This document shows positions 1-64,000 of a stretch of DNA of 64,000 nt, piece by piece. This DNA is from Flavobacteriales bacterium TMED123. Lineage in GTDB: Bacteria; Bacteroidota; Bacteroidia; Flavobacteriales; BACL11. The position numbers were made by a program, and so were the translations under genes. The stretch lies in assembly GCA_002170165.1 (NCBI GenBank), contig NHFY01000013.1:1-64000 (forward strand), given 5' to 3'. Every line of letters starts with the position of its first letter. Within the stretch, counting starts at the first letter, position 1. The notes beneath the pieces are model-generated. The model searched no databases. It worked only from the letters and a program-made list of their open reading frames with translations, and was not told the DNA's origin.

Positions 1-265
1 AATGTCACTGACAGATAAACCAGTAATAGCTGGTGCTGAACAACCAACAGGGGCATATGTACATGTACTATTATCAGCACAAGTAGCTGATGCATTATAG
101 TTAGTTGCTGTTACGTCCATACAACCATATACTGTATTACAAGAACCATCATCTATAGTTGCGTGGGTTGTAATTAATGTTTGTACTGTCCGTACACCCA
201 TATGTTTGTGCTTTTACTGAAGTGATACAGAATATAAGTATAAGTGGAAATAACAGTTTTCTCAT
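1..265 (-). CDS. Secreted Cys-rich repeat protein, 5' end only, frameshifted
   Basis: Only the start of this gene lies in the window; it runs off the left edge. From the ATG at 265 the reading gives a clear signal peptide (MRKLLFPLILIFCITSVKAQ) followed by YGCTDSTNINYNP. The frame then stops at 149-151. One frame over, translation continues with ATIDDGSC, then YGCMDVTATNYNASATC, the GC(T/M)DxxxxNYNxxAT repeat common in large secreted Bacteroidota proteins, many of them T9SS substrates. The frame break falls near 160-165, where one base too many or two too few separate NYNP from ATIDDGSC. This is either a real frameshift, making it a pseudogene, or an assembly error. The function is unknown. 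Confidence 0.6.
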
Positions 266-303
266 GTTGTCGTAATAGATAAGTTGCTAAGTTACGAAAA
301 AAG

Positions 304-378
304 TCGGGATGAGAGGATTCGAACCTCCGATCTCTGGTCCCCCAGACCAGCACTTTAACCGGGCTAAGCTACATCCCG
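304..378 (-). tRNA. tRNA-Pro (anticodon GGG)
   Basis: On the minus strand the sequence folds as a tRNA. The acceptor arms CGGGATG and CATCCCG pair, the T arm carries GGTTCGAAT, and the anticodon stem CTGGT/ACCAG encloses the loop CTGGGGG, giving anticodon GGG, which reads CCC and CCU proline codons. The discriminator base is A and CCA is not encoded. It sits between the secreted-protein fragment and the TonB receptor gene, which is transcribed in the opposite direction. Confidence 0.95.
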
Positions 379-420
379 AATTTTACTTACAAAAGACAAT
401 AATCCTTTTCAGTAATATTT

Positions 421-428
421 TACATTTG
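421..428 (+). promoter_or_regulatory. Bacteroidota -7 box upstream of the TonB receptor
   Basis: TACATTTG matches the TAnnTTTG -7 consensus of the Bacteroidota housekeeping sigma factor. It lies 34 bases before the receptor ATG. No convincing -33 TTTG is seen at the usual spacing. Confidence 0.45.
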
Positions 429-462
429 CAAAATTATTATTCTTTGGTAATTATAACCTAAT

Positions 463-2811
463 ATGAAAAAAACTTTTGTTAGCTTATTTTTCTTGCTTAT
501 TTACTCTTCATTGTTCGCTCAAAATACATACACAATTAGCGGCTATGTACAAGAAGAAGCAACAGGAGAGACATTAATAGGAGTTAATATTTTTGATCAA
601 GCAACATTAACAGGTACTATCTCTAATGAATATGGATTTTATTCAATAACACTTGATGAAGGTGATTATAATATCATTTACTCTTTTATCGGATTAGAAA
701 CAAATATTCAGAAGGTTAACTTGAATAAAAATATTCGACTAAATGTTTCCTTAAATACAAAAACAATCTTAACAAATGAAGTAGTAATAACTTCTGAGAA
801 AGAAGATAAAAATATTCAAAGTTCAAGTATGGGTGAAACAAAACTTCAGGTCAAAAATATAAAACAAATACCCGTTATTCTTGGCGAAATTGATATAATT
901 AAATCAGCACAACTATTACCTGGCATACAATCTGGAGGCGAAGGTAATTCAGGCCTATATGTAAGAGGTGGTGGCCCTGATCAGAATTTAATATTACTAG
1001 ATGAAGCAATAGTCTATAATGCATCACATCTTTTTGGATTCTTTTCAGTCTTTAATGCGGATGCAATTAAAGATATAAATGTAATAAAAGGAGGTATGCC
1101 TGCTGAATATGGAGGGAGATTGTCATCTGTGTTAGATATAAGCATGAAAGATGGAAATAACAAAAAATATGAAGCAGATGGTGGAATCGGACTACTTTCA
1201 TCTAGATTAACCCTACAAGGTCCAATTAAAAAGAATAAAAGTTCATTTATTGTTTCTGCAAGAAGAACATATGTGGATGTTTTATCTAGACCATTTATGA
1301 ACGATGATAATGCCTTTAGTGGTTCTGGATATTATTTCTATGATCTAACCACAAAAGTAAATTATAGAATTTCTGACAAAGATAGATTATACCTAAGTGG
1401 TTACTTTGGAAGAGATGTATTTAGCTTTAACAACACTAACAGGGGTATTGGCATTGAAATACCATGGGGAAATGCAACAACATCACTAAGGTGGAATCAT
1501 TTATTTAATGACAAATTATTCTTAAATACCTCAATTATCTTCTCTGATTATAGATTTGAATTTAATATTGAACAAAGTGAGTTTGAACTTAAAATATTTT
1601 CTGGAATTAATGATTGGAATACAAAAATAGATTTCTTATATCAGCCAAATCAAAGACATACTGTTAAATTTGGATCCAACTATACATATCATGAATTTAC
1701 TCCTGGAAATGCATCAGGAAGATCTGGTGAAGTAGCTTTTGAACCAGATGAGATATTTAAACAGTATTCAAATGAAGGTGCTATATATATATCTGATGAT
1801 TTTGAGTTAAATGATGATCTAAAAATACATGCAGGCCTTAGATATTCTTCATTTCAACATAGTGGATATATAAGTTTTAGAGATTATATAAAAAATGAAA
1901 TAAAGCTAAATAATGATAATTATAGGCACATAGAGCCTAGATTATCATTGAGATATAAATTAAATAGCACAAGTTCATTAAAAGGGGCATATACACAAAA
2001 CTACCAATATATACATTTAGCATCTACATCTAGCGTAAGCTTACCTACAGATTTATGGGTTCCAAGTTCGAATGATATTAAACCAAAATTTGCTGATCAA
2101 TATGCAATAGGATACTTTAAGAATATTAAAGATAATATATATGAAACTTCTATTGAAGCTTACTTTAAGGAGATGACAAATCTTATTGAATACAAAGAAG
2201 GTGTTTTACCAGAGGACAACACTAATTCAAGTAGTGATGATGCATTTGTATTTGGAGATGGAAACTCTTATGGTGTAGAGTTATTAATAAGAAAAAATAA
2301 AGGAAAAACTACTGGCTGGATTGGTTATACTTTATCAAAAACAACTAGAAATTTTGATGATATAAATAATGGTGTTGCATTTCCTGCTAAATATGACAGA
2401 AGACATGATTTATCAATTACCACTACTCATAAATTATCTGAAAAATGGACACTTAGTAGCGTATTTGTATATGCTACAGGAAATGCTATAACTTTACCTA
2501 CTGAAAGGTATATGATTAGTGGTAATATCTTTACTGAACACACATCAAGAAATGGCTTCAGGATGGACCCATATCATAGACTTGATATTGGAGCTACTTA
2601 TAGACCCAAAAAAAATAAACGATTTGAATCGTCCTGGAATTTTTCTATCTATAATGTGTATAATAGAAAAAATCCTTATTTTATTTACTTTAACTTAGAA
2701 GATCCAGAAAGTCAAGATGGAAGTATACAAGATGGCAACTTGACACCAAAAGCATATGAAGTTTCAATATTTCCAATATTGCCATCTGTTACATGGAATT
2801 TTAATTTTTAG
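463..2811 (+). CDS. TonB-dependent outer-membrane receptor with carboxypeptidase-regulatory-like N-terminal domain
   Basis: Predicted outer-membrane active transporter of 782 aa. Residues 1-20 are a signal peptide ending in FAQ. About 24-107 form a carboxypeptidase-regulatory-like (CarboxypepD_reg) beta-sandwich typical of Bacteroidota receptors. About 130-230 are the plug, with VRGGGPDQNLILLDEA and a GGMPAEYGGRLSSVLD stretch, and the rest is a beta-barrel ending in the aromatic WNFNF typical of outer-membrane proteins. The DUF4249 lipoprotein gene starts 3 bases after its stop, so the two are surely co-transcribed and probably form one complex. The pair resembles the receptor/surface-lipoprotein design of SusCD, but the partner is not SusD and no substrate can be read from the sequence. 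No sugar-degrading enzyme genes are adjacent. Confidence 0.9.
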   Translation: MKKTFVSLFFLLIYSSLFAQNTYTISGYVQEEATGETLIGVNIFDQATLTGTISNEYGFYSITLDEGDYNIIYSFIGLETNIQKVNLNKNIRLNVSLNTKTILTNEVVITSEKEDKNIQSSSMGETKLQVKNIKQIPVILGEIDIIKSAQLLPGIQSGGEGNSGLYVRGGGPDQNLILLDEAIVYNASHLFGFFSVFNADAIKDINVIKGGMPAEYGGRLSSVLDISMKDGNNKKYEADGGIGLLSSRLTLQGPIKKNKSSFIVSARRTYVDVLSRPFMNDDNAFSGSGYYFYDLTTKVNYRISDKDRLYLSGYFGRDVFSFNNTNRGIGIEIPWGNATTSLRWNHLFNDKLFLNTSIIFSDYRFEFNIEQSEFELKIFSGINDWNTKIDFLYQPNQRHTVKFGSNYTYHEFTPGNASGRSGEVAFEPDEIFKQYSNEGAIYISDDFELNDDLKIHAGLRYSSFQHSGYISFRDYIKNEIKLNNDNYRHIEPRLSLRYKLNSTSSLKGAYTQNYQYIHLASTSSVSLPTDLWVPSSNDIKPKFADQYAIGYFKNIKDNIYETSIEAYFKEMTNLIEYKEGVLPEDNTNSSSDDAFVFGDGNSYGVELLIRKNKGKTTGWIGYTLSKTTRNFDDINNGVAFPAKYDRRHDLSITTTHKLSEKWTLSSVFVYATGNAITLPTERYMISGNIFTEHTSRNGFRMDPYHRLDIGATYRPKKNKRFESSWNFSIYNVYNRKNPYFIYFNLEDPESQDGSIQDGNLTPKAYEVSIFPILPSVTWNFNF

Positions 2812-2814
2812 ATT

Positions 2815-3843
2815 ATGAGAAAAAGCTTTATATTAATATGTGTAATCTTTTTTGGCTGTGAAAAAGAAATTACTCTTGACATGCCACAAGTCGAAAGTAA
2901 GATAGTGGTAGAAGGAAGTATTGAACCTGATTTCCCTCCATATGTAATACTAACCAAAAGTCAGGCTTATTTTGAACCTATTAATGGAGAAACATATGAT
3001 AATTTATTTGTTAAAGATGCATCTGTATTAGTATGGACATACAATGAAGATGGTACAAAAGATTCTGTCACTCTTACGCAGTTACCTCCACCATATGATT
3101 CAATTCCTATTTACACGGACTCTAATGTATTTTATAACCCTGGTACAGAGTTTCTAGGAGAATCAGGAAAAACATATTTTCTTGAAATTAAATGGGAAAA
3201 TAAGGTGGTCACTTCTGAAACAAAAATACCAGAACCAACTCCATTAGATTGCCTATGGGTTGAAAAAAACGAAACCGCAAATAAAGATTACAAATATGAT
3301 ATACGTGCAATATATTCTGATCCAGGAAATATTCAAAATCAAATATTAGTTAAAAGCAAGCGTAAAGAACATTGGCAAAGAGACTCAATTAATGGTTCCT
3401 CACCAAAAAATAAAGCAGATCCAAGATTAATTCTTGTTGATGCAGGATCGGATATCTTGGTTAATGGTGAATCATTTGAAACCTTTTTCCCAAAACCAAA
3501 AGATGATGGGGCTGGTTTTCCTTCTGGATCATATAATGCAAAACACATCAAATATTATATTAATAGTTACGGGATTGAAGATAGCGTAGAACTTCCAAAT
3601 GATATAGTGCTTATTAAATTTTGTCAAATAGACGAAGCTTCATTAAAGTTTTGGAGGGGAGTTTCACGTGAATCTACAAATACTAATAATCCATTTGCTG
3701 AACCACTAAATCTTGTGAGTAACATAAATAATGGTCTAGGAATATGGAGTGGTTATGGAGCAAGTTACTATCAAGTACCTATAATTAAAGATACTGTTAT
3801 AAAAAAAGAATATTCTGAATTGACAATTTGGGATATATTTTAA
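2815..3843 (+). CDS. DUF4249-family lipoprotein, partner of the TonB receptor
   Basis: A 342-aa protein with a short lipoprotein signal (lipobox IFFGC, Cys15) followed by CEKEITLDMP and a beta-rich body with the SKIVVEGSIEPDFPPYVILTKS stretch that marks the DUF4249 family. In Bacteroidota, DUF4249 genes usually sit directly behind a TonB-dependent receptor with a carboxypeptidase-like domain, as here with 3 bases between the genes. It is inferred to be an outer-membrane-anchored accessory of the receptor; the ligand is unknown. There is no SusD-like helical TPR fold. The family assignment rests on remembered sequence features rather than a search. Confidence 0.8.
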   Translation: MRKSFILICVIFFGCEKEITLDMPQVESKIVVEGSIEPDFPPYVILTKSQAYFEPINGETYDNLFVKDASVLVWTYNEDGTKDSVTLTQLPPPYDSIPIYTDSNVFYNPGTEFLGESGKTYFLEIKWENKVVTSETKIPEPTPLDCLWVEKNETANKDYKYDIRAIYSDPGNIQNQILVKSKRKEHWQRDSINGSSPKNKADPRLILVDAGSDILVNGESFETFFPKPKDDGAGFPSGSYNAKHIKYYINSYGIEDSVELPNDIVLIKFCQIDEASLKFWRGVSRESTNTNNPFAEPLNLVSNINNGLGIWSGYGASYYQVPIIKDTVIKKEYSELTIWDIF

Positions 3844-3868
3844 TTTTACCAAAAAATATAAATAAACT

Positions 3869-4795
3869 ATGGAACAAATAAAGTGTTTAATTATTGGCTC
3901 TGGACCTGCTGGCTATACAGCAGCAATCTATGCTGCAAGAGCTGATATGAATCCAGTAGTAATTCAAGGATTGCAACCTGGGGGACAACTCACAACCACG
4001 ACTGATGTTGATAATTATCCTGGATATAAAGATGGTGTTATGGGTCCTGAAATGATGGAAGACTTTAAAGCGCAAGCCGAACGATTTGGAACTGACACAA
4101 GATGGGGAATGGTGACTAAAGTAGATTTTTCTGAACGTCCTTTCAAAGTAGAAATTGATGAAAAAACAAGTGTATTGGCCGAAACAGTGATTATTGCAAC
4201 TGGGGCTTCTGCTAAATGGTTAGGTATGGAAGATGAACAAAGGTTAAGCGGATTTGGTGTTTCAGCTTGTGCTACTTGTGATGGTTTCTTTTATAAGGGC
4301 GAAGATGTTGTAGTTATTGGAGCTGGTGATACAGCTGCTGAGGAAGCTACTTATTTAGCTAAAATGTGTTCAAAAGTGACTATGCTTGTAAGAAGAAATG
4401 AAATGCGCGCATCAAAAGCCATGCAAAAAAGGGTATTTAATACCCAAAACTTGGAAGTACTTTTTAACCATGAAACGAGAAGTATAAATGGAGAAAAAAC
4501 AGTAGAAAGTGTAACAGCTTACAATAACCAAACTGGTGATGAAACCACTATTCCTGTAAGTGGATTTTTTGTTGCTATAGGACACAAACCAAATACAGAT
4601 TTATTTAAAGGCCAATTGGACATGGACGAGAATGGATATTTGTTTGTCCAGCCAGGAACATCTAAAACAAAAATCCCGGGAGTATTTGCTGCTGGTGATG
4701 TTGCTGATCATGTTTACAGGCAGGCGGTTACTTCTGCAGGTACAGGTTGTATGGCCGCATTGGATGCCGAACGATTCTTAGCTGCTCAAGAATAA
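3869..4795 (+). CDS. trxB: Thioredoxin reductase (NADPH)
   Basis: A cytoplasmic FAD-containing enzyme that reduces thioredoxin with NADPH. The 308-aa length is standard. The FAD-binding GSGPAGYTAAIYAARA lies near residues 10-25, the redox-active CATC is Cys134/Cys137 followed by DG, the NADPH-binding GAGDTAAEEA is near 153, and the C-terminal FAD motif GVFAAGDVADHVYRQA is intact. It starts 25 bases after the DUF4249 stop. It is followed by a CDGSH iron-sulfur gene with its own promoter box, so a shared redox role is possible but not shown. Confidence 0.97.
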   Translation: MEQIKCLIIGSGPAGYTAAIYAARADMNPVVIQGLQPGGQLTTTTDVDNYPGYKDGVMGPEMMEDFKAQAERFGTDTRWGMVTKVDFSERPFKVEIDEKTSVLAETVIIATGASAKWLGMEDEQRLSGFGVSACATCDGFFYKGEDVVVIGAGDTAAEEATYLAKMCSKVTMLVRRNEMRASKAMQKRVFNTQNLEVLFNHETRSINGEKTVESVTAYNNQTGDETTIPVSGFFVAIGHKPNTDLFKGQLDMDENGYLFVQPGTSKTKIPGVFAAGDVADHVYRQAVTSAGTGCMAALDAERFLAAQE

Positions 4796-4810
4796 TCTTT
4801 TAATTTTTTA

Positions 4811-4818
4811 TATATTTG
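4811..4818 (+). promoter_or_regulatory. -7 box for the CDGSH gene
   Basis: TATATTTG fits TAnnTTTG and ends 14 bases before the CDGSH ATG, suggesting that this small gene is transcribed separately from trxB. No clear -33 element is visible. Confidence 0.45.
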
Positions 4819-4832
4819 GAAAAAAAATTAAT

Positions 4833-5069
4833 ATGGATTTACCAAAAATTGCTCAGAAATTTCCTTTTGTAATTAATGAAGTTATTGGAAAGAAAGCTTT
4901 TTGCACTTGCGGACTAAGCTTAAAACAACCCTATTGTGATGGATTGCACAAAGGCACTGGATTTGCTCCTGAAATAGTTGAATTTAGCGAGAATAAAAAA
5001 GTCGCTTGGTGCGGCTGTAAAAAATCCGGAAAAGGTGCATTTTGTGATGGATCACACAAAAACCTTTAA
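4833..5069 (+). CDS. CDGSH iron-sulfur domain protein with two clusters
   Basis: A 78-aa protein with two CxC-x8-CDGxH iron-sulfur motifs: Cys24, Cys26, Cys35, His39 (CDGLH) and Cys60, Cys62, Cys71, His75 (CDGSH). This 3Cys-1His pattern binds a redox-active [2Fe-2S] cluster in the mitoNEET/CISD superfamily. The tandem layout matches the type with two clusters in one chain (MiNT-like). The protein is probably cytoplasmic; its partner is unknown. It overlaps the convergent secreted-protein gene by 4 bases. A second, single-motif CDGSH protein is encoded at 32455. Confidence 0.93.
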   Translation: MDLPKIAQKFPFVINEVIGKKAFCTCGLSLKQPYCDGLHKGTGFAPEIVEFSENKKVAWCGCKKSGKGAFCDGSHKNL

Positions 5070-6049
5070 TTTAATTTGTAATCTGATAAACTTAATTTGA
5101 ATTCAGCTCTTTCTGGTTTAAAAAAAGGTACATTCCAATAACCTTTGTAATAAATCTCGGTTGGGATTTGCTTATTATTAAAGTAATCCATATCTACTAT
5201 GATATGCATATCCAAATCTACTACCCAGTGATTGTAAACAAATTTATACTCTCTAAAAATAACATTAAAGTTGTCTTTATCGAAATAGGAAACAATCTTT
5301 CGTACCAGCGCTTCTTCCATTTGCTTGTCAGATAAATCTTTTTTGACTTCTACAATAAAACTATAACAGGATTTTCCTTTATAACTACATGTGTCAATTT
5401 TATAGTCGTAATACTTTTGCATACTGATATCAAAAACCGATAGTTTAACGGACAACCCTCCTTTTTTCTGTTCAGTATCATCATCACCAACAGAAAAGCC
5501 GACTGTTTTTGCATCTCGCATATTTTGACTTTCATTTTTGTTTTTCTTATCTGATATTTTTAATGATACACCAATGGTGTCAGTAGGAAAAAATACCTCA
5601 TCAAATGCCACTGGTGTATAATACCTGTATTTATCTTTAACAGAATTGATTTGCGCAAAAACAGATGAGGATGTATCTGTATTCTTCCTAAGTAGTCGCA
5701 ATACTTTTTTAGTAAAAACCTTACCTTCATCATAAATAGAATCATCTACTACCCAAGCATGTTTCCCATCAGAGAAATGAGTACCCCATCTTTTAAGTTC
5801 ACCAACCTTCTTTTTTTTCTTATTGAAGATATTCAGTTCACTTTTATAATTATGGCTGTAAAAACGCAAATGCTTAAAAGCCATATAAAAGGTAGTGTCA
5901 GTTTTTACATAATGAATAAACTCATCTATATCAAAGCCTTCTTTTACACCAGTAATTGTTACGCTATCAAGCAAAACTGATTTTACAATTTGCTCTTGTG
6001 CTAATGCATAATGGGTGAAGAAAAGGAATAACAAGAGTAGTTTTTTCAT
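5066..6049 (-). CDS. Secreted protein of unknown function
   Basis: A 327-aa protein I do not recognise. The ATG at 6049 is chosen because it gives a proper signal peptide (MKKLLLLFLFF, cleavage after ALAQ). A longer upstream reading would run through the RNase P terminator. The mature part is rich in beta-strand-like Tyr, Phe and Val stretches (VTITGVKEGFDIDEFIHYV, YRYYTPVAFDEVFFPTD) and has no lipobox or T9SS tail, so it is periplasmic or outer-membrane associated. It resembles conserved hypothetical Bacteroidota proteins that sit near carboxypeptidase-like envelope proteins, but I cannot name a family. It lies just downstream of rnpB on the same strand. Confidence 0.75.
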   Translation of the reverse strand: MKKLLLLFLFFTHYALAQEQIVKSVLLDSVTITGVKEGFDIDEFIHYVKTDTTFYMAFKHLRFYSHNYKSELNIFNKKKKKVGELKRWGTHFSDGKHAWVVDDSIYDEGKVFTKKVLRLLRKNTDTSSSVFAQINSVKDKYRYYTPVAFDEVFFPTDTIGVSLKISDKKNKNESQNMRDAKTVGFSVGDDDTEQKKGGLSVKLSVFDISMQKYYDYKIDTCSYKGKSCYSFIVEVKKDLSDKQMEEALVRKIVSYFDKDNFNVIFREYKFVYNHWVVDLDMHIIVDMDYFNNKQIPTEIYYKGYWNVPFFKPERAEFKLSLSDYKLN

Positions 6050-6061
6050 AAAAGCAAATAT

Positions 6062-6092
6062 AAAAAAAGCAAGGCAGTAAAAACTGCCTTGC
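6062..6092 (-). terminator. Rho-independent terminator of RNase P RNA
   Basis: On the minus strand a perfect 10-bp stem, GCAAGGCAGT with ACTGCCTTGC (6083-6092 and 6069-6078), encloses a 4-base loop and is followed by seven Ts (6062-6068). It lies immediately after the 3' end of the RNase P RNA. Confidence 0.9.
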
Positions 6093-6101
6093 CTACAATT
6101 A

Positions 6102-6387
6102 CACATAAGCCGGATTCTGTTCTCAAACGAGTGCTATCATTTATCTAGGATTAAAGTTACCTTTAACCTCAAACTGCCTACCCCTCAAGATTGGACGAGC
6201 AATCCAAAAATCCTGATATACATGGCATTGCACCACATAGAGTTTGCCTGATTTCACTACAGCCGAACTGTACTTGCTTTCTGTTGCACTTGTCCTCACC
6301 TTGCGGTGGACGGATGTTATCCGCTATGCTGCTCTATAGTGTCCGGACTTTCCTCTTAAAAAAAGCGATAGCATCAGTAATTATGTG
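6102..6387 (-). ncRNA. rnpB: RNase P RNA (class A)
   Basis: The catalytic RNA of RNase P, which matures tRNA 5' ends. On the minus strand the universally conserved GAGGAAAGTCCGGAC lies at 6355-6341, near the 5' end, and the 3' conserved ACAGAATCCGGCTTA ends near 6107. The terminal P1 helix is visible as CACATAA (6387-6381) pairing with TTATGTG (6108-6102), which fixes the ends. The internal GCAAGGTGAGGA-like and ACAGTTCGGCTGTAG hairpin elements also fit. The length is about 286 nt, short for class A. A strong terminator follows within 10 bases. Confidence 0.95.
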
Positions 6388-6430
6388 AGCAAAAGTAGTT
6401 ATTCCTATTAAAAATTATAAATTTACACAC

Positions 6431-6808
6431 ATGAAAAAAATCATCTCCACTACTAATGCGCCAAAAGCAATAGGACCTTATAGCCAAGCCATTTTAGTAG
6501 ATGGTACGCTTTACAGCTCAGGTCAAATTGCAATAAACCCTAAGAATGGAACGATTGAAACGGAAGATATTAAAAGTGAAACTGAAAGAGTAATGCAAAA
6601 TTTACAGGCAATTCTAAAAGCAGCTCAGATGAATTTTGACAATGTAGTGAAATGCAGTATCTTTTTAAAAGCAATGAGTCAATATGCTGAGATCAATGAA
6701 GTATATGCAGCTTATTTTGGAGAAAACCCTCCTGCTCGTGAGACGATAGAAGTATCAGCTTTACCAAAAGATGTAAATGTAGAAATCTCATTAATAGCAA
6801 GAAAATAA
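6431..6808 (+). CDS. ridA: RidA family enamine/imine deaminase
   Basis: A 125-aa cytoplasmic enzyme of the YjgF/YER057c/UK114 family, which hydrolyses reactive 2-aminoacrylate and related enamines made by PLP enzymes. Family marks are the N-terminal APKAIGPYSQA, SSGQIAINP, the substrate-binding Arg103 in ARETIEV and Glu119 in VNVEISLIA, equivalent to the conserved Arg and Glu of E. coli RidA. The length is typical. A near-consensus -7 box (TAAATTTA, 6418-6425) ends only 5 bases before the ATG, so the transcript may have almost no leader. The neighbour rnpB is divergent and purE follows on the same strand. Confidence 0.93.
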   Translation: MKKIISTTNAPKAIGPYSQAILVDGTLYSSGQIAINPKNGTIETEDIKSETERVMQNLQAILKAAQMNFDNVVKCSIFLKAMSQYAEINEVYAAYFGENPPARETIEVSALPKDVNVEISLIARK

Positions 6809-6861
6809 AAAAATACAGCTGAAATCATGCGAGAGATTTAATAATTTATGTGATGAATTAT

Positions 6862-6869
6862 TATATTTG
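6862..6869 (+). promoter_or_regulatory. -7 box for purE
   Basis: TATATTTG matches TAnnTTTG and ends 23 bases before the purE ATG. This suggests that purE has its own promoter, separate from ridA. Confidence 0.45.
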
Positions 6870-6892
6870 CGTAACTAAAAAATTATGAAAAA

Positions 6893-7405
6893 ATGAAAGC
6901 AATTGTAAGTATTATTATGGGAAGCACATCTGATATGCCAGTAATGAAAAAAGCTGCAGCATTTTTAGATGAAATGGAAATTCCTTTTGAGATTAATGCT
7001 CTTTCGGCACATAGAACACCACAGTTAGTAGAGGATTTTGCATCTAATGCACATACCAATGGTATAAAAGTAATTATTGCAGGTGCGGGTGGAGCAGCAC
7101 ATTTACCTGGAGTGGTGGCAGCATTTACAACAGTTCCAGTAATTGGCGTTCCTTGCCGTTCATCAATATCGATAGATGGATGGGACTCTATTCTTTCAAT
7201 TTTGCAAATGCCTCCAGGAATACCGGTAGCAACAGTAGGATTGGATGGCGCACAAAATGCAGGTATATTAGCTGCTCAAATTTTGGCAACTGACAATGAA
7301 GATATTCACGCAAAAGTAAAAACTTATAAAGAAAACTTAAAAAGCAAAATCGTAAAAGCCAATAACGATTTGGCAAATCATGAATATTCTTTTAGAGTTC
7401 AATAA
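6893..7405 (+). CDS. purE: N5-carboxyaminoimidazole ribonucleotide mutase
   Basis: A cytoplasmic purine-biosynthesis enzyme that moves the carboxylate of N5-CAIR to C4 to give CAIR. The 170-aa length and motifs are those of class I PurE: GSTSD at 10-14, the catalytic His40 in LSAHRTP, GAGGAAHLPGVVAA near 64-77 and the QMPPGIPVATVG region. The ATG at 6893 is preceded in another frame by a short ATGAAAAAATGA overlap; I chose it because it gives the standard N-terminus MKAIVSIIMGSTSD. PurK, its usual partner, is not in the window. A terminator hairpin starts 12 bases after the stop. Confidence 0.97.
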   Translation: MKAIVSIIMGSTSDMPVMKKAAAFLDEMEIPFEINALSAHRTPQLVEDFASNAHTNGIKVIIAGAGGAAHLPGVVAAFTTVPVIGVPCRSSISIDGWDSILSILQMPPGIPVATVGLDGAQNAGILAAQILATDNEDIHAKVKTYKENLKSKIVKANNDLANHEYSFRVQ

Positions 7406-7416
7406 ATTTAATATTT

Positions 7417-7446
7417 TAGGGCCTCATATGAAGCCCTATTTTTTTA
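7417..7446 (+). terminator. Terminator of purE that overlaps the next start codon
   Basis: The stem TAGGGC (7417-7422) pairs with GCCCTA (7433-7438), closing a TCATATGA-containing loop, and is followed by eight Ts (7439-7446). The loop holds the ATG (7428-7430) of a small signal-peptide ORF, and the T tract encodes part of that signal peptide. Confidence 0.75.
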
Positions 7447-7592
7447 TCATATTATTTTCTTTTTGCATAGTCGATGTTTTTGCTCAAGAAATTGATGCTA
7501 GATGCAATGCTTTAGAGGGCTGTGGTTTAACACAAAATACGATTTGGAGTAATTTCATTAATCAAGCAGGGCTGGTAAAAAAAATCTTTTAG
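7428..7592 (+). CDS. Possible 54-aa secreted peptide
   Basis: From the ATG at 7428 the frame gives a textbook Bacteroidota signal peptide, MKPYFFIILFSFCIVDVFAQ, followed by only about 34 residues (EIDARCNALEGCGLTQ... ending VKKIF) with two cysteines. No homologous family is recognised. The gene either encodes a genuine small secreted peptide or is the stump of a longer secreted protein. Against it, the start codon lies inside the purE terminator loop and there is no separate promoter box, so expression would need read-through. The methyltransferase gene with its own -7 box follows 22 bases later. Confidence 0.4.
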   Translation: MKPYFFIILFSFCIVDVFAQEIDARCNALEGCGLTQNTIWSNFINQAGLVKKIF

Positions 7593-7602
7593 CTATAATA
7601 AA

Positions 7603-7610
7603 TACCTTTG
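7603..7610 (+). promoter_or_regulatory. -7 box directly before the THUMP methyltransferase
   Basis: TACCTTTG matches TAnnTTTG and ends only 4 bases before the ATG at 7615. If functional, transcription would start at or very near the start codon. Confidence 0.4.
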
Positions 7611-7614
7611 CCGA

Positions 7615-8766
7615 ATGAAAAATGAGAATTTCTACATGCTTGCCAAAACCATGTATGGTTTAGAAGATATTCTGGCAGAAGAACTGAAAGATTTAGGTGC
7701 GCAACAAATAAAAGTGTTGAATAGAGCAGTAAGTTTTAAAGGGGATAAAGGCTTTATGTACAAAGCGAATTTGAACCTCAGAACCGCCTTAAGAATTCTA
7801 AAACCTATTGCTCATTTTCAAGCACATGATGAAAAAGAGTTGTATCAGCAACTTTGTAAAGTAGATTGGATAAAATATTTTGACTTAGGAAATACCTTTT
7901 CCACTCATGCTACAACTCATTCTGAAATTTTTACTCATAGTAAGTACGCCTCTTTGGTAATGAAGGATTCTATAGCGGATACTTTCAGAAAAAAGACAGG
8001 AAATCGCCCAAATGTAGATCCTGAGCATCCTGACGTGACTATCAACTTGCACATTGCTAAACATACTTGTACAGTTTCTTTGGATAGCTCTGGGAATTCT
8101 CTGCATAAAAGAGGATATAAGACGGATACTGTAACAGCTCCTATGAATGAAGTGTTAGCAGCAGGTTTAATTTTATTGAGTCGATGGGATAAAATAACAG
8201 ACTTTCACGACCCTATGTGTGGGAGTGGAACTACCCTGATTGAAGCAGCATTAATTGCGCATAACATTCCTGCTAATATATTTCGTGAACGATTTGGTTT
8301 TGAAGGATGGAAAGATTTTGATAAAAATCTTTGGAAAAAAATAAAAGAGATCTCATTGGATAAAGAAAGAAATTATACAGGGACAATAAGTGGTGCTGAT
8401 AATTTCCAAAAGGCGGTACGCATCAGTAGAGCAAATATTGAAAATGCACTTTTATATGATAATATTAAAGTTAAAAAAGAAGATTTCTTTGAATCAAATA
8501 TAAAAGAAGGAACTTTTGTGCTTTTCAACCCTCCTTATGGAGAACGTATACCAGTAGAGCTTGATGAATTTTACGAGCAAGTTGGTAATACGCTAAAACA
8601 TCACTATGAGGGCTGTACCATTTGGCTCATATCTTCAGATATTGAAAATCTTAAATTCATAGGCTTAAGCCCAAGCAAAAAACTGAAAGTAATGAACGGA
8701 AAATTGGAATGTAGCTTTCGAAAATTTGAAGTTTATGAGGGCAGCAAGAAAAGCAAGAAGCAATAA
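7615..8766 (+). CDS. THUMP-domain SAM-dependent RNA methyltransferase (RlmL/YpsC-like)
   Basis: A 383-aa cytoplasmic enzyme predicted to methylate guanine N2 in rRNA. The N-terminal 60-165 region is a THUMP RNA-binding domain. The C-terminal Rossmann domain has the SAM-binding DPMCGSGTTLIEAA at 199-212 and the catalytic NPPYGER at 305-311, diagnostic of the N-terminal half of RlmL and of Bacillus YpsC. The second RlmK half of the Gammaproteobacterial protein is absent, as is normal outside that class. It is flanked downstream by a bidirectional terminator shared with the convergent SPOR-domain gene. Confidence 0.9.
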   Translation: MKNENFYMLAKTMYGLEDILAEELKDLGAQQIKVLNRAVSFKGDKGFMYKANLNLRTALRILKPIAHFQAHDEKELYQQLCKVDWIKYFDLGNTFSTHATTHSEIFTHSKYASLVMKDSIADTFRKKTGNRPNVDPEHPDVTINLHIAKHTCTVSLDSSGNSLHKRGYKTDTVTAPMNEVLAAGLILLSRWDKITDFHDPMCGSGTTLIEAALIAHNIPANIFRERFGFEGWKDFDKNLWKKIKEISLDKERNYTGTISGADNFQKAVRISRANIENALLYDNIKVKKEDFFESNIKEGTFVLFNPPYGERIPVELDEFYEQVGNTLKHHYEGCTIWLISSDIENLKFIGLSPSKKLKVMNGKLECSFRKFEVYEGSKKSKKQ

Positions 8767-8795
8767 AAAAGCCAGCTAATTGCTGGCTTTTATTT
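8767..8795. terminator. Bidirectional terminator between convergent genes
   Basis: AAGCCAGC (8769-8776) pairs with GCTGGCTT (8782-8789) around a 5-base loop. There are T-rich tracts on the plus side and an A run on the other, so it can end transcription of the methyltransferase and of the convergent envelope gene. Confidence 0.85.
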
Positions 8796-8811
8796 TCCAC
8801 TATCTTTTATT

Positions 8812-10860
8812 TTATTCAGAAAGCGCTTTTGCTTTCTCAATAGTAATCTGTTTGCCATCTAATAGCGCTTTTACAAATGCGTCTTCAAAACCTGCTAACT
8901 TTACCTCTGCTAGTCTTGTATTTGCAGCTGAAAAGTCTGAATAAGTACCAGCATTATACCTGAATAATTTGGAACCATTTACATTCTCTTTCTCTACATT
9001 TCCAATCTTAGTCATTTTAGCCAATATATTAGCTTGTAGATTTTCTTTGTAAACACCAATCTGTACTACAAATTCCAAATCAGATTTTACTACTTCCTCT
9101 TTTTCTACTTTTTTCACAGATTTTGTTCTAGTGCTTCTAGCTACCTTACCGTTTGTAGCTCTTATAGCTGCATACAAACCTATGTTTTTTCCATCCTTAA
9201 AAGCAACCACAAAAGAGCCTTCAAAACCTCTTAGTAGCATATCATTCTGATGCTTAACTGCTTCTGCATAAGAAGAGAAAGAACCTGTGAAATACCTTGT
9301 AAAACCATCATTAGCAGTAAAGGAAACAACATTTGGAATACCTTTAAAAATATCTTTAGAAAGCGTTACTTTATAGGCTCCAATTTGCACACGGAAAGTA
9401 ATTTTACCAACAGTACTTTTCACTTGCTTTTTAGGCTTTGGTTTTTCTTCCTCTTGCTGAGGTACTTCAATATTTTCTTTTTCTAATTCCTCTTGTCTTT
9501 GCTCTTCTTTTATCTGCTCTTTTTCCACAGCTTTAGGTGTAGATGGTACAGGTGGATTTGGAACACTAGGAGTAACTACTCCATTTTCTATATTTACAAT
9601 TACGGTATTTTCCATACCCTCATTTATCTCTAACTGTGCTTGTCTATTTAGCGCATCATCAAAAGTAGTATAAGAACCTACAGAATAAACAACCATTCCA
9701 TCATTTTGCATTATACTTTCTAAGTCGTCAAAACTCAAATACTTATTAATCAGATTTGCCGGTACATCATCTAAGTATTTGCCAAGCATAAGAGCAAATC
9801 GTTTTCCTTGCACTTGAGTATCAATTGACGGAATATCATTCACTATATTAAAAGCATTCGCTTTTGCAATTAAATAATCATTAAGGGATTTGAAATCATC
9901 TTTAGAAATTTCATTTTCATTGTAATAAGCTGCATATTCTCTGCTTGCGGCATTATACTTGCTGTACATGCTTTTGGATTGCTCATCAGAAAGTTGCACA
10001 CCCTTAGCATTAACGATAGACCCTCTTGGCGTATTAGCCTCTTCATCAATATAATTTGGGATACCATCTTTATCGTCATCAATTGGGCAGCCATTTGCAT
10101 CTACTTTTACACCCTCAGGTGTTTCAGGGCAATAGTCATCAATATCTGCAATTAAGTCGCCATCAGAATCCTCAATATCCAATGCCTTAAAATTAACCTC
10201 AGCATAAAAACTTTGATCGGAATATGGCCTTGCTTTTCTTGGCTTTGGTGTAAACAAATCGTAATGAACTGTAAATGCAGTTACTAAGAAATTATCAGAA
10301 GCACCTTCCTCTACTCCATCAATCATATCAGTAAGGGTGTAATGATAACGAATTCCCATATCCAGACCAATCCTTTCAGAAACATCTAGCATTATTCCAA
10401 CTCCCATTGGAAAAGCAATTGCAGTCTCTGTCTTTTGCTGAACTGTTTTAAAACTTAAAATCTCGCCCCCAAATGAGATAAAAGGGGTGAGTTTTGAGTT
10501 TTGAGATATTGAATTGAAATTATATCTTAATCCTAATCCTGCAGTTTTCACTTCCGAATTAAATGAAGTAGTATCGATATCATTTGTTTCATTTAAGCTA
10601 CCATTTCCAAGTAAAAAAGTTAAATCTAAATTGTTTGTCAAATTCATTTTTACTCCAAAATGATAACCTTGATTACCCATCAAAAAATTCTTTTTCGGAC
10701 CTTTTAGATCACCCTTGAAAAGATAAGAACCCGTTCCAAATGAAAGCATTGGTTGAAAAGGCGTTTTTGGCTCATCATCATCATATCCATCCTGAGCAGA
10801 AGCATTTATACTGCAAAGTAAAAGAGTGGCCGTAAACAGTCTTAATAGTAATTTCGTCAT
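8812..10860 (-). CDS. Outer-membrane beta-barrel / TSP3 / SPOR-domain envelope protein
   Basis: A 682-aa secreted protein built from several parts. Residues 1-23 are a signal peptide ending in ASAQ. About 30-205 look like an eight-strand beta-barrel (LSFGTGSYLFKGDLKG, GLGLRYNFN, GMGIRYHYTL-like strands). About 225-270 are calcium-binding thrombospondin type 3 repeats (DSDGDLIADIDDYCPETPEG, DDDKDGIPNYID). A low-complexity Glu/Pro/Lys linker lies near 425-480, and two C-terminal SPOR-like repeats follow (FRVQIGAYK near 488 and FVVQIGVYK near 600). SPOR domains bind denuded peptidoglycan, so it probably ties the outer membrane to the cell wall, in the manner of OmpA-type proteins but without an OmpA domain. 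The exact role is inferred. Confidence 0.75.
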   Translation of the reverse strand: MTKLLLRLFTATLLLCSINASAQDGYDDDEPKTPFQPMLSFGTGSYLFKGDLKGPKKNFLMGNQGYHFGVKMNLTNNLDLTFLLGNGSLNETNDIDTTSFNSEVKTAGLGLRYNFNSISQNSKLTPFISFGGEILSFKTVQQKTETAIAFPMGVGIMLDVSERIGLDMGIRYHYTLTDMIDGVEEGASDNFLVTAFTVHYDLFTPKPRKARPYSDQSFYAEVNFKALDIEDSDGDLIADIDDYCPETPEGVKVDANGCPIDDDKDGIPNYIDEEANTPRGSIVNAKGVQLSDEQSKSMYSKYNAASREYAAYYNENEISKDDFKSLNDYLIAKANAFNIVNDIPSIDTQVQGKRFALMLGKYLDDVPANLINKYLSFDDLESIMQNDGMVVYSVGSYTTFDDALNRQAQLEINEGMENTVIVNIENGVVTPSVPNPPVPSTPKAVEKEQIKEEQRQEELEKENIEVPQQEEEKPKPKKQVKSTVGKITFRVQIGAYKVTLSKDIFKGIPNVVSFTANDGFTRYFTGSFSSYAEAVKHQNDMLLRGFEGSFVVAFKDGKNIGLYAAIRATNGKVARSTRTKSVKKVEKEEVVKSDLEFVVQIGVYKENLQANILAKMTKIGNVEKENVNGSKLFRYNAGTYSDFSAANTRLAEVKLAGFEDAFVKALLDGKQITIEKAKALSE

Positions 10861-10917
10861 TATTCAGTTTTTTTACAGCCGTAAAAATACTAAAAAAAAC
10901 AAAAGGAAGTAGATATC

Positions 10918-11628
10918 TTAAAAATTAGGTTTTAAAGTGTACTTGTTGTAGAATTTATCAATTATCTCAACAGCCTCTTTTGGCTTGTCAACAATTTTAA
11001 ATAAATTCAGATCCTTTTTGCTGATATTCTGTTCTTTTTCAAGCATGGTTACTTTAATCCAATCGATCAAGCCTTCCCAGTATTTCTTACCTAATAGCAC
11101 AATAGGAAATCTCCCAATCTTTTCAGTTTGTATTAATGTGATGGCTTCAAAAAGTTCATCCAAAGTGCCTACTCCTCCTGGAAGTACAATAAATCCTTGA
11201 GCATATTTCACAAACATCACTTTTCGCACAAAGAAATAATCAAAATTGATGAGTTTATCTTCATCTATAAATGCATTTGCAGATTGCTCAAAAGGAAGCA
11301 CAATATTTAGCCCTACTGATTTTCCTGCACCTTTTTTAGCTCCCTTATTAGCCGCTTCCATAATGCCAGGTCCTCCCCCAGTTATTACACCATAGCCCTT
11401 TTTGGTCAATAAATATGCCATTTCTTCTGCTTTTTTATAGTATTTATTTTCCGGCTTTGTTCTAGCAGAACCAAATATAGATACACATGGGCCTATTTTA
11501 CCCATTTTCTCAAAACCTTCTACAAATTCGGAGACAATCTTAAACAGTTGCCAAGTATCTTCTGTTTTTATTTGATTCCAGTTTTTTGCTTTTAACGCTC
11601 TTCTTATTTTCTTGTCTTCTTTATTCAT
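10918..11628 (-). CDS. LOG-family nucleotide phosphoribohydrolase (TIGR00730)
   Basis: A 236-aa cytoplasmic Rossmann protein of the family once called lysine decarboxylase. It has the diagnostic GGGPGIMEA at 84-92 and PGGVGTLDE at 150-158, the nucleotide-binding and catalytic motifs of LOG enzymes that cleave nucleoside 5'-monophosphates to base and ribose 5-phosphate. The longer N-terminus before the SIFGSAR strand matches the larger bacterial (PpnN-like/YvdD-related) branch. It starts 7 bases after the uvrA stop and is the last gene of the rfbC-transglycosylase-uvrA run. The physiological substrate cannot be read from the sequence. Confidence 0.88.
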   Translation of the reverse strand: MNKEDKKIRRALKAKNWNQIKTEDTWQLFKIVSEFVEGFEKMGKIGPCVSIFGSARTKPENKYYKKAEEMAYLLTKKGYGVITGGGPGIMEAANKGAKKGAGKSVGLNIVLPFEQSANAFIDEDKLINFDYFFVRKVMFVKYAQGFIVLPGGVGTLDELFEAITLIQTEKIGRFPIVLLGKKYWEGLIDWIKVTMLEKEQNISKKDLNLFKIVDKPKEAVEIIDKFYNKYTLKPNF

Positions 11629-11635
11629 GTTGTTA

Positions 11636-14452
11636 TTACAACTCCTTTTTTAAATATTTTGCGGTATAACTTTTCTTGCATTTTACGATTTTCTCTGGAG
11701 TTCCGTTACATAAAATTTTTCCTCCTTTAGCGCCTCCTTCAGGACCAATATCTATGATGTAATCAGCAACTTTTATCACATCCATATTATGTTCTATAAT
11801 TAAGACGGTATTTCCTTTATCTACTAATTTTTGCACAACCTCTAAAAATATTCTGACATCATGAAAATGTAAACCAGTAGTAGGCTCATCTAAAATATAG
11901 AATGTTTTTCCTGTATTTTTTTTGGAAAGTTCAGCTGCTAATTTTATTCTTTGCGCTTCTCCTCCAGAAAGTGTAGTGGAGGATTGTCCTAAGGAAATAT
12001 AGCCCAATCCAACATCTTGCAAGGTTTTAATTTTTCTATAAATAGCTGGAATAGATTTGAAAAAGACAACCGCTTGATTAATGGTCATATTTAAAACATC
12101 TGCTATAGACTTTCCTTTATACCTCACCTCTAATGTTGCTCTATTATAGCGTTTTCCATTACAAACTTCACATTGCACCAATACATCAGGCAAAAAGTTC
12201 ATTTCTATGGTTTTAAGCCCGGCCCCTTCACAATTCTCACACCTGCCTCCCTTTACATTAAAGGAATAACGCCCCACTTTATAACCTCTTATATTGGATT
12301 CAGGAAGATTAGCATACAAACTCCTTATGTGAGAAAAGACACCTGTATAAGTTGCTGGGTTCGACCTTGGTGTTCTTCCAATAGGAGATTGATCTACTTC
12401 AATTACTTTGTCTATATATTCTACTCCTTTTATCTCTTTATAAGGCAAAGGCTTTTTTACTCCTCTATAAAAGTATTTATTAAGTATAGGGTAAAGTGTT
12501 TCATTAATTAATGTAGATTTTCCACTTCCCGAAACACCTGTAACACATGCAAATACACCCAATGGAATTTTTAAATCAACTGATTTTAAATTGTGCCCTT
12601 TTGCGCCTAAGAGTTCCAGATATTTCCCATTTGTTTTTCTTCTTTTTGGAATATCAACTTGTAATTGCTTATTGAGGTATTTAGCCGTCAGATTTCTGTT
12701 TTTCAGAATTTGCGAGAAACTTCCTTTAGCCACGACTTCTCCACCATGAATTCCAGCTTTAGGACCCAAATCCACAATAAAATCGGAAGACTCAATCATA
12801 TCCTTATCGTGCTCTACAACAATTACGGAATTACCAATATCACGCAAATTTTTCAGGGAATTGATTAGTTTCTGATTGTCCTTTTGATGCAAACCAATAC
12901 TAGGTTCGTCTAAAATATAGAGGACATTTGTAAGTCGGGTACCAATTTGAGTAGCTAAACGGATTCTTTGCGCCTCTCCACCAGATAGTGATTTTGATGT
13001 TCTATCTAAACTAAGATATGAAAGACCAACATCTAAGATAAATTGCACTCTTTTTTTCAATTCCTTAATGATGTGTTTTGCAATCAATTTCTGATCTTTA
13101 TTCAATTGTTTTTCAATAGTATGCAGCCATTTATCAAATTTTGCAATATCCATTGTTGTAAGTTGATTAATCTGTTTGTCACCTACCTTGAAGTGCAAAG
13201 ATTCTTTATTTAACCTGCTACCTTCACATTTAGGACAATTACGTTCTGACATATAATTAGAGGCCCATCTTTCAATGGTTTTCATATGCGAGATTTTGGC
13301 TTGTTCTTTTATAAAATTGACAATTCCATCAAAATGCAATTTGTAATTTTTTGAAATACCAACACTTTTTAATTTCACATTAAAGCTACCAGACTCTCCA
13401 TAGAAAATGGCATTAACGCCTGCTTTACTGATTTTTAAAATTGGCGTATTAAAATTAAAATTATGCTTTCTCCCAAGCATTTCCAACTGCTTGATTATCC
13501 AGTCCGATTTTCTGTTAGCAATTGGTGCTATTGCTCCTTGATTTATACTTTTAGTTTTATCAGGAATAATCTTATCCTCATCAACTTCTTTTAAAGTGCC
13601 TATCCCATTACAATGTTTACAGCTGCCTTTTGGAGAGTTAAAAGAAAAAGAATTGGGCTCAGGGTTTTTATAAGCAATGCCTGTAGTTGGGCACATTAAA
13701 GCTCTTGAAAAATACCTAGGTTTGTTTTTATCTTTTTCCAAAACCATCATTACACCATCTCCATCTTTTAATGCTTGTTGTAATGAATTAAGCATTCTTT
13801 TTTCATTCTCTTTATTTACTTTTATTCTGTCAATGAGAATCTCAACGTCATGTGTTTTGTATCGGTCTAACTTTAAACCAGGTGTGATTTCCATTATTTG
13901 CTCATCAACCCTTACGCTAACAAATCCTTTGCGTACAATTTGAGCAAACAGTTCTTTATAATGTCCTTTTCTTGCTTTTACAATTGGGGCTAAAATATTA
14001 ATGGATTTCCCACTAAATTCTTTTTTGATTAATGTTAAAATCTGCTTATCGGTATATTTTACCATTTGCTCTCCAGTATTGTACGAATAAGCCAAACCTA
14101 CTCTCGCAAAAAGCAAACGCAAATAATCGTAAATCTCAGTTATGGTTCCTACTGTCGATCTTGGGTTTTTTGAAGTAGTTTTTTGCTCAATGGAAACAAC
14201 TGGGCTTAATCCAGTGATTTTATCTACTTCAGGGCGTTCCATATTGCCCAAAAATTGCCTAGCATAAGCATTAAAAGTTTCTAAATACCTCCTTTGCCCT
14301 TCTGCATGAATAGTGTCAAAAGCAAGAGAGGATTTTCCACTTCCACTTAAACCAGTAAAGACTACTAATTTGTTTCTTGGAATTTCTAAATCAATGTTTT
14401 TCAAATTATGGACTCTTGCGCCATAAATATTGATTGTATCTTGCTTTGCCAT
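11636..14452 (-). CDS. uvrA: Excinuclease ABC subunit A
   Basis: The DNA-damage-recognition ATPase of nucleotide excision repair. At 938 aa it has standard length. It has two ABC cassettes, with Walker [10 protein letters not shown] at 34-42 and GVSGSGKST near 640, two LSGGEAQRI signature motifs, and zinc-binding modules including CPKCEG in the first half and CENCEGAG...CEVCNGKR in the second. ATG at 14452. It lies 3 bases downstream of the lytic transglycosylase gene and 7 bases upstream of the LOG gene, so it is transcribed from a mixed operon. uvrB and uvrC are not in the window. Confidence 0.98.
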
Positions 14453-14455
14453 TAT

Positions 14456-15418
14456 TTATTCTTCCAAATTTGGTGTTTCAAAATCATCAAATACCAAAAT
14501 AGATGGATCAGTTGGAATTTTAAGTATGTATTTTCTTCTAGATTTGTCTGGCATTGAGGTTGTTCTTAACCATGGATTGAGCTGCTTGAGAATTTTGTAG
14601 TTTATGCCTTGTTTTTTAGCAAATCTGGCCAAATTGGAAATGGTTGTATCTACTTGAATCTCTTTATATTTTGGCATAACATACAAATCTTTTTGACGAT
14701 AGACAAAACCATATTTTTTTGGATTCTCTAAAATCTCCTTAACTGCAATAATTCTAAAAACATATCTAGAAGTTTCAGAATTTAAATACAAATTGTAGTA
14801 ATTATTCGTGCCTTGATTTTCAATCAATCTTGAAATCCCATTTTGCCCTTTGTTGTATGAAGCAGCTGCCATAGTCCAACTGCCAAATTTCAAATAAGCC
14901 TTATTTAGATAATCGCATGCCACTTTGGTTGCCTTTTCTAAATTATATCGCTCATCTATTGATTTGTTCACCTCTAATCCATAGTCTCTTGCCGTGCTTG
15001 GCAGAATTTGCCAAAATCCAGCTGCATTAGATGGGGAAACTACATTTTCTAACCCACTTTCAATTAGCGCTAAATACTTAAAATCATTTGGAATATTATT
15101 GGCTTTCAATATTGGCTCAATTATAGGAAAAAACTTATATGCTCTTTTTATGTAGAGCATAGTATTAGATTGCCAATAAATATTTTTCAGCAATTCTTTA
15201 TCCATTCTTTCCCAAATATCGTCTGACTTTATTGAAAGTGCTTCACTACAAAAATTAAGGTTTTCTGGCTTGTTTATTGCAAAAATACTGTACTTTTCAT
15301 TAAACTTTTTCTCATGTAACTTGTCTTCTGGAAGTTTTTTGGTTGGATATGAAAAAATAAGAAAGAAAAAAGAAAGGACTGTTAAAAAGGAAAGAAAAGA
15401 GACTTTATTTTGTTTCAT
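14456..15418 (-). CDS. Membrane-anchored lytic transglycosylase (MltD/SLT type)
   Basis: A 320-aa enzyme that cleaves peptidoglycan between MurNAc and GlcNAc with formation of 1,6-anhydroMurNAc. A hydrophobic segment at about 8-25 serves as export signal or anchor. The catalytic Glu lies at about 120 in ALIESGLE, followed by the SLT motifs SNAAGFWQILPSTARDYG and AAASYNKG. The last 80 residues look like a LysM-type cell-wall-binding domain. The ATG at 15418 overlaps the rfbC stop by one base (TGATG); a TTG one codon earlier is less likely. The neighbours are rfbC upstream and uvrA downstream on the same strand. Confidence 0.88.
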   Translation of the reverse strand: MKQNKVSFLSFLTVLSFFFLIFSYPTKKLPEDKLHEKKFNEKYSIFAINKPENLNFCSEALSIKSDDIWERMDKELLKNIYWQSNTMLYIKRAYKFFPIIEPILKANNIPNDFKYLALIESGLENVVSPSNAAGFWQILPSTARDYGLEVNKSIDERYNLEKATKVACDYLNKAYLKFGSWTMAAASYNKGQNGISRLIENQGTNNYYNLYLNSETSRYVFRIIAVKEILENPKKYGFVYRQKDLYVMPKYKEIQVDTTISNLARFAKKQGINYKILKQLNPWLRTTSMPDKSRRKYILKIPTDPSILVFDDFETPNLEE

Positions 15419-15960
15419 CAAAATTCAGATCTTAAGATGGAAAATGTTGGTGAAACAGCATCTTTTTCTGAGATGATAGGGTTTTGCATCCCCCAATCAA
15501 TATTTAAATCTTTATCGTTCCAAAAAATTGAACCTTCCGATTCTTTATTGTAAACAGCTGTACATTTATAAGTAAAGATAGTATCATCTTCTAAAGTAAC
15601 AAATCCATGAGCAAAACCTGGTGGAATCCAAATTGATGTTTTGTTCTTACCACTCAATTTAATAGAAAAGTATTCTCCGTAAGTAGGGGAATTTTTTCTA
15701 ATATCAACCGCAACATCCATTACTGCCCCTTGAATCACCCTTACCAATTTTCCTTGTGCGTATGGTGGATTTTGAAAATGCAAACCTCTTAAAACACCTT
15801 TAGATGAAAGCGATTGATTATCTTGCACAAAATCTAGCTTTAAGCCTTGCTTTTCAAATATTTTCTTGTTCCAACTTACAAAAAAATGCCCTCTATCATC
15901 TTCAAAAACTTTTGGCTCAATTACTAGAAGTTCTTTTAAGGGTGTTTGTATTATATTCAT
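15418..15960 (-). CDS. rfbC: dTDP-4-dehydrorhamnose 3,5-epimerase
   Basis: A 180-aa cytoplasmic cupin enzyme of dTDP-L-rhamnose synthesis, feeding surface polysaccharide. Family motifs are DDRGHFFVSWN near residue 22, the catalytic His in VLRGLHFQ with the PPYAQGKLVRV strand, and WIPPGFAHGFVTLED. ATG at 15960 is chosen because upstream codons do not extend the family homology. The rest of the pathway (rfbA, rfbB, rfbD) is not in the window. Here rfbC heads an operon with a lytic transglycosylase and uvrA. Confidence 0.93.
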   Translation of the reverse strand: MNIIQTPLKELLVIEPKVFEDDRGHFFVSWNKKIFEKQGLKLDFVQDNQSLSSKGVLRGLHFQNPPYAQGKLVRVIQGAVMDVAVDIRKNSPTYGEYFSIKLSGKNKTSIWIPPGFAHGFVTLEDDTIFTYKCTAVYNKESEGSIFWNDKDLNIDWGMQNPIISEKDAVSPTFSILRSEF

Positions 15961-16029
15961 GTTGTTTTTAGAAAGTGGGCTAATATACAAATTAAGCAAT
16001 TGTAAAACATTTTGCAAAATGTAAAAGTT

Positions 16030-16037
16030 TATATTTG
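16030..16037 (+). promoter_or_regulatory. -7 box for the FKBP lipoprotein gene
   Basis: TATATTTG fits TAnnTTTG and ends 13 bases before the ATG at 16051. A TTTG at 16011-16014 is the nearest -33 candidate, but the 15-base gap is short. The box supports the internal ATG over an upstream start at 16012. Confidence 0.45.
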
Positions 16038-16050
16038 CCGCAAAAAAATT

Positions 16051-16755
16051 ATGAAAAAATTAAACCTTACTTTTATTATAGCAGCAATTGCTCTTTACGC
16101 TTGTAATCCAAATGAAAAAAAGTCGCTAAAATTAGAAACCCAAATAGATAGTGTAAGTTATAGTTTGGGAACCTTTAACGCCTTACAACTTCAAGGACAA
16201 GGACTTGATGATATAAATGCAGATGCAGTTGGTATGGGTATCGAGCATGTTTTTAACAATGACTCTGCATTGATTTCACAAGAAATAGCTCAAAAGATTT
16301 TGGAGAATTATTTCAAAACTCTACAACAAAAAAAAGAGGCTGAAAGATTGAAAAAACAAGATTCATTAGCTGCAGTAGCAAAAGCTTGGATAGAGGAAAA
16401 GGTAGTGAATGAACAGATTCAAACCACTGCAAGCGGATTACAATATGAAATACTTGTAAATGGTGAAGGAGAAACAAATCCTACTGCAGAAAATGAAGTA
16501 ACTGTATATTATCATGGTACTTTAGTAGATGGCACAGTTTTTGATAGTTCTATTGAAAGAGGCGAACCTGTTTCTTTCCAAGTAAATGGTGTGATTCCTG
16601 GGTGGGTAGAAGCATTGCAATTAATGCAAGTAGGCGATAAATGGAAACTGACTATTCCAGGCAATTTGGCTTATGGTGATAAAGGTATTCCTCAAGCTGG
16701 TATTCCGCCAAATGCTACATTAGTCTTTATTGTTGAATTATTAAGCATTCAATAA
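16051..16755 (+). CDS. FKBP-type peptidyl-prolyl isomerase lipoprotein
   Basis: A 234-aa envelope protein that speeds proline isomerisation during folding. The N-terminus is a lipoprotein signal with Cys at the lipobox (LYAC). Residues about 30-115 form the helical FkpA/Mip-type dimerisation region (SYSLGTFNALQLQGQG). About 130-234 are the FKBP domain, with VTVYYHGTLVDGTVFDSS, GEPVSFQVNGVIPGWVEALQLM, KLTIPGNLAYGDKG and the C-terminal LVFIVELLSI. The ATG at 16051 is supported by the signal sequence and by a -7 box upstream. It is divergent from rfbC. Confidence 0.92.
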   Translation: MKKLNLTFIIAAIALYACNPNEKKSLKLETQIDSVSYSLGTFNALQLQGQGLDDINADAVGMGIEHVFNNDSALISQEIAQKILENYFKTLQQKKEAERLKKQDSLAAVAKAWIEEKVVNEQIQTTASGLQYEILVNGEGETNPTAENEVTVYYHGTLVDGTVFDSSIERGEPVSFQVNGVIPGWVEALQLMQVGDKWKLTIPGNLAYGDKGIPQAGIPPNATLVFIVELLSIQ

Positions 16756-16811
16756 GTGTTTTTTTATTAGTAAAACATTAAACTTGTAATTGCTTTATTA
16801 GTTTCATTTTT

Positions 16812-16819
16812 TAATTTTG
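16812..16819 (+). promoter_or_regulatory. -7 box for the DUF4197 gene
   Basis: TAATTTTG matches TAnnTTTG and lies 77 bases before the ATG at 16897, leaving a leader that contains a short upstream frame at 16821-16871. Confidence 0.35.
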
Positions 16820-16896
16820 TATGCTGTACCTAGAAAAAAGAATCCCCAACTGGTTCAAGAATAAAACCTGAAATGGACACGATTAAAAAAACATTC

Positions 16897-17616
16897 ATGA
16901 AGAAACTACTTGTTTTTATTTTTTGCTTTCCTTTTTTTGCACAGGCTCAAAGTTGGAAAGACTTAAAAAAGGCGGCTGAAAAAGTCAATAAAGAACTTAT
17001 TAACCAGAGCCCTTTCTCTGAAAAAGAAGCAGCGAATGCGCTAAAAGAAACCCTAAACAAAGGAACAGAAAAAGGCGTGAATCTATTATCACAAAATGAT
17101 GGCTATTTTGCTAATCCGAAAGTAAAGATTCCATTTCCAGAAAAAGCAGAAATAGTTGCTGAGAAACTCAAGCAATTAGGTATGCAAAAAAAGGTTAATG
17201 AAGTAGTATTGAGCATCAATAGAGCAGCAGAGGACGCCGTGATATCCGCAAAGCCTATATTTATTGATGCAATAAAAAAGATGACCATAAAAGATGCGAT
17301 TGGTATTGTAAAAGGAACGAAAACTGCTGGTACTGATTACTTAAAAAATACCACCAATAAAGCATTAATTACTGCATTCAAACCTATTACAAAAACCTCA
17401 TTGGACAAAGTAGATGCTACTAAACATTGGAAAAGTGTGATTAGCACTTACAATAAAATTCCATTTGTTGAAAAGGTAGACCCTGAACTAGAAACATATG
17501 TTACCCAAAAAGCGATTGATGGTTTGTTTTTTATGCTAGCTCAGCAAGAAATTTCCATTAGAGAGAATCCAAAAGAAAGAACCTCTGCCCTACTTAAAAA
17601 AGTTTTTGGCAACTAA
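16897..17616 (+). CDS. DUF4197 family periplasmic protein
   Basis: A 239-aa exported protein of unknown function. The ATG at 16897 gives a clear signal peptide (MKKLLVFIFCFPFFAQAQS); an in-frame ATG at 16873 adds eight residues and cannot be excluded. The mature part is helical and matches the DUF4197 pattern: AANALKETLNKGTEKGVNLLSQNDGYF, then VKIPFPEKAE and a C-terminal DGLFFMLAQQE(I)xIRENPxxRTSALLKKVFG. The family is widespread in Gram-negative bacteria and uncharacterised as far as I know. Its last 23 bases overlap the 3' end of the convergent rdgB gene. Confidence 0.85.
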   Translation: MKKLLVFIFCFPFFAQAQSWKDLKKAAEKVNKELINQSPFSEKEAANALKETLNKGTEKGVNLLSQNDGYFANPKVKIPFPEKAEIVAEKLKQLGMQKKVNEVVLSINRAAEDAVISAKPIFIDAIKKMTIKDAIGIVKGTKTAGTDYLKNTTNKALITAFKPITKTSLDKVDATKHWKSVISTYNKIPFVEKVDPELETYVTQKAIDGLFFMLAQQEISIRENPKERTSALLKKVFGN

Positions 17617-18187
17617 TTATTTTCAAGTATTGGACAAGCTTTTTAGTCGCCTTACCTCTATGGCTAATTGCTCCTTTTTCTTTTTTTGACATTTCAGCAA
17701 AAGTTTTCTCAAAACCATCTGGTTTGAAAACAGGATCGTATCCAAAACCTTGTTTGCCATTTTTAGCCAAAGTTATCTTGCCGCTACAAACGCCTTCAAA
17801 ATAATTTTCTTGCCCATCAATAATGAGCGCAATAATAGTTTTGAAATTAGCAAACCTGTTGTTTTCTGCATGTAATTGCTGCAAAACCTTTTTTATATTG
17901 TCATCAGCACTACAATGCAGTCCTGCGTATCTAGCAGAATACACCCCTGGCTGATTATTTAGCGCTTCTATTTCCAAACCAGTATCATCAGCAAAGCAAT
18001 TGTACCCATAATTTTGATATACAAATGACGCCTTCTGCATTGCATTTCCTTCTAAGGTATTTTGTGTCTCGGGCAATTCTTCATGACAATTGATATCAGA
18101 CAAACTCAAAAGCTCAATCTCTTTTGGAAGCATAGTCTTTAACTCTGACAATTTATGCGGATTATTGGTGGCAAAAACTAATTTCAT
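17594..18187 (-). CDS. rdgB: XTP/dITP diphosphatase (HAM1 family)
   Basis: A 197-aa housecleaning enzyme that hydrolyses non-canonical purine triphosphates (ITP, dITP, XTP) to monophosphates and so keeps them out of DNA and RNA. Motifs: the N-terminal FATNNPHKLSEL, the FADDTGLEIEAL metal and substrate site, GVYSARYAG, GKQGFGYDPVF and the C-terminal SHRGKATKKL. The length is typical. Its 3' end overlaps the convergent DUF4197 gene by 23 bases. The M43 protease gene is divergent on the other side. Confidence 0.96.
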   Translation of the reverse strand: MKLVFATNNPHKLSELKTMLPKEIELLSLSDINCHEELPETQNTLEGNAMQKASFVYQNYGYNCFADDTGLEIEALNNQPGVYSARYAGLHCSADDNIKKVLQQLHAENNRFANFKTIIALIIDGQENYFEGVCSGKITLAKNGKQGFGYDPVFKPDGFEKTFAEMSKKEKGAISHRGKATKKLVQYLKIISCQKLF

Positions 18188-18246
18188 ATTGTAATAATTG
18201 TATGCCGAAATTAAAATTTTATTCTTTTTCTTTATAAATAAAGCCT

Positions 18247-18254
18247 TAAATTTG
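18247..18254 (+). promoter_or_regulatory. -7 box for the M43 protease pair
   Basis: TAAATTTG matches TAnnTTTG and ends 7 bases before the ATG at 18262, which implies a very short 5' leader. Confidence 0.4.
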
Positions 18255-18261
18255 CATTTGA

Positions 18262-20124
18262 ATGAAAAAATTAGCTTTTACTCTCTTTTTACTTTCAAGT
18301 ATTTTTGCATTTTCTCAAGAAAAAAGGAAATGCGGAACAAATAATCGTAATGATTATTTGAACAAACTAAATCCAGAAAACATAGAAAAACAGAATGCTT
18401 TTGAACAAAAAATTCAAAAATGGATAAAAGATAATTCAAGCGCCAAAACTTCTTCAATTACCATTCCTGTTGTTGTGCATATCATTTATAAGAACAATAC
18501 CGAAAATATTTCAGATGCCCAAATTCAATCTCAAATTGATGTTTTGAATGAAGATTTTAGAAGATTGAATCAAGATGCAAGCAATACGCCACTTGATTTT
18601 ATGCCCTATGCTGCAGATATGCAAATTGAATTTTGTTTGGCGAAAAGATATTTAGGAGTTCCTACTAATGGAATTGTACGAAAGCAAACTAGTCTTGCTG
18701 AATTTCCACTTTATTCTGATAGTGTATTTTTCACCAATTATGGAGGAAGTAGTGCATGGAACACCAACAGATATTTGAATATTTGGGTTTGTGATATAGC
18801 AGGTCCTATAATGGGTTGGGCACAGTTTCCAGCTAGTGCAAATCCTCAAACAGATGGTATTGTAGTCGATTATGAAAGATTTGGAACAATAGGAACAGTA
18901 AGTCATCCCTATCACAAAGGAAGAACAACAACCCATGAAATAGGCCATTGGTTAAGCTTGTTTCATCTGTGGGGAGATAACCCTTGTGGAGATGATTTTG
19001 TTGCTGACACTCCTCAGCAAGAAGAAGCTAATTTTAGTTGCAATTTACACCCTAAACCCTCTTGTGGAAACAACGGAGATATGTTTATGAACTTTATGGA
19101 CTACTCTGATGATTACTGCATGAATCTTTTCACTGAAGGTCAGAAGCAAAGAGCAATGGCTACTATGAATACCTATCGATCTGGGCTTATCTCTTCTGAT
19201 GGCTGCCAAGCAATAACAATGTCAACTGCAGATGCTGGAATAGTAGCAATTATCAACCCTAATACACAAAATGTAGAATGCGCAAGCCCTGTTTATCCAA
19301 AAGTGGTTTTGAAAAATTTTGGGACAGACAGCCTATTTGTGACAACAATACAATATGCTGTAGATGGTGGAAACCCTAATTTTCAAGTGTGGAGTGGTAT
19401 ACTTTCACAATATCAGACGGATACCATTTTATTAGCAGGAATCCCTGCAAATGGCACTGCCCATACACTTACTGTTTCTAGCATTAACCCGAATAATTCA
19501 ACTGACATAAACCCTCAGAATGATGAGCAAAATATTAGTTTTTCTACTCAATATGGCAATAAAATATTATTGAATTTAGTTACAGATAATTACGGTATGG
19601 AAACTTCTTGGAAATTATATGATGATAATTTCAATATTATTGATGAGGATGACTCTTTATCTAGCAACATGCTTTATAAGCAGGAGTATTGTTTAGAAGA
19701 CGGATGTTATAAATTTGTAATTTTTGATGATTTTGGAGATGGTTTTTGTTGTAATTATGGAAATGGTTTTTTCAACATAAAAAAAGAGATTAATGCTAGT
19801 ATATTAGCAAGCAGCTCGCCTTTTACTTTTGCTGATACTGCTTACTTTTGTATCAATGCGTTAAGCATAAATCAAATTAAAAAAGATGAGATACAATTAT
19901 TTCCAAACCCTTCTACTGGAAAATTTTATGTGAAATACCCTCATTACTCCAAAAATATTTCTAATTATATAAAAATTTTTCATCCCCTTGGGCAATTGGT
20001 TCTAGAAATGGTATTATCTGAAACAACAGAAATTGATTTAAGCAAAGAGAAAAATGGTTTGTATTATTTGAATATAACTGCCAATAATAAGCGTATAATT
20101 AAAAAACTAATAATTCAAAAGTAA
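18262..20124 (+). CDS. Secreted M43-type zinc metalloprotease with T9SS sorting domain
   Basis: A 620-aa extracellular protease of the pappalysin/cytophagalysin (M43) family. Signal peptide 1-19 ends in AFSQ. The metzincin site is HEIGHWLSLFH, with His225, Glu226, His229 and His235, and a Met-turn region at NFMDYSDDYCM. About 330-430 is a CARDB-like beta domain (DAGIVAIINPN...NVECASPVYPKVVLKNFG). The last 80 residues form a type A T9SS C-terminal domain (LFPNPSTGKFYV ... KKLIIQK) that directs export across the outer membrane. The gene starts a three-gene run with a paralogous protease (1 base apart) and mqnE. Confidence 0.93.
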   Translation: MKKLAFTLFLLSSIFAFSQEKRKCGTNNRNDYLNKLNPENIEKQNAFEQKIQKWIKDNSSAKTSSITIPVVVHIIYKNNTENISDAQIQSQIDVLNEDFRRLNQDASNTPLDFMPYAADMQIEFCLAKRYLGVPTNGIVRKQTSLAEFPLYSDSVFFTNYGGSSAWNTNRYLNIWVCDIAGPIMGWAQFPASANPQTDGIVVDYERFGTIGTVSHPYHKGRTTTHEIGHWLSLFHLWGDNPCGDDFVADTPQQEEANFSCNLHPKPSCGNNGDMFMNFMDYSDDYCMNLFTEGQKQRAMATMNTYRSGLISSDGCQAITMSTADAGIVAIINPNTQNVECASPVYPKVVLKNFGTDSLFVTTIQYAVDGGNPNFQVWSGILSQYQTDTILLAGIPANGTAHTLTVSSINPNNSTDINPQNDEQNISFSTQYGNKILLNLVTDNYGMETSWKLYDDNFNIIDEDDSLSSNMLYKQEYCLEDGCYKFVIFDDFGDGFCCNYGNGFFNIKKEINASILASSSPFTFADTAYFCINALSINQIKKDEIQLFPNPSTGKFYVKYPHYSKNISNYIKIFHPLGQLVLEMVLSETTEIDLSKEKNGLYYLNITANNKRIIKKLIIQK

Positions 20125-20125
20125 G

Positions 20126-21505
20126 ATGAAAAAATTAATATTTATAGCATTTTTTCTAATGACAATTTTAGTAAATGCACAGCAAAGAAATCAAAAAAAA
20201 TGCATGACTACTCCGCTTATGGAAAATGAAATGAGAACAAATCCAGAATATAAAACTATAGTAGAAAATTATTATAATAACTTAGAAGAATGGCTTATAA
20301 AAAATCCAAACTCTAAGAATTCTATTATTACTATTCCTGTCGTAGTGCATGTCGTACATAGACAAACACATAATCTAGGAATAGGTACCAACATTCCCCA
20401 AAATCAGATAGAGGATGCAATAAGAATTTTAAATGAAGATTATAGAAAAACAAATCCAGAATTTCCAAATCCACCAAGAAACACATTCTTGAGTTATGCA
20501 GGCGACACAGAATTAGAATTCTGCTTGGCTACTACTGATGAGAATGGAAATGCAACAACAGGGGTTACAAGAACAGCAACATCAAAAGCTTCTTTTAATG
20601 CAGATGATAATACGGATTCTAATGCCATGAAAAGAACCGCAACAGACGGAAAAGATGGATGGAATCCATTAAAATATTTGAATATTTGGGTTTGTAATTT
20701 AAGCAATGCAGGAGGTGGGCAAACACTAGGGTATGCCTACTTGCCAGGCAATCAGTCTGTAAGTTGGAACGCCTGGAAAGATGGTTTAGTAATAGATTAT
20801 GCTTATTTTGGAACAATAGGAAATGCAGCAGGCTCTGGTCAAAATGATGGTAGAACAGCAACACATGAAATAGGCCATTACTTAGGGTTAAATCATACTT
20901 TTTCTGAAAGTAATTGGCCATCTAATAATTGTTTAGATAGTCAGGGAAATACAATATGTTGCGATAGAGATGGGTTAAATGTAGATGATACACCTGCTAC
21001 CGACGGAATATATTGGGGTAGCGTGAATTCAACTACTAACAACAACACTTGCAATGACAACCAATATTCAAATTCTTTTACCTCTGATGTTTTAGATATG
21101 GATGAAAATTATATGTCTTATTCTACAACAACTTGGATGTTTACACATGGACAAATCAATGTCATGGATTACACTATGAATACTCCTACTTCACAAGGAG
21201 GAAGAGCAGCTCTAAAAACATCTAATGGCTGTTTACTCTCTGGAATAAATGAAAAGCTTCACGATAATTTAATTAGCGTGTATCCGAACCCTACAAATGG
21301 GAATGTGAATTTCAAAGTTGCCATGAATATTAATGTGAGGAAAATTAGTATTCAGAATGTGCTTGGAGAGGAGATTTTATCTGCATCTAAAATTCAAGAT
21401 GATATCTTTACATTAAATTTATCCAATTATCCTCAAGGTATTTACTTTGCAATAATTGACACTGATAAAGGTAGAAGTGTAGAAAAAATAATATTCTCAA
21501 AATAA
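20126..21505 (+). CDS. Second secreted M43-type zinc metalloprotease with T9SS sorting domain
   Basis: A 459-aa paralogue of the preceding gene. Signal peptide 1-18 ends in VNAQ. The zinc site is HEIGHYLGLNH, with His247, Glu248, His251 and His257; conserved Cys pairs near CLDSQGNTICCDRD and the ENYMSYSTTTWMFT Met-turn follow. The C-terminal 75 residues (VYPNPTNGNVNF ... EKIIFSK) are a T9SS type A sorting domain. Unlike its neighbour it lacks the middle CARDB-like domain. It begins one base after the first protease ends, and its stop codon overlaps the mqnE start by one base (TAATG), so all three genes are translationally linked. Confidence 0.93.
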   Translation: MKKLIFIAFFLMTILVNAQQRNQKKCMTTPLMENEMRTNPEYKTIVENYYNNLEEWLIKNPNSKNSIITIPVVVHVVHRQTHNLGIGTNIPQNQIEDAIRILNEDYRKTNPEFPNPPRNTFLSYAGDTELEFCLATTDENGNATTGVTRTATSKASFNADDNTDSNAMKRTATDGKDGWNPLKYLNIWVCNLSNAGGGQTLGYAYLPGNQSVSWNAWKDGLVIDYAYFGTIGNAAGSGQNDGRTATHEIGHYLGLNHTFSESNWPSNNCLDSQGNTICCDRDGLNVDDTPATDGIYWGSVNSTTNNNTCNDNQYSNSFTSDVLDMDENYMSYSTTTWMFTHGQINVMDYTMNTPTSQGGRAALKTSNGCLLSGINEKLHDNLISVYPNPTNGNVNFKVAMNINVRKISIQNVLGEEILSASKIQDDIFTLNLSNYPQGIYFAIIDTDKGRSVEKIIFSK

Positions 21506-22623
21506 TGGATACAGCTTCAGTTTCAGTAGATTATTTACCTAAAGAGTTGGTAAATATTTCCAAGAAAATTAAAAATAAAGAAAGAGTCAGTGATGATGAA
21601 GCACTTTTTCTATTGGAAAATGCATCACTTGCATTGCTTGGTAGTTTAGCAAATCAAATAAGAGAATGCTTGCATGGCGACAAAACTTATTTCAATAAAA
21701 ACATTCATATTGAACCTACTAATATTTGTGTGTTTGATTGTAAATTCTGTTCCTATTCCAGATTATTAAGAGAGAAAGAACAGGGCTGGGAACATTCTGA
21801 AAAGGAAATGCTCGATATGCTAAATAATGCCCCAAAAGATATTACTGAAGTACATATTGTTGGTGGAGTACATCCAAAAATGGGATTAGACTTTTTTGCA
21901 AATCTCATCAAAAAAATCAAAAAACTAAGACCTCAGATTCATGTTAAGGCTTTCACAGCTGTGGAATTAGAATACATTTGCCGTAAAGCAAAAGTAAGCT
22001 ACAAAGAAGGGTTACAAATTTTGAAAGATGCAGGACAAGACTCTTTGCCTGGAGGAGGAGCTGAAATTTTTGATCAGAAGGTAAGAAGAGAAATTTGTAA
22101 AGATAAATGCTCATCAGCTCAATGGCTTGAAATTCATAAAGCGGCACATACTTTAGGCATGCCTTCTAATGCAACTATGCTATATGGGCATATTGAAAAG
22201 CCTAAACATATTATCGATCACATGAGTAGATTAAGGAATTTGCAAGATAATACTGGAGGATTTAATACTTTTATTCCGCTTAAATTCAGAAACAAAAACA
22301 ACCAAATGTCGCATATAAATGAAACATCAGTGATTGAGGATATGCGGATCTTTGCAATTGCCAGAATTTATTTAGATAATTTCAAGCACTTAAAAGCGTA
22401 TTGGCCTATGATTGGAAAACAGAGCGCGCAAACCCTACTTGCCTTTGGCGTGAATGATATTGACGGAACGATTGACGATACTACAAAAATCTATTCCATG
22501 GCGGGAGCTGAAGATCAAAACCCTAAAATGACTACTGAAGATATTGTGGACTTAATAAAGAAGGTAAAACGCCAGCCTATAGAAAGAGATACGCTTTACA
22601 ATACGATTAAAGATTTTAATTAA
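21505..22623 (+). CDS. mqnE: Aminofutalosine synthase (menaquinone biosynthesis)
   Basis: A 372-aa radical-SAM enzyme that adds 3-[(1-carboxyvinyl)oxy]benzoate to SAM to make aminofutalosine, the second step of the futalosine menaquinone pathway. The [4Fe-4S] motif CxxxCxxC is Cys75, Cys79 and Cys82 in NICVFDCKFCSYS. PGGGAEIFD and the ATMLYGHIE stretch distinguish MqnE from the related MqnC. The product route supplies the quinone used by Nqr, encoded at 51-57 kb. Its placement behind two secreted proteases is unusual. Other mqn genes are not in the window. It overlaps the convergent rluD-type gene by 4 bases. Confidence 0.92.
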   Translation: MDTASVSVDYLPKELVNISKKIKNKERVSDDEALFLLENASLALLGSLANQIRECLHGDKTYFNKNIHIEPTNICVFDCKFCSYSRLLREKEQGWEHSEKEMLDMLNNAPKDITEVHIVGGVHPKMGLDFFANLIKKIKKLRPQIHVKAFTAVELEYICRKAKVSYKEGLQILKDAGQDSLPGGGAEIFDQKVRREICKDKCSSAQWLEIHKAAHTLGMPSNATMLYGHIEKPKHIIDHMSRLRNLQDNTGGFNTFIPLKFRNKNNQMSHINETSVIEDMRIFAIARIYLDNFKHLKAYWPMIGKQSAQTLLAFGVNDIDGTIDDTTKIYSMAGAEDQNPKMTTEDIVDLIKKVKRQPIERDTLYNTIKDFN

Positions 22624-23633
22624 TCTTCTTTCTGATGCTTTGCATAAGCCTTCCACTTTTCAATTAATTGAATCATATCTGCTGGAATCTCAGAATCAAA
22701 CTGCATATTATCTCCACTAATTGGGTGGAAAAAGGTAAGCGATTTTGCATGAAGGGCTTGCCTTGAGCATATTTTAAAGCAATTTTGAACAAATTGCTTG
22801 TATTTGGTAAATGTAGTTCCTTTTAGTATTTGATTTCCACCATATTCTTCATCATTAAATAGGGGATGTCCAATATGTTTGAAATGCGCCCTTATTTGAT
22901 GTGTTCTCCCTGTTTCTAGTTTGCATTCTACTAATGTAGTATAACCAAAGCGTTCCAATACTTTATAATGCGTAAGCGCATGCTTCCCATGCGCTCCATC
23001 TTCAAATACACTCATCACTTTTCTGTTTTTTAGGCTTCTACCAATATGTCCAGTAATTGAACCCTTATCCTCTTTTAAATCTCCCCAAACCAAAGCAATA
23101 TATCTTCTGTTTAATGCTCTGTCAGCAAATTTTTTCGCTAAAACACTCATGCTTTGATCGGTTTTAGCAATCACTAAAATACCAGAGGTGTTTTTATCAA
23201 TTCTATGCACAAGTCCTGGCCTATCTTCTTCCCCCATGTTGGGTAAATTCTTAAAATGGAAAGCCAATGCATTAACAAGTGTACCAGAATAGTTTCCAAA
23301 TCCAGGATGAACAACCATACCAGGTTTTTTATTTACAATAAGTAAATCATCATCCTCATACACAATATTTAATGGAATATCTTCTGGAATAAGCTGAAAT
23401 TCTTTTTTAGGAGAGCTATATTCTACTGTAACGGTATCACCAGATTTTACTTTATAATTGGATTTTACCTCATTACCATTTACCTTAATATTTCCATCTT
23501 GTGCTGCTTTTTGAATTTTAGTTCGAGTGGCATGTTCAATAAAGTTCATCAAGTATTTATCTACTCTCAGAGGAGATTGCCCTTTGTCGGCTACAAATTT
23601 ATAATGCTCAAATAATTCTTGATTTTCCTCCAT
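22620..23633 (-). CDS. RluD-family 23S rRNA pseudouridine synthase
   Basis: A 337-aa cytoplasmic enzyme. The N-terminal S4 RNA-binding domain (LRVDKYLMNFIEHATRTKIQ ... VNG) is followed by the RluA/RluD catalytic domain. The catalytic Asp is Asp146 in GLVHRIDKNTSGILVIAKT, and the RTHQIRAHFKHIGHPLFND motif is intact. RluD modifies helix 69 of 23S rRNA in E. coli; exact target positions here are inferred. It is the last of three minus-strand genes (PASTA protein, T9SS protein, pseudouridine synthase) with essentially no gaps. Confidence 0.93.
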   Translation of the reverse strand: MEENQELFEHYKFVADKGQSPLRVDKYLMNFIEHATRTKIQKAAQDGNIKVNGNEVKSNYKVKSGDTVTVEYSSPKKEFQLIPEDIPLNIVYEDDDLLIVNKKPGMVVHPGFGNYSGTLVNALAFHFKNLPNMGEEDRPGLVHRIDKNTSGILVIAKTDQSMSVLAKKFADRALNRRYIALVWGDLKEDKGSITGHIGRSLKNRKVMSVFEDGAHGKHALTHYKVLERFGYTTLVECKLETGRTHQIRAHFKHIGHPLFNDEEYGGNQILKGTTFTKYKQFVQNCFKICSRQALHAKSLTFFHPISGDNMQFDSEIPADMIQLIEKWKAYAKHQKED

Positions 23634-25460
23634 TTATTGGATAACAATTTTCTTTCTGAAGATGCCTTTATTATTCTGAATCCGCAAGAAATAAACTCCC
23701 GCTTTTAAGTTGTTTTTCGTAAGCTGAAAACGATTTTTTTGCATTTCAAAATTGCGTAATAATCTACCACTAACATCAAAAAGCTGAACTTTGTTATTTA
23801 ATATTTCATTCAACTCAATGATTGTGTAATCATCAAAAGGATTCGGATAAATCTGAATGTCAAACTTTTGGTTTAATTCAAATGTTGCAGAAATAATAGG
23901 AGTCGATCTTAGTACCGGACGAATCATCCAAGCACCAGGAAATTGGGAGTAATTCCATCCAGCACCAACATCATAAAACATATAATTGTTTGAAGGAGAA
24001 TTTCTATCTAAACCCACATTTAACATATCGTTTGTCGTTTGCTGAATCCCAACATAAAATATACCATCTAGTGCAATAGGTTCAGTCAAATAATAATTAT
24101 GAAAATTGAGTTTATATTCATAAACAGGATAAGTAGTTTCAGTATGCAAAACATTTCCAGGCTCACCACTGTTATCATCCCAAACTACCAGATGAAAAGG
24201 AATATTACTTACATTATTTTGCATTGGTGCAAAATAAATCTGAATCATGCGTAAACTATCTGCTTTGTTCAGCTCAAACTGATATGCCATTTTCGCTCCT
24301 TGCACATTAATGCCATAAGCAAATTCTGCTATACCATCATCATAAGCATAATGAGAATTGAAAATTTGAAAATGATCAAGCGTATCGTTCTGATTATAAT
24401 CTGTAAGTGAACCGGGTTCTATAAGGTTTCTAAATAAAAATGTAGCACTATCCGTACTATTTGATTTAAATATCGTATCACTTAAATAAACTGGGGGTTG
24501 AACAAAGTTAAAATTACCTATAGAATCATAGTCTCCGACTAACACAGTTCTTGTATTACCAATATAAGGATAATGCTCAACAAGATTATTATTTTCATAA
24601 ACATCATAACGATATGGAATGCTAAAACCCCCATCATTATTTCTTAAAACAATGTCAAGGGTGTCCCTTAAATCCCCAACTGTATTTTCCAAATATTGTA
24701 CCCATGGCATCTCCCTATATCTTTTAAGTAACTGAGGATTTTCATAGACAAATGCCACATCATTTATTGGAGGGATTTGCCCTGCAGTGTATTCGTCTAG
24801 CTTCACATAATCAATATGCCAATGATCATAATTTCCTGAAAGAGTTGCTTTGTTTCTAAAACGAAATTGAAAAGCTGAATGTAAATAATTACTTTCCTTA
24901 ATTTTAATTGTAACTTTTTGAAATTCTTGAGTAGTTTGTCCTGCAACACTCCAAACATCTTGCCAAACAGGAAGCCCTAAAGTATCAATACCTGAAAGAA
25001 ACTCAAGTATTAAGGAATCTTGTGTTTGTGGATTATCTCCCAAACCCTGAGCTTGATAATAAAACAGTAAATAAGCAGAATCTACTACTGATAAGTCAAT
25101 TGGTCTGGAAGTAAGAGAGTCTGCCCTTTTTCCTTGCGTGGATGCTGAAATATCATAGGCCATTCCACTAGCATCCAGCCCATCAAAAGTAGCCACACCT
25201 ATTGTTACTGGATTTATTGGATAAGAACGATTCACAAAGACCGAACTATCTTCCCAAAACAGATAATTTGGAAAATAAGAATTATAAGAAAAATCATCTA
25301 AAAAAGGCAAGGTAATTGCTGAAGCAGTTCGCATCTTTTGATCTTGCTGATTAGGTTTAATTTGCAACAATGGATTGCTTTCTAAAATAGAAATTACCTC
25401 CTGTGCTCCCAGGAATGTAAAGGAGAGAAAACAGGAAAAGAATAAACTTAATTTTTTCAT
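23634..25460 (-). CDS. Secreted T9SS type A sorting-domain protein
   Basis: A 608-aa protein of unknown specific function. Signal peptide 1-19 (FLSFTFLGAQ). The body is beta-rich with several lectin/jelly-roll-like stretches (LPFLDDFSYNSYFPNYLFWEDSSVF near 55 and FRNKATLSGNYDHWHIDYVKLDEY near 205), resembling proteins that carry MAM-like modules. The last 75 residues (IYPNPFDDYTIIELNE ... GVYFLRIQNNKGIFRKKIVIQ) form a T9SS type A sorting domain, so the protein is exported and either attached to the cell surface or released. No catalytic motif is seen. Its ATG overlaps the PASTA gene stop by 4 bases (ATGA) and the pseudouridine synthase follows immediately. Confidence 0.85.
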   Translation of the reverse strand: MKKLSLFFSCFLSFTFLGAQEVISILESNPLLQIKPNQQDQKMRTASAITLPFLDDFSYNSYFPNYLFWEDSSVFVNRSYPINPVTIGVATFDGLDASGMAYDISASTQGKRADSLTSRPIDLSVVDSAYLLFYYQAQGLGDNPQTQDSLILEFLSGIDTLGLPVWQDVWSVAGQTTQEFQKVTIKIKESNYLHSAFQFRFRNKATLSGNYDHWHIDYVKLDEYTAGQIPPINDVAFVYENPQLLKRYREMPWVQYLENTVGDLRDTLDIVLRNNDGGFSIPYRYDVYENNNLVEHYPYIGNTRTVLVGDYDSIGNFNFVQPPVYLSDTIFKSNSTDSATFLFRNLIEPGSLTDYNQNDTLDHFQIFNSHYAYDDGIAEFAYGINVQGAKMAYQFELNKADSLRMIQIYFAPMQNNVSNIPFHLVVWDDNSGEPGNVLHTETTYPVYEYKLNFHNYYLTEPIALDGIFYVGIQQTTNDMLNVGLDRNSPSNNYMFYDVGAGWNYSQFPGAWMIRPVLRSTPIISATFELNQKFDIQIYPNPFDDYTIIELNEILNNKVQLFDVSGRLLRNFEMQKNRFQLTKNNLKAGVYFLRIQNNKGIFRKKIVIQ

Positions 25461-26236
25461 TGCAAATAAATATCTATAGAAGTTCCTAATCGTACTTTTC
25501 TTTTCTCATCTGCTTTTGGGCTTTGTTTGTAAACTACAGCAGCTGAAGAATCAATAATAGCTTCATCAAAAATTACAACACCTATATTTAGAGATGCGAC
25601 CTTAATTTCTGTTTGAGCTTTAACAAGCGACAGCCCCATCAAATTAGGAATATTTGTAGTTTTATCACTCAGTCCGCTTCCAATTACCAAATCGATTTTA
25701 GTACCTGCAAAAAGTTCTTGTCCAGCTTCTATTTTAATTCCATTCACTTTCTGACTCAGCACAACATTTCTTGCCAAATCTGGTTTGTATTCCAATTCAC
25801 CTACAACCAAGCCCAAATTTTCTAATCGCCTAACGGCTTGCCTTAAAGATAAATCTGTAATATTTGGAAAATTCACAATCTTGTTTTGGAGAGCATTAAT
25901 AGTAAAATACACTCTTCTATGCTTTTTAACTTTTGTTCCTGCAATAGGATCTTGTTGTAGTATCGTTCCTTTTTCTACTTTTTTATGAAATGCTGAATCA
26001 ATTACAATGTATCTCAAATTAAGTGCTTGCATGACTGAATCTAAATCATGAACATGAACACCGTAAAAATCAGGAAGAACGATATGTCTATCGTGTAATG
26101 TGTAAATGTCAATATATTTTAGCCAGAGAAAAAAACAGAGCATCATAGCCAATAAAGCAAAAGAAATCTGCTTAATAAGATGGTGTTTACTTAAAAAAGA
26201 AACTGGGAAAAACTTGTTTTTATTGTCTTGTTCCAA
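25457..26236 (-). CDS. Membrane-anchored PASTA-domain protein
   Basis: A 259-aa protein with a short cytoplasmic tail, one membrane segment at about 24-45 (ISFALLAMMLCFFLWLKYI) and three PASTA domains outside the cytoplasm at about 50-117, 119-186 and 188-258. PASTA domains bind uncrosslinked peptidoglycan or beta-lactam-like ligands. No kinase or penicillin-binding domain is attached. I see no ATG upstream of the membrane segment; the frame opens with TTG at 26236 and a -7 box lies 28 bases above it. It is next to ddl, transcribed divergently, which supports a cell-wall role. Confidence 0.85.
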   Translation of the reverse strand: MEQDNKNKFFPVSFLSKHHLIKQISFALLAMMLCFFLWLKYIDIYTLHDRHIVLPDFYGVHVHDLDSVMQALNLRYIVIDSAFHKKVEKGTILQQDPIAGTKVKKHRRVYFTINALQNKIVNFPNITDLSLRQAVRRLENLGLVVGELEYKPDLARNVVLSQKVNGIKIEAGQELFAGTKIDLVIGSGLSDKTTNIPNLMGLSLVKAQTEIKVASLNIGVVIFDEAIIDSSAAVVYKQSPKADEKRKVRLGTSIDIYLQ

Positions 26237-26264
26237 AAGCTTAGGTTTTTTGCTTAACGAATTA

Positions 26265-26272
26265 CAAATATA
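26265..26272 (-). promoter_or_regulatory. -7 box for the PASTA operon
   Basis: On the minus strand TATATTTG fits TAnnTTTG and ends 28 bases before the proposed TTG start at 26236. Confidence 0.45.
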
Positions 26273-26319
26273 AAAATTATGAAGCCTTTAAGAGTTTTTA
26301 TTTAATACAATAAATGTTT

Positions 26320-26327
26320 TACATTTG
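26320..26327 (+). promoter_or_regulatory. -7 box for ddl
   Basis: TACATTTG fits TAnnTTTG and ends 16 bases before the ddl ATG at 26344. An alternative upstream start at 26314 would lie within the promoter, so the box decides the start. Confidence 0.5.
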
Positions 26328-26343
26328 TTGTTTAAAGCATCTA

Positions 26344-27309
26344 ATGAAAAATATAGCCATTATAACGGGAGGAAATTCAGCAGAATATGAAATTTCATTG
26401 CAAAGTGCTAAAGTTGTAAAAGCAAATCTTTGTAAAGAAAAATACAATGGTATAATCGTTCATATTAAAGACGATAAATGGGAAGCATTAATTGAAAAAG
26501 AAAGTATTGAAATAAATAAGTTTGATTTTTCTTTTTCTAAAGGAGAAAAAAAAATTTGTTTTGACCTAGTATTTATGGCATTACATGGCGCTCCAGCTGA
26601 AAATGGAGAATTACAAATAAAATTAGATGCGATAGGCATTCCTTATAGTTGTTGTGGAGCAATAGAATCCGCAATTACTTTCAATAAATTCAAATGCAAT
26701 GAGTATGCAAAAAAGTTAGGCTTTCAATGTGCCGAATCTTATTTTTACAGAAAAGGAGAAAAAATAATTACAGAAAAAATATTGCAAAAAGTTGGTTTAC
26801 CTTGTTTTGTAAAACCAAATGCAGCTGGTTCTAGTTTTGGTATCTCTAAAGTTGAAAAAAAAGAAGAATTAAAAAATGCCATTCATATTGCATTGGAACA
26901 TGACAATGAGGTGCTTATTGAGCAATTTATTAAAGGAACTGAGGTGAGTTGTGGTATTTTTACGCATAGTAAAGTAGAGGTTTTTGCACCAACGGAAATT
27001 GTTAGTTATAATAATTTTTTTGATTTTGAAGCAAAATACAAAGGGCTTTCTGATGAAATTACTCCTGCAAGAATACCAGAAATAGAAAGCAGAAAAGTAC
27101 AAGAAATAACTAAAAATATATATCAAAAAATGGGACTTAAAGGGATTGTTCGGATTGACTTTATAATCATGAAAACAATACCTTATCTTATTGAAATCAA
27201 TACCATCCCTGGATTATCTACTGAAAGCATTATCCCTAAACAAGCAAAACAGGCTGGATATAAACTCTCAGAACTTTTTGAACTTACTATTGAAAACACA
27301 ATGAATTAA
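26344..27309 (+). CDS. ddl: D-alanine--D-alanine ligase
   Basis: A 321-aa cytoplasmic ATP-grasp enzyme that makes the D-Ala-D-Ala dipeptide for peptidoglycan. Motifs: GGNSAEYEISLQSAK at the N-terminus, ALHGAPAENGELQ, FVKPNAAGSSFGISKV, and the metal-binding YLIEINTIPGLSTESIIPKQA near the C-terminus. In place of the usual HGxxGEDG the sequence reads HGAPAENG, a variant I associate with Bacteroidota enzymes. The ATG at 26344 is supported by a -7 box just upstream. It is followed after 33 bases by a SPOR-domain membrane protein gene. Confidence 0.95.
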   Translation: MKNIAIITGGNSAEYEISLQSAKVVKANLCKEKYNGIIVHIKDDKWEALIEKESIEINKFDFSFSKGEKKICFDLVFMALHGAPAENGELQIKLDAIGIPYSCCGAIESAITFNKFKCNEYAKKLGFQCAESYFYRKGEKIITEKILQKVGLPCFVKPNAAGSSFGISKVEKKEELKNAIHIALEHDNEVLIEQFIKGTEVSCGIFTHSKVEVFAPTEIVSYNNFFDFEAKYKGLSDEITPARIPEIESRKVQEITKNIYQKMGLKGIVRIDFIIMKTIPYLIEINTIPGLSTESIIPKQAKQAGYKLSELFELTIENTMN

Positions 27310-27342
27310 TAATATATTTACAAGCTCAAAAAAAGACACAAA

Positions 27343-27948
27343 ATGGAAAACTATGATAATGAACAAAGGTTAAGAATTTTACAAGAAAGATTAGGGCAAA
27401 TCAAAAGCAAACAAGAGGGAGAAAGAGAACAACCAAAAGTTGAAAATACTCCTCCTTACCCTACTTACAATCCTAAAGCCACACAAAGTTCGGATGAAGA
27501 TGTTGTGCCAGAACAAATAGAAACTGAGAAAAAATCTTCTTCATCTGCTTGGAAAAAAATTATTACCCTCTTTCTTATTGGAGGTTTAGCATATAGCGGG
27601 TATTACTTTTACGAAAATTTTGACTTTTCCTCATTAACTTTAGAAACTACTAATACTAAAGAGCCAGTAGTTGAAGAAAATATTGTAGCAGCTCTACAGT
27701 ATACTCTTGATTTTGGAGAAGCTAAACACCTTATTCTTTTATCATCATTTGACAATGAAGATGCAGCAAGAATGTTTGCAGATGAAAAAGCCAATTCAGG
27801 TTATGATGCTAGTTATTTCTTTTTGCCTGCAGTGTCAAATTCCAATAAAACCACTTATCAAGTATATCTAGGCCCCTATTTCTCCGAATCTGAAGCAAAG
27901 CAGTGGGCAAACACATTAGAGATTGAATCTGAAATTCTGAACTTATAG
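27343..27948 (+). CDS. SPOR-domain inner-membrane protein
   Basis: A 201-aa bitopic protein. Residues 1-68 are a charged cytoplasmic stretch, about 69-90 are a membrane helix (KKIITLFLIGGLAYSGYYFY), and about 120-201 form a SPOR-like peptidoglycan-binding domain (LDFGEAKHLILLSSFDNEDAARMFADE ... YQVYLGPYFSESEAKQWANTL). This matches the design of DamX/FtsN-like division-associated SPOR proteins, and the position behind ddl supports a cell-wall role. It ends before a strong terminator. Confidence 0.75.
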   Translation: MENYDNEQRLRILQERLGQIKSKQEGEREQPKVENTPPYPTYNPKATQSSDEDVVPEQIETEKKSSSSAWKKIITLFLIGGLAYSGYYFYENFDFSSLTLETTNTKEPVVEENIVAALQYTLDFGEAKHLILLSSFDNEDAARMFADEKANSGYDASYFFLPAVSNSNKTTYQVYLGPYFSESEAKQWANTLEIESEILNL

Positions 27949-27985
27949 TATCAGTAAAACTAGCCTATAAGAATTCAATAATAAA

Positions 27986-28015
27986 AAAGCCCACCAATTT
28001 GTGGGCTTTTTATTT
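27986..28015. terminator. Bidirectional terminator
   Basis: AAAGCCCAC (27986-27994) pairs with GTGGGCTTT (28001-28009) around a 6-base loop and is followed by a T-rich tract. The matching A run on the other side lets it serve both the SPOR gene and the convergent lpdA. Confidence 0.88.
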
Positions 28016-28034
28016 TTCAACCAGTTACTAGCAA

Positions 28035-29420
28035 CTATATATGTATCACTTCATCATAAGCATCAGCCACAGCTTCCATTACAGCTTCACTCATAGTTGG
28101 GTGAGGGTGAACTGCTTTTAATATTTCGTGCCCTGTAGTTTCTAATTTACGTGCAACAACAGCTTCAGCAATCATTTCTGTTACATTATACCCTATCATA
28201 TGACAGCCTAACCATTCGCCATATTTAGCGTCAAATACCACTTTTACAAAACCATCTTTGTGCCCTGCGGCAGAAGCTTTTCCAGAAGCACTAAAAGGAA
28301 ACTTCCCTACTTTCACTTCATAACCCGCCTGTTTAGCAGCTTCTTCTGTCATACCAACTGAAGCAATCTCAGGAGCGCAATAGGTACATCCCGGAATGTT
28401 TCCGTAATCAATAGGTTCAGGATCGTGACCTGCTATTTTTTCCACACAAATAATACCTTCAGCAGAAGCGACATGGGCAAGTGCTTGTGTTGGCAATACA
28501 TCTCCAATGGCATGTACTCCAGGTATATTAGTGCGATAAAAATCATCAACTATAATTTTACCGCTATCGGTTTTAATACCTACTTCCTCCAATCCTATAT
28601 TCTCAATATTCGCCTGAATACCTACAGCGGAAAGCACCATATCACATTCAATCGTTTCTACTCCTTTTTTAGTTTTAACAAGTACCTTGCAGCCACTTCC
28701 TTTGGTGTCCACACTTTCTACAGAAGCATTTGTCATCACTTTAATACCTGATTTTTTGAAAGATCTTTGTAATTGCTTAGATACATCTGCATCTTCAACA
28801 GGAACAATGTTAGGCATATATTCCACAACCGTTACTTCTACTCCCATGGCATTATAAAAGTATGCAAACTCTACTCCTATTGCTCCAGAGCCAACAATCA
28901 CCATTTTCTTAGGTGCAACTCCTAGAGAAAGTGCCGCTCTATAACCAATTACTTTTTTACCATCTTGTGGAAGATTTGGCAATTCTCTACTTCTTGCTCC
29001 TGTTGCGATAATGGTATGTTTTGCAACATATTCTGTAGTTTTTCCATCTTCTGTTACGGCTACTTTCCCCCCTTTCACTACTTTCCCACAACCATTTATT
29101 ACCTCAATCTTATTCTTTTTCATTAGATAAGCAATTCCATTACTCATTCCATTTGCTACATCTCTACTCCTTTCAATAATAGCTGAAAAATCTGCATTGG
29201 CATCTTTTATACTAATTCCAAAATCTGAAGCGTGATTGATATAATCGAATACTTGAGCAGATTTTAAAAGTGCTTTGGTTGGGATACAACCCCAATTCAG
29301 ACAAACACCTCCTAAACTTTCTTTTTCCACTATAGCTGTTTTTAGCCCCAATTGGGATGCTCGGATAGCCGTTACATATCCTCCAGGACCGCTACCGATT
29401 ACAATTAAATCATAGTTCAT
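28035..29420 (-). CDS. lpdA: Dihydrolipoyl dehydrogenase (E3)
   Basis: A 461-aa cytoplasmic FAD enzyme that reoxidises dihydrolipoamide in 2-oxoacid dehydrogenase complexes with NAD+. The N-terminal GSGPGGYVTAIRA binds FAD; the redox disulfide is Cys40 and Cys45 in GGVCLNWGCIPTKALL; GSGAIGVEFAYFY binds NAD; and the C-terminal HPHPTMSEAVMEA holds the catalytic His-Glu pair. A partial E2 gene is present at the far right of the window but is not linked. It is the second gene of a minus-strand pair with a GT9 glycosyltransferase, 1 base apart. Confidence 0.96.
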   Translation of the reverse strand: MNYDLIVIGSGPGGYVTAIRASQLGLKTAIVEKESLGGVCLNWGCIPTKALLKSAQVFDYINHASDFGISIKDANADFSAIIERSRDVANGMSNGIAYLMKKNKIEVINGCGKVVKGGKVAVTEDGKTTEYVAKHTIIATGARSRELPNLPQDGKKVIGYRAALSLGVAPKKMVIVGSGAIGVEFAYFYNAMGVEVTVVEYMPNIVPVEDADVSKQLQRSFKKSGIKVMTNASVESVDTKGSGCKVLVKTKKGVETIECDMVLSAVGIQANIENIGLEEVGIKTDSGKIIVDDFYRTNIPGVHAIGDVLPTQALAHVASAEGIICVEKIAGHDPEPIDYGNIPGCTYCAPEIASVGMTEEAAKQAGYEVKVGKFPFSASGKASAAGHKDGFVKVVFDAKYGEWLGCHMIGYNVTEMIAEAVVARKLETTGHEILKAVHPHPTMSEAVMEAVADAYDEVIHI

Positions 29421-29421
29421 A

Positions 29422-30645
29422 TTAACTCTTTTTTAGGTTCTTGTTTAGTTGTGCAATATTACTCAAAACATCTTGTACTGATATGTCGTACATGCAACTT
29501 TTTTCTCTTTTGCAGCTATTCCCAAAATAACAATCGCAACCACTAGTAGGTTCTATAATTAGACCTCTACCATACAATTCAAATTCATATACATTAAAAA
29601 TATTATGAAAAAGCATTAACTGCTTTTTGAGCGCTAAAGCAATATGCATCATCATACTAACAGGGGTAATGATAATGTCTGTGCTATTTGCAAGCGCAAT
29701 AAACTGTTCTAAAGGAAAAGTTCCTAGATAAGTTGCATTGGTTTCTGATTGATAATAGCTGTTCATTTCATCTTCATCAGGCCCTCCCATAAGTAAGCAG
29801 AAATAGCCTGACTTTTCTAATTCAATTATTAACGATATCCAATATTCTCGAGGCCAAAGACGCGTTTTCCACCTCAATCCGCAACCGGTATTAAGCCCTA
29901 TTATGGTTTTTCCATTTGCTAAGGCTTTTATTTTTTCATACCACTGCTTACTTAAATCCTCATTTAAATTGATTTGGTATTCTTCCAAATTAAAATCAAA
30001 ATGACAGATTTCAAAGATTTCTTCTAAATAATTTTTGGTGTTCTTTTTTGAAATATGATCAAAAAAACCAGTAATTAATTTGTGTTCTGCCTTTGCTGTA
30101 GCAATGTTGATATGCCCATCTTTCCAATTGAAACCAAATTTTTTATTGGCATTAACTGTTGAAAGCAAGATACAAGCTTCTTTGTCTTTGTCAAGGTTAA
30201 TGGCAATATCAAATTGCTGATTTGAAATATAAGCCACAGAAGATGCATCCCATTTAAAAATTAAATCCACATCATTTTTTGGGACAACTTGAGGGCTCAG
30301 TGTCACCCAAGTAAAATGACAATCTCCATATTGCTTCCTAAACTTCTCGAGTAGTGGAGTTGTTCGGATAACATCACCAATGGCGCCTAATTTAATAAAT
30401 AGGATTTTTATTTTTTCCGTTTGTATATTAGCATTTTCTTTATGAGCAGCGGTTTCCTGTGAAAAATCACATATCTTATAAATCGCATCCAAGCAGGATT
30501 GTTTACTGTCCAAATGAATAATAGCATCAGCATCATATTCATAATGCGAACAATTATCGCATTGTACATCATGCAATTTATTAGGCTTGCAAGGAATATG
30601 ACCCTGAAAATGACTACAGTCGTATTTTACTTCTTCTTTTCTCAT
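29422..30645 (-). CDS. Glycosyltransferase family 9 with N-terminal cysteine cluster
   Basis: A 407-aa enzyme related to the ADP-heptose:LPS heptosyltransferases (GT9). The catalytic region starts near residue 80 with IKILFIKLGAIGDVIRTTPLLEKFR and later has TIIGLNTGCGLRWKTRLWP, LLMGGPDEDEM and a TPVSMMMHIALALKK motif that closely matches family nucleotide-sugar sites. An unusual N-terminal segment holds Cys10, Cys19, Cys29 and Cys32, and the C-terminus has more cysteines (SGCDCYFGNSCKREKSC). I chose the ATG at 30645; a GTG two codons upstream is possible. Probably adds a sugar to LPS core or another glycan; the substrate is unknown. Confidence 0.85.
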   Translation of the reverse strand: MRKEEVKYDCSHFQGHIPCKPNKLHDVQCDNCSHYEYDADAIIHLDSKQSCLDAIYKICDFSQETAAHKENANIQTEKIKILFIKLGAIGDVIRTTPLLEKFRKQYGDCHFTWVTLSPQVVPKNDVDLIFKWDASSVAYISNQQFDIAINLDKDKEACILLSTVNANKKFGFNWKDGHINIATAKAEHKLITGFFDHISKKNTKNYLEEIFEICHFDFNLEEYQINLNEDLSKQWYEKIKALANGKTIIGLNTGCGLRWKTRLWPREYWISLIIELEKSGYFCLLMGGPDEDEMNSYYQSETNATYLGTFPLEQFIALANSTDIIITPVSMMMHIALALKKQLMLFHNIFNVYEFELYGRGLIIEPTSGCDCYFGNSCKREKSCMYDISVQDVLSNIAQLNKNLKKS

Positions 30646-30665
30646 CTTCACTTTTAGGTTAGTCG

Positions 30666-30673
30666 CAAATGTA
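30666..30673 (-). promoter_or_regulatory. -7 box for the GT9-lpdA operon
   Basis: On the minus strand TACATTTG fits TAnnTTTG. Sixteen bases upstream is TTTG (CAAA on plus, 30690-30693), slightly shorter than the usual -33 spacing. Confidence 0.5.
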
Positions 30674-30722
30674 AAAAATTTATACCATCCAAATTTTGAA
30701 ACTAACTACTTAAAAATAAGTG

Positions 30723-30730
30723 TATTTTTG
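30723..30730 (+). promoter_or_regulatory. -7 box for the M61 peptidase operon
   Basis: TATTTTTG fits TAnnTTTG and ends 17 bases before the ATG at 30748. The nearest TTTG (30695-30698) is 24 bases upstream. Confidence 0.4.
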
Positions 30731-30747
30731 TTTTTTTATTTATTAGC

Positions 30748-32454
30748 ATGATTCGGTATAATATTTCATATAAAAATCCACACAGACACTATGTTGATTT
30801 TCAATTAACAACAAGTACAAATGGCAAGGATAAAATGCAGTTCCAACTTTCTGCTTGGAGGCCTGGCAGGTACGAGTTAGCGAATTTTTCTCAGAACATT
30901 CAGAAGTGGGGAGCTTTTGACGAAAACAATAATCCACTTTCTTTTAAAAAAATTACCAAAGATTTATGGGAAGTAGATACAGAAGGAATTGAGGAAATTA
31001 CTATTGTGTATAATTTTTATGCCAATCAGCTAGATGCGGGAGCTTGTTATTTAGATGAACAACAACTCTATTTAAATCCTGTACATTGTATGTTCTACAT
31101 TGCAGGTAGAATGGAAGAAGATTATATTCTAGATTTAGATCTCCCTAAAAGTTATAAGATTGCTACTTCCATGAAAAAAGAAGGAAAAACTTTAAAGGTA
31201 AAAGGCTATGAGTTACTAGCGGAATCTCCAATAATTTGTTCGGATAGTTTACAACATGATAGTTATTATGTGGATGGAATACCCTTTCATTTATGGTTTC
31301 AAGGACCGTGTAAGCCAGATTGGGAAAAATTAAAAAAAGATTTTACATCTTTTACCAAAAGTCAGATACAACATTTTGGAGACTTTCCCGTAGATGAATA
31401 TCACTTTTTGTTTCAGATTACCCCTTACAGAAGTTATCATGGAGTGGAACATACTAAAAATACAGTATTGCTTTTAGGTCCTGGAGAGGAGATAATGAAC
31501 AAAAGGTATGAGGATTTATTGGGAGTTTGCTCACATGAATTGTACCATACTTGGAATATAAAAGCAATTCGTCCAGAAGAAATGTATCCTTATGATTATA
31601 CAAAGGAAAATTATTTTAGAACAGGATTTGTAGCGGAAGGAGTTACAACGTATATGGGAGATTTGATGTTGTATAATTCTGGTGTTTTTAATTGGAAAGA
31701 ATTTTCTAAAACACAAAATCAGAATTTAGAAAGACATCTTACCAACTATGGAAGATATAATTTATCGGTAGCTGATAGTGGTTTTGATAATTGGCTGGAT
31801 GGTTATAAATTAGGTGCTCCAGATAGGAAAACATCTATTTATCCAGATGGAGCACTTTGTATGCTTATGATAGATTTAGAAATTATCCAAAACACTAATG
31901 GTAAAGAGAGTCTACATTCGGTAATGAAAGAGCTATATGATGATTTTGCTTTAAAAAGGAAAGGATATTCAGAAGATGATTTCAGAAATACTTGTGTTAA
32001 GTTTGGGGGATTGAAAGTTGCCGAAATATTTGAAAACCATATTTATGGAACAGAGGATTACATTCCTACATTAAAATCTGCTATGAAAACTGTGGGAATT
32101 GAGTTAAAAGAAAAGAAAAATCCAAATCTTTCAGCTCAGTATTTTGGATTTGTGGCTGTGAAAGAAAACGGGAAAGTTATCATTAAAAAAGTAGAGCCAA
32201 ATTCTGAAACGGATAGAAATGGAATTGCTCCAGAGGACGAGATAACAAAAGTAAATGGAAAAGAAATAGAAGGAAAATTATCGGATATTTTAAAATCGTG
32301 TAATGATGAGGTTACATTTACCATCAAAAAGAAATTTTCTGAAAAAGAGGAGATCTTAAAGATCAAGAATTATTATTCATTATTAGAATTAGAAAAGAAA
32401 GATAATGCTACAGATGATCAATTAACTTTAAGAAAAGTTTGGTGTAATAATTAA
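30748..32454 (+). CDS. M61 family metallopeptidase with PDZ domain
   Basis: A 568-aa protease related to glycyl aminopeptidases. The N-terminal half is a beta domain (SYKNPHRHYVDFQL); the zinc site is HELYHTWN, with His263, Glu264 and His267, followed by IKAIRPEEM and the downstream GFVAEGVTTYMGDLML helix carrying the third ligand. About 470-545 is a PDZ domain (YFGFVAV...VEPNSETDRNGIAPEDEITKVNGKEI). No signal peptide is evident, so it may be cytoplasmic. It is the first gene of a ten-gene plus-strand run, and its stop directly abuts the next ATG. Confidence 0.92.
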   Translation: MIRYNISYKNPHRHYVDFQLTTSTNGKDKMQFQLSAWRPGRYELANFSQNIQKWGAFDENNNPLSFKKITKDLWEVDTEGIEEITIVYNFYANQLDAGACYLDEQQLYLNPVHCMFYIAGRMEEDYILDLDLPKSYKIATSMKKEGKTLKVKGYELLAESPIICSDSLQHDSYYVDGIPFHLWFQGPCKPDWEKLKKDFTSFTKSQIQHFGDFPVDEYHFLFQITPYRSYHGVEHTKNTVLLLGPGEEIMNKRYEDLLGVCSHELYHTWNIKAIRPEEMYPYDYTKENYFRTGFVAEGVTTYMGDLMLYNSGVFNWKEFSKTQNQNLERHLTNYGRYNLSVADSGFDNWLDGYKLGAPDRKTSIYPDGALCMLMIDLEIIQNTNGKESLHSVMKELYDDFALKRKGYSEDDFRNTCVKFGGLKVAEIFENHIYGTEDYIPTLKSAMKTVGIELKEKKNPNLSAQYFGFVAVKENGKVIIKKVEPNSETDRNGIAPEDEITKVNGKEIEGKLSDILKSCNDEVTFTIKKKFSEKEEILKIKNYYSLLELEKKDNATDDQLTLRKVWCNN

Positions 32455-32646
32455 ATGAAGACAATTGTATTAGAAAAGGATAAGAAGTATAGTATTTGCA
32501 CTTGTGGATTAAGCAAAGCACTTCCTTTTTGCGATAATACACACAGATCGTTTAACGAAAAATACAGAACCAACTACAAATCGGTAAAAATTATACCTAA
32601 TGAAAAAATTGAGTTAGAAATTTCTTCTTCTACTTGGAAAAAATGA
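32455..32646 (+). CDS. Small single-motif CDGSH-like protein
   Basis: A 63-aa protein with one iron-sulfur motif: Cys15, Cys17, Cys26 and His30 in CTCGLSKALPFCDNTH. The usual CDGSH core is CDNTH here, with the Gly and Ser changed, though the three Cys and one His that bind a [2Fe-2S] cluster are kept. It is probably cytoplasmic. It starts right after the M61 stop, and its stop overlaps the hpt start (ATGA), so it belongs to the purine-salvage/obg operon. The partner is unknown. Confidence 0.85.
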   Translation: MKTIVLEKDKKYSICTCGLSKALPFCDNTHRSFNEKYRTNYKSVKIIPNEKIELEISSSTWKK

Positions 32647-33179
32647 ATGAGATAACTTTACATAATAAAACATTTGAGATTTTTATTTCCGATCAAGAAA
32701 TAAAAAAGATTTTAGATGATATCGCATCAAAAATAAATACTTCAGAAATTAAGAATCCACTGTTTATTGCTGTATTAAATGGTTCTTTTTTGTTTGCTGC
32801 TGATCTGATGAGAAAGATAACAATTCCTAATTCTGAAATCTCTTTTATTAAACTTGCCTCTTATGAAGGTACAGAAAGTACAGGAAAAGTAAATGAGTTA
32901 ATTGGTCTTAATCAAGATGTAAAAGGGAGAAATCTTATCATAATAGAAGATATTGTAGATACAGGAAATACATTAGAAAAAATAGTAGAACTTTTTAATG
33001 AGGAAGGGGTTCAATCGTTAAAAATAGCCACCTTATTGTATAAAGAAGAAGCCTACACAAAGAATATCGTCATAGATTTTATTGGTAAAAATATTCCAAA
33101 TAAATTTGTAGTAGGATATGGATTGGATTATGACGAAATTGGCCGTAATTTGCCGAATATTTATAAATTAAAAAACTAA
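32643..33179 (+). CDS. hpt: Hypoxanthine phosphoribosyltransferase
   Basis: A 178-aa cytoplasmic purine-salvage enzyme that joins hypoxanthine or guanine to PRPP to give IMP or GMP. The PRPP-binding loop is IIIEDIVDTGNTLE; other family stretches are FIAVLNGSFLFAADLMRKI, SYEGTESTGKV and KFVVGYGLDYDE. I chose the ATG at 32643 because it gives the ATGA overlap with the CDGSH gene; an ATG three codons earlier is possible. adk follows after 6 bases, an order common in Bacteroidota. Confidence 0.94.
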   Translation: MNEITLHNKTFEIFISDQEIKKILDDIASKINTSEIKNPLFIAVLNGSFLFAADLMRKITIPNSEISFIKLASYEGTESTGKVNELIGLNQDVKGRNLIIIEDIVDTGNTLEKIVELFNEEGVQSLKIATLLYKEEAYTKNIVIDFIGKNIPNKFVVGYGLDYDEIGRNLPNIYKLKN

Positions 33180-33185
33180 ATAAAC

Positions 33186-33758
33186 ATGTTAAACTTAGTA
33201 TTATTTGGCCCTCCAGGTGCCGGAAAAGGAACTCAATCCAACTTATTAATTAACAAATATAATTTAGTGCATCTTTCAACAGGAGATATTTTAAGGAGTG
33301 AGATTGCAGTAGGAACTGCTTTAGGATTAGAAGCAAAAACACTTATGGATAGAGGAGATTTAGTGCCTGATGAAGTAGTGATTTGTATGATTTCTTCTAA
33401 ATTAGATAACAACGCTGATGCAAATGGTTTTGTTTTTGATGGCTTTCCCAGAACAACTGCACAAGCAGAAGCTTTAGATGCGCTTTTAGTAGACAAAGGC
33501 ACCTCTATTTCTGCAATGCTTTCTTTAAAGGTAGAAGATAAAGAATTAATCAAACGATTATTAGAAAGAGGAAAGGATTCTGGAAGAGCAGACGACCAAA
33601 ATGAAAGGATTATTTCCAACAGAATAAACGAATACAATAATAAAACTGCACCACTTAAGGCTTATTATCATGCGCAAAATAAGTTAAGCGAAATTGAAGG
33701 TGTAGGTTCTATTACGGAAATTGCTAAAAAATTAAATACAGTTATTGACACACTCTAA
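33186..33758 (+). CDS. adk: Adenylate kinase
   Basis: A 190-aa cytoplasmic enzyme that interconverts AMP and ATP with two ADP. The P-loop is GPPGAGKGTQ at 7-16; the STGDILR AMP-binding helix and VFDGFPRT follow. The LID is the short type (LLERGKDSGRADDQ) without the zinc-binding insertion, which explains the length of 190 rather than about 215. It lies between hpt (6 bases) and obg (no gap), matching a conserved hpt-adk-obg order. Confidence 0.97.
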   Translation: MLNLVLFGPPGAGKGTQSNLLINKYNLVHLSTGDILRSEIAVGTALGLEAKTLMDRGDLVPDEVVICMISSKLDNNADANGFVFDGFPRTTAQAEALDALLVDKGTSISAMLSLKVEDKELIKRLLERGKDSGRADDQNERIISNRINEYNNKTAPLKAYYHAQNKLSEIEGVGSITEIAKKLNTVIDTL

Positions 33759-34757
33759 ATGAAAGTAAAAAACTCCAACTTTGTAGATTATGTAAAAATC
33801 TTTTGCCGATCTGGAAAAGGAGGACCTGGATCTGCCCATTTTTTAAGAGATAGAACAACCGCTAAAGGCGGCCCTGATGGTGGAGATGGTGGAACTGGCG
33901 GACACATCATACTGAAAGGTAATGAGCAAATGTGGACTTTGCTTCACCTAAAGTATCAAAAGCACATTTTTGCAGAGCATGGTGGTGGTGGAAGTGGAAA
34001 TCATAAACACGGAAAAGATGGTTTAAGCCAGATAATAGAAGTGCCACTTGGGACTGTTGTAAAAGATGCAGAAACAGGAAAGCTGCTTTTTGAAATCACA
34101 ACTCATGATGAAGAATTTGTAATGGTGCAAGGCGGTATGGGCGGTAGAGGAAACTCGCATTTCAAATCCTCAACCAATCAGGCACCAAGATACGCTCAGC
34201 CAGGTATTGACAGCAAAGAAGGCTGGTATATTTTGGAGTTAAAGGTACTGGCAGATGTAGGTTTGGTAGGATTTCCAAATGCAGGAAAATCCACTTTGCT
34301 TTCGGTAGTTTCGGCAGCTAAACCAGAAATTGCCAATTATCCTTTTACCACATTAGTACCGAATTTGGGCATTGTTTCTTATCATAACCATAAATCATTT
34401 ATCATGGCAGATATTCCCGGAATTATAGAGGGAGCTGCAGAAGGGAAAGGTTTGGGATTAAGATTTTTAAGACATATTGAAAGAAATTCCACCTTGCTTT
34501 TTATGGTTCCTGCAGATGCAACTGATATTAAGAAGGAATACGAAATTCTACTTGGAGAATTGAAAAAATACAATCCAGAATTGTTGGATAAAGACAGGAT
34601 TTTAGGAATTTCAAAATCTGACATGTTAGATGAAGAGTTAAAAACTGAAATTGCTAAAGAGTTGCCAGAAGATTTACCTTGCCTTTTTATTTCTTCTGTA
34701 GCTCAACAAGGTCTTACAGAATTGAAAGATTTAATCTGGACAAAACTAAATAAGTAA
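33759..34757 (+). CDS. obg: GTPase Obg (50S ribosome assembly)
   Basis: A 332-aa cytoplasmic GTPase that acts in late 50S assembly and stress control. The glycine-rich Obg fold occupies 1-157 ([27 protein letters not shown]). The G domain has G1 GFPNAGKST near 167-175, G3 [16 protein letters not shown], and a G4 that reads SKSD near residue 285 instead of NKxD. It lacks the C-terminal OCT domain of longer Obg proteins. It directly follows adk and overlaps the PAP2 gene by one base (TAATG). Confidence 0.96.
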
Positions 34758-35311
34758 TGGGTGATCATAACTGCTTTGATGCTATAAATATTTTTACTTT
34801 CCATTTGATAAATGGCATGGGCTTTGATGCTGTCGATCCTGTTATGCTTCTTATTAGCAACAAATTTGTTTGGATCCCTTTGTATCTGTACATACTTTAT
34901 TTGCTTTATAAAAAAGAGAAACAGCAATTTGCATGGACACTTTTAGCCATTGTTCTGCTTATCTTTTTTTCTGATTCTGGAAGTGTTCATTTATTCAAAA
35001 ACCAATTTGAAGTGTTGCGTCCTTGCCACACACCCATTATCATGCAAGAAATGCGTTTTGTTACCGATTGTGGTGGGCGGTACGGATTCATTTCCTCTCA
35101 TGCTGCTAACAGCTTTGCTATTGCCTTTTTTGTTGCTTTGTTTCTAAGGAGCAGAAAAGTGCTTTTTTGGCTGTTTAATTGGGCAGCACTTATAGCATTT
35201 AGTCGTATTTATTTGGGAGTACACTTCCCTTATGATGTTATTGGCGGGATGTTTTGGGGGCTTTTTGTAAGTTTGCTTGCCTATAAATTGTATAGGCTAA
35301 AAGTAAAATGA
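34757..35311 (+). CDS. PAP2-family membrane phosphatase
   Basis: A 184-aa integral membrane protein with about five or six helices. The acid-phosphatase triad is clear: KNQFEVLRP (motif 1), SSHAANS (motif 2) and SRIYLGVHFPYDVIGG (motif 3) with the catalytic His residues. Such enzymes dephosphorylate undecaprenyl diphosphate or other lipid phosphates at the outer face of the inner membrane, so a role in cell-wall lipid carrier recycling is possible but not proven. Its stop overlaps the ATG of a 49-aa membrane protein (ATGA). Confidence 0.9.
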   Translation: MGDHNCFDAINIFTFHLINGMGFDAVDPVMLLISNKFVWIPLYLYILYLLYKKEKQQFAWTLLAIVLLIFFSDSGSVHLFKNQFEVLRPCHTPIIMQEMRFVTDCGGRYGFISSHAANSFAIAFFVALFLRSRKVLFWLFNWAALIAFSRIYLGVHFPYDVIGGMFWGLFVSLLAYKLYRLKVK

Positions 35312-35457
35312 AACAATTTGATAGCATTTGGATTCTGTGGCTGATTGCCGTTTGTATTTGGAATTTTGGATGGCCAGAAGCACCTCCAGTTGCAGATGTG
35401 TTGGTTGCTGTAATCCTCTCTATTATAGCGTATCAAATAAAAAATTATAAAAAGTGA
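35308..35457 (+). CDS. Small 49-aa membrane protein
   Basis: A short open frame with two hydrophobic stretches: residues 6-21 (SIWILWLIAVCIWNFG) and 29-43 (VADVLVAVILSIIAYQ), separated by a WPEAPP turn and ending KNYKK. Its ATG overlaps the PAP2 stop (ATGA), and its stop overlaps the GTG of the phosphatase gene (GTGA), which strongly suggests translated, coupled expression. No family is recognised. It may be an accessory of the adjacent membrane phosphatase; the function is unknown. Confidence 0.65.
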   Translation: MKQFDSIWILWLIAVCIWNFGWPEAPPVADVLVAVILSIIAYQIKNYKK

Positions 35458-37031
35458 GGAAAATATTAGTAATTCTAAGCCTTCTTATTGGGTTGCAATC
35501 TTATTCCCAAAAAAAGCCAAAACTAGTTGTTAGTATAGTAGTAGACCAAATGCGTTACGATTATATCTATCGTTTCTGGGAAGATCTTGGAGAGAATGGT
35601 TTTAAAAAATTAATTAATGAAGGTCATTTCTTCCGTAATTGCCAATTTGGATATGTTCCAACTTATACTGGCCCTGGTCATGCTTCTATTTTTACAGGAA
35701 CAACTCCTGCAGTTCATGGAATTATTGCAAACGATTGGCACGACAAAAATTCTGGGAAATATATTTATTGTGTTGGAGACAACGAAATGAATATTATTGG
35801 TTTTTCACTTAAAAATACCGAAATTTCTGAAGATGGAAAAATGTCACCACACAACATGCTTACTACAACATTTGGAGATGAATTAAAACTTTTCAATGAA
35901 CAAAGTAAAGTTATTGGAGTTTCTTTAAAAGACAGAGGGGCTATCTTATCAGCCGGCCATACAGCTAATGCAGCATACTGGTTAGGAAATAATGGAAAAT
36001 GGATTAGTTCATCTTATTACATGCAAGACCTTCCTGATTATATTAAAAAAATTAATACAAATTCTATTTCAAAATATTTACAAGGGAAATGGGAGGTGAA
36101 TGGCCTGTTTTCTCATAATTTAGATTCACTACTATTTACAAATGGAGAAAGTGTTATTAAAAAAACACCTTTTGGCAATAGTATTGTTAAAGATCTCTCC
36201 ATTGAAATCTTAAAAAAAGAAAAATTAGGCCAAAGCAATACTACAGATATTTTAACATTAAGTTTTTCCTCTACTGACTATATAGGTCATCAATTTGGAC
36301 CACATTCGCATGAAATAAAAGACACATATTTACGATTAGATAAAGATATAGCAAGCCTTCTTAAATATATTGACAGTAAGATAGGATTTCAAAATACTTT
36401 AATATTTATCACTTCAGATCATGGTGTAGTTTCTGAGCCTAATCAGTTAATGAAGAGAAAAATACCTGCTGGATATTTTGATAAAAATATAATGACTAGT
36501 GAACTTAAAGAACATCTAATGAAAAAATACAATTGGCCTAGTAATAAAGAGGGGTCTAATCAATATATTTCAAACTTTTCAAATAATAATCTATACTTAA
36601 ATCATCAATTTATTTTAGATAATTTAAATGTAGGTATTGAAGAAATTCAAAAAGAATGCGCAAACTTTTTATTACAGTATAAATGGGTAAAGAACACCTA
36701 TACAGCAACCCAATTACATGAAAACGAATATTCTAACTCTTTTCATTCTTTAATTCAAAAAGGATTCAATCAAAAAAAATCTGGAGATGTAATAGTTAGT
36801 TTACAAAGTGGTTGGCTTTCTGTTAATTGGCGGAACGGAGGCACTACACATGGTTCATGTTATTCATATGACACACATGTACCTTTAATATTTTGGGGTG
36901 GAAAAATCCCAAAAGGCATAACGGATAGAAAAGTATACATAAGAGATATTGCTCCAACTATTTCTACAATTTTGGGTATTTCGTATCCTAATGGATGCAC
37001 AGGAAATCCTTTACCAGAAGTAACTCAGTGA
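35454..37031 (+). CDS. PafA-like alkaline phosphatase / phosphodiesterase
   Basis: A 525-aa exported metalloenzyme of the alkaline phosphatase superfamily. The signal peptide ends near residue 19 (LQSYSQ). Metal-binding and nucleophile motifs: VVDQMRYDY near 30, then the nucleophile Thr72 in PTYTGPGHASIFTG, LSFSSTDYIGHQFGPHS near 270-285, FITSDHGV and the late GTTHGSCYSYDTHVPLIFWG. This is the arrangement of PafA, the periplasmic phosphomonoesterase of flavobacteria that is not repressed by phosphate. GTG start overlaps the small membrane protein stop; its own stop overlaps the aroB GTG. Phosphate release outside the cell is the inferred role. Confidence 0.88.
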   Translation: MRKILVILSLLIGLQSYSQKKPKLVVSIVVDQMRYDYIYRFWEDLGENGFKKLINEGHFFRNCQFGYVPTYTGPGHASIFTGTTPAVHGIIANDWHDKNSGKYIYCVGDNEMNIIGFSLKNTEISEDGKMSPHNMLTTTFGDELKLFNEQSKVIGVSLKDRGAILSAGHTANAAYWLGNNGKWISSSYYMQDLPDYIKKINTNSISKYLQGKWEVNGLFSHNLDSLLFTNGESVIKKTPFGNSIVKDLSIEILKKEKLGQSNTTDILTLSFSSTDYIGHQFGPHSHEIKDTYLRLDKDIASLLKYIDSKIGFQNTLIFITSDHGVVSEPNQLMKRKIPAGYFDKNIMTSELKEHLMKKYNWPSNKEGSNQYISNFSNNNLYLNHQFILDNLNVGIEEIQKECANFLLQYKWVKNTYTATQLHENEYSNSFHSLIQKGFNQKKSGDVIVSLQSGWLSVNWRNGGTTHGSCYSYDTHVPLIFWGGKIPKGITDRKVYIRDIAPTISTILGISYPNGCTGNPLPEVTQ

Positions 37032-38017
37032 AAGAAATAGTTTCATCTGGTTATTCTGTTTGGATAGGGGACAGCTCTCTTTCTAAATTAGACCTTTCAT
37101 CTTATTCCAAAATTGCAATTTTAGTAGATCAAAATACTAAAAGAGATTGTTTATGTAAACTTCCAAAAATTGATAACTCTGTTATTATTGAAGTAAAATC
37201 AGGTGAAGACAAAAAAACTATTTCAACTTGTAATTTTATTTGGAAGAAACTTACAGAATACCAATTCGATAGAAATTCATTGTTAATTAATTTAGGAGGA
37301 GGAGTTATTGGAGATATGGGAGGTTTTTGTGCCTCTACTTATAAAAGAGGCATTAATTTCATTCAGATTCCAACTACCTTACTGGCAATGGTAGACGCTT
37401 CTATAGGCGGAAAATTGGGTGTGGATTTTAAAGATTTGAAAAATCAGATTGGAGTATTCAATAATCCTAAATCTATTTTTATATATCCTGAATTTTTAGA
37501 AACACTTCCTGAAAATGAATTGAAATCTGGCTTTGCAGAAGTAGTAAAACATGCACTTATTGCAGATAAAGCTTTGTGGAGCAAGATAACTTCTTTGCCA
37601 TTTGAGAACCTAGATTGGAAAGAGATAATTACCACATCTATAGATATAAAGAACAATATTGTGATATCCGATCCTTTAGAAAAAGGTGAAAGAAAAAAAC
37701 TCAACTTCGGACACACTTATGGACATGCAATAGAGAGTTTCTATTTAAAAAAAGGAACTCCTATTTTACATGGTGAAGCCGTTTTTATAGGGTTAATACT
37801 AGAAACAGAACTTTCCAATCTTTCTTTAGATGATAAGTTAGAGATTAAAAATTATATTTTATCTAATTTTTCTTTACCTCATCCTCCAAAAAAGTCAGAA
37901 TTACTTCCTTTTTTAGCTAACGATAAAAAGAATAAGGATGGAAAAATTAGTTTCTCTCTATTAAATCAAATTGGTGAGTGCTCGGCAGATCATTTATTTT
38001 CATCAGATGAATTATAA
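37028..38017 (+). CDS. aroB: 3-dehydroquinate synthase
   Basis: A 329-aa cytoplasmic NAD-dependent enzyme that cyclises DAHP to 3-dehydroquinate in the shikimate pathway. Motifs: SLLINLGGGVIGDMGGFCASTYKRGI (NAD site), IQIPTTLLAMVDASIGGKLGVDF, GFAEVVKHALI and the zinc-binding NFGHTYGHAIES with HGEAV. I chose the GTG at 37028 because it overlaps the phosphatase stop as GTGA and gives VKEIVSSGYSVWIG as N-terminus; a longer reading lies within the phosphatase gene. It overlaps aroA by 11 bases. Confidence 0.94.
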   Translation: MKEIVSSGYSVWIGDSSLSKLDLSSYSKIAILVDQNTKRDCLCKLPKIDNSVIIEVKSGEDKKTISTCNFIWKKLTEYQFDRNSLLINLGGGVIGDMGGFCASTYKRGINFIQIPTTLLAMVDASIGGKLGVDFKDLKNQIGVFNNPKSIFIYPEFLETLPENELKSGFAEVVKHALIADKALWSKITSLPFENLDWKEIITTSIDIKNNIVISDPLEKGERKKLNFGHTYGHAIESFYLKKGTPILHGEAVFIGLILETELSNLSLDDKLEIKNYILSNFSLPHPPKKSELLPFLANDKKNKDGKISFSLLNQIGECSADHLFSSDEL

Positions 38018-39188
38018 AATTTCTCATCTTACAAATGAGGTCAATTGTGAAATTGATTTGCCATCCTCTAAAAGTATCTCCAACCGATTAATAATTATTC
38101 AGGCACTTTGTAAAGATAAATTTCAAATTAAAAATCTCTCAGAATCTGACGATACTATTAGCTTACAAAAAGCATTAAACTCAAACAACAATACAATAGA
38201 TGTAGGTGCTGCAGGAACTTCCTTTCGATTCTTAACAGCTTTTCTTTCTACTTTAGAAAGAGAAGAATATATACTTACAGGAAGTGAAAGAATGAAGGAA
38301 AGACCCATAAAACAATTGGTAGATTCTTTAAGAAAATTAGGGGCGAAAATAAAATATATTGAGGAAGAAAACTTCCCGCCACTTAGAATTGTAGGAGAGG
38401 ATCTATCTGGTGGAAAAATACAAATTGATGGAAGTGTTAGTTCTCAATTTATTAGTGCATTATTATTAATTGCTCCAACCTTAGAAAAAGGTTTAAAACT
38501 TGAGATTATTGGGAAACTAGTTTCCAAACCTTATATTTCAATGACACTAAATTTGATGAAACAATTCGGAGTTCATCACTTATGGGAGGATAATATCATA
38601 TCAATTAAGAATCAAAAATATATTGGTAAAGATTATGAAGTAGAATCAGATTGGTCATCTGCTTCTTTTTGGTTTGAAATTGCGGCTTTATCAAATTATT
38701 GTAAGATAAAACTTAATGGTCTAACCCAAAATTCCATACAAGGAGATAAAAGAGTAATGGAATTATTTGAAAGTTTTGGAGTTCATTCTGAATTTGTGAA
38801 GGGTATTTTAACTTTAACTAAAAACAAAACAAAAAATATTCCTAATGCGATAGATTTACTTAAAAATCCAGATTTGTATCAACCTGTAAAATGTACGCTT
38901 TTTGGATTGGGAGAAGAATCAGATTTAACTGGACTTTCTACTTTAAAAGACAAGGAAACGGATAGAATAGAATCAGTTAAGAGGGGATTGCAAGAATTAA
39001 ATAAGAATAAAGAAGTTGAGACCTGTAAAGATCATAGAATGGCTATGAGCTTTTCACCTCTTTGTTTAATATTTGGAGAAGTACAAATAAATGATATTAA
39101 AGTAGTACAAAAATCTTACCCTGATTTTTGGAAGGATCTTGAGAAAGGAGGATTTAAAATAACCCCTTTAAATCAGATAGACAACTAA
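38007..39188 (+). CDS. aroA: 3-phosphoshikimate 1-carboxyvinyltransferase (EPSP synthase)
   Basis: A 393-aa cytoplasmic enzyme of the shikimate pathway that transfers the enolpyruvyl group of PEP to shikimate 3-phosphate. Motifs: DLPSSKSISNRLIIIQAL near the N-terminus, GAAGTSFRFLTAF, the SERMKERPI stretch, SSQFISALLLIAP, DWSSASFWFEIAAL and the C-terminal CKDHRMAMSF. The ATG at 38007 gives the proper N-terminus and overlaps aroB by 11 bases. The final 35 bases overlap the 3' end of the convergent HAD gene. This ends the ten-gene plus-strand run. Confidence 0.94.
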   Translation: MNYKISHLTNEVNCEIDLPSSKSISNRLIIIQALCKDKFQIKNLSESDDTISLQKALNSNNNTIDVGAAGTSFRFLTAFLSTLEREEYILTGSERMKERPIKQLVDSLRKLGAKIKYIEEENFPPLRIVGEDLSGGKIQIDGSVSSQFISALLLIAPTLEKGLKLEIIGKLVSKPYISMTLNLMKQFGVHHLWEDNIISIKNQKYIGKDYEVESDWSSASFWFEIAALSNYCKIKLNGLTQNSIQGDKRVMELFESFGVHSEFVKGILTLTKNKTKNIPNAIDLLKNPDLYQPVKCTLFGLGEESDLTGLSTLKDKETDRIESVKRGLQELNKNKEVETCKDHRMAMSFSPLCLIFGEVQINDIKVVQKSYPDFWKDLEKGGFKITPLNQIDN

Positions 39189-39843
39189 TCTCATATTTAG
39201 GATTTTCTTGATGTTCAATTTTTTTAGGATTAAAATAAACACCATCTATTCCACAGTTTTGACATCCTAAAACATCTACCTCTAGATCATCTCCAATATA
39301 AACACTTTCTTCTACACTAGCATTTACTTTAGAAAGTGAAAATTCAAATATTTTAGGATTTGGTTTCTTTACTCCAACTTTCTCTGAAGTAATAATTTGA
39401 TGGAAATAAGGGGTTAAATTAGAATGTTCTAATTTAATATGTTGCGTTTTGTGAAAGCCGTTTGTAATAATATGTAATTGATATTTGGATTGCAAATAAT
39501 CCAAAACCTCTATTGTATAAGGAAATAACTTTGTTTTTCTAGGGCAAATATCAATATAATCTTCTCCTATTTTTTCTGAAAGTTGAAAGTCTGTAATTTG
39601 ATATTGTGATAAAGTTTGTTGAAACCTATCTCTTCTTAAATCTTTTTGAGTAATCTTATTATCTCGATATAAATCCCAGAGTTTTTCATTTATATCTTTG
39701 TATTTTTTAATAAAATCAGCATAATTATTTATTCCAAGATTGGTTAAATTGTATTTTTCACAAATCTCTAAAAGGGTTTCGTGAGAGTTTGTTTCAAAGT
39801 CCCAGAGCGTTCTATCTAAATCAAAAAATATATGTTTTTTCAT
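39154..39843 (-). CDS. HAD-family phosphatase (YjjG type)
   Basis: A 229-aa cytoplasmic haloacid-dehalogenase hydrolase. Motif I is FFDLDRTLWDFE with Asp8 and Asp10, motif II is IITNGFHKTQ, motif III Lys lies in EKVGVKKPNPKIF, and motif IV is VYIGDDLEVDVLG. The closest characterised relatives are YjjG nucleotidases, which remove phosphate from pyrimidine and non-canonical nucleotides; this agrees with upp next door but is inferred. Its 3' end overlaps the convergent aroA gene by 35 bases. Confidence 0.88.
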   Translation of the reverse strand: MKKHIFFDLDRTLWDFETNSHETLLEICEKYNLTNLGINNYADFIKKYKDINEKLWDLYRDNKITQKDLRRDRFQQTLSQYQITDFQLSEKIGEDYIDICPRKTKLFPYTIEVLDYLQSKYQLHIITNGFHKTQHIKLEHSNLTPYFHQIITSEKVGVKKPNPKIFEFSLSKVNASVEESVYIGDDLEVDVLGCQNCGIDGVYFNPKKIEHQENPKYEISCLSDLKGLF

Positions 39844-39867
39844 CTGCTAATAATCAATCTTATGTAT

Positions 39868-40521
39868 TCAATCTTTTTGTCCAAATGATAAATCACCAGC
39901 ATCACCTAAGCCTGGTACAATATAGGATTGAGCAGTCATTTCAGTATCTTCAGTACCAATCCAAAGTGTACAATTTTTTATAGGAATATTTTCTTTTACA
40001 TAATTAACACCTGCTGTAGAAGATATAACAGAAACAATATGTATATGCTTTGGGGTTCCTCTAGTAAGGATTGCTTCCATAGCCAATACCATAGAAGATC
40101 CAGTGGCTAACATAGGATCGCAAAGTATTAGTGTTTTGCCTTCCAGATTAGGAGATGCCATGTATTCAATCTTGATTTCGAATTTACCTCCCGTACTGTG
40201 TTTTCTGTAAGCAGAAATAAAGGCATTATCTGAGCTGTCAAAATAATTTAACATTCCTTGATGTAATGGCAGTCCAGCCCTTAGAATAGTGGCAAGTACC
40301 GGCTTTTCTGTCATCAACCTTTCGGTAGTAATGCCAAGTGGAGTTGTTATTTCTTGATTTTGATACTCCAATTTTTTACTGATTTCATAAGCAAAAATCT
40401 CTCCTATTCTCTCTATATTTCTTCTAAAACGCATGGCGTCATTTTGAATATTCACATCCCTAATTTCACTGATGAAATGGTTAAATATGGTGTTTACTTT
40501 TCCTAAATTGATTATTTCCAT
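39868..40521 (-). CDS. upp: Uracil phosphoribosyltransferase
   Basis: A 217-aa cytoplasmic salvage enzyme that makes UMP from uracil and PRPP. Family stretches: TRRFRRNIERIGEIFAYEIS-like helix, PVLATILRAGLPLHQGML, the PRPP-binding ILCDPMLATGSSMVLAME, and the C-terminal YIVPGLGDAGDLSFG that binds uracil. It overlaps the upstream FemAB-like gene by 10 bases and is followed by the HAD phosphatase gene after 24 bases, all on the minus strand. Confidence 0.96.
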   Translation of the reverse strand: MEIINLGKVNTIFNHFISEIRDVNIQNDAMRFRRNIERIGEIFAYEISKKLEYQNQEITTPLGITTERLMTEKPVLATILRAGLPLHQGMLNYFDSSDNAFISAYRKHSTGGKFEIKIEYMASPNLEGKTLILCDPMLATGSSMVLAMEAILTRGTPKHIHIVSVISSTAGVNYVKENIPIKNCTLWIGTEDTEMTAQSYIVPGLGDAGDLSFGQKD

Positions 40522-41372
40522 ACTTTTCTCTTTATAATATAATATGGTTTTTTTGCTGCACCAAATGAAGCATAAAATCTTGCTAATGAAGGAATCATTG
40601 ATCCTTCAAAGTCCAAAATTAAAGAATCTTGCTTATATTTTTCAATATAAGTGTCAATTAGTAAATGATTTGCCCCCACTTTTTTTGCATAAGTATTTGA
40701 TGCTGCAAAAAGATAAATTGATCGTTTGAAACAATTACTAAAAAAAGCGGCACTAATCAATTCATCATCTTTGAAAATTCCATAACAATTTCCTTTTTGC
40801 TTTTCTTTAACCTTTTCTAGTAAATTACTCAGAACAGAATAACTCTTCTCATTCATCTCCTTAACCTCCTTCCCTTTATTTGCTTTAAAAAGTTGAATCA
40901 ATGACTGAGTTGAACAAGTTTTGATTATCAGCTGCTTTTTTCTTGCTTTCTTTATGTTCCTTTTGGTATTTTGAGAATATTTTTCTCGAATATTTTCAAT
41001 AACAGCCGAAATATCTAGTTCAAAATTGTCTTTTGTTTTAGCATAGTTTGAATTGTTATGTGCTTGCAAACTTCTTAACCATATTTTTTTTGGGATTCGT
41101 GACAGAAAATCTTCAAATTTTACACTATTATCAGATGAGAAAAGACCTAATTGTTGAGTGAATAATGGTTGTGAAATATAGGAAATAGCCAATATCTTTT
41201 TAATTGGTAATGGAAAAACTGCTTTATAATTATCCTGAATTAAGGCTTTCCAATTTGGCGCAACAATATCTAAATACCAAGAATAAGCATAAATCTTAGC
41301 ACACTTAGATTGCTCCAAACAATTGTTCCACTTTTGTTTGTCAATCTCTTTATTTTCAAATAGCTTGATCAC
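40512..41372 (-). CDS. FemAB/GNAT-like acyltransferase
   Basis: A 286-aa cytoplasmic protein with the FemAB-like GNAT fold: YAYSWYLDIVAPNWKALI near residue 29, then YSQNTKRNIKKARKK, and a C-terminal DDELISAAFF ... AASNTYAKKVGANHLLIDTYIEKYK ... DFEGSMIPSLARFYASFGA that is typical of the group. Relatives transfer aminoacyl or acyl groups, often in peptidoglycan or polysaccharide modification. The start is GTG, overlapping the deacetylase stop (TAGTG). Its place between a polysaccharide deacetylase and upp recurs in Bacteroidota as I recall it. The substrate is unknown. Confidence 0.75.
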   Translation of the reverse strand: MIKLFENKEIDKQKWNNCLEQSKCAKIYAYSWYLDIVAPNWKALIQDNYKAVFPLPIKKILAISYISQPLFTQQLGLFSSDNSVKFEDFLSRIPKKIWLRSLQAHNNSNYAKTKDNFELDISAVIENIREKYSQNTKRNIKKARKKQLIIKTCSTQSLIQLFKANKGKEVKEMNEKSYSVLSNLLEKVKEKQKGNCYGIFKDDELISAAFFSNCFKRSIYLFAASNTYAKKVGANHLLIDTYIEKYKQDSLILDFEGSMIPSLARFYASFGAAKKPYYIIKRKVWK

Positions 41373-42673
41373 TACTTTGCCACTTTTATCAATTCCTCAT
41401 AAACGGTTTGCCAACCTTTCCATTGTTTGAAATTACTAAAAGTATCATTATGCCAAAGAGAAATGAAAGTGCCATTTACAGCTTTCACCTCATTTACCAA
41501 CTGCTTGATTTTACTTAAAGATACTTGAGGATTTAAATTCAAATAGTATAAAAGTGTAGCGTCCATCACTGCAAAAGGATGCACCATTAATGGCAGAACA
41601 CTTTCTGTGTCTAGATTGTAAAAGGTAAAAGAGGAACAAATACTTGCCCGAAATCCAACTGCAGAAGCATAACCCATAGTATAATCATCTTTTATACCTA
41701 AATCCGCTAGATGATTATATGTTTCCGGCAATGTAAGTTTCAAGAAATGTTGTCTGCTTTTTGTGATCTCTCTTTTAGTTATTCCCTCTAGCCTGCCAAT
41801 TTCTTTAGGGAGTTTCTTATAATCTGAATTTGAACCATAAGAAGGGTGAACGCCTATACATGCAAAATCTGCCAATCGTTTTATGAGAAGTTGAAATTTG
41901 CGTTTAGTAAAGGAGGTATTCTTATCATTTAAGCCATAATCTCCCAAAAGAATGAAATAAATTACTTCTAAATTATTTGCTTTTTGCAATTGCAGTTGTA
42001 TATCATAAGTGTCATAGGGATCTTTTTCTTTGCCTAATAATACAGTCATTCTTTGTTTTACACCAGTAAAATCCAAACTAAAAATAGATTTCAAAAATCC
42101 AGCAAGCGAACGCACAAATCCTTTTTCTAAATAAAAATACGCATTGTCAATATCTATAGTAGATATAAAATTGTATTCAGGAGAAATAATTGGCAATTTT
42201 GGATATTGTTGTTTGATTTTTTCAATTAACATTTTTACCCAAATATTAACCACTGGTTTTTGCAAGAAATCATGCTTATAGGCCAAAGCATTTTCAGCTT
42301 GAAATCGTTGATGAGCATCCTTTACAAAAGGAAGGTATTCTTCATATCTGCTTACTAAATAAAATGAAGTAGAAAAAACGTCAAATGACATTGTAGCATC
42401 TGATTGTGCTTGAAAAAAAACAGGGAGATCATACTCAAATATCACATTTATGTCTTGCTGATTAATACCTTTTTCTTCAATTAACCCATAGCTCTCAATA
42501 AAAATCTCATCTGCAAATTGCTTGTTTGAATAATTTAGTTTAGCCCCTTTAAACTCTTGAAAGTTTCCTACATCATTTGTAATCTGAAAATGAACTTTAT
42601 AAATTTCATTAAAAAAAAGATTAAATATATACTTATGCCTAGCTGTAATTTGAGGTGTATAGATAAGCAACAT
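41372..42673 (-). CDS. DUF7033/polysaccharide-deacetylase-family protein
   Basis: A 433-aa protein without a clear signal peptide. The N-terminal part (LLIYTPQITARHKYIFNLFFNEIY) matches the domain that precedes Bacteroidota deacetylase-like proteins, followed by a NodB-like region with FISTIDIDNAYFYLEKG near 170 and IGVHPSYGSNSDYKKL near 300, equivalent to the Asp-Asp and His-x-Ser motifs of metal-dependent polysaccharide deacetylases, and a later FISLWHNDTF. It probably edits a cell-surface glycan, but the substrate is not known. It overlaps the FemAB-like gene by one base, so the two are coupled. Confidence 0.8.
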   Translation of the reverse strand: MLLIYTPQITARHKYIFNLFFNEIYKVHFQITNDVGNFQEFKGAKLNYSNKQFADEIFIESYGLIEEKGINQQDINVIFEYDLPVFFQAQSDATMSFDVFSTSFYLVSRYEEYLPFVKDAHQRFQAENALAYKHDFLQKPVVNIWVKMLIEKIKQQYPKLPIISPEYNFISTIDIDNAYFYLEKGFVRSLAGFLKSIFSLDFTGVKQRMTVLLGKEKDPYDTYDIQLQLQKANNLEVIYFILLGDYGLNDKNTSFTKRKFQLLIKRLADFACIGVHPSYGSNSDYKKLPKEIGRLEGITKREITKSRQHFLKLTLPETYNHLADLGIKDDYTMGYASAVGFRASICSSFTFYNLDTESVLPLMVHPFAVMDATLLYYLNLNPQVSLSKIKQLVNEVKAVNGTFISLWHNDTFSNFKQWKGWQTVYEELIKVAK

Positions 42674-42709
42674 TTCCTTTTCTTTTTTTAATCTTGCGAA
42701 TATAAGTAA

Positions 42710-42738
42710 TAAAAAAAGGCCTGCACAAAGGCAGACCT
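42710..42738 (-). terminator. Terminator of rpsT
   Basis: On the minus strand AGGTCTGC pairs with GCAGGCCT (8 bp with one G-U pair, 42731-42738 and 42717-42724) and is followed by seven Ts. It lies 25 bases after the rpsT stop. Confidence 0.85.
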
Positions 42739-42762
42739 ATTTATTCGATTACCGAAAAACTT

Positions 42763-43017
42763 TTATTTCAAAGCATTAATATGTTTTGCTAATTTCGATT
42801 TTAAATTAGAAGCTTTATTTTTGTGAATAATATTTCTCTTAGCCAATTTATCCAACATAGCTACTACATTAGGAAAAAATGCTGTAGCTTCCTTTTTGGA
42901 ACTTAATGCTTTTAACTTTCTCACTGCATTTCTTGCAGTTTTATGAAAGTATTTATTAAAAAATCTTCTTTTTTCAGATTGTCTTATTCGTTTTATTGCA
43001 GATTTATGATTTGCCAT
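42763..43017 (-). CDS. rpsT: 30S ribosomal protein S20
   Basis: An 84-aa basic protein that binds 16S rRNA early in 30S assembly. The sequence opens [34 protein letters not shown] and ends [12 protein letters not shown], the usual S20 pattern with its helical Lys/Arg-rich composition. It lies 16 bases after the tRNA-Glu gene on the same strand, so both are probably one transcript from the promoter near 43130-43160. A terminator follows. Confidence 0.97.
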
Positions 43018-43033
43018 AATTAATAAATTTTAG

Positions 43034-43107
43034 TAGCCCGTAGGGGATTCGAACCCCTGTTACCAGGATGAAAACCTGGCGTCCTGACCTGACTAGACGA
43101 ACGGGCC
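43034..43107 (-). tRNA. tRNA-Glu (anticodon TTC)
   Basis: On the minus strand the acceptor arms GGCCCGT and ACGGGCT pair (first pair G-U), the T arm holds GGTTCGAATCC, and the anticodon stem CCAGG/CCTGG encloses TTTTCAT, giving anticodon TTC for glutamate. No CCA is encoded. It sits between a strong promoter and rpsT. Confidence 0.95.
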
Positions 43108-43129
43108 ATTATTTCAAAAAAACAGATTG

Positions 43130-43160
43130 CAAAACTATACTATTTTTCATTTTCAGCAAA
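43130..43160 (-). promoter_or_regulatory. Full Bacteroidota promoter for tRNA-Glu and rpsT
   Basis: On the minus strand a TTTG -33 element (43160-43157) and a TAGTTTTG -7 element (43137-43130) are 19 bases apart, the textbook Bacteroidota arrangement. Transcription would begin about 15-20 bases before the tRNA. Confidence 0.7.
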
Positions 43161-43173
43161 TAGTTAGATGTCT

Positions 43174-43839
43174 TTATTTTTCAAAAGAAAATTTGTAGCC
43201 CAATCGCTTGGCAGTTCTTATTTTTTGATTGGAATTCATTTCCAGTATTTGATAAACAGAAACTACATTAACATCACTTATATTAGGGGTTTGTAAATCA
43301 AAATTCAAAGCATAAATCATGGCTGAGTTAATAATCTTATCTAGCGTATCCTTATTAATTTGCTGATTAACAAAATCCTTAAACAAAAATCCTAATTGCT
43401 TGTCGCCTTCAACAAAGAAATGGGCATCTTTATTGATAAAAATTCTGGCGATTAAATAACCTTCATCATTCATTCGATTATACTTTAACGAATCGGACAA
43501 AAAATTATAAATATGTATAACGCCACAGAAACTTCTTAGCTTATCTTCTTTTACATATTTGGTTTTATGAATCGAATGTCCTTCTGGAAAATCGAAAACA
43601 TTGGAGTGCATATGAAAAACAAGCGTATCTCCAGAAAATTTTAATTGAGCCTCAAATTTACCTTTTGAAGAATAAAGCACTTTTATACATTTATCTTCTT
43701 TGCTAATTTGTTTGGATAAACGTTCAGCTTTTGATTTTAATAATTTTTGTAAACTGGTGAAAACTACTTGTGTTTTCCGGCACACATCTTGCTTAGTGCA
43801 TGATTTTTGCTTTAAAAGATCTAAAATCTCCTTTTCCAT
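43174..43839 (-). CDS. Conserved-looking hypothetical protein after proS
   Basis: A 221-aa cytoplasmic protein I do not recognise. It starts ATG at 43839, 1 base after the proS stop; a longer reading would overlap proS. The N-terminus is a Lys-rich helix (EKEILDLLKQKSCTKQDVC). The middle has VFHMHSNVFDFPEGHSIHKTKYV and IHIYNFLSDSLKYNRMNDEGYLIARIFINKD; the C-terminus ends with KRLGYKFSFEK. No enzyme motif is obvious. The tight link to proS suggests co-expression only. Confidence 0.7.
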   Translation of the reverse strand: MEKEILDLLKQKSCTKQDVCRKTQVVFTSLQKLLKSKAERLSKQISKEDKCIKVLYSSKGKFEAQLKFSGDTLVFHMHSNVFDFPEGHSIHKTKYVKEDKLRSFCGVIHIYNFLSDSLKYNRMNDEGYLIARIFINKDAHFFVEGDKQLGFLFKDFVNQQINKDTLDKIINSAMIYALNFDLQTPNISDVNVVSVYQILEMNSNQKIRTAKRLGYKFSFEK

Positions 43840-43840
43840 T

Positions 43841-45313
43841 TTAGTATGATTTTGCAAATAACACCCTCTGATTAGATGCTTTTCCACTTAAAACACATTT
43901 GCCTAATTCTGCCTCTTTCTCAATAGGAATACATCTAATTGTGGCTTTGGTTTGTTGTTTTATTTTCTCTTCTGTTTCACTTGTACCATCCCAATGAGCC
44001 CAAACAAATCCGCCTGTTTCAATGAGTGATTTAAATTCCTCAAAAGAATCTGCTTTATATGTTTTTTCTTCTTTTCGTGTAAGTGCCTTTCTGTACAAAT
44101 TATCCTGAATTTGCTGCAAAAGATGTTCAACCTTATTTTCAATATCAGTAAGCTGATAAGTTTCTTTCTCCAATGTATCTCTTCTAGCAACTTCAATGGT
44201 TCCGTTTTCTAAATCTCTTTGTCCAATAGCAAGACGAATTGGCACTCCTTTTAATTCATACTCTGCAAATTTCCATCCTGGCTTATGCGTATCTCTATCA
44301 TCATATTTTACCGTGATGCCTTTGGCTTGTAATGCTTTTTGGACGATTTCAACCTTTTTACTGATTTGTTTCAGATGCTCTTCGCCTTTATAAATTGGCA
44401 CAATCACTACTTGAAAAGGGGCTAATTTTGGCGGTAATACCAAACCATTATCATCTGAATGCGTCATGATTAACGCCCCCATCAGACGGGTAGAAACCCC
44501 CCAAGAAGTTGCCCAGACAAAGTCTTTTTTTCCCTCCTTTGTAGCAAATTTTACATCAAAAGCTTTGGCAAAATTTTGACCTAAAAAATGAGAAGTTCCT
44601 ACTTGCAGCGCTTTTCCATCTTGCATTAATGCTTCTATACAATAAGTTTCAATGGCTCCAGCAAATCGTTCTGCTTCAGTTTTTGTACCTTTTTCAACTG
44701 GCATAGCCATAAAGTTTTCTGCAAAATCAGCATAAACATCCAAAATTTGCTTTGTCTCCTCAATGGCTTCTTGCTCAGTTGCATGAGCAGTATGCCCTTC
44801 TTGCCAAAGAAATTCAGCTGTTCTTAAAAACAAACGCGTACGCATTTCCCATCTTACAACATTAGCCCACTGATTGCATAAAATAGGTAAATCTCTGTAA
44901 GATTGAATCCACTTGCGATAAGTGTCCCAAATAATGGTTTCAGATGTAGGGCGGACAATAAGCTCTTCCTCTAATCTTGCTGTTGGATCAACTTCCACTC
45001 CACTACCATCCTCAGCATTTTTAAGCCTATAGTGTGTAACGACAGCACATTCCTTTGCAAAACCATCAACATGGCTTGCTTCTTTACTAAAATAAGATTT
45101 AGGAATAAAAATTGGAAAATAGGCATTCTGATGTCCTGTTTGTTTAAACATTTTATCTAAGACAGATTGCATTTTCTCCCAAATTGCATATCCATACGGT
45201 TTTATTACCATGCAACCTCTCACTCCTGAGTTTTCTGCCAAATCTGCTTGCTGTACTATATCATTATACCATTTGGAATAATCACTATCTCTTGCTGTCA
45301 GGTTTTTTACCAT
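43841..45313 (-). CDS. proS: Prolyl-tRNA synthetase (archaeal/eukaryotic type)
   Basis: A 490-aa class II synthetase that charges tRNA-Pro; the matching tRNA-Pro(GGG) is at the left edge of the window. The N-terminus [36 protein letters not shown], the class II motif 2 [26 protein letters not shown] and motif 3 near [15 protein letters not shown] mark the eukaryote-like form without the bacterial editing insertion. The C-terminal zinc-like region ([15 protein letters not shown]) follows. Two TAAATTTG -7 boxes precede it on the minus strand. Confidence 0.95.
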
Positions 45314-45354
45314 TTATACTAAAAATTGTAATTTTACTAATGATTTTTCGTTAT

Positions 45355-45376
45355 CAAATTTAAAAAGCCAAATTTA
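45355..45376 (-). promoter_or_regulatory. Two tandem -7 boxes for proS
   Basis: On the minus strand TAAATTTG occurs twice, at 45376-45369 and 45362-45355, 42 and 56 bases before the proS start. Either or both could be used. Confidence 0.45.
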
Positions 45377-45388
45377 ATGAAATTAAAC

Positions 45389-45396
45389 TATCTTTG
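45389..45396 (+). promoter_or_regulatory. -7 box for the Tyr/His-rich lipoprotein operon
   Basis: TATCTTTG fits TAnnTTTG and ends 31 bases before the ATG at 45428. It lies back to back with the proS boxes. Confidence 0.4.
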
Positions 45397-45427
45397 TTTC
45401 TTTTAGTTAAATTAAAAAAATAACACC

Positions 45428-46429
45428 ATGAAAACAATAACATTTCTTTCAATTTTATTCGCAATTTTATTGAGCTCTTGCACAACAGTGTATTATACAA
45501 AAAGTTATGAAGATGCTAATTATTTAACACACGATGAGTTTGCTCAGTTTGAGGATTATACAACTGAAGATTTGGAAAATGAGAAAAATACAGTTGTTTC
45601 CGATACTTCTGAAGACGGCACAGTAATAAATAATTATTATGGTGATTATTATGAGGCAGATGATTATTATGATTTTTCCTATTCTGCTAGAATAAGACGT
45701 TTCCACCGGCCTGTTTGGAGTATGGGTTATTATGGCGGCTTATATACCGATTATTATTGGTATTCCTACAATCCTTATCATTGTGGATTGAGCATTTATT
45801 ATGGTTATAATTACGACCCTTATTATTCTCCATATTATAGTTGGGGATATTCTGGTTATTATTCAAAATACTATAGTTATTACAACAATCATCACTATGG
45901 TCATCACTATCATCATGGACACCATTATCATGAGAATGACACATACAGCTATCACAATAGCTATGACAATAATTCTGTGTATTACGGACCAAGAGGCTCT
46001 GTATCGTCAAAATCAAACAGCAATAGATCGGTTAAAACTGGGGCAAGTAGTCTAAATAACAAGAATACTACATATTATAAATTTAATAAAGCTGTAGACA
46101 AAAAAATAACACAAAGACAAATAAAAACTACCTCAAATAAAGGGGTAAAAACTAGTGTAAATAGAGCAACAACTAAATCAAAAACATCAAAATCAACTAT
46201 CAATAGAAGTGTAAAAACCAACACTTACAAAGGCAATCGATCCCAAACTACTAAAAACAATACTTACAAAAGTAATTCCAAAAGTAACAGGACATATACC
46301 AATCCAAAATCAAATTCCAATAGAAGCTATAATAATTCTAGAGGAAGTACTACAAAAAGTAGTGGAAATAGTAATAGAAGTTCTGGATCATCCCGATCTG
46401 GCAACAGAAGTGTAAAACCAAGAAAATGA
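45428..46429 (+). CDS. Tyr/His-rich and Ser/Asn-rich low-complexity lipoprotein
   Basis: A 333-aa lipoprotein of unknown function. The lipobox is LLSSC with Cys18. About 20-75 are acidic (DEFAQFEDYTTEDLENE). About 75-190 are extremely rich in Tyr, Gly, His and Ser (GYNYDPYYSPYYSWGYSGYY, HHYGHHYHHGHHYHEND). The rest to the C-terminus is basic and rich in Ser, Asn, Thr, Lys and Arg (RSVKTN, SNSKSNRTYTN, RSSGSSRSGNRSVKPRK). Similar composition appears in flavobacterial proteins mis-named vitellogenin-like. His clusters could bind metal and Tyr-rich stretches could self-assemble, but this is inference. A FadL-like porin gene starts 4 bases downstream. Confidence 0.8.
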   Translation: MKTITFLSILFAILLSSCTTVYYTKSYEDANYLTHDEFAQFEDYTTEDLENEKNTVVSDTSEDGTVINNYYGDYYEADDYYDFSYSARIRRFHRPVWSMGYYGGLYTDYYWYSYNPYHCGLSIYYGYNYDPYYSPYYSWGYSGYYSKYYSYYNNHHYGHHYHHGHHYHENDTYSYHNSYDNNSVYYGPRGSVSSKSNSNRSVKTGASSLNNKNTTYYKFNKAVDKKITQRQIKTTSNKGVKTSVNRATTKSKTSKSTINRSVKTNTYKGNRSQTTKNNTYKSNSKSNRTYTNPKSNSNRSYNNSRGSTTKSSGNSNRSSGSSRSGNRSVKPRK

Positions 46430-46433
46430 CAAA

Positions 46434-47873
46434 ATGCAAAAATTACTTTTTAGCTTATTAAGCGTTTCTCTTTTTTATTATTCCAATGCACAAACTGAAA
46501 TTGATGCCCTTAGGTATTCTAAAACAGATATTATGGGTACAGCAAGATTCTCAGCTATGGCCGGTGCTTATGGCGGATTAGGAGCTGATTTTACTGCACT
46601 GAGTTACAATCCTGCAGGAATTGGATTTTATCAATTTAGCGAGCTGACTGTTACACCCTCAATTTTTAACAATACTGCTACTTCCTATTTTGCTGGCGAA
46701 AAAAATACGGATGAAAGTATGCGGTTTAATTTTTCTAATTTTGGTTATCTGGTTGCCTCTCAAAAAAATGACAAACAGTGGAAAAGAATAAATATGGCTT
46801 TCGGCTACAACAGGCTAGCCAACTATAAAAATAGGACTTATATTAATGGCTATAATAGTAATAGCTCTTTGATTGATCATTTTGTTGCAAATGCAAACAC
46901 ACAAGGAGTGATTAATAATTTGAACAGCTTTGCTGAACTGCTGGCCTGGAACAGCTATCTGTTTAATCCAATAGACACCATTGATAATGGGAATTATATT
47001 TCCAATTTAAACTCTAGCTTGAGTAAAAGGCAAGAAAAAATCATAGAATCAAATGGAAATAGCGGAGAATATGTTTTTACTATAGGGACATCATTTGAAG
47101 ATAAGATTTATTTAGGAGCTACTATTGGTATGCCAAATATTGATTATCGTGAGAAATCAACTTATACAGAAAGTGAATTTGCCGATACTGCTACTCATTT
47201 GCAAAGCTTTGAATACCATGAAGAATTTTCTACATCTGGAAATGGTTTTAATTTGAAGGTTGGTGCAATTGCAAGATTAAATGATTGGATAAAGGTTGGA
47301 GGAGCACTTCACTCGCCTACTTTTTATGAGATGGAAGATGAATATAGCACAGCCATCAGAGCAAATTTTAACGACACATTAGACGTAAAGTATGAAGCTT
47401 CACCATTTGGCTATTTTAATTATGAATTAAAGACGCCATGGAAGACTATGGGAAGTATTGCAATAAACATTAGAAAGCAAGGGTTGATAACAGCTGATAT
47501 TGAAATGATAGATTACGCCTCAGCCAAATTCAATTCTGATACAGAGAAATTTACAGAAGTAAATAAGCTGATAAACACCACTTATCAAAAAGCAACAAAT
47601 ATTCGAATAGGTGGAGAGTTGAAGTACAAGCCCTTTAGAATAAGGGCAGGCTACGCGCTTTATGGTAGCCCTTATAAAGAAAATACCGAATTAGAAACAA
47701 AGAGCTATACTTTTGGATTAGGAATTGATAGAGGGTATTTTATTTTGGACTTTGCTTATATCCAATCTGAAAGAAGTGATGAGCATTTTATGTATAGCGC
47801 TAAATTGATAGCACCTGCAACTGTGGTTTCAACTACACATCAATTTTTATTTACTTTAGGCTTAAGGTACTAA
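46434..47873 (+). CDS. OmpP1/FadL-like outer-membrane transport protein
   Basis: A 479-aa predicted beta-barrel. Signal peptide 1-20 (SLFYYSNAQ). The hallmark of the family is present in GAYGGLGADFTALSYNPAGIGFYQFSELTVTPS, with the NPAG motif. Later strands include LYGSPYKENTELETKSYTFGLGIDRGYFILDFAYIQ, and the protein ends in a Tyr (LGLRY), as barrel proteins do. FadL-type channels take up long-chain fatty acids or other hydrophobic compounds. It follows the Tyr/His-rich lipoprotein gene by 4 bases and overlaps the convergent TPR gene by 4 bases. Confidence 0.88.
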   Translation: MQKLLFSLLSVSLFYYSNAQTEIDALRYSKTDIMGTARFSAMAGAYGGLGADFTALSYNPAGIGFYQFSELTVTPSIFNNTATSYFAGEKNTDESMRFNFSNFGYLVASQKNDKQWKRINMAFGYNRLANYKNRTYINGYNSNSSLIDHFVANANTQGVINNLNSFAELLAWNSYLFNPIDTIDNGNYISNLNSSLSKRQEKIIESNGNSGEYVFTIGTSFEDKIYLGATIGMPNIDYREKSTYTESEFADTATHLQSFEYHEEFSTSGNGFNLKVGAIARLNDWIKVGGALHSPTFYEMEDEYSTAIRANFNDTLDVKYEASPFGYFNYELKTPWKTMGSIAINIRKQGLITADIEMIDYASAKFNSDTEKFTEVNKLINTTYQKATNIRIGGELKYKPFRIRAGYALYGSPYKENTELETKSYTFGLGIDRGYFILDFAYIQSERSDEHFMYSAKLIAPATVVSTTHQFLFTLGLRY

Positions 47874-49357
47874 TTAGCAATACGATTTAAACCTGCTTTT
47901 GCTTTTTGGTGAATCCCCCTTTCATAATCAAAACCTTTCATGCTTAAACATTGATTATAAAACAATTTTGCCCTTTCATAATCTCCATTTTTTTCATGTT
48001 CAATACCAATTTGTAAGGCTGACATTGGTGCAAAATAAGCAGTAGACTGCCCTGATTTTTCCAAAGTTTTTACAAAAAAAGAAATTATTTCATCAGTTGG
48101 TTTTGCTAATTTTTGAGACACCCTTCCCTTTCTATACCAATATTCAATTGTGTTTTCTGTGTTTGAAAAGTATAAAGGATTCTCAATAATTTCTAACTCA
48201 TACATTGCCTTATAGTAATAGCCTCCATCATAAAACAAGCGACATTTAAGCAGGTTAGGATGCGAAAACCTGCCTTTCTCAGCCTGTTTTAGCGCTTGTT
48301 TATCTTCATCCAAATTTGCTTCCCCAACAATTTTTACTTGCTCTAGATTTAAATTTAGTGTTTTAATATCGTGCTCTAAATAAGCGATCCAAGCTAATTT
48401 ATGATAAGTAGACTTGATGTAATTCTCACCCTTAAAATTACGTAAAAAGAGTGCAAATTTTTGCTTTGCATTATCATAATCTAATTGATATAAATAGGAC
48501 ATTCCCATCAGATAATCCAAATAAGCAAAATGATATTTTCCATCTAGCTGTGGGCGATTATTTAGTATCTTAATTATCAATTCATTTTTCCCTAAGGAAG
48601 CCGATAGCCGAGCTGCCGCAAAAGCAAGTAGAATATGCTGAGTGTATTTCTCACCAATTGCTGTTAATGATTTTTGAAAACGATTCTTATCTATAGTTAA
48701 ATTCATCTCTAGAAAAGAAATCATAAAAAGTAGCTCTGTATTATAGCAGTTATAATCCTCATCCTCAGTAAAAAGTAAAAGTACTTCATCTAATTCCGCT
48801 AAGCCTTTCATGATACCACCATCTAACCCAATGCCATTTACAATCCATTGATAATTTTCTGGAATTGCGCCAATAAGACAATGTAAAAGCCCTATACCTT
48901 TTTTATTCAAGTGAAAACTAGGAAATCGCTCTTGATTTTTTTGTAATAGAAAATAAGCTTTCTGAATTTCGTAAGCTGCTAAAAAATACTCTTGAAATTT
49001 CAAGCGAGCAAAAGCCCATTGCAAATTAATTTCTGCTTTTGTATATAAATAATATGGAGAACTTTTATCGCACTTTTCAATTGCAGCAAGCCGCCTGTTT
49101 TTATTTGCTGAAATCTTTTTGAAAAACTCTCGGTCTTCACCAATAATTAAAGTGAGAAAATCTACATAATTTTCATTCAGCAGTATAATTCCATTTTGAG
49201 GATTTTGTTTTTTTTCTAAATCAATGAAGGATTGCCCTTTTTCAAGTTGCAAATCAATGATAGCAAGGTATGCATTCTGCATATTCTCATTCATGTCAAA
49301 TGCCGACAGCAAATGAGTATTATATGCAAAAAGTAGAAAAACTAGAATTCTTTTCAT
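47870..49357 (-). CDS. Secreted TPR-type protein of unknown function
   Basis: A 495-aa exported protein. Signal peptide 1-19 (VFLLFAYNTHLLSA). The mature part is alpha-helical with TPR-like repeats (QWAFARLKFQEYFLAAYEIQKAYFLL near 113-138, YHFAYLDYLMGMSYLYQLDYDNAKQKF near 275-300 and the C-terminal LQIGIEHEKNGDYERAKLFYNQCL). TPR arrays usually mediate protein contacts; none of the neighbours names a partner. It starts 20 bases after a hairpin terminator whose loop carries its likely -7 box. Confidence 0.75.
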   Translation of the reverse strand: MKRILVFLLFAYNTHLLSAFDMNENMQNAYLAIIDLQLEKGQSFIDLEKKQNPQNGIILLNENYVDFLTLIIGEDREFFKKISANKNRRLAAIEKCDKSSPYYLYTKAEINLQWAFARLKFQEYFLAAYEIQKAYFLLQKNQERFPSFHLNKKGIGLLHCLIGAIPENYQWIVNGIGLDGGIMKGLAELDEVLLLFTEDEDYNCYNTELLFMISFLEMNLTIDKNRFQKSLTAIGEKYTQHILLAFAAARLSASLGKNELIIKILNNRPQLDGKYHFAYLDYLMGMSYLYQLDYDNAKQKFALFLRNFKGENYIKSTYHKLAWIAYLEHDIKTLNLNLEQVKIVGEANLDEDKQALKQAEKGRFSHPNLLKCRLFYDGGYYYKAMYELEIIENPLYFSNTENTIEYWYRKGRVSQKLAKPTDEIISFFVKTLEKSGQSTAYFAPMSALQIGIEHEKNGDYERAKLFYNQCLSMKGFDYERGIHQKAKAGLNRIAN

Positions 49358-49361
49358 GACA

Positions 49362-49394
49362 TAAAAAAAGGGATCTCAAATATATGAAACCCCT
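49362..49394 (-). terminator. Terminator with a promoter -7 box in its loop
   Basis: On the minus strand AGGGGTTTCA (49394-49385) pairs with TGAGATCCCT (49378-49369) using two G-U pairs, which only fit that strand, and is followed by a T run. It ends the zinc-ribbon/Nif3 transcript. TATATTTG (49384-49377) spans the loop and start of the second arm, placing a -7 box for the next gene 19 bases before its ATG. Confidence 0.7.
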
Positions 49395-49421
49395 ATTAAA
49401 AGATAAATGATTTATTAAATC

Positions 49422-50189
49422 TTATTTTTCGAACATATTGGCATCTATAAGCATTCTACCACAATGTTCGCAAACAATTACTTTCTTATGCATTCTAATA
49501 TCCAATTGTCTTTGTGCTGGAATAATATTCTGACAACCTCCACAAGCATCTCTATCTACAGAGACTACTGCTAAACCATTTCTCACATTTGTTCTGATTC
49601 TATTGTAAGCAGTCAATAACCTTTCTTCAATCACATCTTTTGCCTTAGCTGATTTTCTCATCAAGCTTTTTTCTTCTTTCTCAGTTTCTTTAGTGATTTC
49701 GTCAAGCTCAGAATTTTTAATTTTTAGTTCCTTTTTTCTTTCCTTTAAACTCTCTTTTGTTCCAGCAATCACCTCGTCTTTTAATAGTTTCTTTGCCTTT
49801 ATTTCTTTTTCTTTTTTCTCGCAAAGATCTATTTCCAGATTTTGAAACTCAATTTCTTTAGAAAGCGATTCGTACTCTCTATTGTTTTTGATGTTAGTAA
49901 TTTGCGTATCGTATTTTTTAATAAGTGCTTTTGCATCTTTTTTCTTTAATCTTGATGCCGATAAGGTTTCTTCTAAAGATTCTAATTCATCTTTATGCTT
50001 ATCAACTCTAGTATTCAGCCCTGTAATATCATCTTCCAAGTCTTGAATTTCCAAAGGAAGCTCTCCTCTTACTACTCTAATCCTGTCAATAGCAGAATCA
50101 ATACATTGAAGTTCGTATAAGGCTTTTAATTTATCCTCTATTGTTGCTCTTGTAGCTTTTTTGCTTGTTTTTTTTGCGGTTTTTACCAT
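49422..50189 (-). CDS. Coiled-coil zinc-ribbon protein (DUF164/C4 zinc ribbon)
   Basis: A 255-aa cytoplasmic protein. Residues about 15-195 form a long coiled coil rich in Lys and Glu. The C-terminus is a C4 zinc ribbon with CGGCQNIIPAQRQLDIRMHKKVIVCEHCGRML holding the two CxxC pairs. This is the CdsZ/Cj0706-like family, conserved in many bacteria and thought to link to translation or degradation. It lies 4 bases after the Nif3-like gene on the same strand, a pairing found widely in bacteria. Confidence 0.9.
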   Translation of the reverse strand: MVKTAKKTSKKATRATIEDKLKALYELQCIDSAIDRIRVVRGELPLEIQDLEDDITGLNTRVDKHKDELESLEETLSASRLKKKDAKALIKKYDTQITNIKNNREYESLSKEIEFQNLEIDLCEKKEKEIKAKKLLKDEVIAGTKESLKERKKELKIKNSELDEITKETEKEEKSLMRKSAKAKDVIEERLLTAYNRIRTNVRNGLAVVSVDRDACGGCQNIIPAQRQLDIRMHKKVIVCEHCGRMLIDANMFEK

Positions 50190-50193
50190 CTTT

Positions 50194-51288
50194 TTAAAAG
50201 TACTTTATTGGATTTGTATTTACTTTTGATAATTGGACAGCAAATTTACTAAATTTTTTGATAAGCAAATCATAAATTAAGTCCTTTGTAAATTGCTCAC
50301 TTTCATAGTGTCCTATATCGGCAATAATGATATCATCATCAGCATCAAAAAACTCATGATACTTAAAATCTGCTGTTATGAGAATATCAGCTTTTGCGCT
50401 TTTTGCATTGGAGAGTAAAAAACTTCCACTTCCTCCACAAATTGCTACTGTTTCTATCTTATTTTTTACCAATTTACTATAACGCACACAATCGGTTTTC
50501 ATAGTGCTTTTTAGCAACTCTAAGAATGCTGCTGAAGCCATTGATTTTGACAATTTTCCAACAACTCCTGAGCCAATATTCTCATAAACATTATCCAATA
50601 TGTAAATTTGATAAGCGATCTCCTCATAAGGATGAGCATCTTTTATGGCCGTAATGATAGCTTGTTCTTTATGTTTTGGAAAAATGACTTCTATTCTTTC
50701 TTCCTTTTCTTGATGGCGCTCTCCAATCTCTCCTAAATGTGGATTACATCCTTCATTTGCCTTAAAAGTACCTTCTCCAACAGAGGTAAAACTACACTCA
50801 TCATAATTACCTATATCTCCAGCTCCTACTTTAAAAAGTTTATTCCTTACTTTTTCCGCATCTGAACTAGGGCAATAAACGGCCAGTTGCCTTAACAAAT
50901 CTTTTTTAGGTGAAAGTATTTTACAATTCTCGACTCCTAACTTCTCCGCAATTTTTGCACTTACGCCATTTCCTACATTATCCAAATTGGTATGAATGGC
51001 ATAAATTGCGATATCATTTTTAATTGCTTGGATAATAGTGCGCTCAACATAATTATTACCAGCAAGCTTTTTAAGCCCTGAAAAAATAATAGGATGATGT
51101 GCAATAATTAAATTACACCCCAATGCTATAGCTTCTTGAACTACTTCCTCAGTACAATCAAGTGTGATTAAAGCCGCATCTACTATTGAATTTTCATTAC
51201 CAACCAGCAAACCTGAATTATCATAATCTTCTTGAAAATGCAAGGGAGCAATACTTTCTAAATAATTGGTGATTTCTTTTATCTTCAT
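50194..51288 (-). CDS. Nif3-like dinuclear metal-centre protein
   Basis: A 364-aa cytoplasmic protein of the Nif3/DUF34 (YbgI-related) family, which forms hexamers with a two-metal site; its GTP cyclohydrolase I type 2 label in databases is not established. Metal ligands fit NLIIAHHPIIFSGL near 65 and DIGHYESEQFT near 325. A central insertion near 130-230 (YDECSFTSVGEGTFKANEGCNPHLGEIGERHQ) matches the longer family members with a PII-like insert. The ATG at 51288 is chosen over a longer frame. It pairs with the zinc-ribbon gene. Confidence 0.9.
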   Translation of the reverse strand: MKIKEITNYLESIAPLHFQEDYDNSGLLVGNENSIVDAALITLDCTEEVVQEAIALGCNLIIAHHPIIFSGLKKLAGNNYVERTIIQAIKNDIAIYAIHTNLDNVGNGVSAKIAEKLGVENCKILSPKKDLLRQLAVYCPSSDAEKVRNKLFKVGAGDIGNYDECSFTSVGEGTFKANEGCNPHLGEIGERHQEKEERIEVIFPKHKEQAIITAIKDAHPYEEIAYQIYILDNVYENIGSGVVGKLSKSMASAAFLELLKSTMKTDCVRYSKLVKNKIETVAICGGSGSFLLSNAKSAKADILITADFKYHEFFDADDDIIIADIGHYESEQFTKDLIYDLLIKKFSKFAVQLSKVNTNPIKYF

Positions 51289-51435
51289 TTTCCAAAAATA
51301 CAAAACTCAAAAAAAACATAGATGGGATTTGTATCACTTTTGATTTATTCTCCAAAACTTTTTCAGTAAGATGAATTAAGTTGAATGAATAGTTTTGATA
51401 GCTATAAATTAGTGATTGTAATCTGAAGATTAACA

Positions 51436-51471
51436 AAAAAATAAAAAAGTGAGATAAGAACCTCACTTTTT
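51436..51471 (-). terminator. Terminator of the nqr operon
   Basis: On the minus strand AAAAAGTGAG (51471-51462) pairs with CTCACTTTTT (51453-51444) around an 8-base loop and is followed by a T-rich tract. It lies 24 bases after the nqrF stop. Confidence 0.88.
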
Positions 51472-51494
51472 CAAAATTATGCTATATATTCAGT

Positions 51495-52802
51495 TTATCC
51501 GCCAAAGTCGTCAAACCTTACATTTTCATCTGGTATTCCCCAATCATCAGCCAATTTAAGTACAGCCTGATTCATAAGAGGGGGCCCACAGAAATACAAT
51601 TCTATATCTTCAGGTGTTTCATGATTAGTCAAGAATTTATCTATAACTACTTGATGTACAAAGCCAACAAATCCATCTCCATCTGAATCATCTAGACCTT
51701 TCTTTTCTATCCAATTGTCTTCTGGCAAAGCATCGGATAGAACTAAATGAAATTTAAAATTTGGAAAATCTTTTTCTAAATCCCTAAAATAATGAATATA
51801 AAAAAGCTCTGCCCTAGATCTCCCTCCGTAAAAATAAGTCACTTTTCTACCTGTCTTTAATGTTTTAAAAAGTTCATATAAATGAGAACGCATTGGCGCC
51901 ATTCCTGCTCCTCCTCCTATATATAACATCTCTGCATCACTATCATTAATAAAGAATTCTCCATAAGGCCCAGAAATAGTAACCTTATCTCCCTCTTTCA
52001 ATCCAAATATATATGAAGAAGCGATTCCTGGATTAACATCCATGAAATTATTTTTATCTCTGTCCCAAGGAGGTGTTGCAACCCTAACATTTAACATAAT
52101 CTTTCTGCCTTCAGCTGGATATGAAGCCATAGAATATGCTCTAACTACTTCTTCATCATTTTTCATCACCAATTCTCTCATAGTTCCCTTTGACCAGTCA
52201 GACTCAAATTTATTAGGCTCCCCTGGATGATCTTGTGGATGAGCTGAAACATTCATATCAGAATACTTAACTTCTCCTTCAGGTATTTTAATTTGAATAT
52301 ATCCTCCAGCAAGATACCCCATATCTTCTGGAATTTCAACAATAAATTCTTTAATATATGTAGCAACATTATAATTCGACACAACTGTAGCCTCCCACTC
52401 TTTTACTCCAAAAACTTCTTCTGGAATTTCTATTTCCATATCTTCTTTAACTTTAACTTGACATCCAAGTCTAAAATTATCTGCAATCTGTTTTCTTGTA
52501 AAATGTGGTTTTTCAGTTGGTAAAATCCCTCCACCTCCTTTATGCACTTGGCATGTACATTGCACACAAGTTCCACCACCACCACAAGCTGAAGGTAAGA
52601 AAATACCAGCATCACTCAAAGTAGTAAGGACAGTATTTCCTCCATCAACTTCTAATTCTTTCTCGCCATTAATAATTAATTTAATCTTTCCTGCAGGACT
52701 AAGTTTTGATTTTGTGAAAAGTAAAACACTAACTAATGTAATAATCACAGTTAGAAAAATGACTACACTACTTATTATTGTTATTGCACTTAGTAATATC
52801 AT
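51495..52802 (-). CDS. nqrF: Na+-translocating NADH:quinone reductase subunit F
   Basis: A 435-aa inner-membrane protein that takes electrons from NADH into the Nqr complex. An N-terminal membrane helix (about 4-28) is followed by a ferredoxin domain with [2Fe-2S] ligands Cys73, Cys79, Cys82 and Cys114, then an FAD domain (EVVRAYSMASYPAEG, YSMAS near residue 213) and an NADH domain (MLYIGGGAGMAPMRSHL ... YFCGPPLMNQAV). The C-terminal FDDFGG is the family end. It is the last gene of nqrABCDEF, 5 bases after nqrE. Confidence 0.97.
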   Translation of the reverse strand: MILLSAITIISSVVIFLTVIITLVSVLLFTKSKLSPAGKIKLIINGEKELEVDGGNTVLTTLSDAGIFLPSACGGGGTCVQCTCQVHKGGGGILPTEKPHFTRKQIADNFRLGCQVKVKEDMEIEIPEEVFGVKEWEATVVSNYNVATYIKEFIVEIPEDMGYLAGGYIQIKIPEGEVKYSDMNVSAHPQDHPGEPNKFESDWSKGTMRELVMKNDEEVVRAYSMASYPAEGRKIMLNVRVATPPWDRDKNNFMDVNPGIASSYIFGLKEGDKVTISGPYGEFFINDSDAEMLYIGGGAGMAPMRSHLYELFKTLKTGRKVTYFYGGRSRAELFYIHYFRDLEKDFPNFKFHLVLSDALPEDNWIEKKGLDDSDGDGFVGFVHQVVIDKFLTNHETPEDIELYFCGPPLMNQAVLKLADDWGIPDENVRFDDFGG

Positions 52803-52807
52803 AAAAA

Positions 52808-53425
52808 TTATAACTTGATTCCCATAAAACTCATAAATGCAATACCCATCAAGCCAGTAATTATATATGTAATACCCAAGCCTCTTAAAGGGCCAGGAAC
52901 ATTTGAATATCTAATTTTCTCTCGAATTGCAGCAAGTCCAACAATGGCTAAGAAGAATCCAGAACCTGAACCCAAACCAAATACAGTTGCTTCTGTAATA
53001 TTTACATAAGCACGTTCTTGCATAAATAATGAAGAGCCTAATATTGCACAATTCACAGCAATTAATGGTAAAAACAAACCTAATGAACCATAAAGAGCAG
53101 GAGAAAACTTCTCTATAATCATCTCTACAAGCTGAACCATAGAAGCAATAACTGCAATAAACATAATAAAAGAAAGAAAGCTTAAATCAACATCATTAAA
53201 GTTTTCACCGAGCCATGATAATGCCCCTTCTTGTAAAACATAAGTCTCTAATAAAAAGTTTAAAGGAACGGTTATTCCTAAAACAAAAACTACTGCTCCC
53301 CCCATACCGACAGATGTTTCTACCGTTTTTGATATAGCAAGGTAAGAACACATGCCTAAGAAATAAGCAAAAACCATATTTTCTATGAATACTGCTTTAA
53401 TAAATATATTTACTAATTCTTCCAT
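52808..53425 (-). CDS. nqrE: Na+-translocating NADH:quinone reductase subunit E
   Basis: A 205-aa integral membrane subunit with six helices. Cys26 (LGMCSYLAIS) and Cys126 (AVNCAILG) match the intramembrane iron-sulfur ligands shared with NqrD in the Vibrio complex. The loop GSGSGFFLAIVGLAAIREKIRYSNVP identifies it as NqrE rather than the Rnf relative RnfA. It lies 2 bases after nqrD. Confidence 0.96.
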   Translation of the reverse strand: MEELVNIFIKAVFIENMVFAYFLGMCSYLAISKTVETSVGMGGAVVFVLGITVPLNFLLETYVLQEGALSWLGENFNDVDLSFLSFIMFIAVIASMVQLVEMIIEKFSPALYGSLGLFLPLIAVNCAILGSSLFMQERAYVNITEATVFGLGSGSGFFLAIVGLAAIREKIRYSNVPGPLRGLGITYIITGLMGIAFMSFMGIKL

Positions 53426-53427
53426 GT

Positions 53428-54078
53428 TTAATTAGACTCTATTAGTTTTCTATTTTTCATTCTTTGTATCCATATAAGAATGCCAACTGTAATAAGTGCC
53501 ATTGGAGGTAAGATCATCATTCCATTATTCGCATAAAAACCTCCATTCTCAATATACCATTCTAAAGGAATAACTTGTGTTCCAAATAATGTTCCTGACC
53601 CTAACAATTCTCTAAAAAATGCCACAACAATTAAAATAAATCCATACCCAAATGCATTACCTAAACCATCCAAAAATGCTTTGCCTGGAGTATTCCCTAA
53701 TGCAAATGCTTCAAGCCTTCCCATGATAATACAATTTGTAATAATTAATCCAACAAAAACTGACAGTTCTTTACTAACATCATAAACAAAAGCTTTCAAA
53801 ACCTCATCAACTAATATAACTAAAGTAGCTATAACTACCAGTTGTACAATTATTCTTATCCTAGACGGAATAAGATTACGTAATAAAGAAACTATAACAT
53901 TAGCCACGGAAAGCACAAAAAATACTGAAAGAGCCATTACTACAGCAGGCTCTAATTGAACTGTAATTGCAAGAGCAGAACAAATACCCAATACCTGAAC
54001 CGTAATAGGATTATTATCATCCAATGGGTCTGTTAGTAGCTTCCTGTTTTTCTTTGAAAATAAAGATTCTTTACTCAT
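53428..54078 (-). CDS. nqrD: Na+-translocating NADH:quinone reductase subunit D
   Basis: A 216-aa integral membrane subunit, homologous in fold to NqrE and facing the opposite way. Cys33 (VLGICSALAIT) and Cys116 (ITNCIIMGR) match the second half of the intramembrane Fe-S site. LGNTPGKAFLDGLGNAFGYGF marks NqrD. The gene overlaps nqrC by 8 bases. Confidence 0.96.
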   Translation of the reverse strand: MSKESLFSKKNRKLLTDPLDDNNPITVQVLGICSALAITVQLEPAVVMALSVFFVLSVANVIVSLLRNLIPSRIRIIVQLVVIATLVILVDEVLKAFVYDVSKELSVFVGLIITNCIIMGRLEAFALGNTPGKAFLDGLGNAFGYGFILIVVAFFRELLGSGTLFGTQVIPLEWYIENGGFYANNGMMILPPMALITVGILIWIQRMKNRKLIESN

Positions 54079-54841
54079 AATTAATTGTTGAATCGACTAT
54101 ACTAGAAACCGTATCCATTTCCGACATAACTGATTTCACCTCATTGTCTAGTTTCATTCTTTGCAGATAAGGAGAATACAAACTCAATCTCTCAGCAAGC
54201 ATATTAGTAACCCCATCTGATGTTATTGTCCCCCCAGAAATCCCATCTACAGCATGCATATCTGCAGGATCGGCACCTCCCTTAACAACAATAATTGAAA
54301 CCAATTTATCTGCTTCAAAAATACTCTTGCCTGCAAACTGATCTTCAAAAAAAGATCTATTAATCTCCGCTCCTAATCCAGGAGTCTCTGCCTTATGATC
54401 AAAAACAGCACCATAAACGGTATTAAAATCTTCTTCTAGAGCAATAAATCCCCATATTGGACCCCATAACCCTTTACCTAGTAAGGGAATAATATATTTT
54501 TTCTCTTGATCTACCTCACTAATAAATAACGGAAGTTGTTGATTGTCTTTATCCTTTTTTAATTCTTTTTTTAAATCAACATCAAAAGCCGATCCATCTA
54601 ATATTTCTCCTGTAGAATTAATAATAAGTTCTTCCTTGATATAAATAGGATAAATTAAGTTCGCAGAATCTCTTAAAATATTAACTCCTATTGAGCTTAA
54701 TATGTTTTGTTGTTTCTCTAATTCAATATTCTTATCTTGTAATGGTTTTAACTTAATGTATGTGCTAGATAATATAGCTGCGACAACTACCACCATAATA
54801 ATAGCGAAAATAAAAGTATATGTATTTTTATTTACATCCAT
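54071..54841 (-). CDS. nqrC: Na+-translocating NADH:quinone reductase subunit C
   Basis: A 256-aa subunit with one N-terminal membrane helix (about 8-28) and a periplasmic domain that carries covalent FMN. The flavinylation site is ISGGT, with the FMN-binding Thr at 205; most family members read SGAT, so the Ala-to-Gly change is notable. GLWGPIWGFIAL and HKAETPGLGAEI match the family. An ApbE-type flavin transferase needed for modification is not in the window. It overlaps nqrB by one base. Confidence 0.95.
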   Translation of the reverse strand: MDVNKNTYTFIFAIIMVVVVAAILSSTYIKLKPLQDKNIELEKQQNILSSIGVNILRDSANLIYPIYIKEELIINSTGEILDGSAFDVDLKKELKKDKDNQQLPLFISEVDQEKKYIIPLLGKGLWGPIWGFIALEEDFNTVYGAVFDHKAETPGLGAEINRSFFEDQFAGKSIFEADKLVSIIVVKGGADPADMHAVDGISGGTITSDGVTNMLAERLSLYSPYLQRMKLDNEVKSVMSEMDTVSSIVDSTINYE

Positions 54842-55989
54842 TAATTCTTCAATCTATTTATACGTTTTTTAATATTTGCAGCTATCACATAGTGATCTAT
54901 AAGTGGTGCAAAAACATTCATTAATAGTATAGCTAACATCATTCCTTCTGGATAAGCAGGGTTAAATATTCTGATAACAATCGCAAAGAACCCAACCAAG
55001 AGACCATAGATAATCTTACCTGTGTTTGTCTGAGATGCTGTCACAGGGTCTGTTGCCATAAATACAGCTCCAAATGCAAAACCTCCAATTAATAAATGTA
55101 TATGAGCAGGTGTACTCATCAACATGTTTATACCAAAATAATTAAATAAAAGAGCGGTTAAATAACCACCTATAAAAGTAGATAATATAATACGCCCACT
55201 TCCTATTCCTGTCAATAAAAGAAATACTGCACCCAGTAAAATAGCAATAACTGACGTTTCTCCTATAGAACCTGGCACAAATCCCATAAAAGCATCATAA
55301 GAGCTCCACATTAAACTTTCCCATGAAGACTTATTTGCTGCTAAAGATCCAAGTATTGTTTCTCCTGAATATCCATCTACTAACGCTCCATGTACCCATA
55401 CCTTATCACCTGACATGTAAGAAGGATATGCAAAGAACACGAAAGCTCTAGCTGTTAACGCTGGATTTAATATATTCATACCCGTACCTCCAAAGACTTC
55501 TTTGCCTATAATTACTGCAAATATTACAGAAATTGCTAACATCCATAAAGGCAAGTCAACTGGCATAATTAAAGGTATTAGCATTCCAGTAACTAAATAA
55601 CCCTCATTAACAGAGTGTCCTCTATATACGGCAAAAGCAAATTCAACAGTTAAACCAACAGCATAAGAAACTATAAGTAATGGTAAAAATTTCCAAAAAC
55701 CAAAAATTATATTATCTGTAAATGAAGGTTGTATACCTTTAGCTAAGTGATATTGGTCTCCAATATTCCAAATTCCAAAAAGTAGACAAGGTAATAAAGC
55801 AATTATTACAAATGCCATTGTTCTTTTGAGATCAATAGAATCTCTAATATGAGACCCCTTCTTAGTAGTATGATCTGGCACAAATAGAAAAGTTTCAAAA
55901 GCATCATAAGCAGGATATAACTTTTCTAGTTTCCCTCCTTTTTCAAAGTGAGGTTTAATAGTGTTTAATATATTCTTAAATAGTTTCAT
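54841..55989 (-). CDS. nqrB: Na+-translocating NADH:quinone reductase subunit B
   Basis: A 382-aa integral membrane subunit with about ten helices, carrying covalent FMN, riboflavin and much of the Na+ path. The FMN Thr is near residue 245 in VPGSIGETSVIAILLG. Other family stretches: NEGYLVTGMLIPLIMP, GKEVFGGTGMNILNPALTARAFVFFAYP and FMATDPVTASQT. I chose the ATG at 55989, which overlaps the nqrA stop (TGATG), rather than a TTG one codon earlier. Confidence 0.96.
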   Translation of the reverse strand: MKLFKNILNTIKPHFEKGGKLEKLYPAYDAFETFLFVPDHTTKKGSHIRDSIDLKRTMAFVIIALLPCLLFGIWNIGDQYHLAKGIQPSFTDNIIFGFWKFLPLLIVSYAVGLTVEFAFAVYRGHSVNEGYLVTGMLIPLIMPVDLPLWMLAISVIFAVIIGKEVFGGTGMNILNPALTARAFVFFAYPSYMSGDKVWVHGALVDGYSGETILGSLAANKSSWESLMWSSYDAFMGFVPGSIGETSVIAILLGAVFLLLTGIGSGRIILSTFIGGYLTALLFNYFGINMLMSTPAHIHLLIGGFAFGAVFMATDPVTASQTNTGKIIYGLLVGFFAIVIRIFNPAYPEGMMLAILLMNVFAPLIDHYVIAANIKKRINRLKN

Positions 55990-57341
55990 CAACTGTTTTC
56001 TTTCCTTACTAAATCTAATCCATAATTGACAATTGATTGAACTTCTGTTTTAGATGTACAAACAAATTCGCACAAAGCAAAATCTTCAGCAGACACCTCA
56101 TATATACCCAAATTCTCCATAAGATCAATATCTTCCATCATAATAGCTTTAACTAATTGATGTGGATAAATATTCATAGGAAATACTTTCTCATATTGAC
56201 CTGTAACAACATATGCTCTTTCTTCACCATGCATATTCGCATTTAAAGAATATTTTCTAGAAGGAAAAAGCCAAGAAGAAAATGCCCTGGAGGCGGAAAA
56301 TTTCTTCAAGCCAGGAAGAATCCAGCCAAAAAACTCTGAATTCTTACCCTCTTCAATAATAGTAATCATCGTATCATAAAAACCCATAGAATCATTACTC
56401 TCAATTCTTGTTCCTGTTAAAACATCACCAGAAATAATCCTATTTTCTCCTTCTTTAACATTATTATCAAGTAAATTATTTACTCTAGAGCCTAAAACAA
56501 CTCTATAATATCTTGGTTTAATTACTTGTGGTCCAGCAACAGCAATAATTCTAGACACATCATATTTTCCTTCAACAAATAATCGAGCAATAGTAATAAC
56601 ATCCTGAGGCTCTAAGTACCAGATAACATCACCTTTATTAATAGGATCTATATGATGTATTTGCACACCAACATTTCCTGCAGGATGAGGTCCGGATATT
56701 TTATTTATTTGCACATTCTTAGCTTGACTAAACACATTAGAAGAATTGGTATTTCCATCAATATTGAGGTGTGTTTTCCCTTCCGTTAGTTTTATAATAA
56801 AGTCTAATCCTTTTTGAAATAACTCTTCCATGCCGTATAAAGCAAAGTCATTATCAATAGCTAGTGGAGCTGAGTTGAATGCAGAGATAAAAATGGCTTT
56901 TGGAGTAACTGTTGGGTTAGCTACAATATCATAAGGTTTCTGGCGTACAAAAGGCCAAACACCCGCCTTTAGCATAGCATCAATTATTTGTTCACGAGAT
57001 AAATTAGCAGCATCTGCTTTAGCAAACTGCTCGTATTGCTGCTCAGCATCTGCTTTTACTACTACTTCAAGAATTCTTCTTTTAGCTCCTCTTTCAATAG
57101 CTACCACTTCACCGCTTACTGGAGAGCAATATTTAACTTGCAGCATGTATTTATCAGAAAATAAAACAGAGCCTGCTTTTACCTTATCGCCAACCCTTAC
57201 AAGCATTTTTGGCGTCATACCATGAAAATCAGTGGGCTTAACAACATATTTTTCAGAGGGCTTTATAGTAGCATAAACTTTGTTAGCTTCCCCAACTAAA
57301 TTGATGTTTAAACCTTTTTTTAATCTGATCTCTCTCGACAT
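55989..57341 (-). CDS. nqrA: Na+-translocating NADH:quinone reductase subunit A
   Basis: A 450-aa cytoplasmic-side subunit involved in quinone binding. The start MSREIRLKKGLNINLVGEA at 57341 matches family N-termini and the usual length of about 447; a longer reading would run through the promoter. Family stretches include VRVGDKVKAGSVLFSDK, CSPVSGEVVAIERGAKR and IHHIDPINKGDVIWYLEPQDVI. It heads the six-gene nqr operon. Its -7 box abuts that of the divergent T9SS plug gene. Confidence 0.96.
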   Translation of the reverse strand: MSREIRLKKGLNINLVGEANKVYATIKPSEKYVVKPTDFHGMTPKMLVRVGDKVKAGSVLFSDKYMLQVKYCSPVSGEVVAIERGAKRRILEVVVKADAEQQYEQFAKADAANLSREQIIDAMLKAGVWPFVRQKPYDIVANPTVTPKAIFISAFNSAPLAIDNDFALYGMEELFQKGLDFIIKLTEGKTHLNIDGNTNSSNVFSQAKNVQINKISGPHPAGNVGVQIHHIDPINKGDVIWYLEPQDVITIARLFVEGKYDVSRIIAVAGPQVIKPRYYRVVLGSRVNNLLDNNVKEGENRIISGDVLTGTRIESNDSMGFYDTMITIIEEGKNSEFFGWILPGLKKFSASRAFSSWLFPSRKYSLNANMHGEERAYVVTGQYEKVFPMNIYPHQLVKAIMMEDIDLMENLGIYEVSAEDFALCEFVCTSKTEVQSIVNYGLDLVRKENS

Positions 57342-57367
57342 TAAAAATAAATTAGATTTTTCGGCTG

Positions 57368-57375
57368 CAAACTTA
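57368..57375 (-). promoter_or_regulatory. -7 box for nqrA, back to back with the plug-gene box
   Basis: On the minus strand TAAGTTTG fits TAnnTTTG and ends 26 bases before the nqrA ATG. It directly touches the plus-strand box at 57376. Confidence 0.5.
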
Positions 57376-57383
57376 TAAATTTG
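57376..57383 (+). promoter_or_regulatory. -7 box for the T9SS plug gene
   Basis: TAAATTTG fits TAnnTTTG and ends 35 bases before the ATG at 57419. A candidate GTG start at 57383 would overlap this box, which favours the ATG at 57419. Confidence 0.5.
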
Positions 57384-57418
57384 TGCCAATTATTTATAAC
57401 TTTATAATAAAAATTGTA

Positions 57419-58759
57419 ATGCTATTTTTAAACTTTTTATTTTTCATTTTTTTTAACTCAATCTTACTTACCTCCTGCTTTAGTCAAAAAAAAATTTTAG
57501 ATAATGAATTCATTCAGAATGAGACAACATTTGTGCAGCCAAAACTAGAAGAAAAAGAAGTGATAGTTTTGCAAAATAAAGTAAGTGATGTAAATATAAA
57601 AACAGTGCTTTGTCATCAATTGCATGATGCGCTTTCTCTACCTATTATCAATTTAAACTCTGATGAAAAACTATTAATTAGTTTTGATGATCTGAATGCT
57701 GATGTTAAAGATTATTATTATACCATCATTCATTGTAATTCTGATTGGACTGCAAGTGATTTGATGCAGCCTGAATACATTAATGGATTCACTGAAGAAC
57801 GAATTATTGATTATTCTTTTTCTTTTAATACCATTCAAAAATATACTCACTATCAGTTTAAGTTCCCCACTATTAATATACGACCATTATTATCAGGGAA
57901 TTATGTGTTTAAGATCTATAATAAAAAAGAAGAAGTAATTATACAAAAGCGTTTTATGGTAATTGATACTCAACTTAGCATTGAAGCAAATGTAAAAAGG
58001 GCAACCATAATTGAAGATAGGAACACAAAACACGAGATTGACTTTACAATAAAACACGCTAATCTAGTTGTAGCTAATCCCTTCTCAGATATCAAAGTGC
58101 ATCTTAAACAAAATAATAAAGATGATAATACCATTACTGATTTGTCTCCTTTATTTGTGAAAAATGATGAATTGGTTTACGAATATGATAAAGGAAATAC
58201 TTTTTGGGGAAATAATGAGTTTCGGCATTTTGACATTAAAAGTTTGCGTTATCAGTCTGAACGAATAAAAGATATTGCATTTGATAGCACCAATTATCAT
58301 GTTTACTTATTTAATGATTACAAGCGCCCATTTGACCGTTACTCCATTGAGCCAGATATTAACGGAAAATTCCTCATTAAGTCACAAGAGGGATGGAAAT
58401 CTTCAATTGAGGCCGATTATGCTTTTGTACATTTCACTCTTCCTGTTGAATACATTAGTTATGGGAATTTATATGTGCTTGGCGCATTAACTGATTGGCA
58501 ACTGAAAGAGGAGTTTAAGCTAAAATATAATACAGTTAAAAAACAATACGAAAAAGCGGTATTGTTAAAGCAAGGGTATTATAATTATCATTATGCTTTA
58601 AATGATACTGCTACTAAAAGAGTTGATGTTTCTTTTATTGAGGGCACACATTATCAAACAAAAAACGATTACTATATTTATGTTTATTATCGAGCTGTTG
58701 GTGATAGATACGATCGCTTAGTTGGTTTTTTAAAAACCTCTTCTAAGGAGTTGTTTTAA
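57419..58759 (+). CDS. Type IX secretion system plug protein (DUF5103)
   Basis: A 446-aa exported protein. Its N-terminus is hydrophobic with a Cys in LLTSCFSQ, compatible with a lipoprotein. The beta-rich body with LLISFDDLNADVKDYYYTIIHCNSDWTASDLMQPEYINGFTEE near 80-125 and NVKRATIIEDRNTKHEIDFTIKHA matches the DUF5103 family now named T9SS plug protein, which occludes the SprA translocon pore in flavobacteria when no substrate is present. This fits the T9SS cargo proteins encoded at 18-25 kb. ATG at 57419 is chosen for the promoter position. It stands alone, divergent from nqr. Confidence 0.85.
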   Translation: MLFLNFLFFIFFNSILLTSCFSQKKILDNEFIQNETTFVQPKLEEKEVIVLQNKVSDVNIKTVLCHQLHDALSLPIINLNSDEKLLISFDDLNADVKDYYYTIIHCNSDWTASDLMQPEYINGFTEERIIDYSFSFNTIQKYTHYQFKFPTINIRPLLSGNYVFKIYNKKEEVIIQKRFMVIDTQLSIEANVKRATIIEDRNTKHEIDFTIKHANLVVANPFSDIKVHLKQNNKDDNTITDLSPLFVKNDELVYEYDKGNTFWGNNEFRHFDIKSLRYQSERIKDIAFDSTNYHVYLFNDYKRPFDRYSIEPDINGKFLIKSQEGWKSSIEADYAFVHFTLPVEYISYGNLYVLGALTDWQLKEEFKLKYNTVKKQYEKAVLLKQGYYNYHYALNDTATKRVDVSFIEGTHYQTKNDYYIYVYYRAVGDRYDRLVGFLKTSSKELF

Positions 58760-58829
58760 CTTCAAAGGACGCAAACAAAATAATGATTCACCTCAAAAAA
58801 TGCCTTTATAAATTGAATTAAGCAAGCTA

Positions 58830-58856
58830 AAATTATTTTTTTGTTTAATTTTAAGG
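58830..58856. terminator. Possible weak AT-only hairpin between convergent genes
   Basis: TAAAATTA pairs with TAATTTTA across a T-rich loop, followed by further A/T. It has no GC pairs and is only a weak candidate terminator between the plug gene and the convergent symporter. Confidence 0.25.
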
Positions 58857-58859
58857 ATC

Positions 58860-60302
58860 TTAGACCGTTTTTTTTCGTTTAGGAATACTAAGCAAACACA
58901 ATCCTAGAAAAGTGATTGCCCCATTAATGATTAACAGCTCAAAACCAATAGCTGGTATTTGTTTTTTTATAATATAGCAAATAATAGGAGATGATACGGC
59001 TACTAAAGGTACAAGCCTGTCCTTTACTTTCCATTGGGTGAAAAGCCCAAAACTATACAGTCCTAAAAGCGGCCCATAGGTGTATCCTGCTACAGTAAAC
59101 AAAGATTTTATTACGCTCTGATCATTTATCGCATTAAAAAGTAAAATAACCCCTAATAATACTACCGATAGAAATAAATGCGCATACTTACGGGTTTTAA
59201 TTTGTTGGTTAGGCTCTTGGTGTTGAAATTCCAAAATATCTACACAAAAAGAAGTAGTTAAAGAAGTAAGAGCAGAATCAGCAGAAGAATAAGCAGCAGC
59301 AATAATGCCTATAATAAACAAAATACCAACATATAGAGGTAAGCCAGAGTTTAATGCAATGTTTGGAAACAGCATGTCTGCATTTGCAGGTATTACAATA
59401 CCAAACTGATTTGAATATATATAAAGCAGTGCTCCTAAAGATAAAAATAACAAATCAACTATGATGAGAATACTACTGAAAACAAGCATATTTTTTTGTG
59501 CATCTTTCAGGTTTCTACAACTCAAGTTTTTTTGCATCTGATCTTGGTCCAAACCTGTCATTACTATAGCCATAAACATACCGGAAAAGAATTGCTTGAA
59601 GAAGTATTTACTATCTGTCCAGTCTTCAAAAAAGAAAGCTTTGGAATAGTCTGAATTTGCAATCGTTTGTGTTAAAGCAACAAAATTCAAATCCATACGA
59701 CTAGCCAATGTATAAGCAATGATTATAACAGTTGCCAGCATGAATGTTGTTTGTAGAGTATCTGTCCAAATGATCGTTTTGATGCCGCTTCTGTAAGTAT
59801 ACAGCCAAATAAGCGCAATAGTAATAATAACCGTTACCGCAAAAGGAATGTCCCAAGCATCAAATACCGCAAACTGCAATACGGTAGCTATTAAATACAA
59901 ACGAAAAGAAGCTCCAATAGTTCTAGAAAGTAAAAAGAAGGAAGAACCTGTTTTATATGCACTATTACCAAGTCGATCTTTCAGATAAGTGTATATGCTA
60001 GTGAGTTCTAAACGATAATAAAGTGGTAATAAAATTCTTGCAATAACAAAATACCCTACAAAAAAACCAAACACCATCTGCAAATAGCTGAATTGACTAC
60101 TGGCTACCCATCCTGGTACAGATATAAAGGTGATACCCGAAAGGGTTGTCCCTATCATACCATAAGCAACAATATACCAAGGAGAATTCCGATTTCCTAA
60201 AAAGAAAGTCTCATTACTATCATTCTTGCCTGTCAGGTAAGAGATTAAAAAAAGTAAACAAAAATAAAGAACAATACAGGTGATTATAATAATGGATGAC
60301 AT
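58860..60302 (-). CDS. Sodium:solute symporter (SSS family)
   Basis: A 480-aa inner-membrane transporter with about 13 helices. The N-terminus (NDSNETFFLGNRNSPWYIVAYGMIGTTLSGITFISVPGWV) is typical of the SSS family, with helix-1 Na+-site residues. Other marks: SSFFLLSRTIGASFRLYLIATVLQ, WTDTLQTTFM, and IIAAAYSSADSALTSLTTSFCVDI in the helix-8 Na+ site. The ATG at 60302 is chosen because a -7 box (TAGATTTG, 60327-60320) lies just upstream. It would use the sodium gradient made by Nqr. The transported solute is not known. Confidence 0.88.
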   Translation of the reverse strand: MSSIIIITCIVLYFCLLFLISYLTGKNDSNETFFLGNRNSPWYIVAYGMIGTTLSGITFISVPGWVASSQFSYLQMVFGFFVGYFVIARILLPLYYRLELTSIYTYLKDRLGNSAYKTGSSFFLLSRTIGASFRLYLIATVLQFAVFDAWDIPFAVTVIITIALIWLYTYRSGIKTIIWTDTLQTTFMLATVIIIAYTLASRMDLNFVALTQTIANSDYSKAFFFEDWTDSKYFFKQFFSGMFMAIVMTGLDQDQMQKNLSCRNLKDAQKNMLVFSSILIIVDLLFLSLGALLYIYSNQFGIVIPANADMLFPNIALNSGLPLYVGILFIIGIIAAAYSSADSALTSLTTSFCVDILEFQHQEPNQQIKTRKYAHLFLSVVLLGVILLFNAINDQSVIKSLFTVAGYTYGPLLGLYSFGLFTQWKVKDRLVPLVAVSSPIICYIIKKQIPAIGFELLIINGAITFLGLCLLSIPKRKKTV

Positions 60303-60319
60303 AGTGAATTGATTTTTTA

Positions 60320-60327
60320 CAAATCTA
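60320..60327 (-). promoter_or_regulatory. -7 box for the symporter
   Basis: On the minus strand TAGATTTG fits TAnnTTTG and ends 17 bases before the symporter ATG at 60302. It decides against the longer frame starting at 60404. Confidence 0.5.
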
Positions 60328-60349
60328 TCAGAATATTTAAGAATAGACC

Positions 60350-60357
60350 TATATTTG
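60350..60357 (+). promoter_or_regulatory. -7 box directly before recR
   Basis: TATATTTG fits TAnnTTTG and ends only 5 bases before the recR ATG at 60363, suggesting a leaderless or nearly leaderless message. Confidence 0.45.
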
Positions 60358-60362
60358 CAATT

Positions 60363-60980
60363 ATGAATTTTCCATCCAGACTTGTTGAAAAAGCGGTTAA
60401 TCAATTAGCCTCACTTCCAGGAATTGGAAAAAAAACTGCTTTACGGCTTGTACTCCATTTACTAAAAAAAGAAAAGGTGCAAGTAGAACAATTTGGAGCA
60501 TCATTTATCAATCTTATACAGAATATTAATTATTGTAAAGATTGTTTTTCTATTTCTGATTTGGCACTTTGTGAAGTTTGTTCTGATGAGAAAAGAGACA
60601 AAAGTTTAGTATGTGTTGTACAAGACATCCGAGTAATGATGGCAATTGAAAACACTATGCAATTCAAAGGAGTTTATCATGTTTTGGGAGGTCTCATCTC
60701 CCCTATTGATGGCATTGGACCTTCTGAGCTTAGAATTGAAGAATTGGTAGAAAAAGTAAAATCAGGAAAAATAAAAGAAGTAATTTTTGCGTTAAGTACT
60801 ACCATGCAAGGTGACACCACTAACTACTATCTGTTTAAAAGGCTTAAGGAGTTTAATATTGCTGTTTCTGTTATTGCAAGAGGTATTGCAATTGGAGATG
60901 AATTGGAATACACAGATGAAATCACGCTTGCATCAGCTATTTCAAGCCGATTGCCTTATGAAAATTCCTTTGTGAATTAA
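60363..60980 (+). CDS. recR: Recombination mediator protein RecR
   Basis: A 205-aa cytoplasmic DNA-repair protein that acts with RecF and RecO to load RecA at gaps. The helix-hairpin-helix LASLPGIGKKTALRLVLHLL opens the protein, followed by the C4 zinc finger (CKDCFSISDLALCEVC) and the TOPRIM domain (LVCVVQDIRVMMAIENT, GGLISPIDGIGP, ALSTTMQGDTTNYYL). The start MNFPSRLVEKAVNQLASLPGIG matches family N-termini. Its stop overlaps the GT2 fusion gene start (TAATG). Confidence 0.97.
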   Translation: MNFPSRLVEKAVNQLASLPGIGKKTALRLVLHLLKKEKVQVEQFGASFINLIQNINYCKDCFSISDLALCEVCSDEKRDKSLVCVVQDIRVMMAIENTMQFKGVYHVLGGLISPIDGIGPSELRIEELVEKVKSGKIKEVIFALSTTMQGDTTNYYLFKRLKEFNIAVSVIARGIAIGDELEYTDEITLASAISSRLPYENSFVN

Positions 60981-62902
60981 TGCAAATATCCATTGTAATA
61001 GTTTCTTATAATGTCAAGTATTTCTTGGAACAATGCTTACGATCTGTTGAAAAAGCCACAAAAAATTTAGAAGCAGAAATTATAGTAGTAGATAATAACT
61101 CTGTGGATGAATCTCCAGAAATGGTTAAAAATAAATTTCCAAATGTTTCTTTGATACACAACAATGAAAATGTTGGATTTTCAAGAGCAAATAACCAGGC
61201 TATTGCAAAGGCAAAAGGAGAATTTGTGCTGCTACTAAACCCAGATACTTTAGTTGAAGAAGATGCTTTAGAAAAAACGATTGCATTTATGCAATCTACA
61301 GCAGATGCTGGAGCAGTTGGGGTACATATGGTTGATGGGAAAGGTATGTTTTTAGATGAAAGTAAAAGAGGTGTTCCAGGATTTAGCACTTCTCTTTTTA
61401 AGTTCTTAGGACTACATAAATTACTTCCGAAATCATCCACTTTTAACCATTATTATTTGGGGAGCTGTGATAAAGACAAACTGCATGAAGTAGAGGTCTT
61501 AGTAGGTGCATTTATGCTAATTAGAAAATCTATTTTCGAGAAGATCGGACTTTTAGATGAGCGCTTTTTTATGTATTGGGAAGACACTGATTTTTGCATA
61601 CGTATAAGAGACAATGGTTTTAAGAACTATTATCTGGGTGATGTTAAAATCATTCATTATAAGGGGGAAAGTAACAAAAGGCATACTTTGAGTTTTACCA
61701 TTGGATTCAACAAGTCCATGATTGCATTTGTAAAAAAACATTTTAACAAACATTTGCTTTTTTTACCCTTAATAAGGATTGCTACTCTATTAAAATCCTT
61801 AACTGTTATTATTAGAGATTTTTTCAAAACCTTTACAAAACCAATTGTGGATTTTGCAATGATGTATCTTGGAATTCTGACTTTTACTAATTTTTGGGGT
61901 GCTAATTTTGCTGCTTATCCCTTTAGATCAAATTTTACACAAATTTTTATACCGTCATATTTACTTATTTGGATCACTTCATTGTTTTTCTCTGGAGCTT
62001 ACGACAAGCCTTTTCGGATTAACCGTGTTGCAAGAGGCGTAATTTTTGGCTTGCTCCTTATTGCAACTTTTTCTAACTTTTTTAATGAGATTCGTTTTTC
62101 AAGAATGATCATTTTATTAGGTAGTCTTATTGTTTTTTCTACTTTTATTTTTCTCCGATTTATTTATCGATTTACTGGATATAAAGATTTTGACATTGCA
62201 GAAAAAAGATCTTCTAACCTATTGCTTTTTTCTGAGAATAATGAACACAAAAGAGCAACAGATATCATTTCAAACTCAAAACACAATACTCAACTGATTG
62301 GTTATTTAAACAAAAATGGAGAAGATGGCGCATTAGGATCAATTAGAGATGTTAAAACTATCATCAAAAAACATAGGGTTGATGAAATAGTGTTTGCAAG
62401 TGCAGATATTAGTTTTAAAGAAATTATCTCTTGGCTCATATCACTCTCCGACACTTCATTAAAATTCAAAATTCTGCCAGAAAACAGCCATTTCCTTATC
62501 GGAAGTAATTCTAGAGAGAAATTAGGTGATTACTATTGTCCTGATTCTAATTGGGAGTTGAGTAAAAATGCAAATAAAAGAAATAAAAGAGTGATTGATA
62601 TTTGTGTTGCAATTGGTTTTTTAATCTGTTCTCCAATCTTGATGTGGCTTTGCAAATCCCCATCAAGATTTATAAAAAATATGTTTGGAATACTAAAGGG
62701 TAATTTAACTTTTATTGGATTTAATAAAAAGTATGAATCGCATTTTCCAAATATCAGAAAAGGTGTCCTTTCTCCTATTACTTCAATCAAGCAGCAATTG
62801 ACTGATAATGAAATCCGTAAATTCAATATGTTGTATGCGAAAAATTACAAAGCGAAAAATGACTTGTACATCATTTTTAAAAGCATAAATCAACTTGGAT
62901 AA
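60980..62902 (+). CDS. GT2 glycosyltransferase fused to a degenerate sugar-phosphate transferase
   Basis: A 640-aa membrane protein. Residues 1-255 form a GT2 domain with VVSYNVKYFLEQCLRSV, VVDNNSVDES, the metal-site NPDT and WEDTDFCIRIRDNGF. About 255-400 contain several membrane helices. About 410-530 look like the CoA/NAD-binding-like domain found in large polyprenyl-phosphate sugar transferases (DIISNSKHNTQLIGYLNK). The C-terminal 535-640 (KRVIDICVAIGFLICSPILMWL ... LKGNLTFIGFNKKYES) resembles the WbaP/WecA-type phosphoglycosyltransferase end but lacks the usual KFRSM and GDMSLVGPRP motifs, so it is probably non-catalytic. Likely makes a cell-surface glycan at the inner membrane. Confidence 0.75.
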   Translation: MQISIVIVSYNVKYFLEQCLRSVEKATKNLEAEIIVVDNNSVDESPEMVKNKFPNVSLIHNNENVGFSRANNQAIAKAKGEFVLLLNPDTLVEEDALEKTIAFMQSTADAGAVGVHMVDGKGMFLDESKRGVPGFSTSLFKFLGLHKLLPKSSTFNHYYLGSCDKDKLHEVEVLVGAFMLIRKSIFEKIGLLDERFFMYWEDTDFCIRIRDNGFKNYYLGDVKIIHYKGESNKRHTLSFTIGFNKSMIAFVKKHFNKHLLFLPLIRIATLLKSLTVIIRDFFKTFTKPIVDFAMMYLGILTFTNFWGANFAAYPFRSNFTQIFIPSYLLIWITSLFFSGAYDKPFRINRVARGVIFGLLLIATFSNFFNEIRFSRMIILLGSLIVFSTFIFLRFIYRFTGYKDFDIAEKRSSNLLLFSENNEHKRATDIISNSKHNTQLIGYLNKNGEDGALGSIRDVKTIIKKHRVDEIVFASADISFKEIISWLISLSDTSLKFKILPENSHFLIGSNSREKLGDYYCPDSNWELSKNANKRNKRVIDICVAIGFLICSPILMWLCKSPSRFIKNMFGILKGNLTFIGFNKKYESHFPNIRKGVLSPITSIKQQLTDNEIRKFNMLYAKNYKAKNDLYIIFKSINQLG

Positions 62903-62907
62903 ATCTG

Positions 62908-62937
62908 TTTCTGTACAATTCTTTTTTCGTATTTTTG
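62908..62937 (+). promoter_or_regulatory. Promoter for the E2 gene
   Basis: TATTTTTG (62930-62937) fits the -7 consensus and a TTTC (62908-62911), one base off TTTG, lies 18 bases upstream. The ATG at 62963 follows 25 bases after the -7 box. Confidence 0.5.
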
Positions 62938-62962
62938 CAGCCAATAAAACTAAAACAATAAA

Positions 62963-64000
62963 ATGGCAAGAGTAGAACTAATACTTCCTAAAATGGGAGA
63001 AAGTGTAACTGAAGCAACTCTTATTTCATGGGGTAAGAATGTGGGAGACACGGTAGAGATGGATGAGACTATTGTGGAAATTGCTACTGATAAGGTTGAT
63101 TCTGAAGTACCTTCAACACATGATGGGAAATTGGTAGAGCAGCTTTTCTCTGCAGATGATGTAATTCAAGTAGGCCAAGCTTTTGCTATTTTAGAAACTG
63201 AAGGAGATAAAGAAGTTTCAACTGCTAAAACTGAAACAACTAATACTGAACTAGAAGTTGTAAAAGAAGTAGAAGAAATAGTAGAGAAAGCTGTTGAAAG
63301 CACAAAACATCAGATAACAAATAGTGAAGATAGGTTTTACTCTCCTTTAGTAAGAAATATGGCTACTGAAGAGGGAATTGATATGAAGGAGTTATCAAAA
63401 ATCCCTGGTAGCGGAAAAGACGGAAGAGTAACCAAAACAGATATGTTATCTTACATTAAAAGTAGAGGTTCAACTTCTTCTGCTGAATCAGAAAAACCAA
63501 CTCAAACAGCTAAACCAGCTCCTGCTCCAAAAGCTGCAGAAAGCCCGAAACACAGTCCTACTCCTATTGCAGATACTGGTGATGTGGAGATTGTAGAAAT
63601 GGATAGAATGAGAAAACTCATTTCAACTCATATGACAATGTCCAAAGCAACTTCTGCACATATCACCTCTTTTGTGGAGGCTGATATGACCAAGATTGTA
63701 AATTGGAGAAACTCGGTAAAAGCTGATTTCAAAAAAAGGGAAGGTCAAAACATCACATTCACACCTATCATCATAGAGGCAATGGCAAAGGCAGTAAAGG
63801 ATTTTCCAATGATAAATGTTTCTGTTGATGGGACTAATATTCATATTCATAAAAATGTAAATATTGGTATGGCTGCAGCCTTACCAGATGGAAATCTTAT
63901 TGTTCCCGTTATTAAAGAATGTCAGAATAAGAATCTTGTTGGGATTACAAAATCTGTAAATGATTTAGCAACAAGAGCTCGATCATCTGAATTAAATCCA
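62963..64000 (+). CDS. 2-oxoacid dehydrogenase E2 (dihydrolipoamide acyltransferase), 3' end missing
   Basis: The gene runs off the right edge; 346 residues are visible. The lipoyl domain (1-78) has the lipoyl Lys44 in EIATDKVDSE. After an acidic and Ala/Pro-rich linker comes the peripheral subunit-binding domain near 125-165 (FYSPLVRNMATEEG ... GRVTKTDMLSYI), and then the acyltransferase domain begins (DRMRKLISTHMTMSKATSAHITSF, FTPIIIEAMAKAVKDFPMINVSVDG, NIGMAAALPDGNLIVPVI). The catalytic HxxxDG lies beyond the window. The single lipoyl domain and the sequence fit a branched-chain or 2-oxoglutarate type E2; which one cannot be told. lpdA at 28 kb could supply E3. Confidence 0.92.
   Translation, partial: MARVELILPKMGESVTEATLISWGKNVGDTVEMDETIVEIATDKVDSEVPSTHDGKLVEQLFSADDVIQVGQAFAILETEGDKEVSTAKTETTNTELEVVKEVEEIVEKAVESTKHQITNSEDRFYSPLVRNMATEEGIDMKELSKIPGSGKDGRVTKTDMLSYIKSRGSTSSAESEKPTQTAKPAPAPKAAESPKHSPTPIADTGDVEIVEMDRMRKLISTHMTMSKATSAHITSFVEADMTKIVNWRNSVKADFKKREGQNITFTPIIIEAMAKAVKDFPMINVSVDGTNIHIHKNVNIGMAAALPDGNLIVPVIKECQNKNLVGITKSVNDLATRARSSELNP

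Follow-up and report, generated by a model that had tools for sequence, protein, structure and literature searches.

Gene context of the intergenic region

The window, i.e. the whole 64-kb stretch of DNA that was analysed, contains a divergent intergenic region of 77 bp (57342–57418), bounded by the ATG of nqrA (57341, minus strand) and the ATG of a T9SS plug protein gene (57419, plus strand). The minus-strand gene (55989–57341), encoding subunit A of the Na+-translocating NADH:quinone reductase, was identified by its Pfam domains (PF05896, PF24836 and PF11973) and is followed in the same direction by nqrB (54841–55992; PF03116, extent taken from the open reading frame). The plus-strand gene (57419–58759) carries PF17116 (T9SS_plug_1st) with an E value of 1.5e-43. 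Both gene starts were placed by homologues, the alignments of which begin at the two ATGs; the starts given in the open reading frame list, TTG 57389 and GTG 57383, were rejected as over-extended.

Within this region, positions 57368–57383 read CAAACTTATAAATTTG on the forward strand. Here, CAAACTTA directly adjoins TAAATTTG with 0 bases in between, giving two matches to TAnnTTTG: TAAATTTG at 57376–57383 on the plus strand, the putative −7 box of the plug promoter, and TAAGTTTG at 57368–57375 on the minus strand, the putative −7 box of the nqrA promoter. Both assignments rest on the motif match and on relatives, in which a box lies at most 70 nt upstream of nqrA and the plug-side box abuts it. 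The 16-bp site is nearly palindromic, with 14 of its 16 positions self-complementary, and has the symmetrical core by which bidirectional promoters are recognised. Single TAnnTTTG sites were not enriched in the 64-kb window (106 observed, 105.4 expected); abutting back-to-back pairs occurred once against 0.03 expected, with at least one pair in 3 of 100 shuffles. The sequence-only reading of this DNA had pointed out a near palindrome offering TAnnTTTG in both directions within 16 bases, and this is borne out by the sequence and by the rarity of such pairs after shuffling.

Conservation across relatives

A search with the plug protein covered the window's own genome and 59 relatives, 60 in all, and gave a match in 50. 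Family f1, the window's own genome included, comprised 37 genomes, 32 of them with a plug match and 31 with readable upstream DNA; an nqrA box was counted when it lay within 70 nt upstream of nqrA. The divergent nqrA/plug pair and the nqrA box were present in all 31. The two boxes abut exactly in 26/31 and lie within 3 bp of each other in 27/31, and genome G013 (L030) keeps both with a 1-bp gap between them. Four f1 genomes (G015 and G025, genus g13; G022 and G029, genus g9) have no exact plug-side box, and no replacement TAnnTTTG for plug was found in the span checked, so that plug can evidently do without that box. Both genomes of the neighbouring family f9 carry the nqrA box and the abutting pair (2/2 each).

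In the rest of the order, nqrA was divergent in 8 of 16 fetched stretches, with an nqrA box in 7/8 and abutting boxes in 0/8. Among 80 named loci from GTDB genomes, nqrA was present in the DNA of 41; the boxes abut in 8 of these (seven titled Flavobacteriales, one Crocinitomicaceae), which overlap with the f1/f9 genome rows in that some are the same assemblies, and the remaining 33 have the nqrA box in 25 and abutting boxes in none. Pooled, the loci outside f1 and f9 have the same divergent genes and a similarly placed nqrA box in 32/41, but abutting boxes in 0/41, for which reason the abutting form looks derived. The simplest reading of these sequences is that the nqrA box is old and that the plug box came to lie directly against it on the branch towards f1 and f9. 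At six loci titled Bacteroidales (L085, L088, L089, L094, L103 and L106) there is a separate plus-strand box at a distance of about 50 bp.

The sequence-only reading had proposed a single polymerase entry point shared by both genes, and had named the loss of one box in relatives that keep the gene pair as evidence to the contrary. Position, composition and conservation across the family lend good support to the shared entry point. On the contrary evidence named in advance the picture is mixed: the abutting arrangement is retained in most of f1 and in both f9 genomes, the exact plug-side box is lost in 4/31 f1 genomes, and abutting boxes were found at 0/41 loci outside these lineages.

Promoter-like features of the two boxes

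TAnnTTTG is described in PMC9723704 as the −7 box of the main sigma factor in Bacteroidota, located at −12 to −5 from the transcription start in F. psychrophilum. With this placement, starts are predicted near 57363 on the minus strand for nqrA and near 57388 on the plus strand for plug, 25 bp apart. The gaps from box to ATG are 26 nt (nqrA side) and 35 nt (plug side), and both fall into the 0–39 nt peak that holds 75 of the 115 boxes located within 150 nt upstream of genes in 300 kb of one relative plus the window. In the same lineage, the base after TTTG is C in 56% of 63 gene-proximal boxes. At nqrA–plug, this C follows the nqrA-side box in 31 of 35 distinct rows (31 from f1, 2 from f9 and 3 named loci, minus one duplicate); the plug-side box is exact in 30 rows, and 25 of these have the C. 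The specified bases of the plug-side box average 1.64 bits of column information vs 0.60 in the plug leader, and its free bases are AA in 24/30 rows, which is more constant than a bare −7 box requires; those of the nqrA-side box occur in 7 different combinations among the 35 distinct rows, as expected of a TAnnTTTG box. A TTG about 20 nt upstream was found for neither box at the window locus, the plug side having TTAG, and the −33 element was weak generally among the 63 boxes. In F. johnsoniae, the −33 TTG element was likewise not found according to the available part of PMC7366714. As far as the accessible text of PMC9723704 and PMC7366714 describes sigma-A promoters of Bacteroidota, both boxes match their −7 consensus and their usual distance to the start codon. 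In a sample of 34 divergent gene pairs (gap 20–400 bp), facing-away boxes were present in 12, and they abut only at nqrA–plug.

Taken on sequence evidence, the 16 bases are probably a bidirectional promoter shared by nqrA and plug. According to the strongest alternative, which we regard as unlikely, promoter function belongs to the nqrA box alone: the TTTG on the plug side would be an upstream A/T-rich contact or would follow from the symmetry, and plug would be transcribed from a start that has gone unrecognised. Such a reading would account for the nqrA box standing without an abutting plug box outside f1 and f9, and for the 4/31 f1 genomes that lack the exact plug-side box and show no evident replacement; however, an A/T-rich contact has no need of the conserved plug-side G and the following C, and the plug ATG lies at a distance typical of promoters. 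Also against it, a further plus-strand TAnnTTTG was found in only 1/31 family rows (L026) in the stretch from the shared box to where plug homology begins, and the same layout recurs at some other divergent pairs.

Abutting boxes at other loci

The 16-mer pattern occurs 1–4 times per f1 genome. The 25 f1 genomes searched contain 46 sites, 19 of which are nqrA–plug (assigned by coordinates) and 27 lie elsewhere, vs 21 and 22 sites for the reversed and the ATAT-centred control patterns; in 15 other genomes of the order, 18 sites were counted vs 13 and 23 for the controls. As the off-locus number is hardly above the controls, the signal lies in placement: 13 of the 27 off-locus TATA-centred sites in the f1 genomes stand between divergent genes, vs 1 of the 22 ATAT-centred controls. 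Fisher tests gave 0.0007 with nqrA–plug excluded and 2e-7 with it included, values that overstate independence because many of the 13 appear to be orthologous copies of a single divergent pair (resB-like/DUF2520). By inspection, the divergent sites rest on about six gene pairs, nqrA–plug counted. Some sites labelled as coding lie within about 35 nt of an open reading frame start and may reflect over-called starts (TATA-centred L042, L053, L054, L183 and L184; control L198 and L207); the counts retain the automatic labels for these seven.

In the window's own genome, abutting boxes lie in the resB-like/DUF2520 gap at L037 1501–1516 (G000:C13:31666–31681), the genes being confirmed by Pfam there and in G015; the layout was seen in several relatives, judged by flanking sequence. 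In G014, abutting boxes at L042 1501–1516 lie between gldB (gliding lipoprotein) and nadE (NAD synthase gene), both named by Pfam, and L184 and L190 resemble this site (gene identity putative). Other off-locus gene pairs were assigned by open reading frame lengths and flanking sequence. In the window itself, facing-away −7 boxes 22 bp apart were noted at 60320–60357, between a putative sodium:solute symporter gene (minus strand) and a recR-like gene (plus strand), both named by eye from their translations.

Over 8 genomes, facing-away boxes 0–24 bp apart numbered 392 vs 152 for the reversed-pattern control. The form in which the two boxes share a TA gave 90 vs 55. Exactly abutting pairs in those 8 genomes came to 22, including 7 at nqrA–plug, vs a mean of about 16 for each spacing, so that no excess is left once nqrA–plug is set aside; abutting as a generally preferred geometry was not established. 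The divergent placement supports two promoters over an operator, and a general preference for the geometry is not thereby established.

That the near palindrome is instead the operator of a dimeric regulator, with coincidental box matches, we hold to be very improbable. The palindrome is perfect over 16 bp in 7 of the 35 distinct rows, and over 20 bp in 3, as an operator might have it, but the other 28/35 rows are imperfect, the free bases of the two boxes are unequally variable, G013 tolerates an extra base between the boxes, and each strand of the site reads as the known −7 consensus. In 10/25 f1 genomes, moreover, the 16-mer occurs only at nqrA–plug, which leaves no regulon in those. A palindromic operator was set aside as the main reading on the imperfect palindromes, the inserted base and the sole site in these genomes; from the sequences, variable free bases and the C after TTTG fit two sigma-A −7 boxes better.

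Chance juxtaposition, or a conserved N-terminal extension of nqrA through the site, can hardly be credited, as the boxes abut in 26/31 f1 genomes despite drifting flanks, and the nqrA frame, which is open upstream to TTG 57389 in the window and for 16 codons in 12/36 rows, meets a stop in the other 24/36, with box-to-ATG distances of 21–32 nt lacking three-base periodicity, by which stops and spacing a coding extension is ruled out.

Conserved leader block and inverted repeat

Read on the minus strand, the block TTAGATTTTTCG (57352–57363) belongs to the nqrA leader; read on the plus strand, it falls in the −33/spacer region of the plug promoter. As it spans the predicted nqrA start and leader as well as the plug −33/spacer, one sequence may serve both promoters. 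The nqrA leader (57342–57363) has a mean column information of 1.26 bits vs 0.60 in the plug leader for the stretches used. Its conservation seems to go beyond the needs of a start site alone. In 11 genomes, which were picked for carrying TTAGATTTTTCG at nqrA–plug so that its presence there is by choice, only 2 copies were found away from this locus; a recurrent regulator site is unlikely on this count.

A Fur-like inverted repeat, TTTAGAATnATTCTAA and variants, was observed at a near-constant distance from the nqrA ATG, 78–90 nt upstream and towards plug from the shared promoter, in 13/31 f1 loci (L015–L017, L020–L023, L025, L026, L029, L031, L146 and L153) and in both f9 loci (L027 and L028); its likeness to a Fur box is our assumption. 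With an ad hoc pattern, no repeat of this type was found at the window's own nqrA–plug locus. The exact TTTAGAATnATTCTAA occurs once per genome, at nqrA–plug, in G010, G015 and G026, and not in G000, G012 or G057; looser forms occur at the nqrA–plug locus and a few times elsewhere. A text search of the available part of PMC9331221 found no mention of a Fur box.

Proposed operation as a shared promoter

In the proposed bidirectional promoter, two complete sigma-A −7 boxes, one per strand, would abut at the TATA centre, and RNA polymerase with the housekeeping sigma factor would bind in either of two orientations. Firing on the minus strand would start near 57363 and transcribe nqrA together with its downstream genes, giving a leader of about 22 nt; firing on the plus strand would start near 57388 and transcribe plug, the leader here being about 31 nt. 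Given the size of RNA polymerase relative to the 25 bp between the predicted starts, two polymerases should not fit together. Occupancy would thus be exclusive at any instant, and output need not fall unless one side fires very often. What the data establish is the sequence, its position, the identity of the two genes and the conservation; firing from both boxes, the start positions and the exclusivity are what we infer from the site.

The sequence-only reading had gone further, in that firing in one direction should block the other. Mutual blocking of nqrA and plug is sterically plausible from the predicted spacing. At five E. coli bidirectional promoters described in PMC12825309, basal firing rates did not suffice for competition; repression arose only on strong activation of one side. 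Any regulatory effect therefore depends on the firing rates, and blocking becomes a conditional expectation.

A more far-reaching proposal, for which we see little likelihood, is that f1 fused two ancestrally separate promoters so that the sodium-pump chain and the T9SS plug compete for one polymerase slot, which would control the ratio of respiration to pore sealing without a dedicated factor, with the layout recurring at a few other divergent pairs. Relatives having the same nqrA/plug pair with fused or with unfused promoters offer a natural experiment on whether such competition matters.

Comparison with known bidirectional promoters

Bidirectional promoters are a known kind, for which PMC10268837 gives a working definition of divergent starts 7–25 bp apart; the distance predicted here from the box positions is 25 bp. 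According to the accessible parts of PMC12825309 and PMC10268837, the E. coli and Salmonella examples of Warman, Grainger and colleagues are pseudo-symmetrical and often lie between divergent genes, as here, and polymerase binds them in either orientation in a mutually exclusive manner, as is proposed for nqrA–plug. In these, the two directions share one −10 element, with starts most often 18 bp apart and 10 and 23 bp also common (PMC12825309), whereas the nqrA–plug site consists of two complete abutting −7 boxes of the Bacteroidota type. Reciprocal overlap of −10 elements, by which the enterobacterial promoters are recognised, is not found, as the boxes abut without overlapping; the site would therefore work like a bidirectional promoter, and would count as one only under the broader definition by start spacing.

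In the Flavobacteriales, the short divergent region of 122 bp between rhuH and rhuR–rhuA of Riemerella anatipestifer is described as a shared bidirectional promoter region (PMC11967795). It serves other genes and is Fur-controlled through a Fur box, and abutting −7 boxes are not described in the available part of that paper. Among the matches listed in the literature searched, there was no shared nqrA/plug promoter and no abutting −7 boxes in Bacteroidota. In enterobacteria, bidirectional promoters have been elucidated for the case of one shared −10 element; the nqrA–plug site would add a family-wide version in which two Bacteroidota boxes abut.
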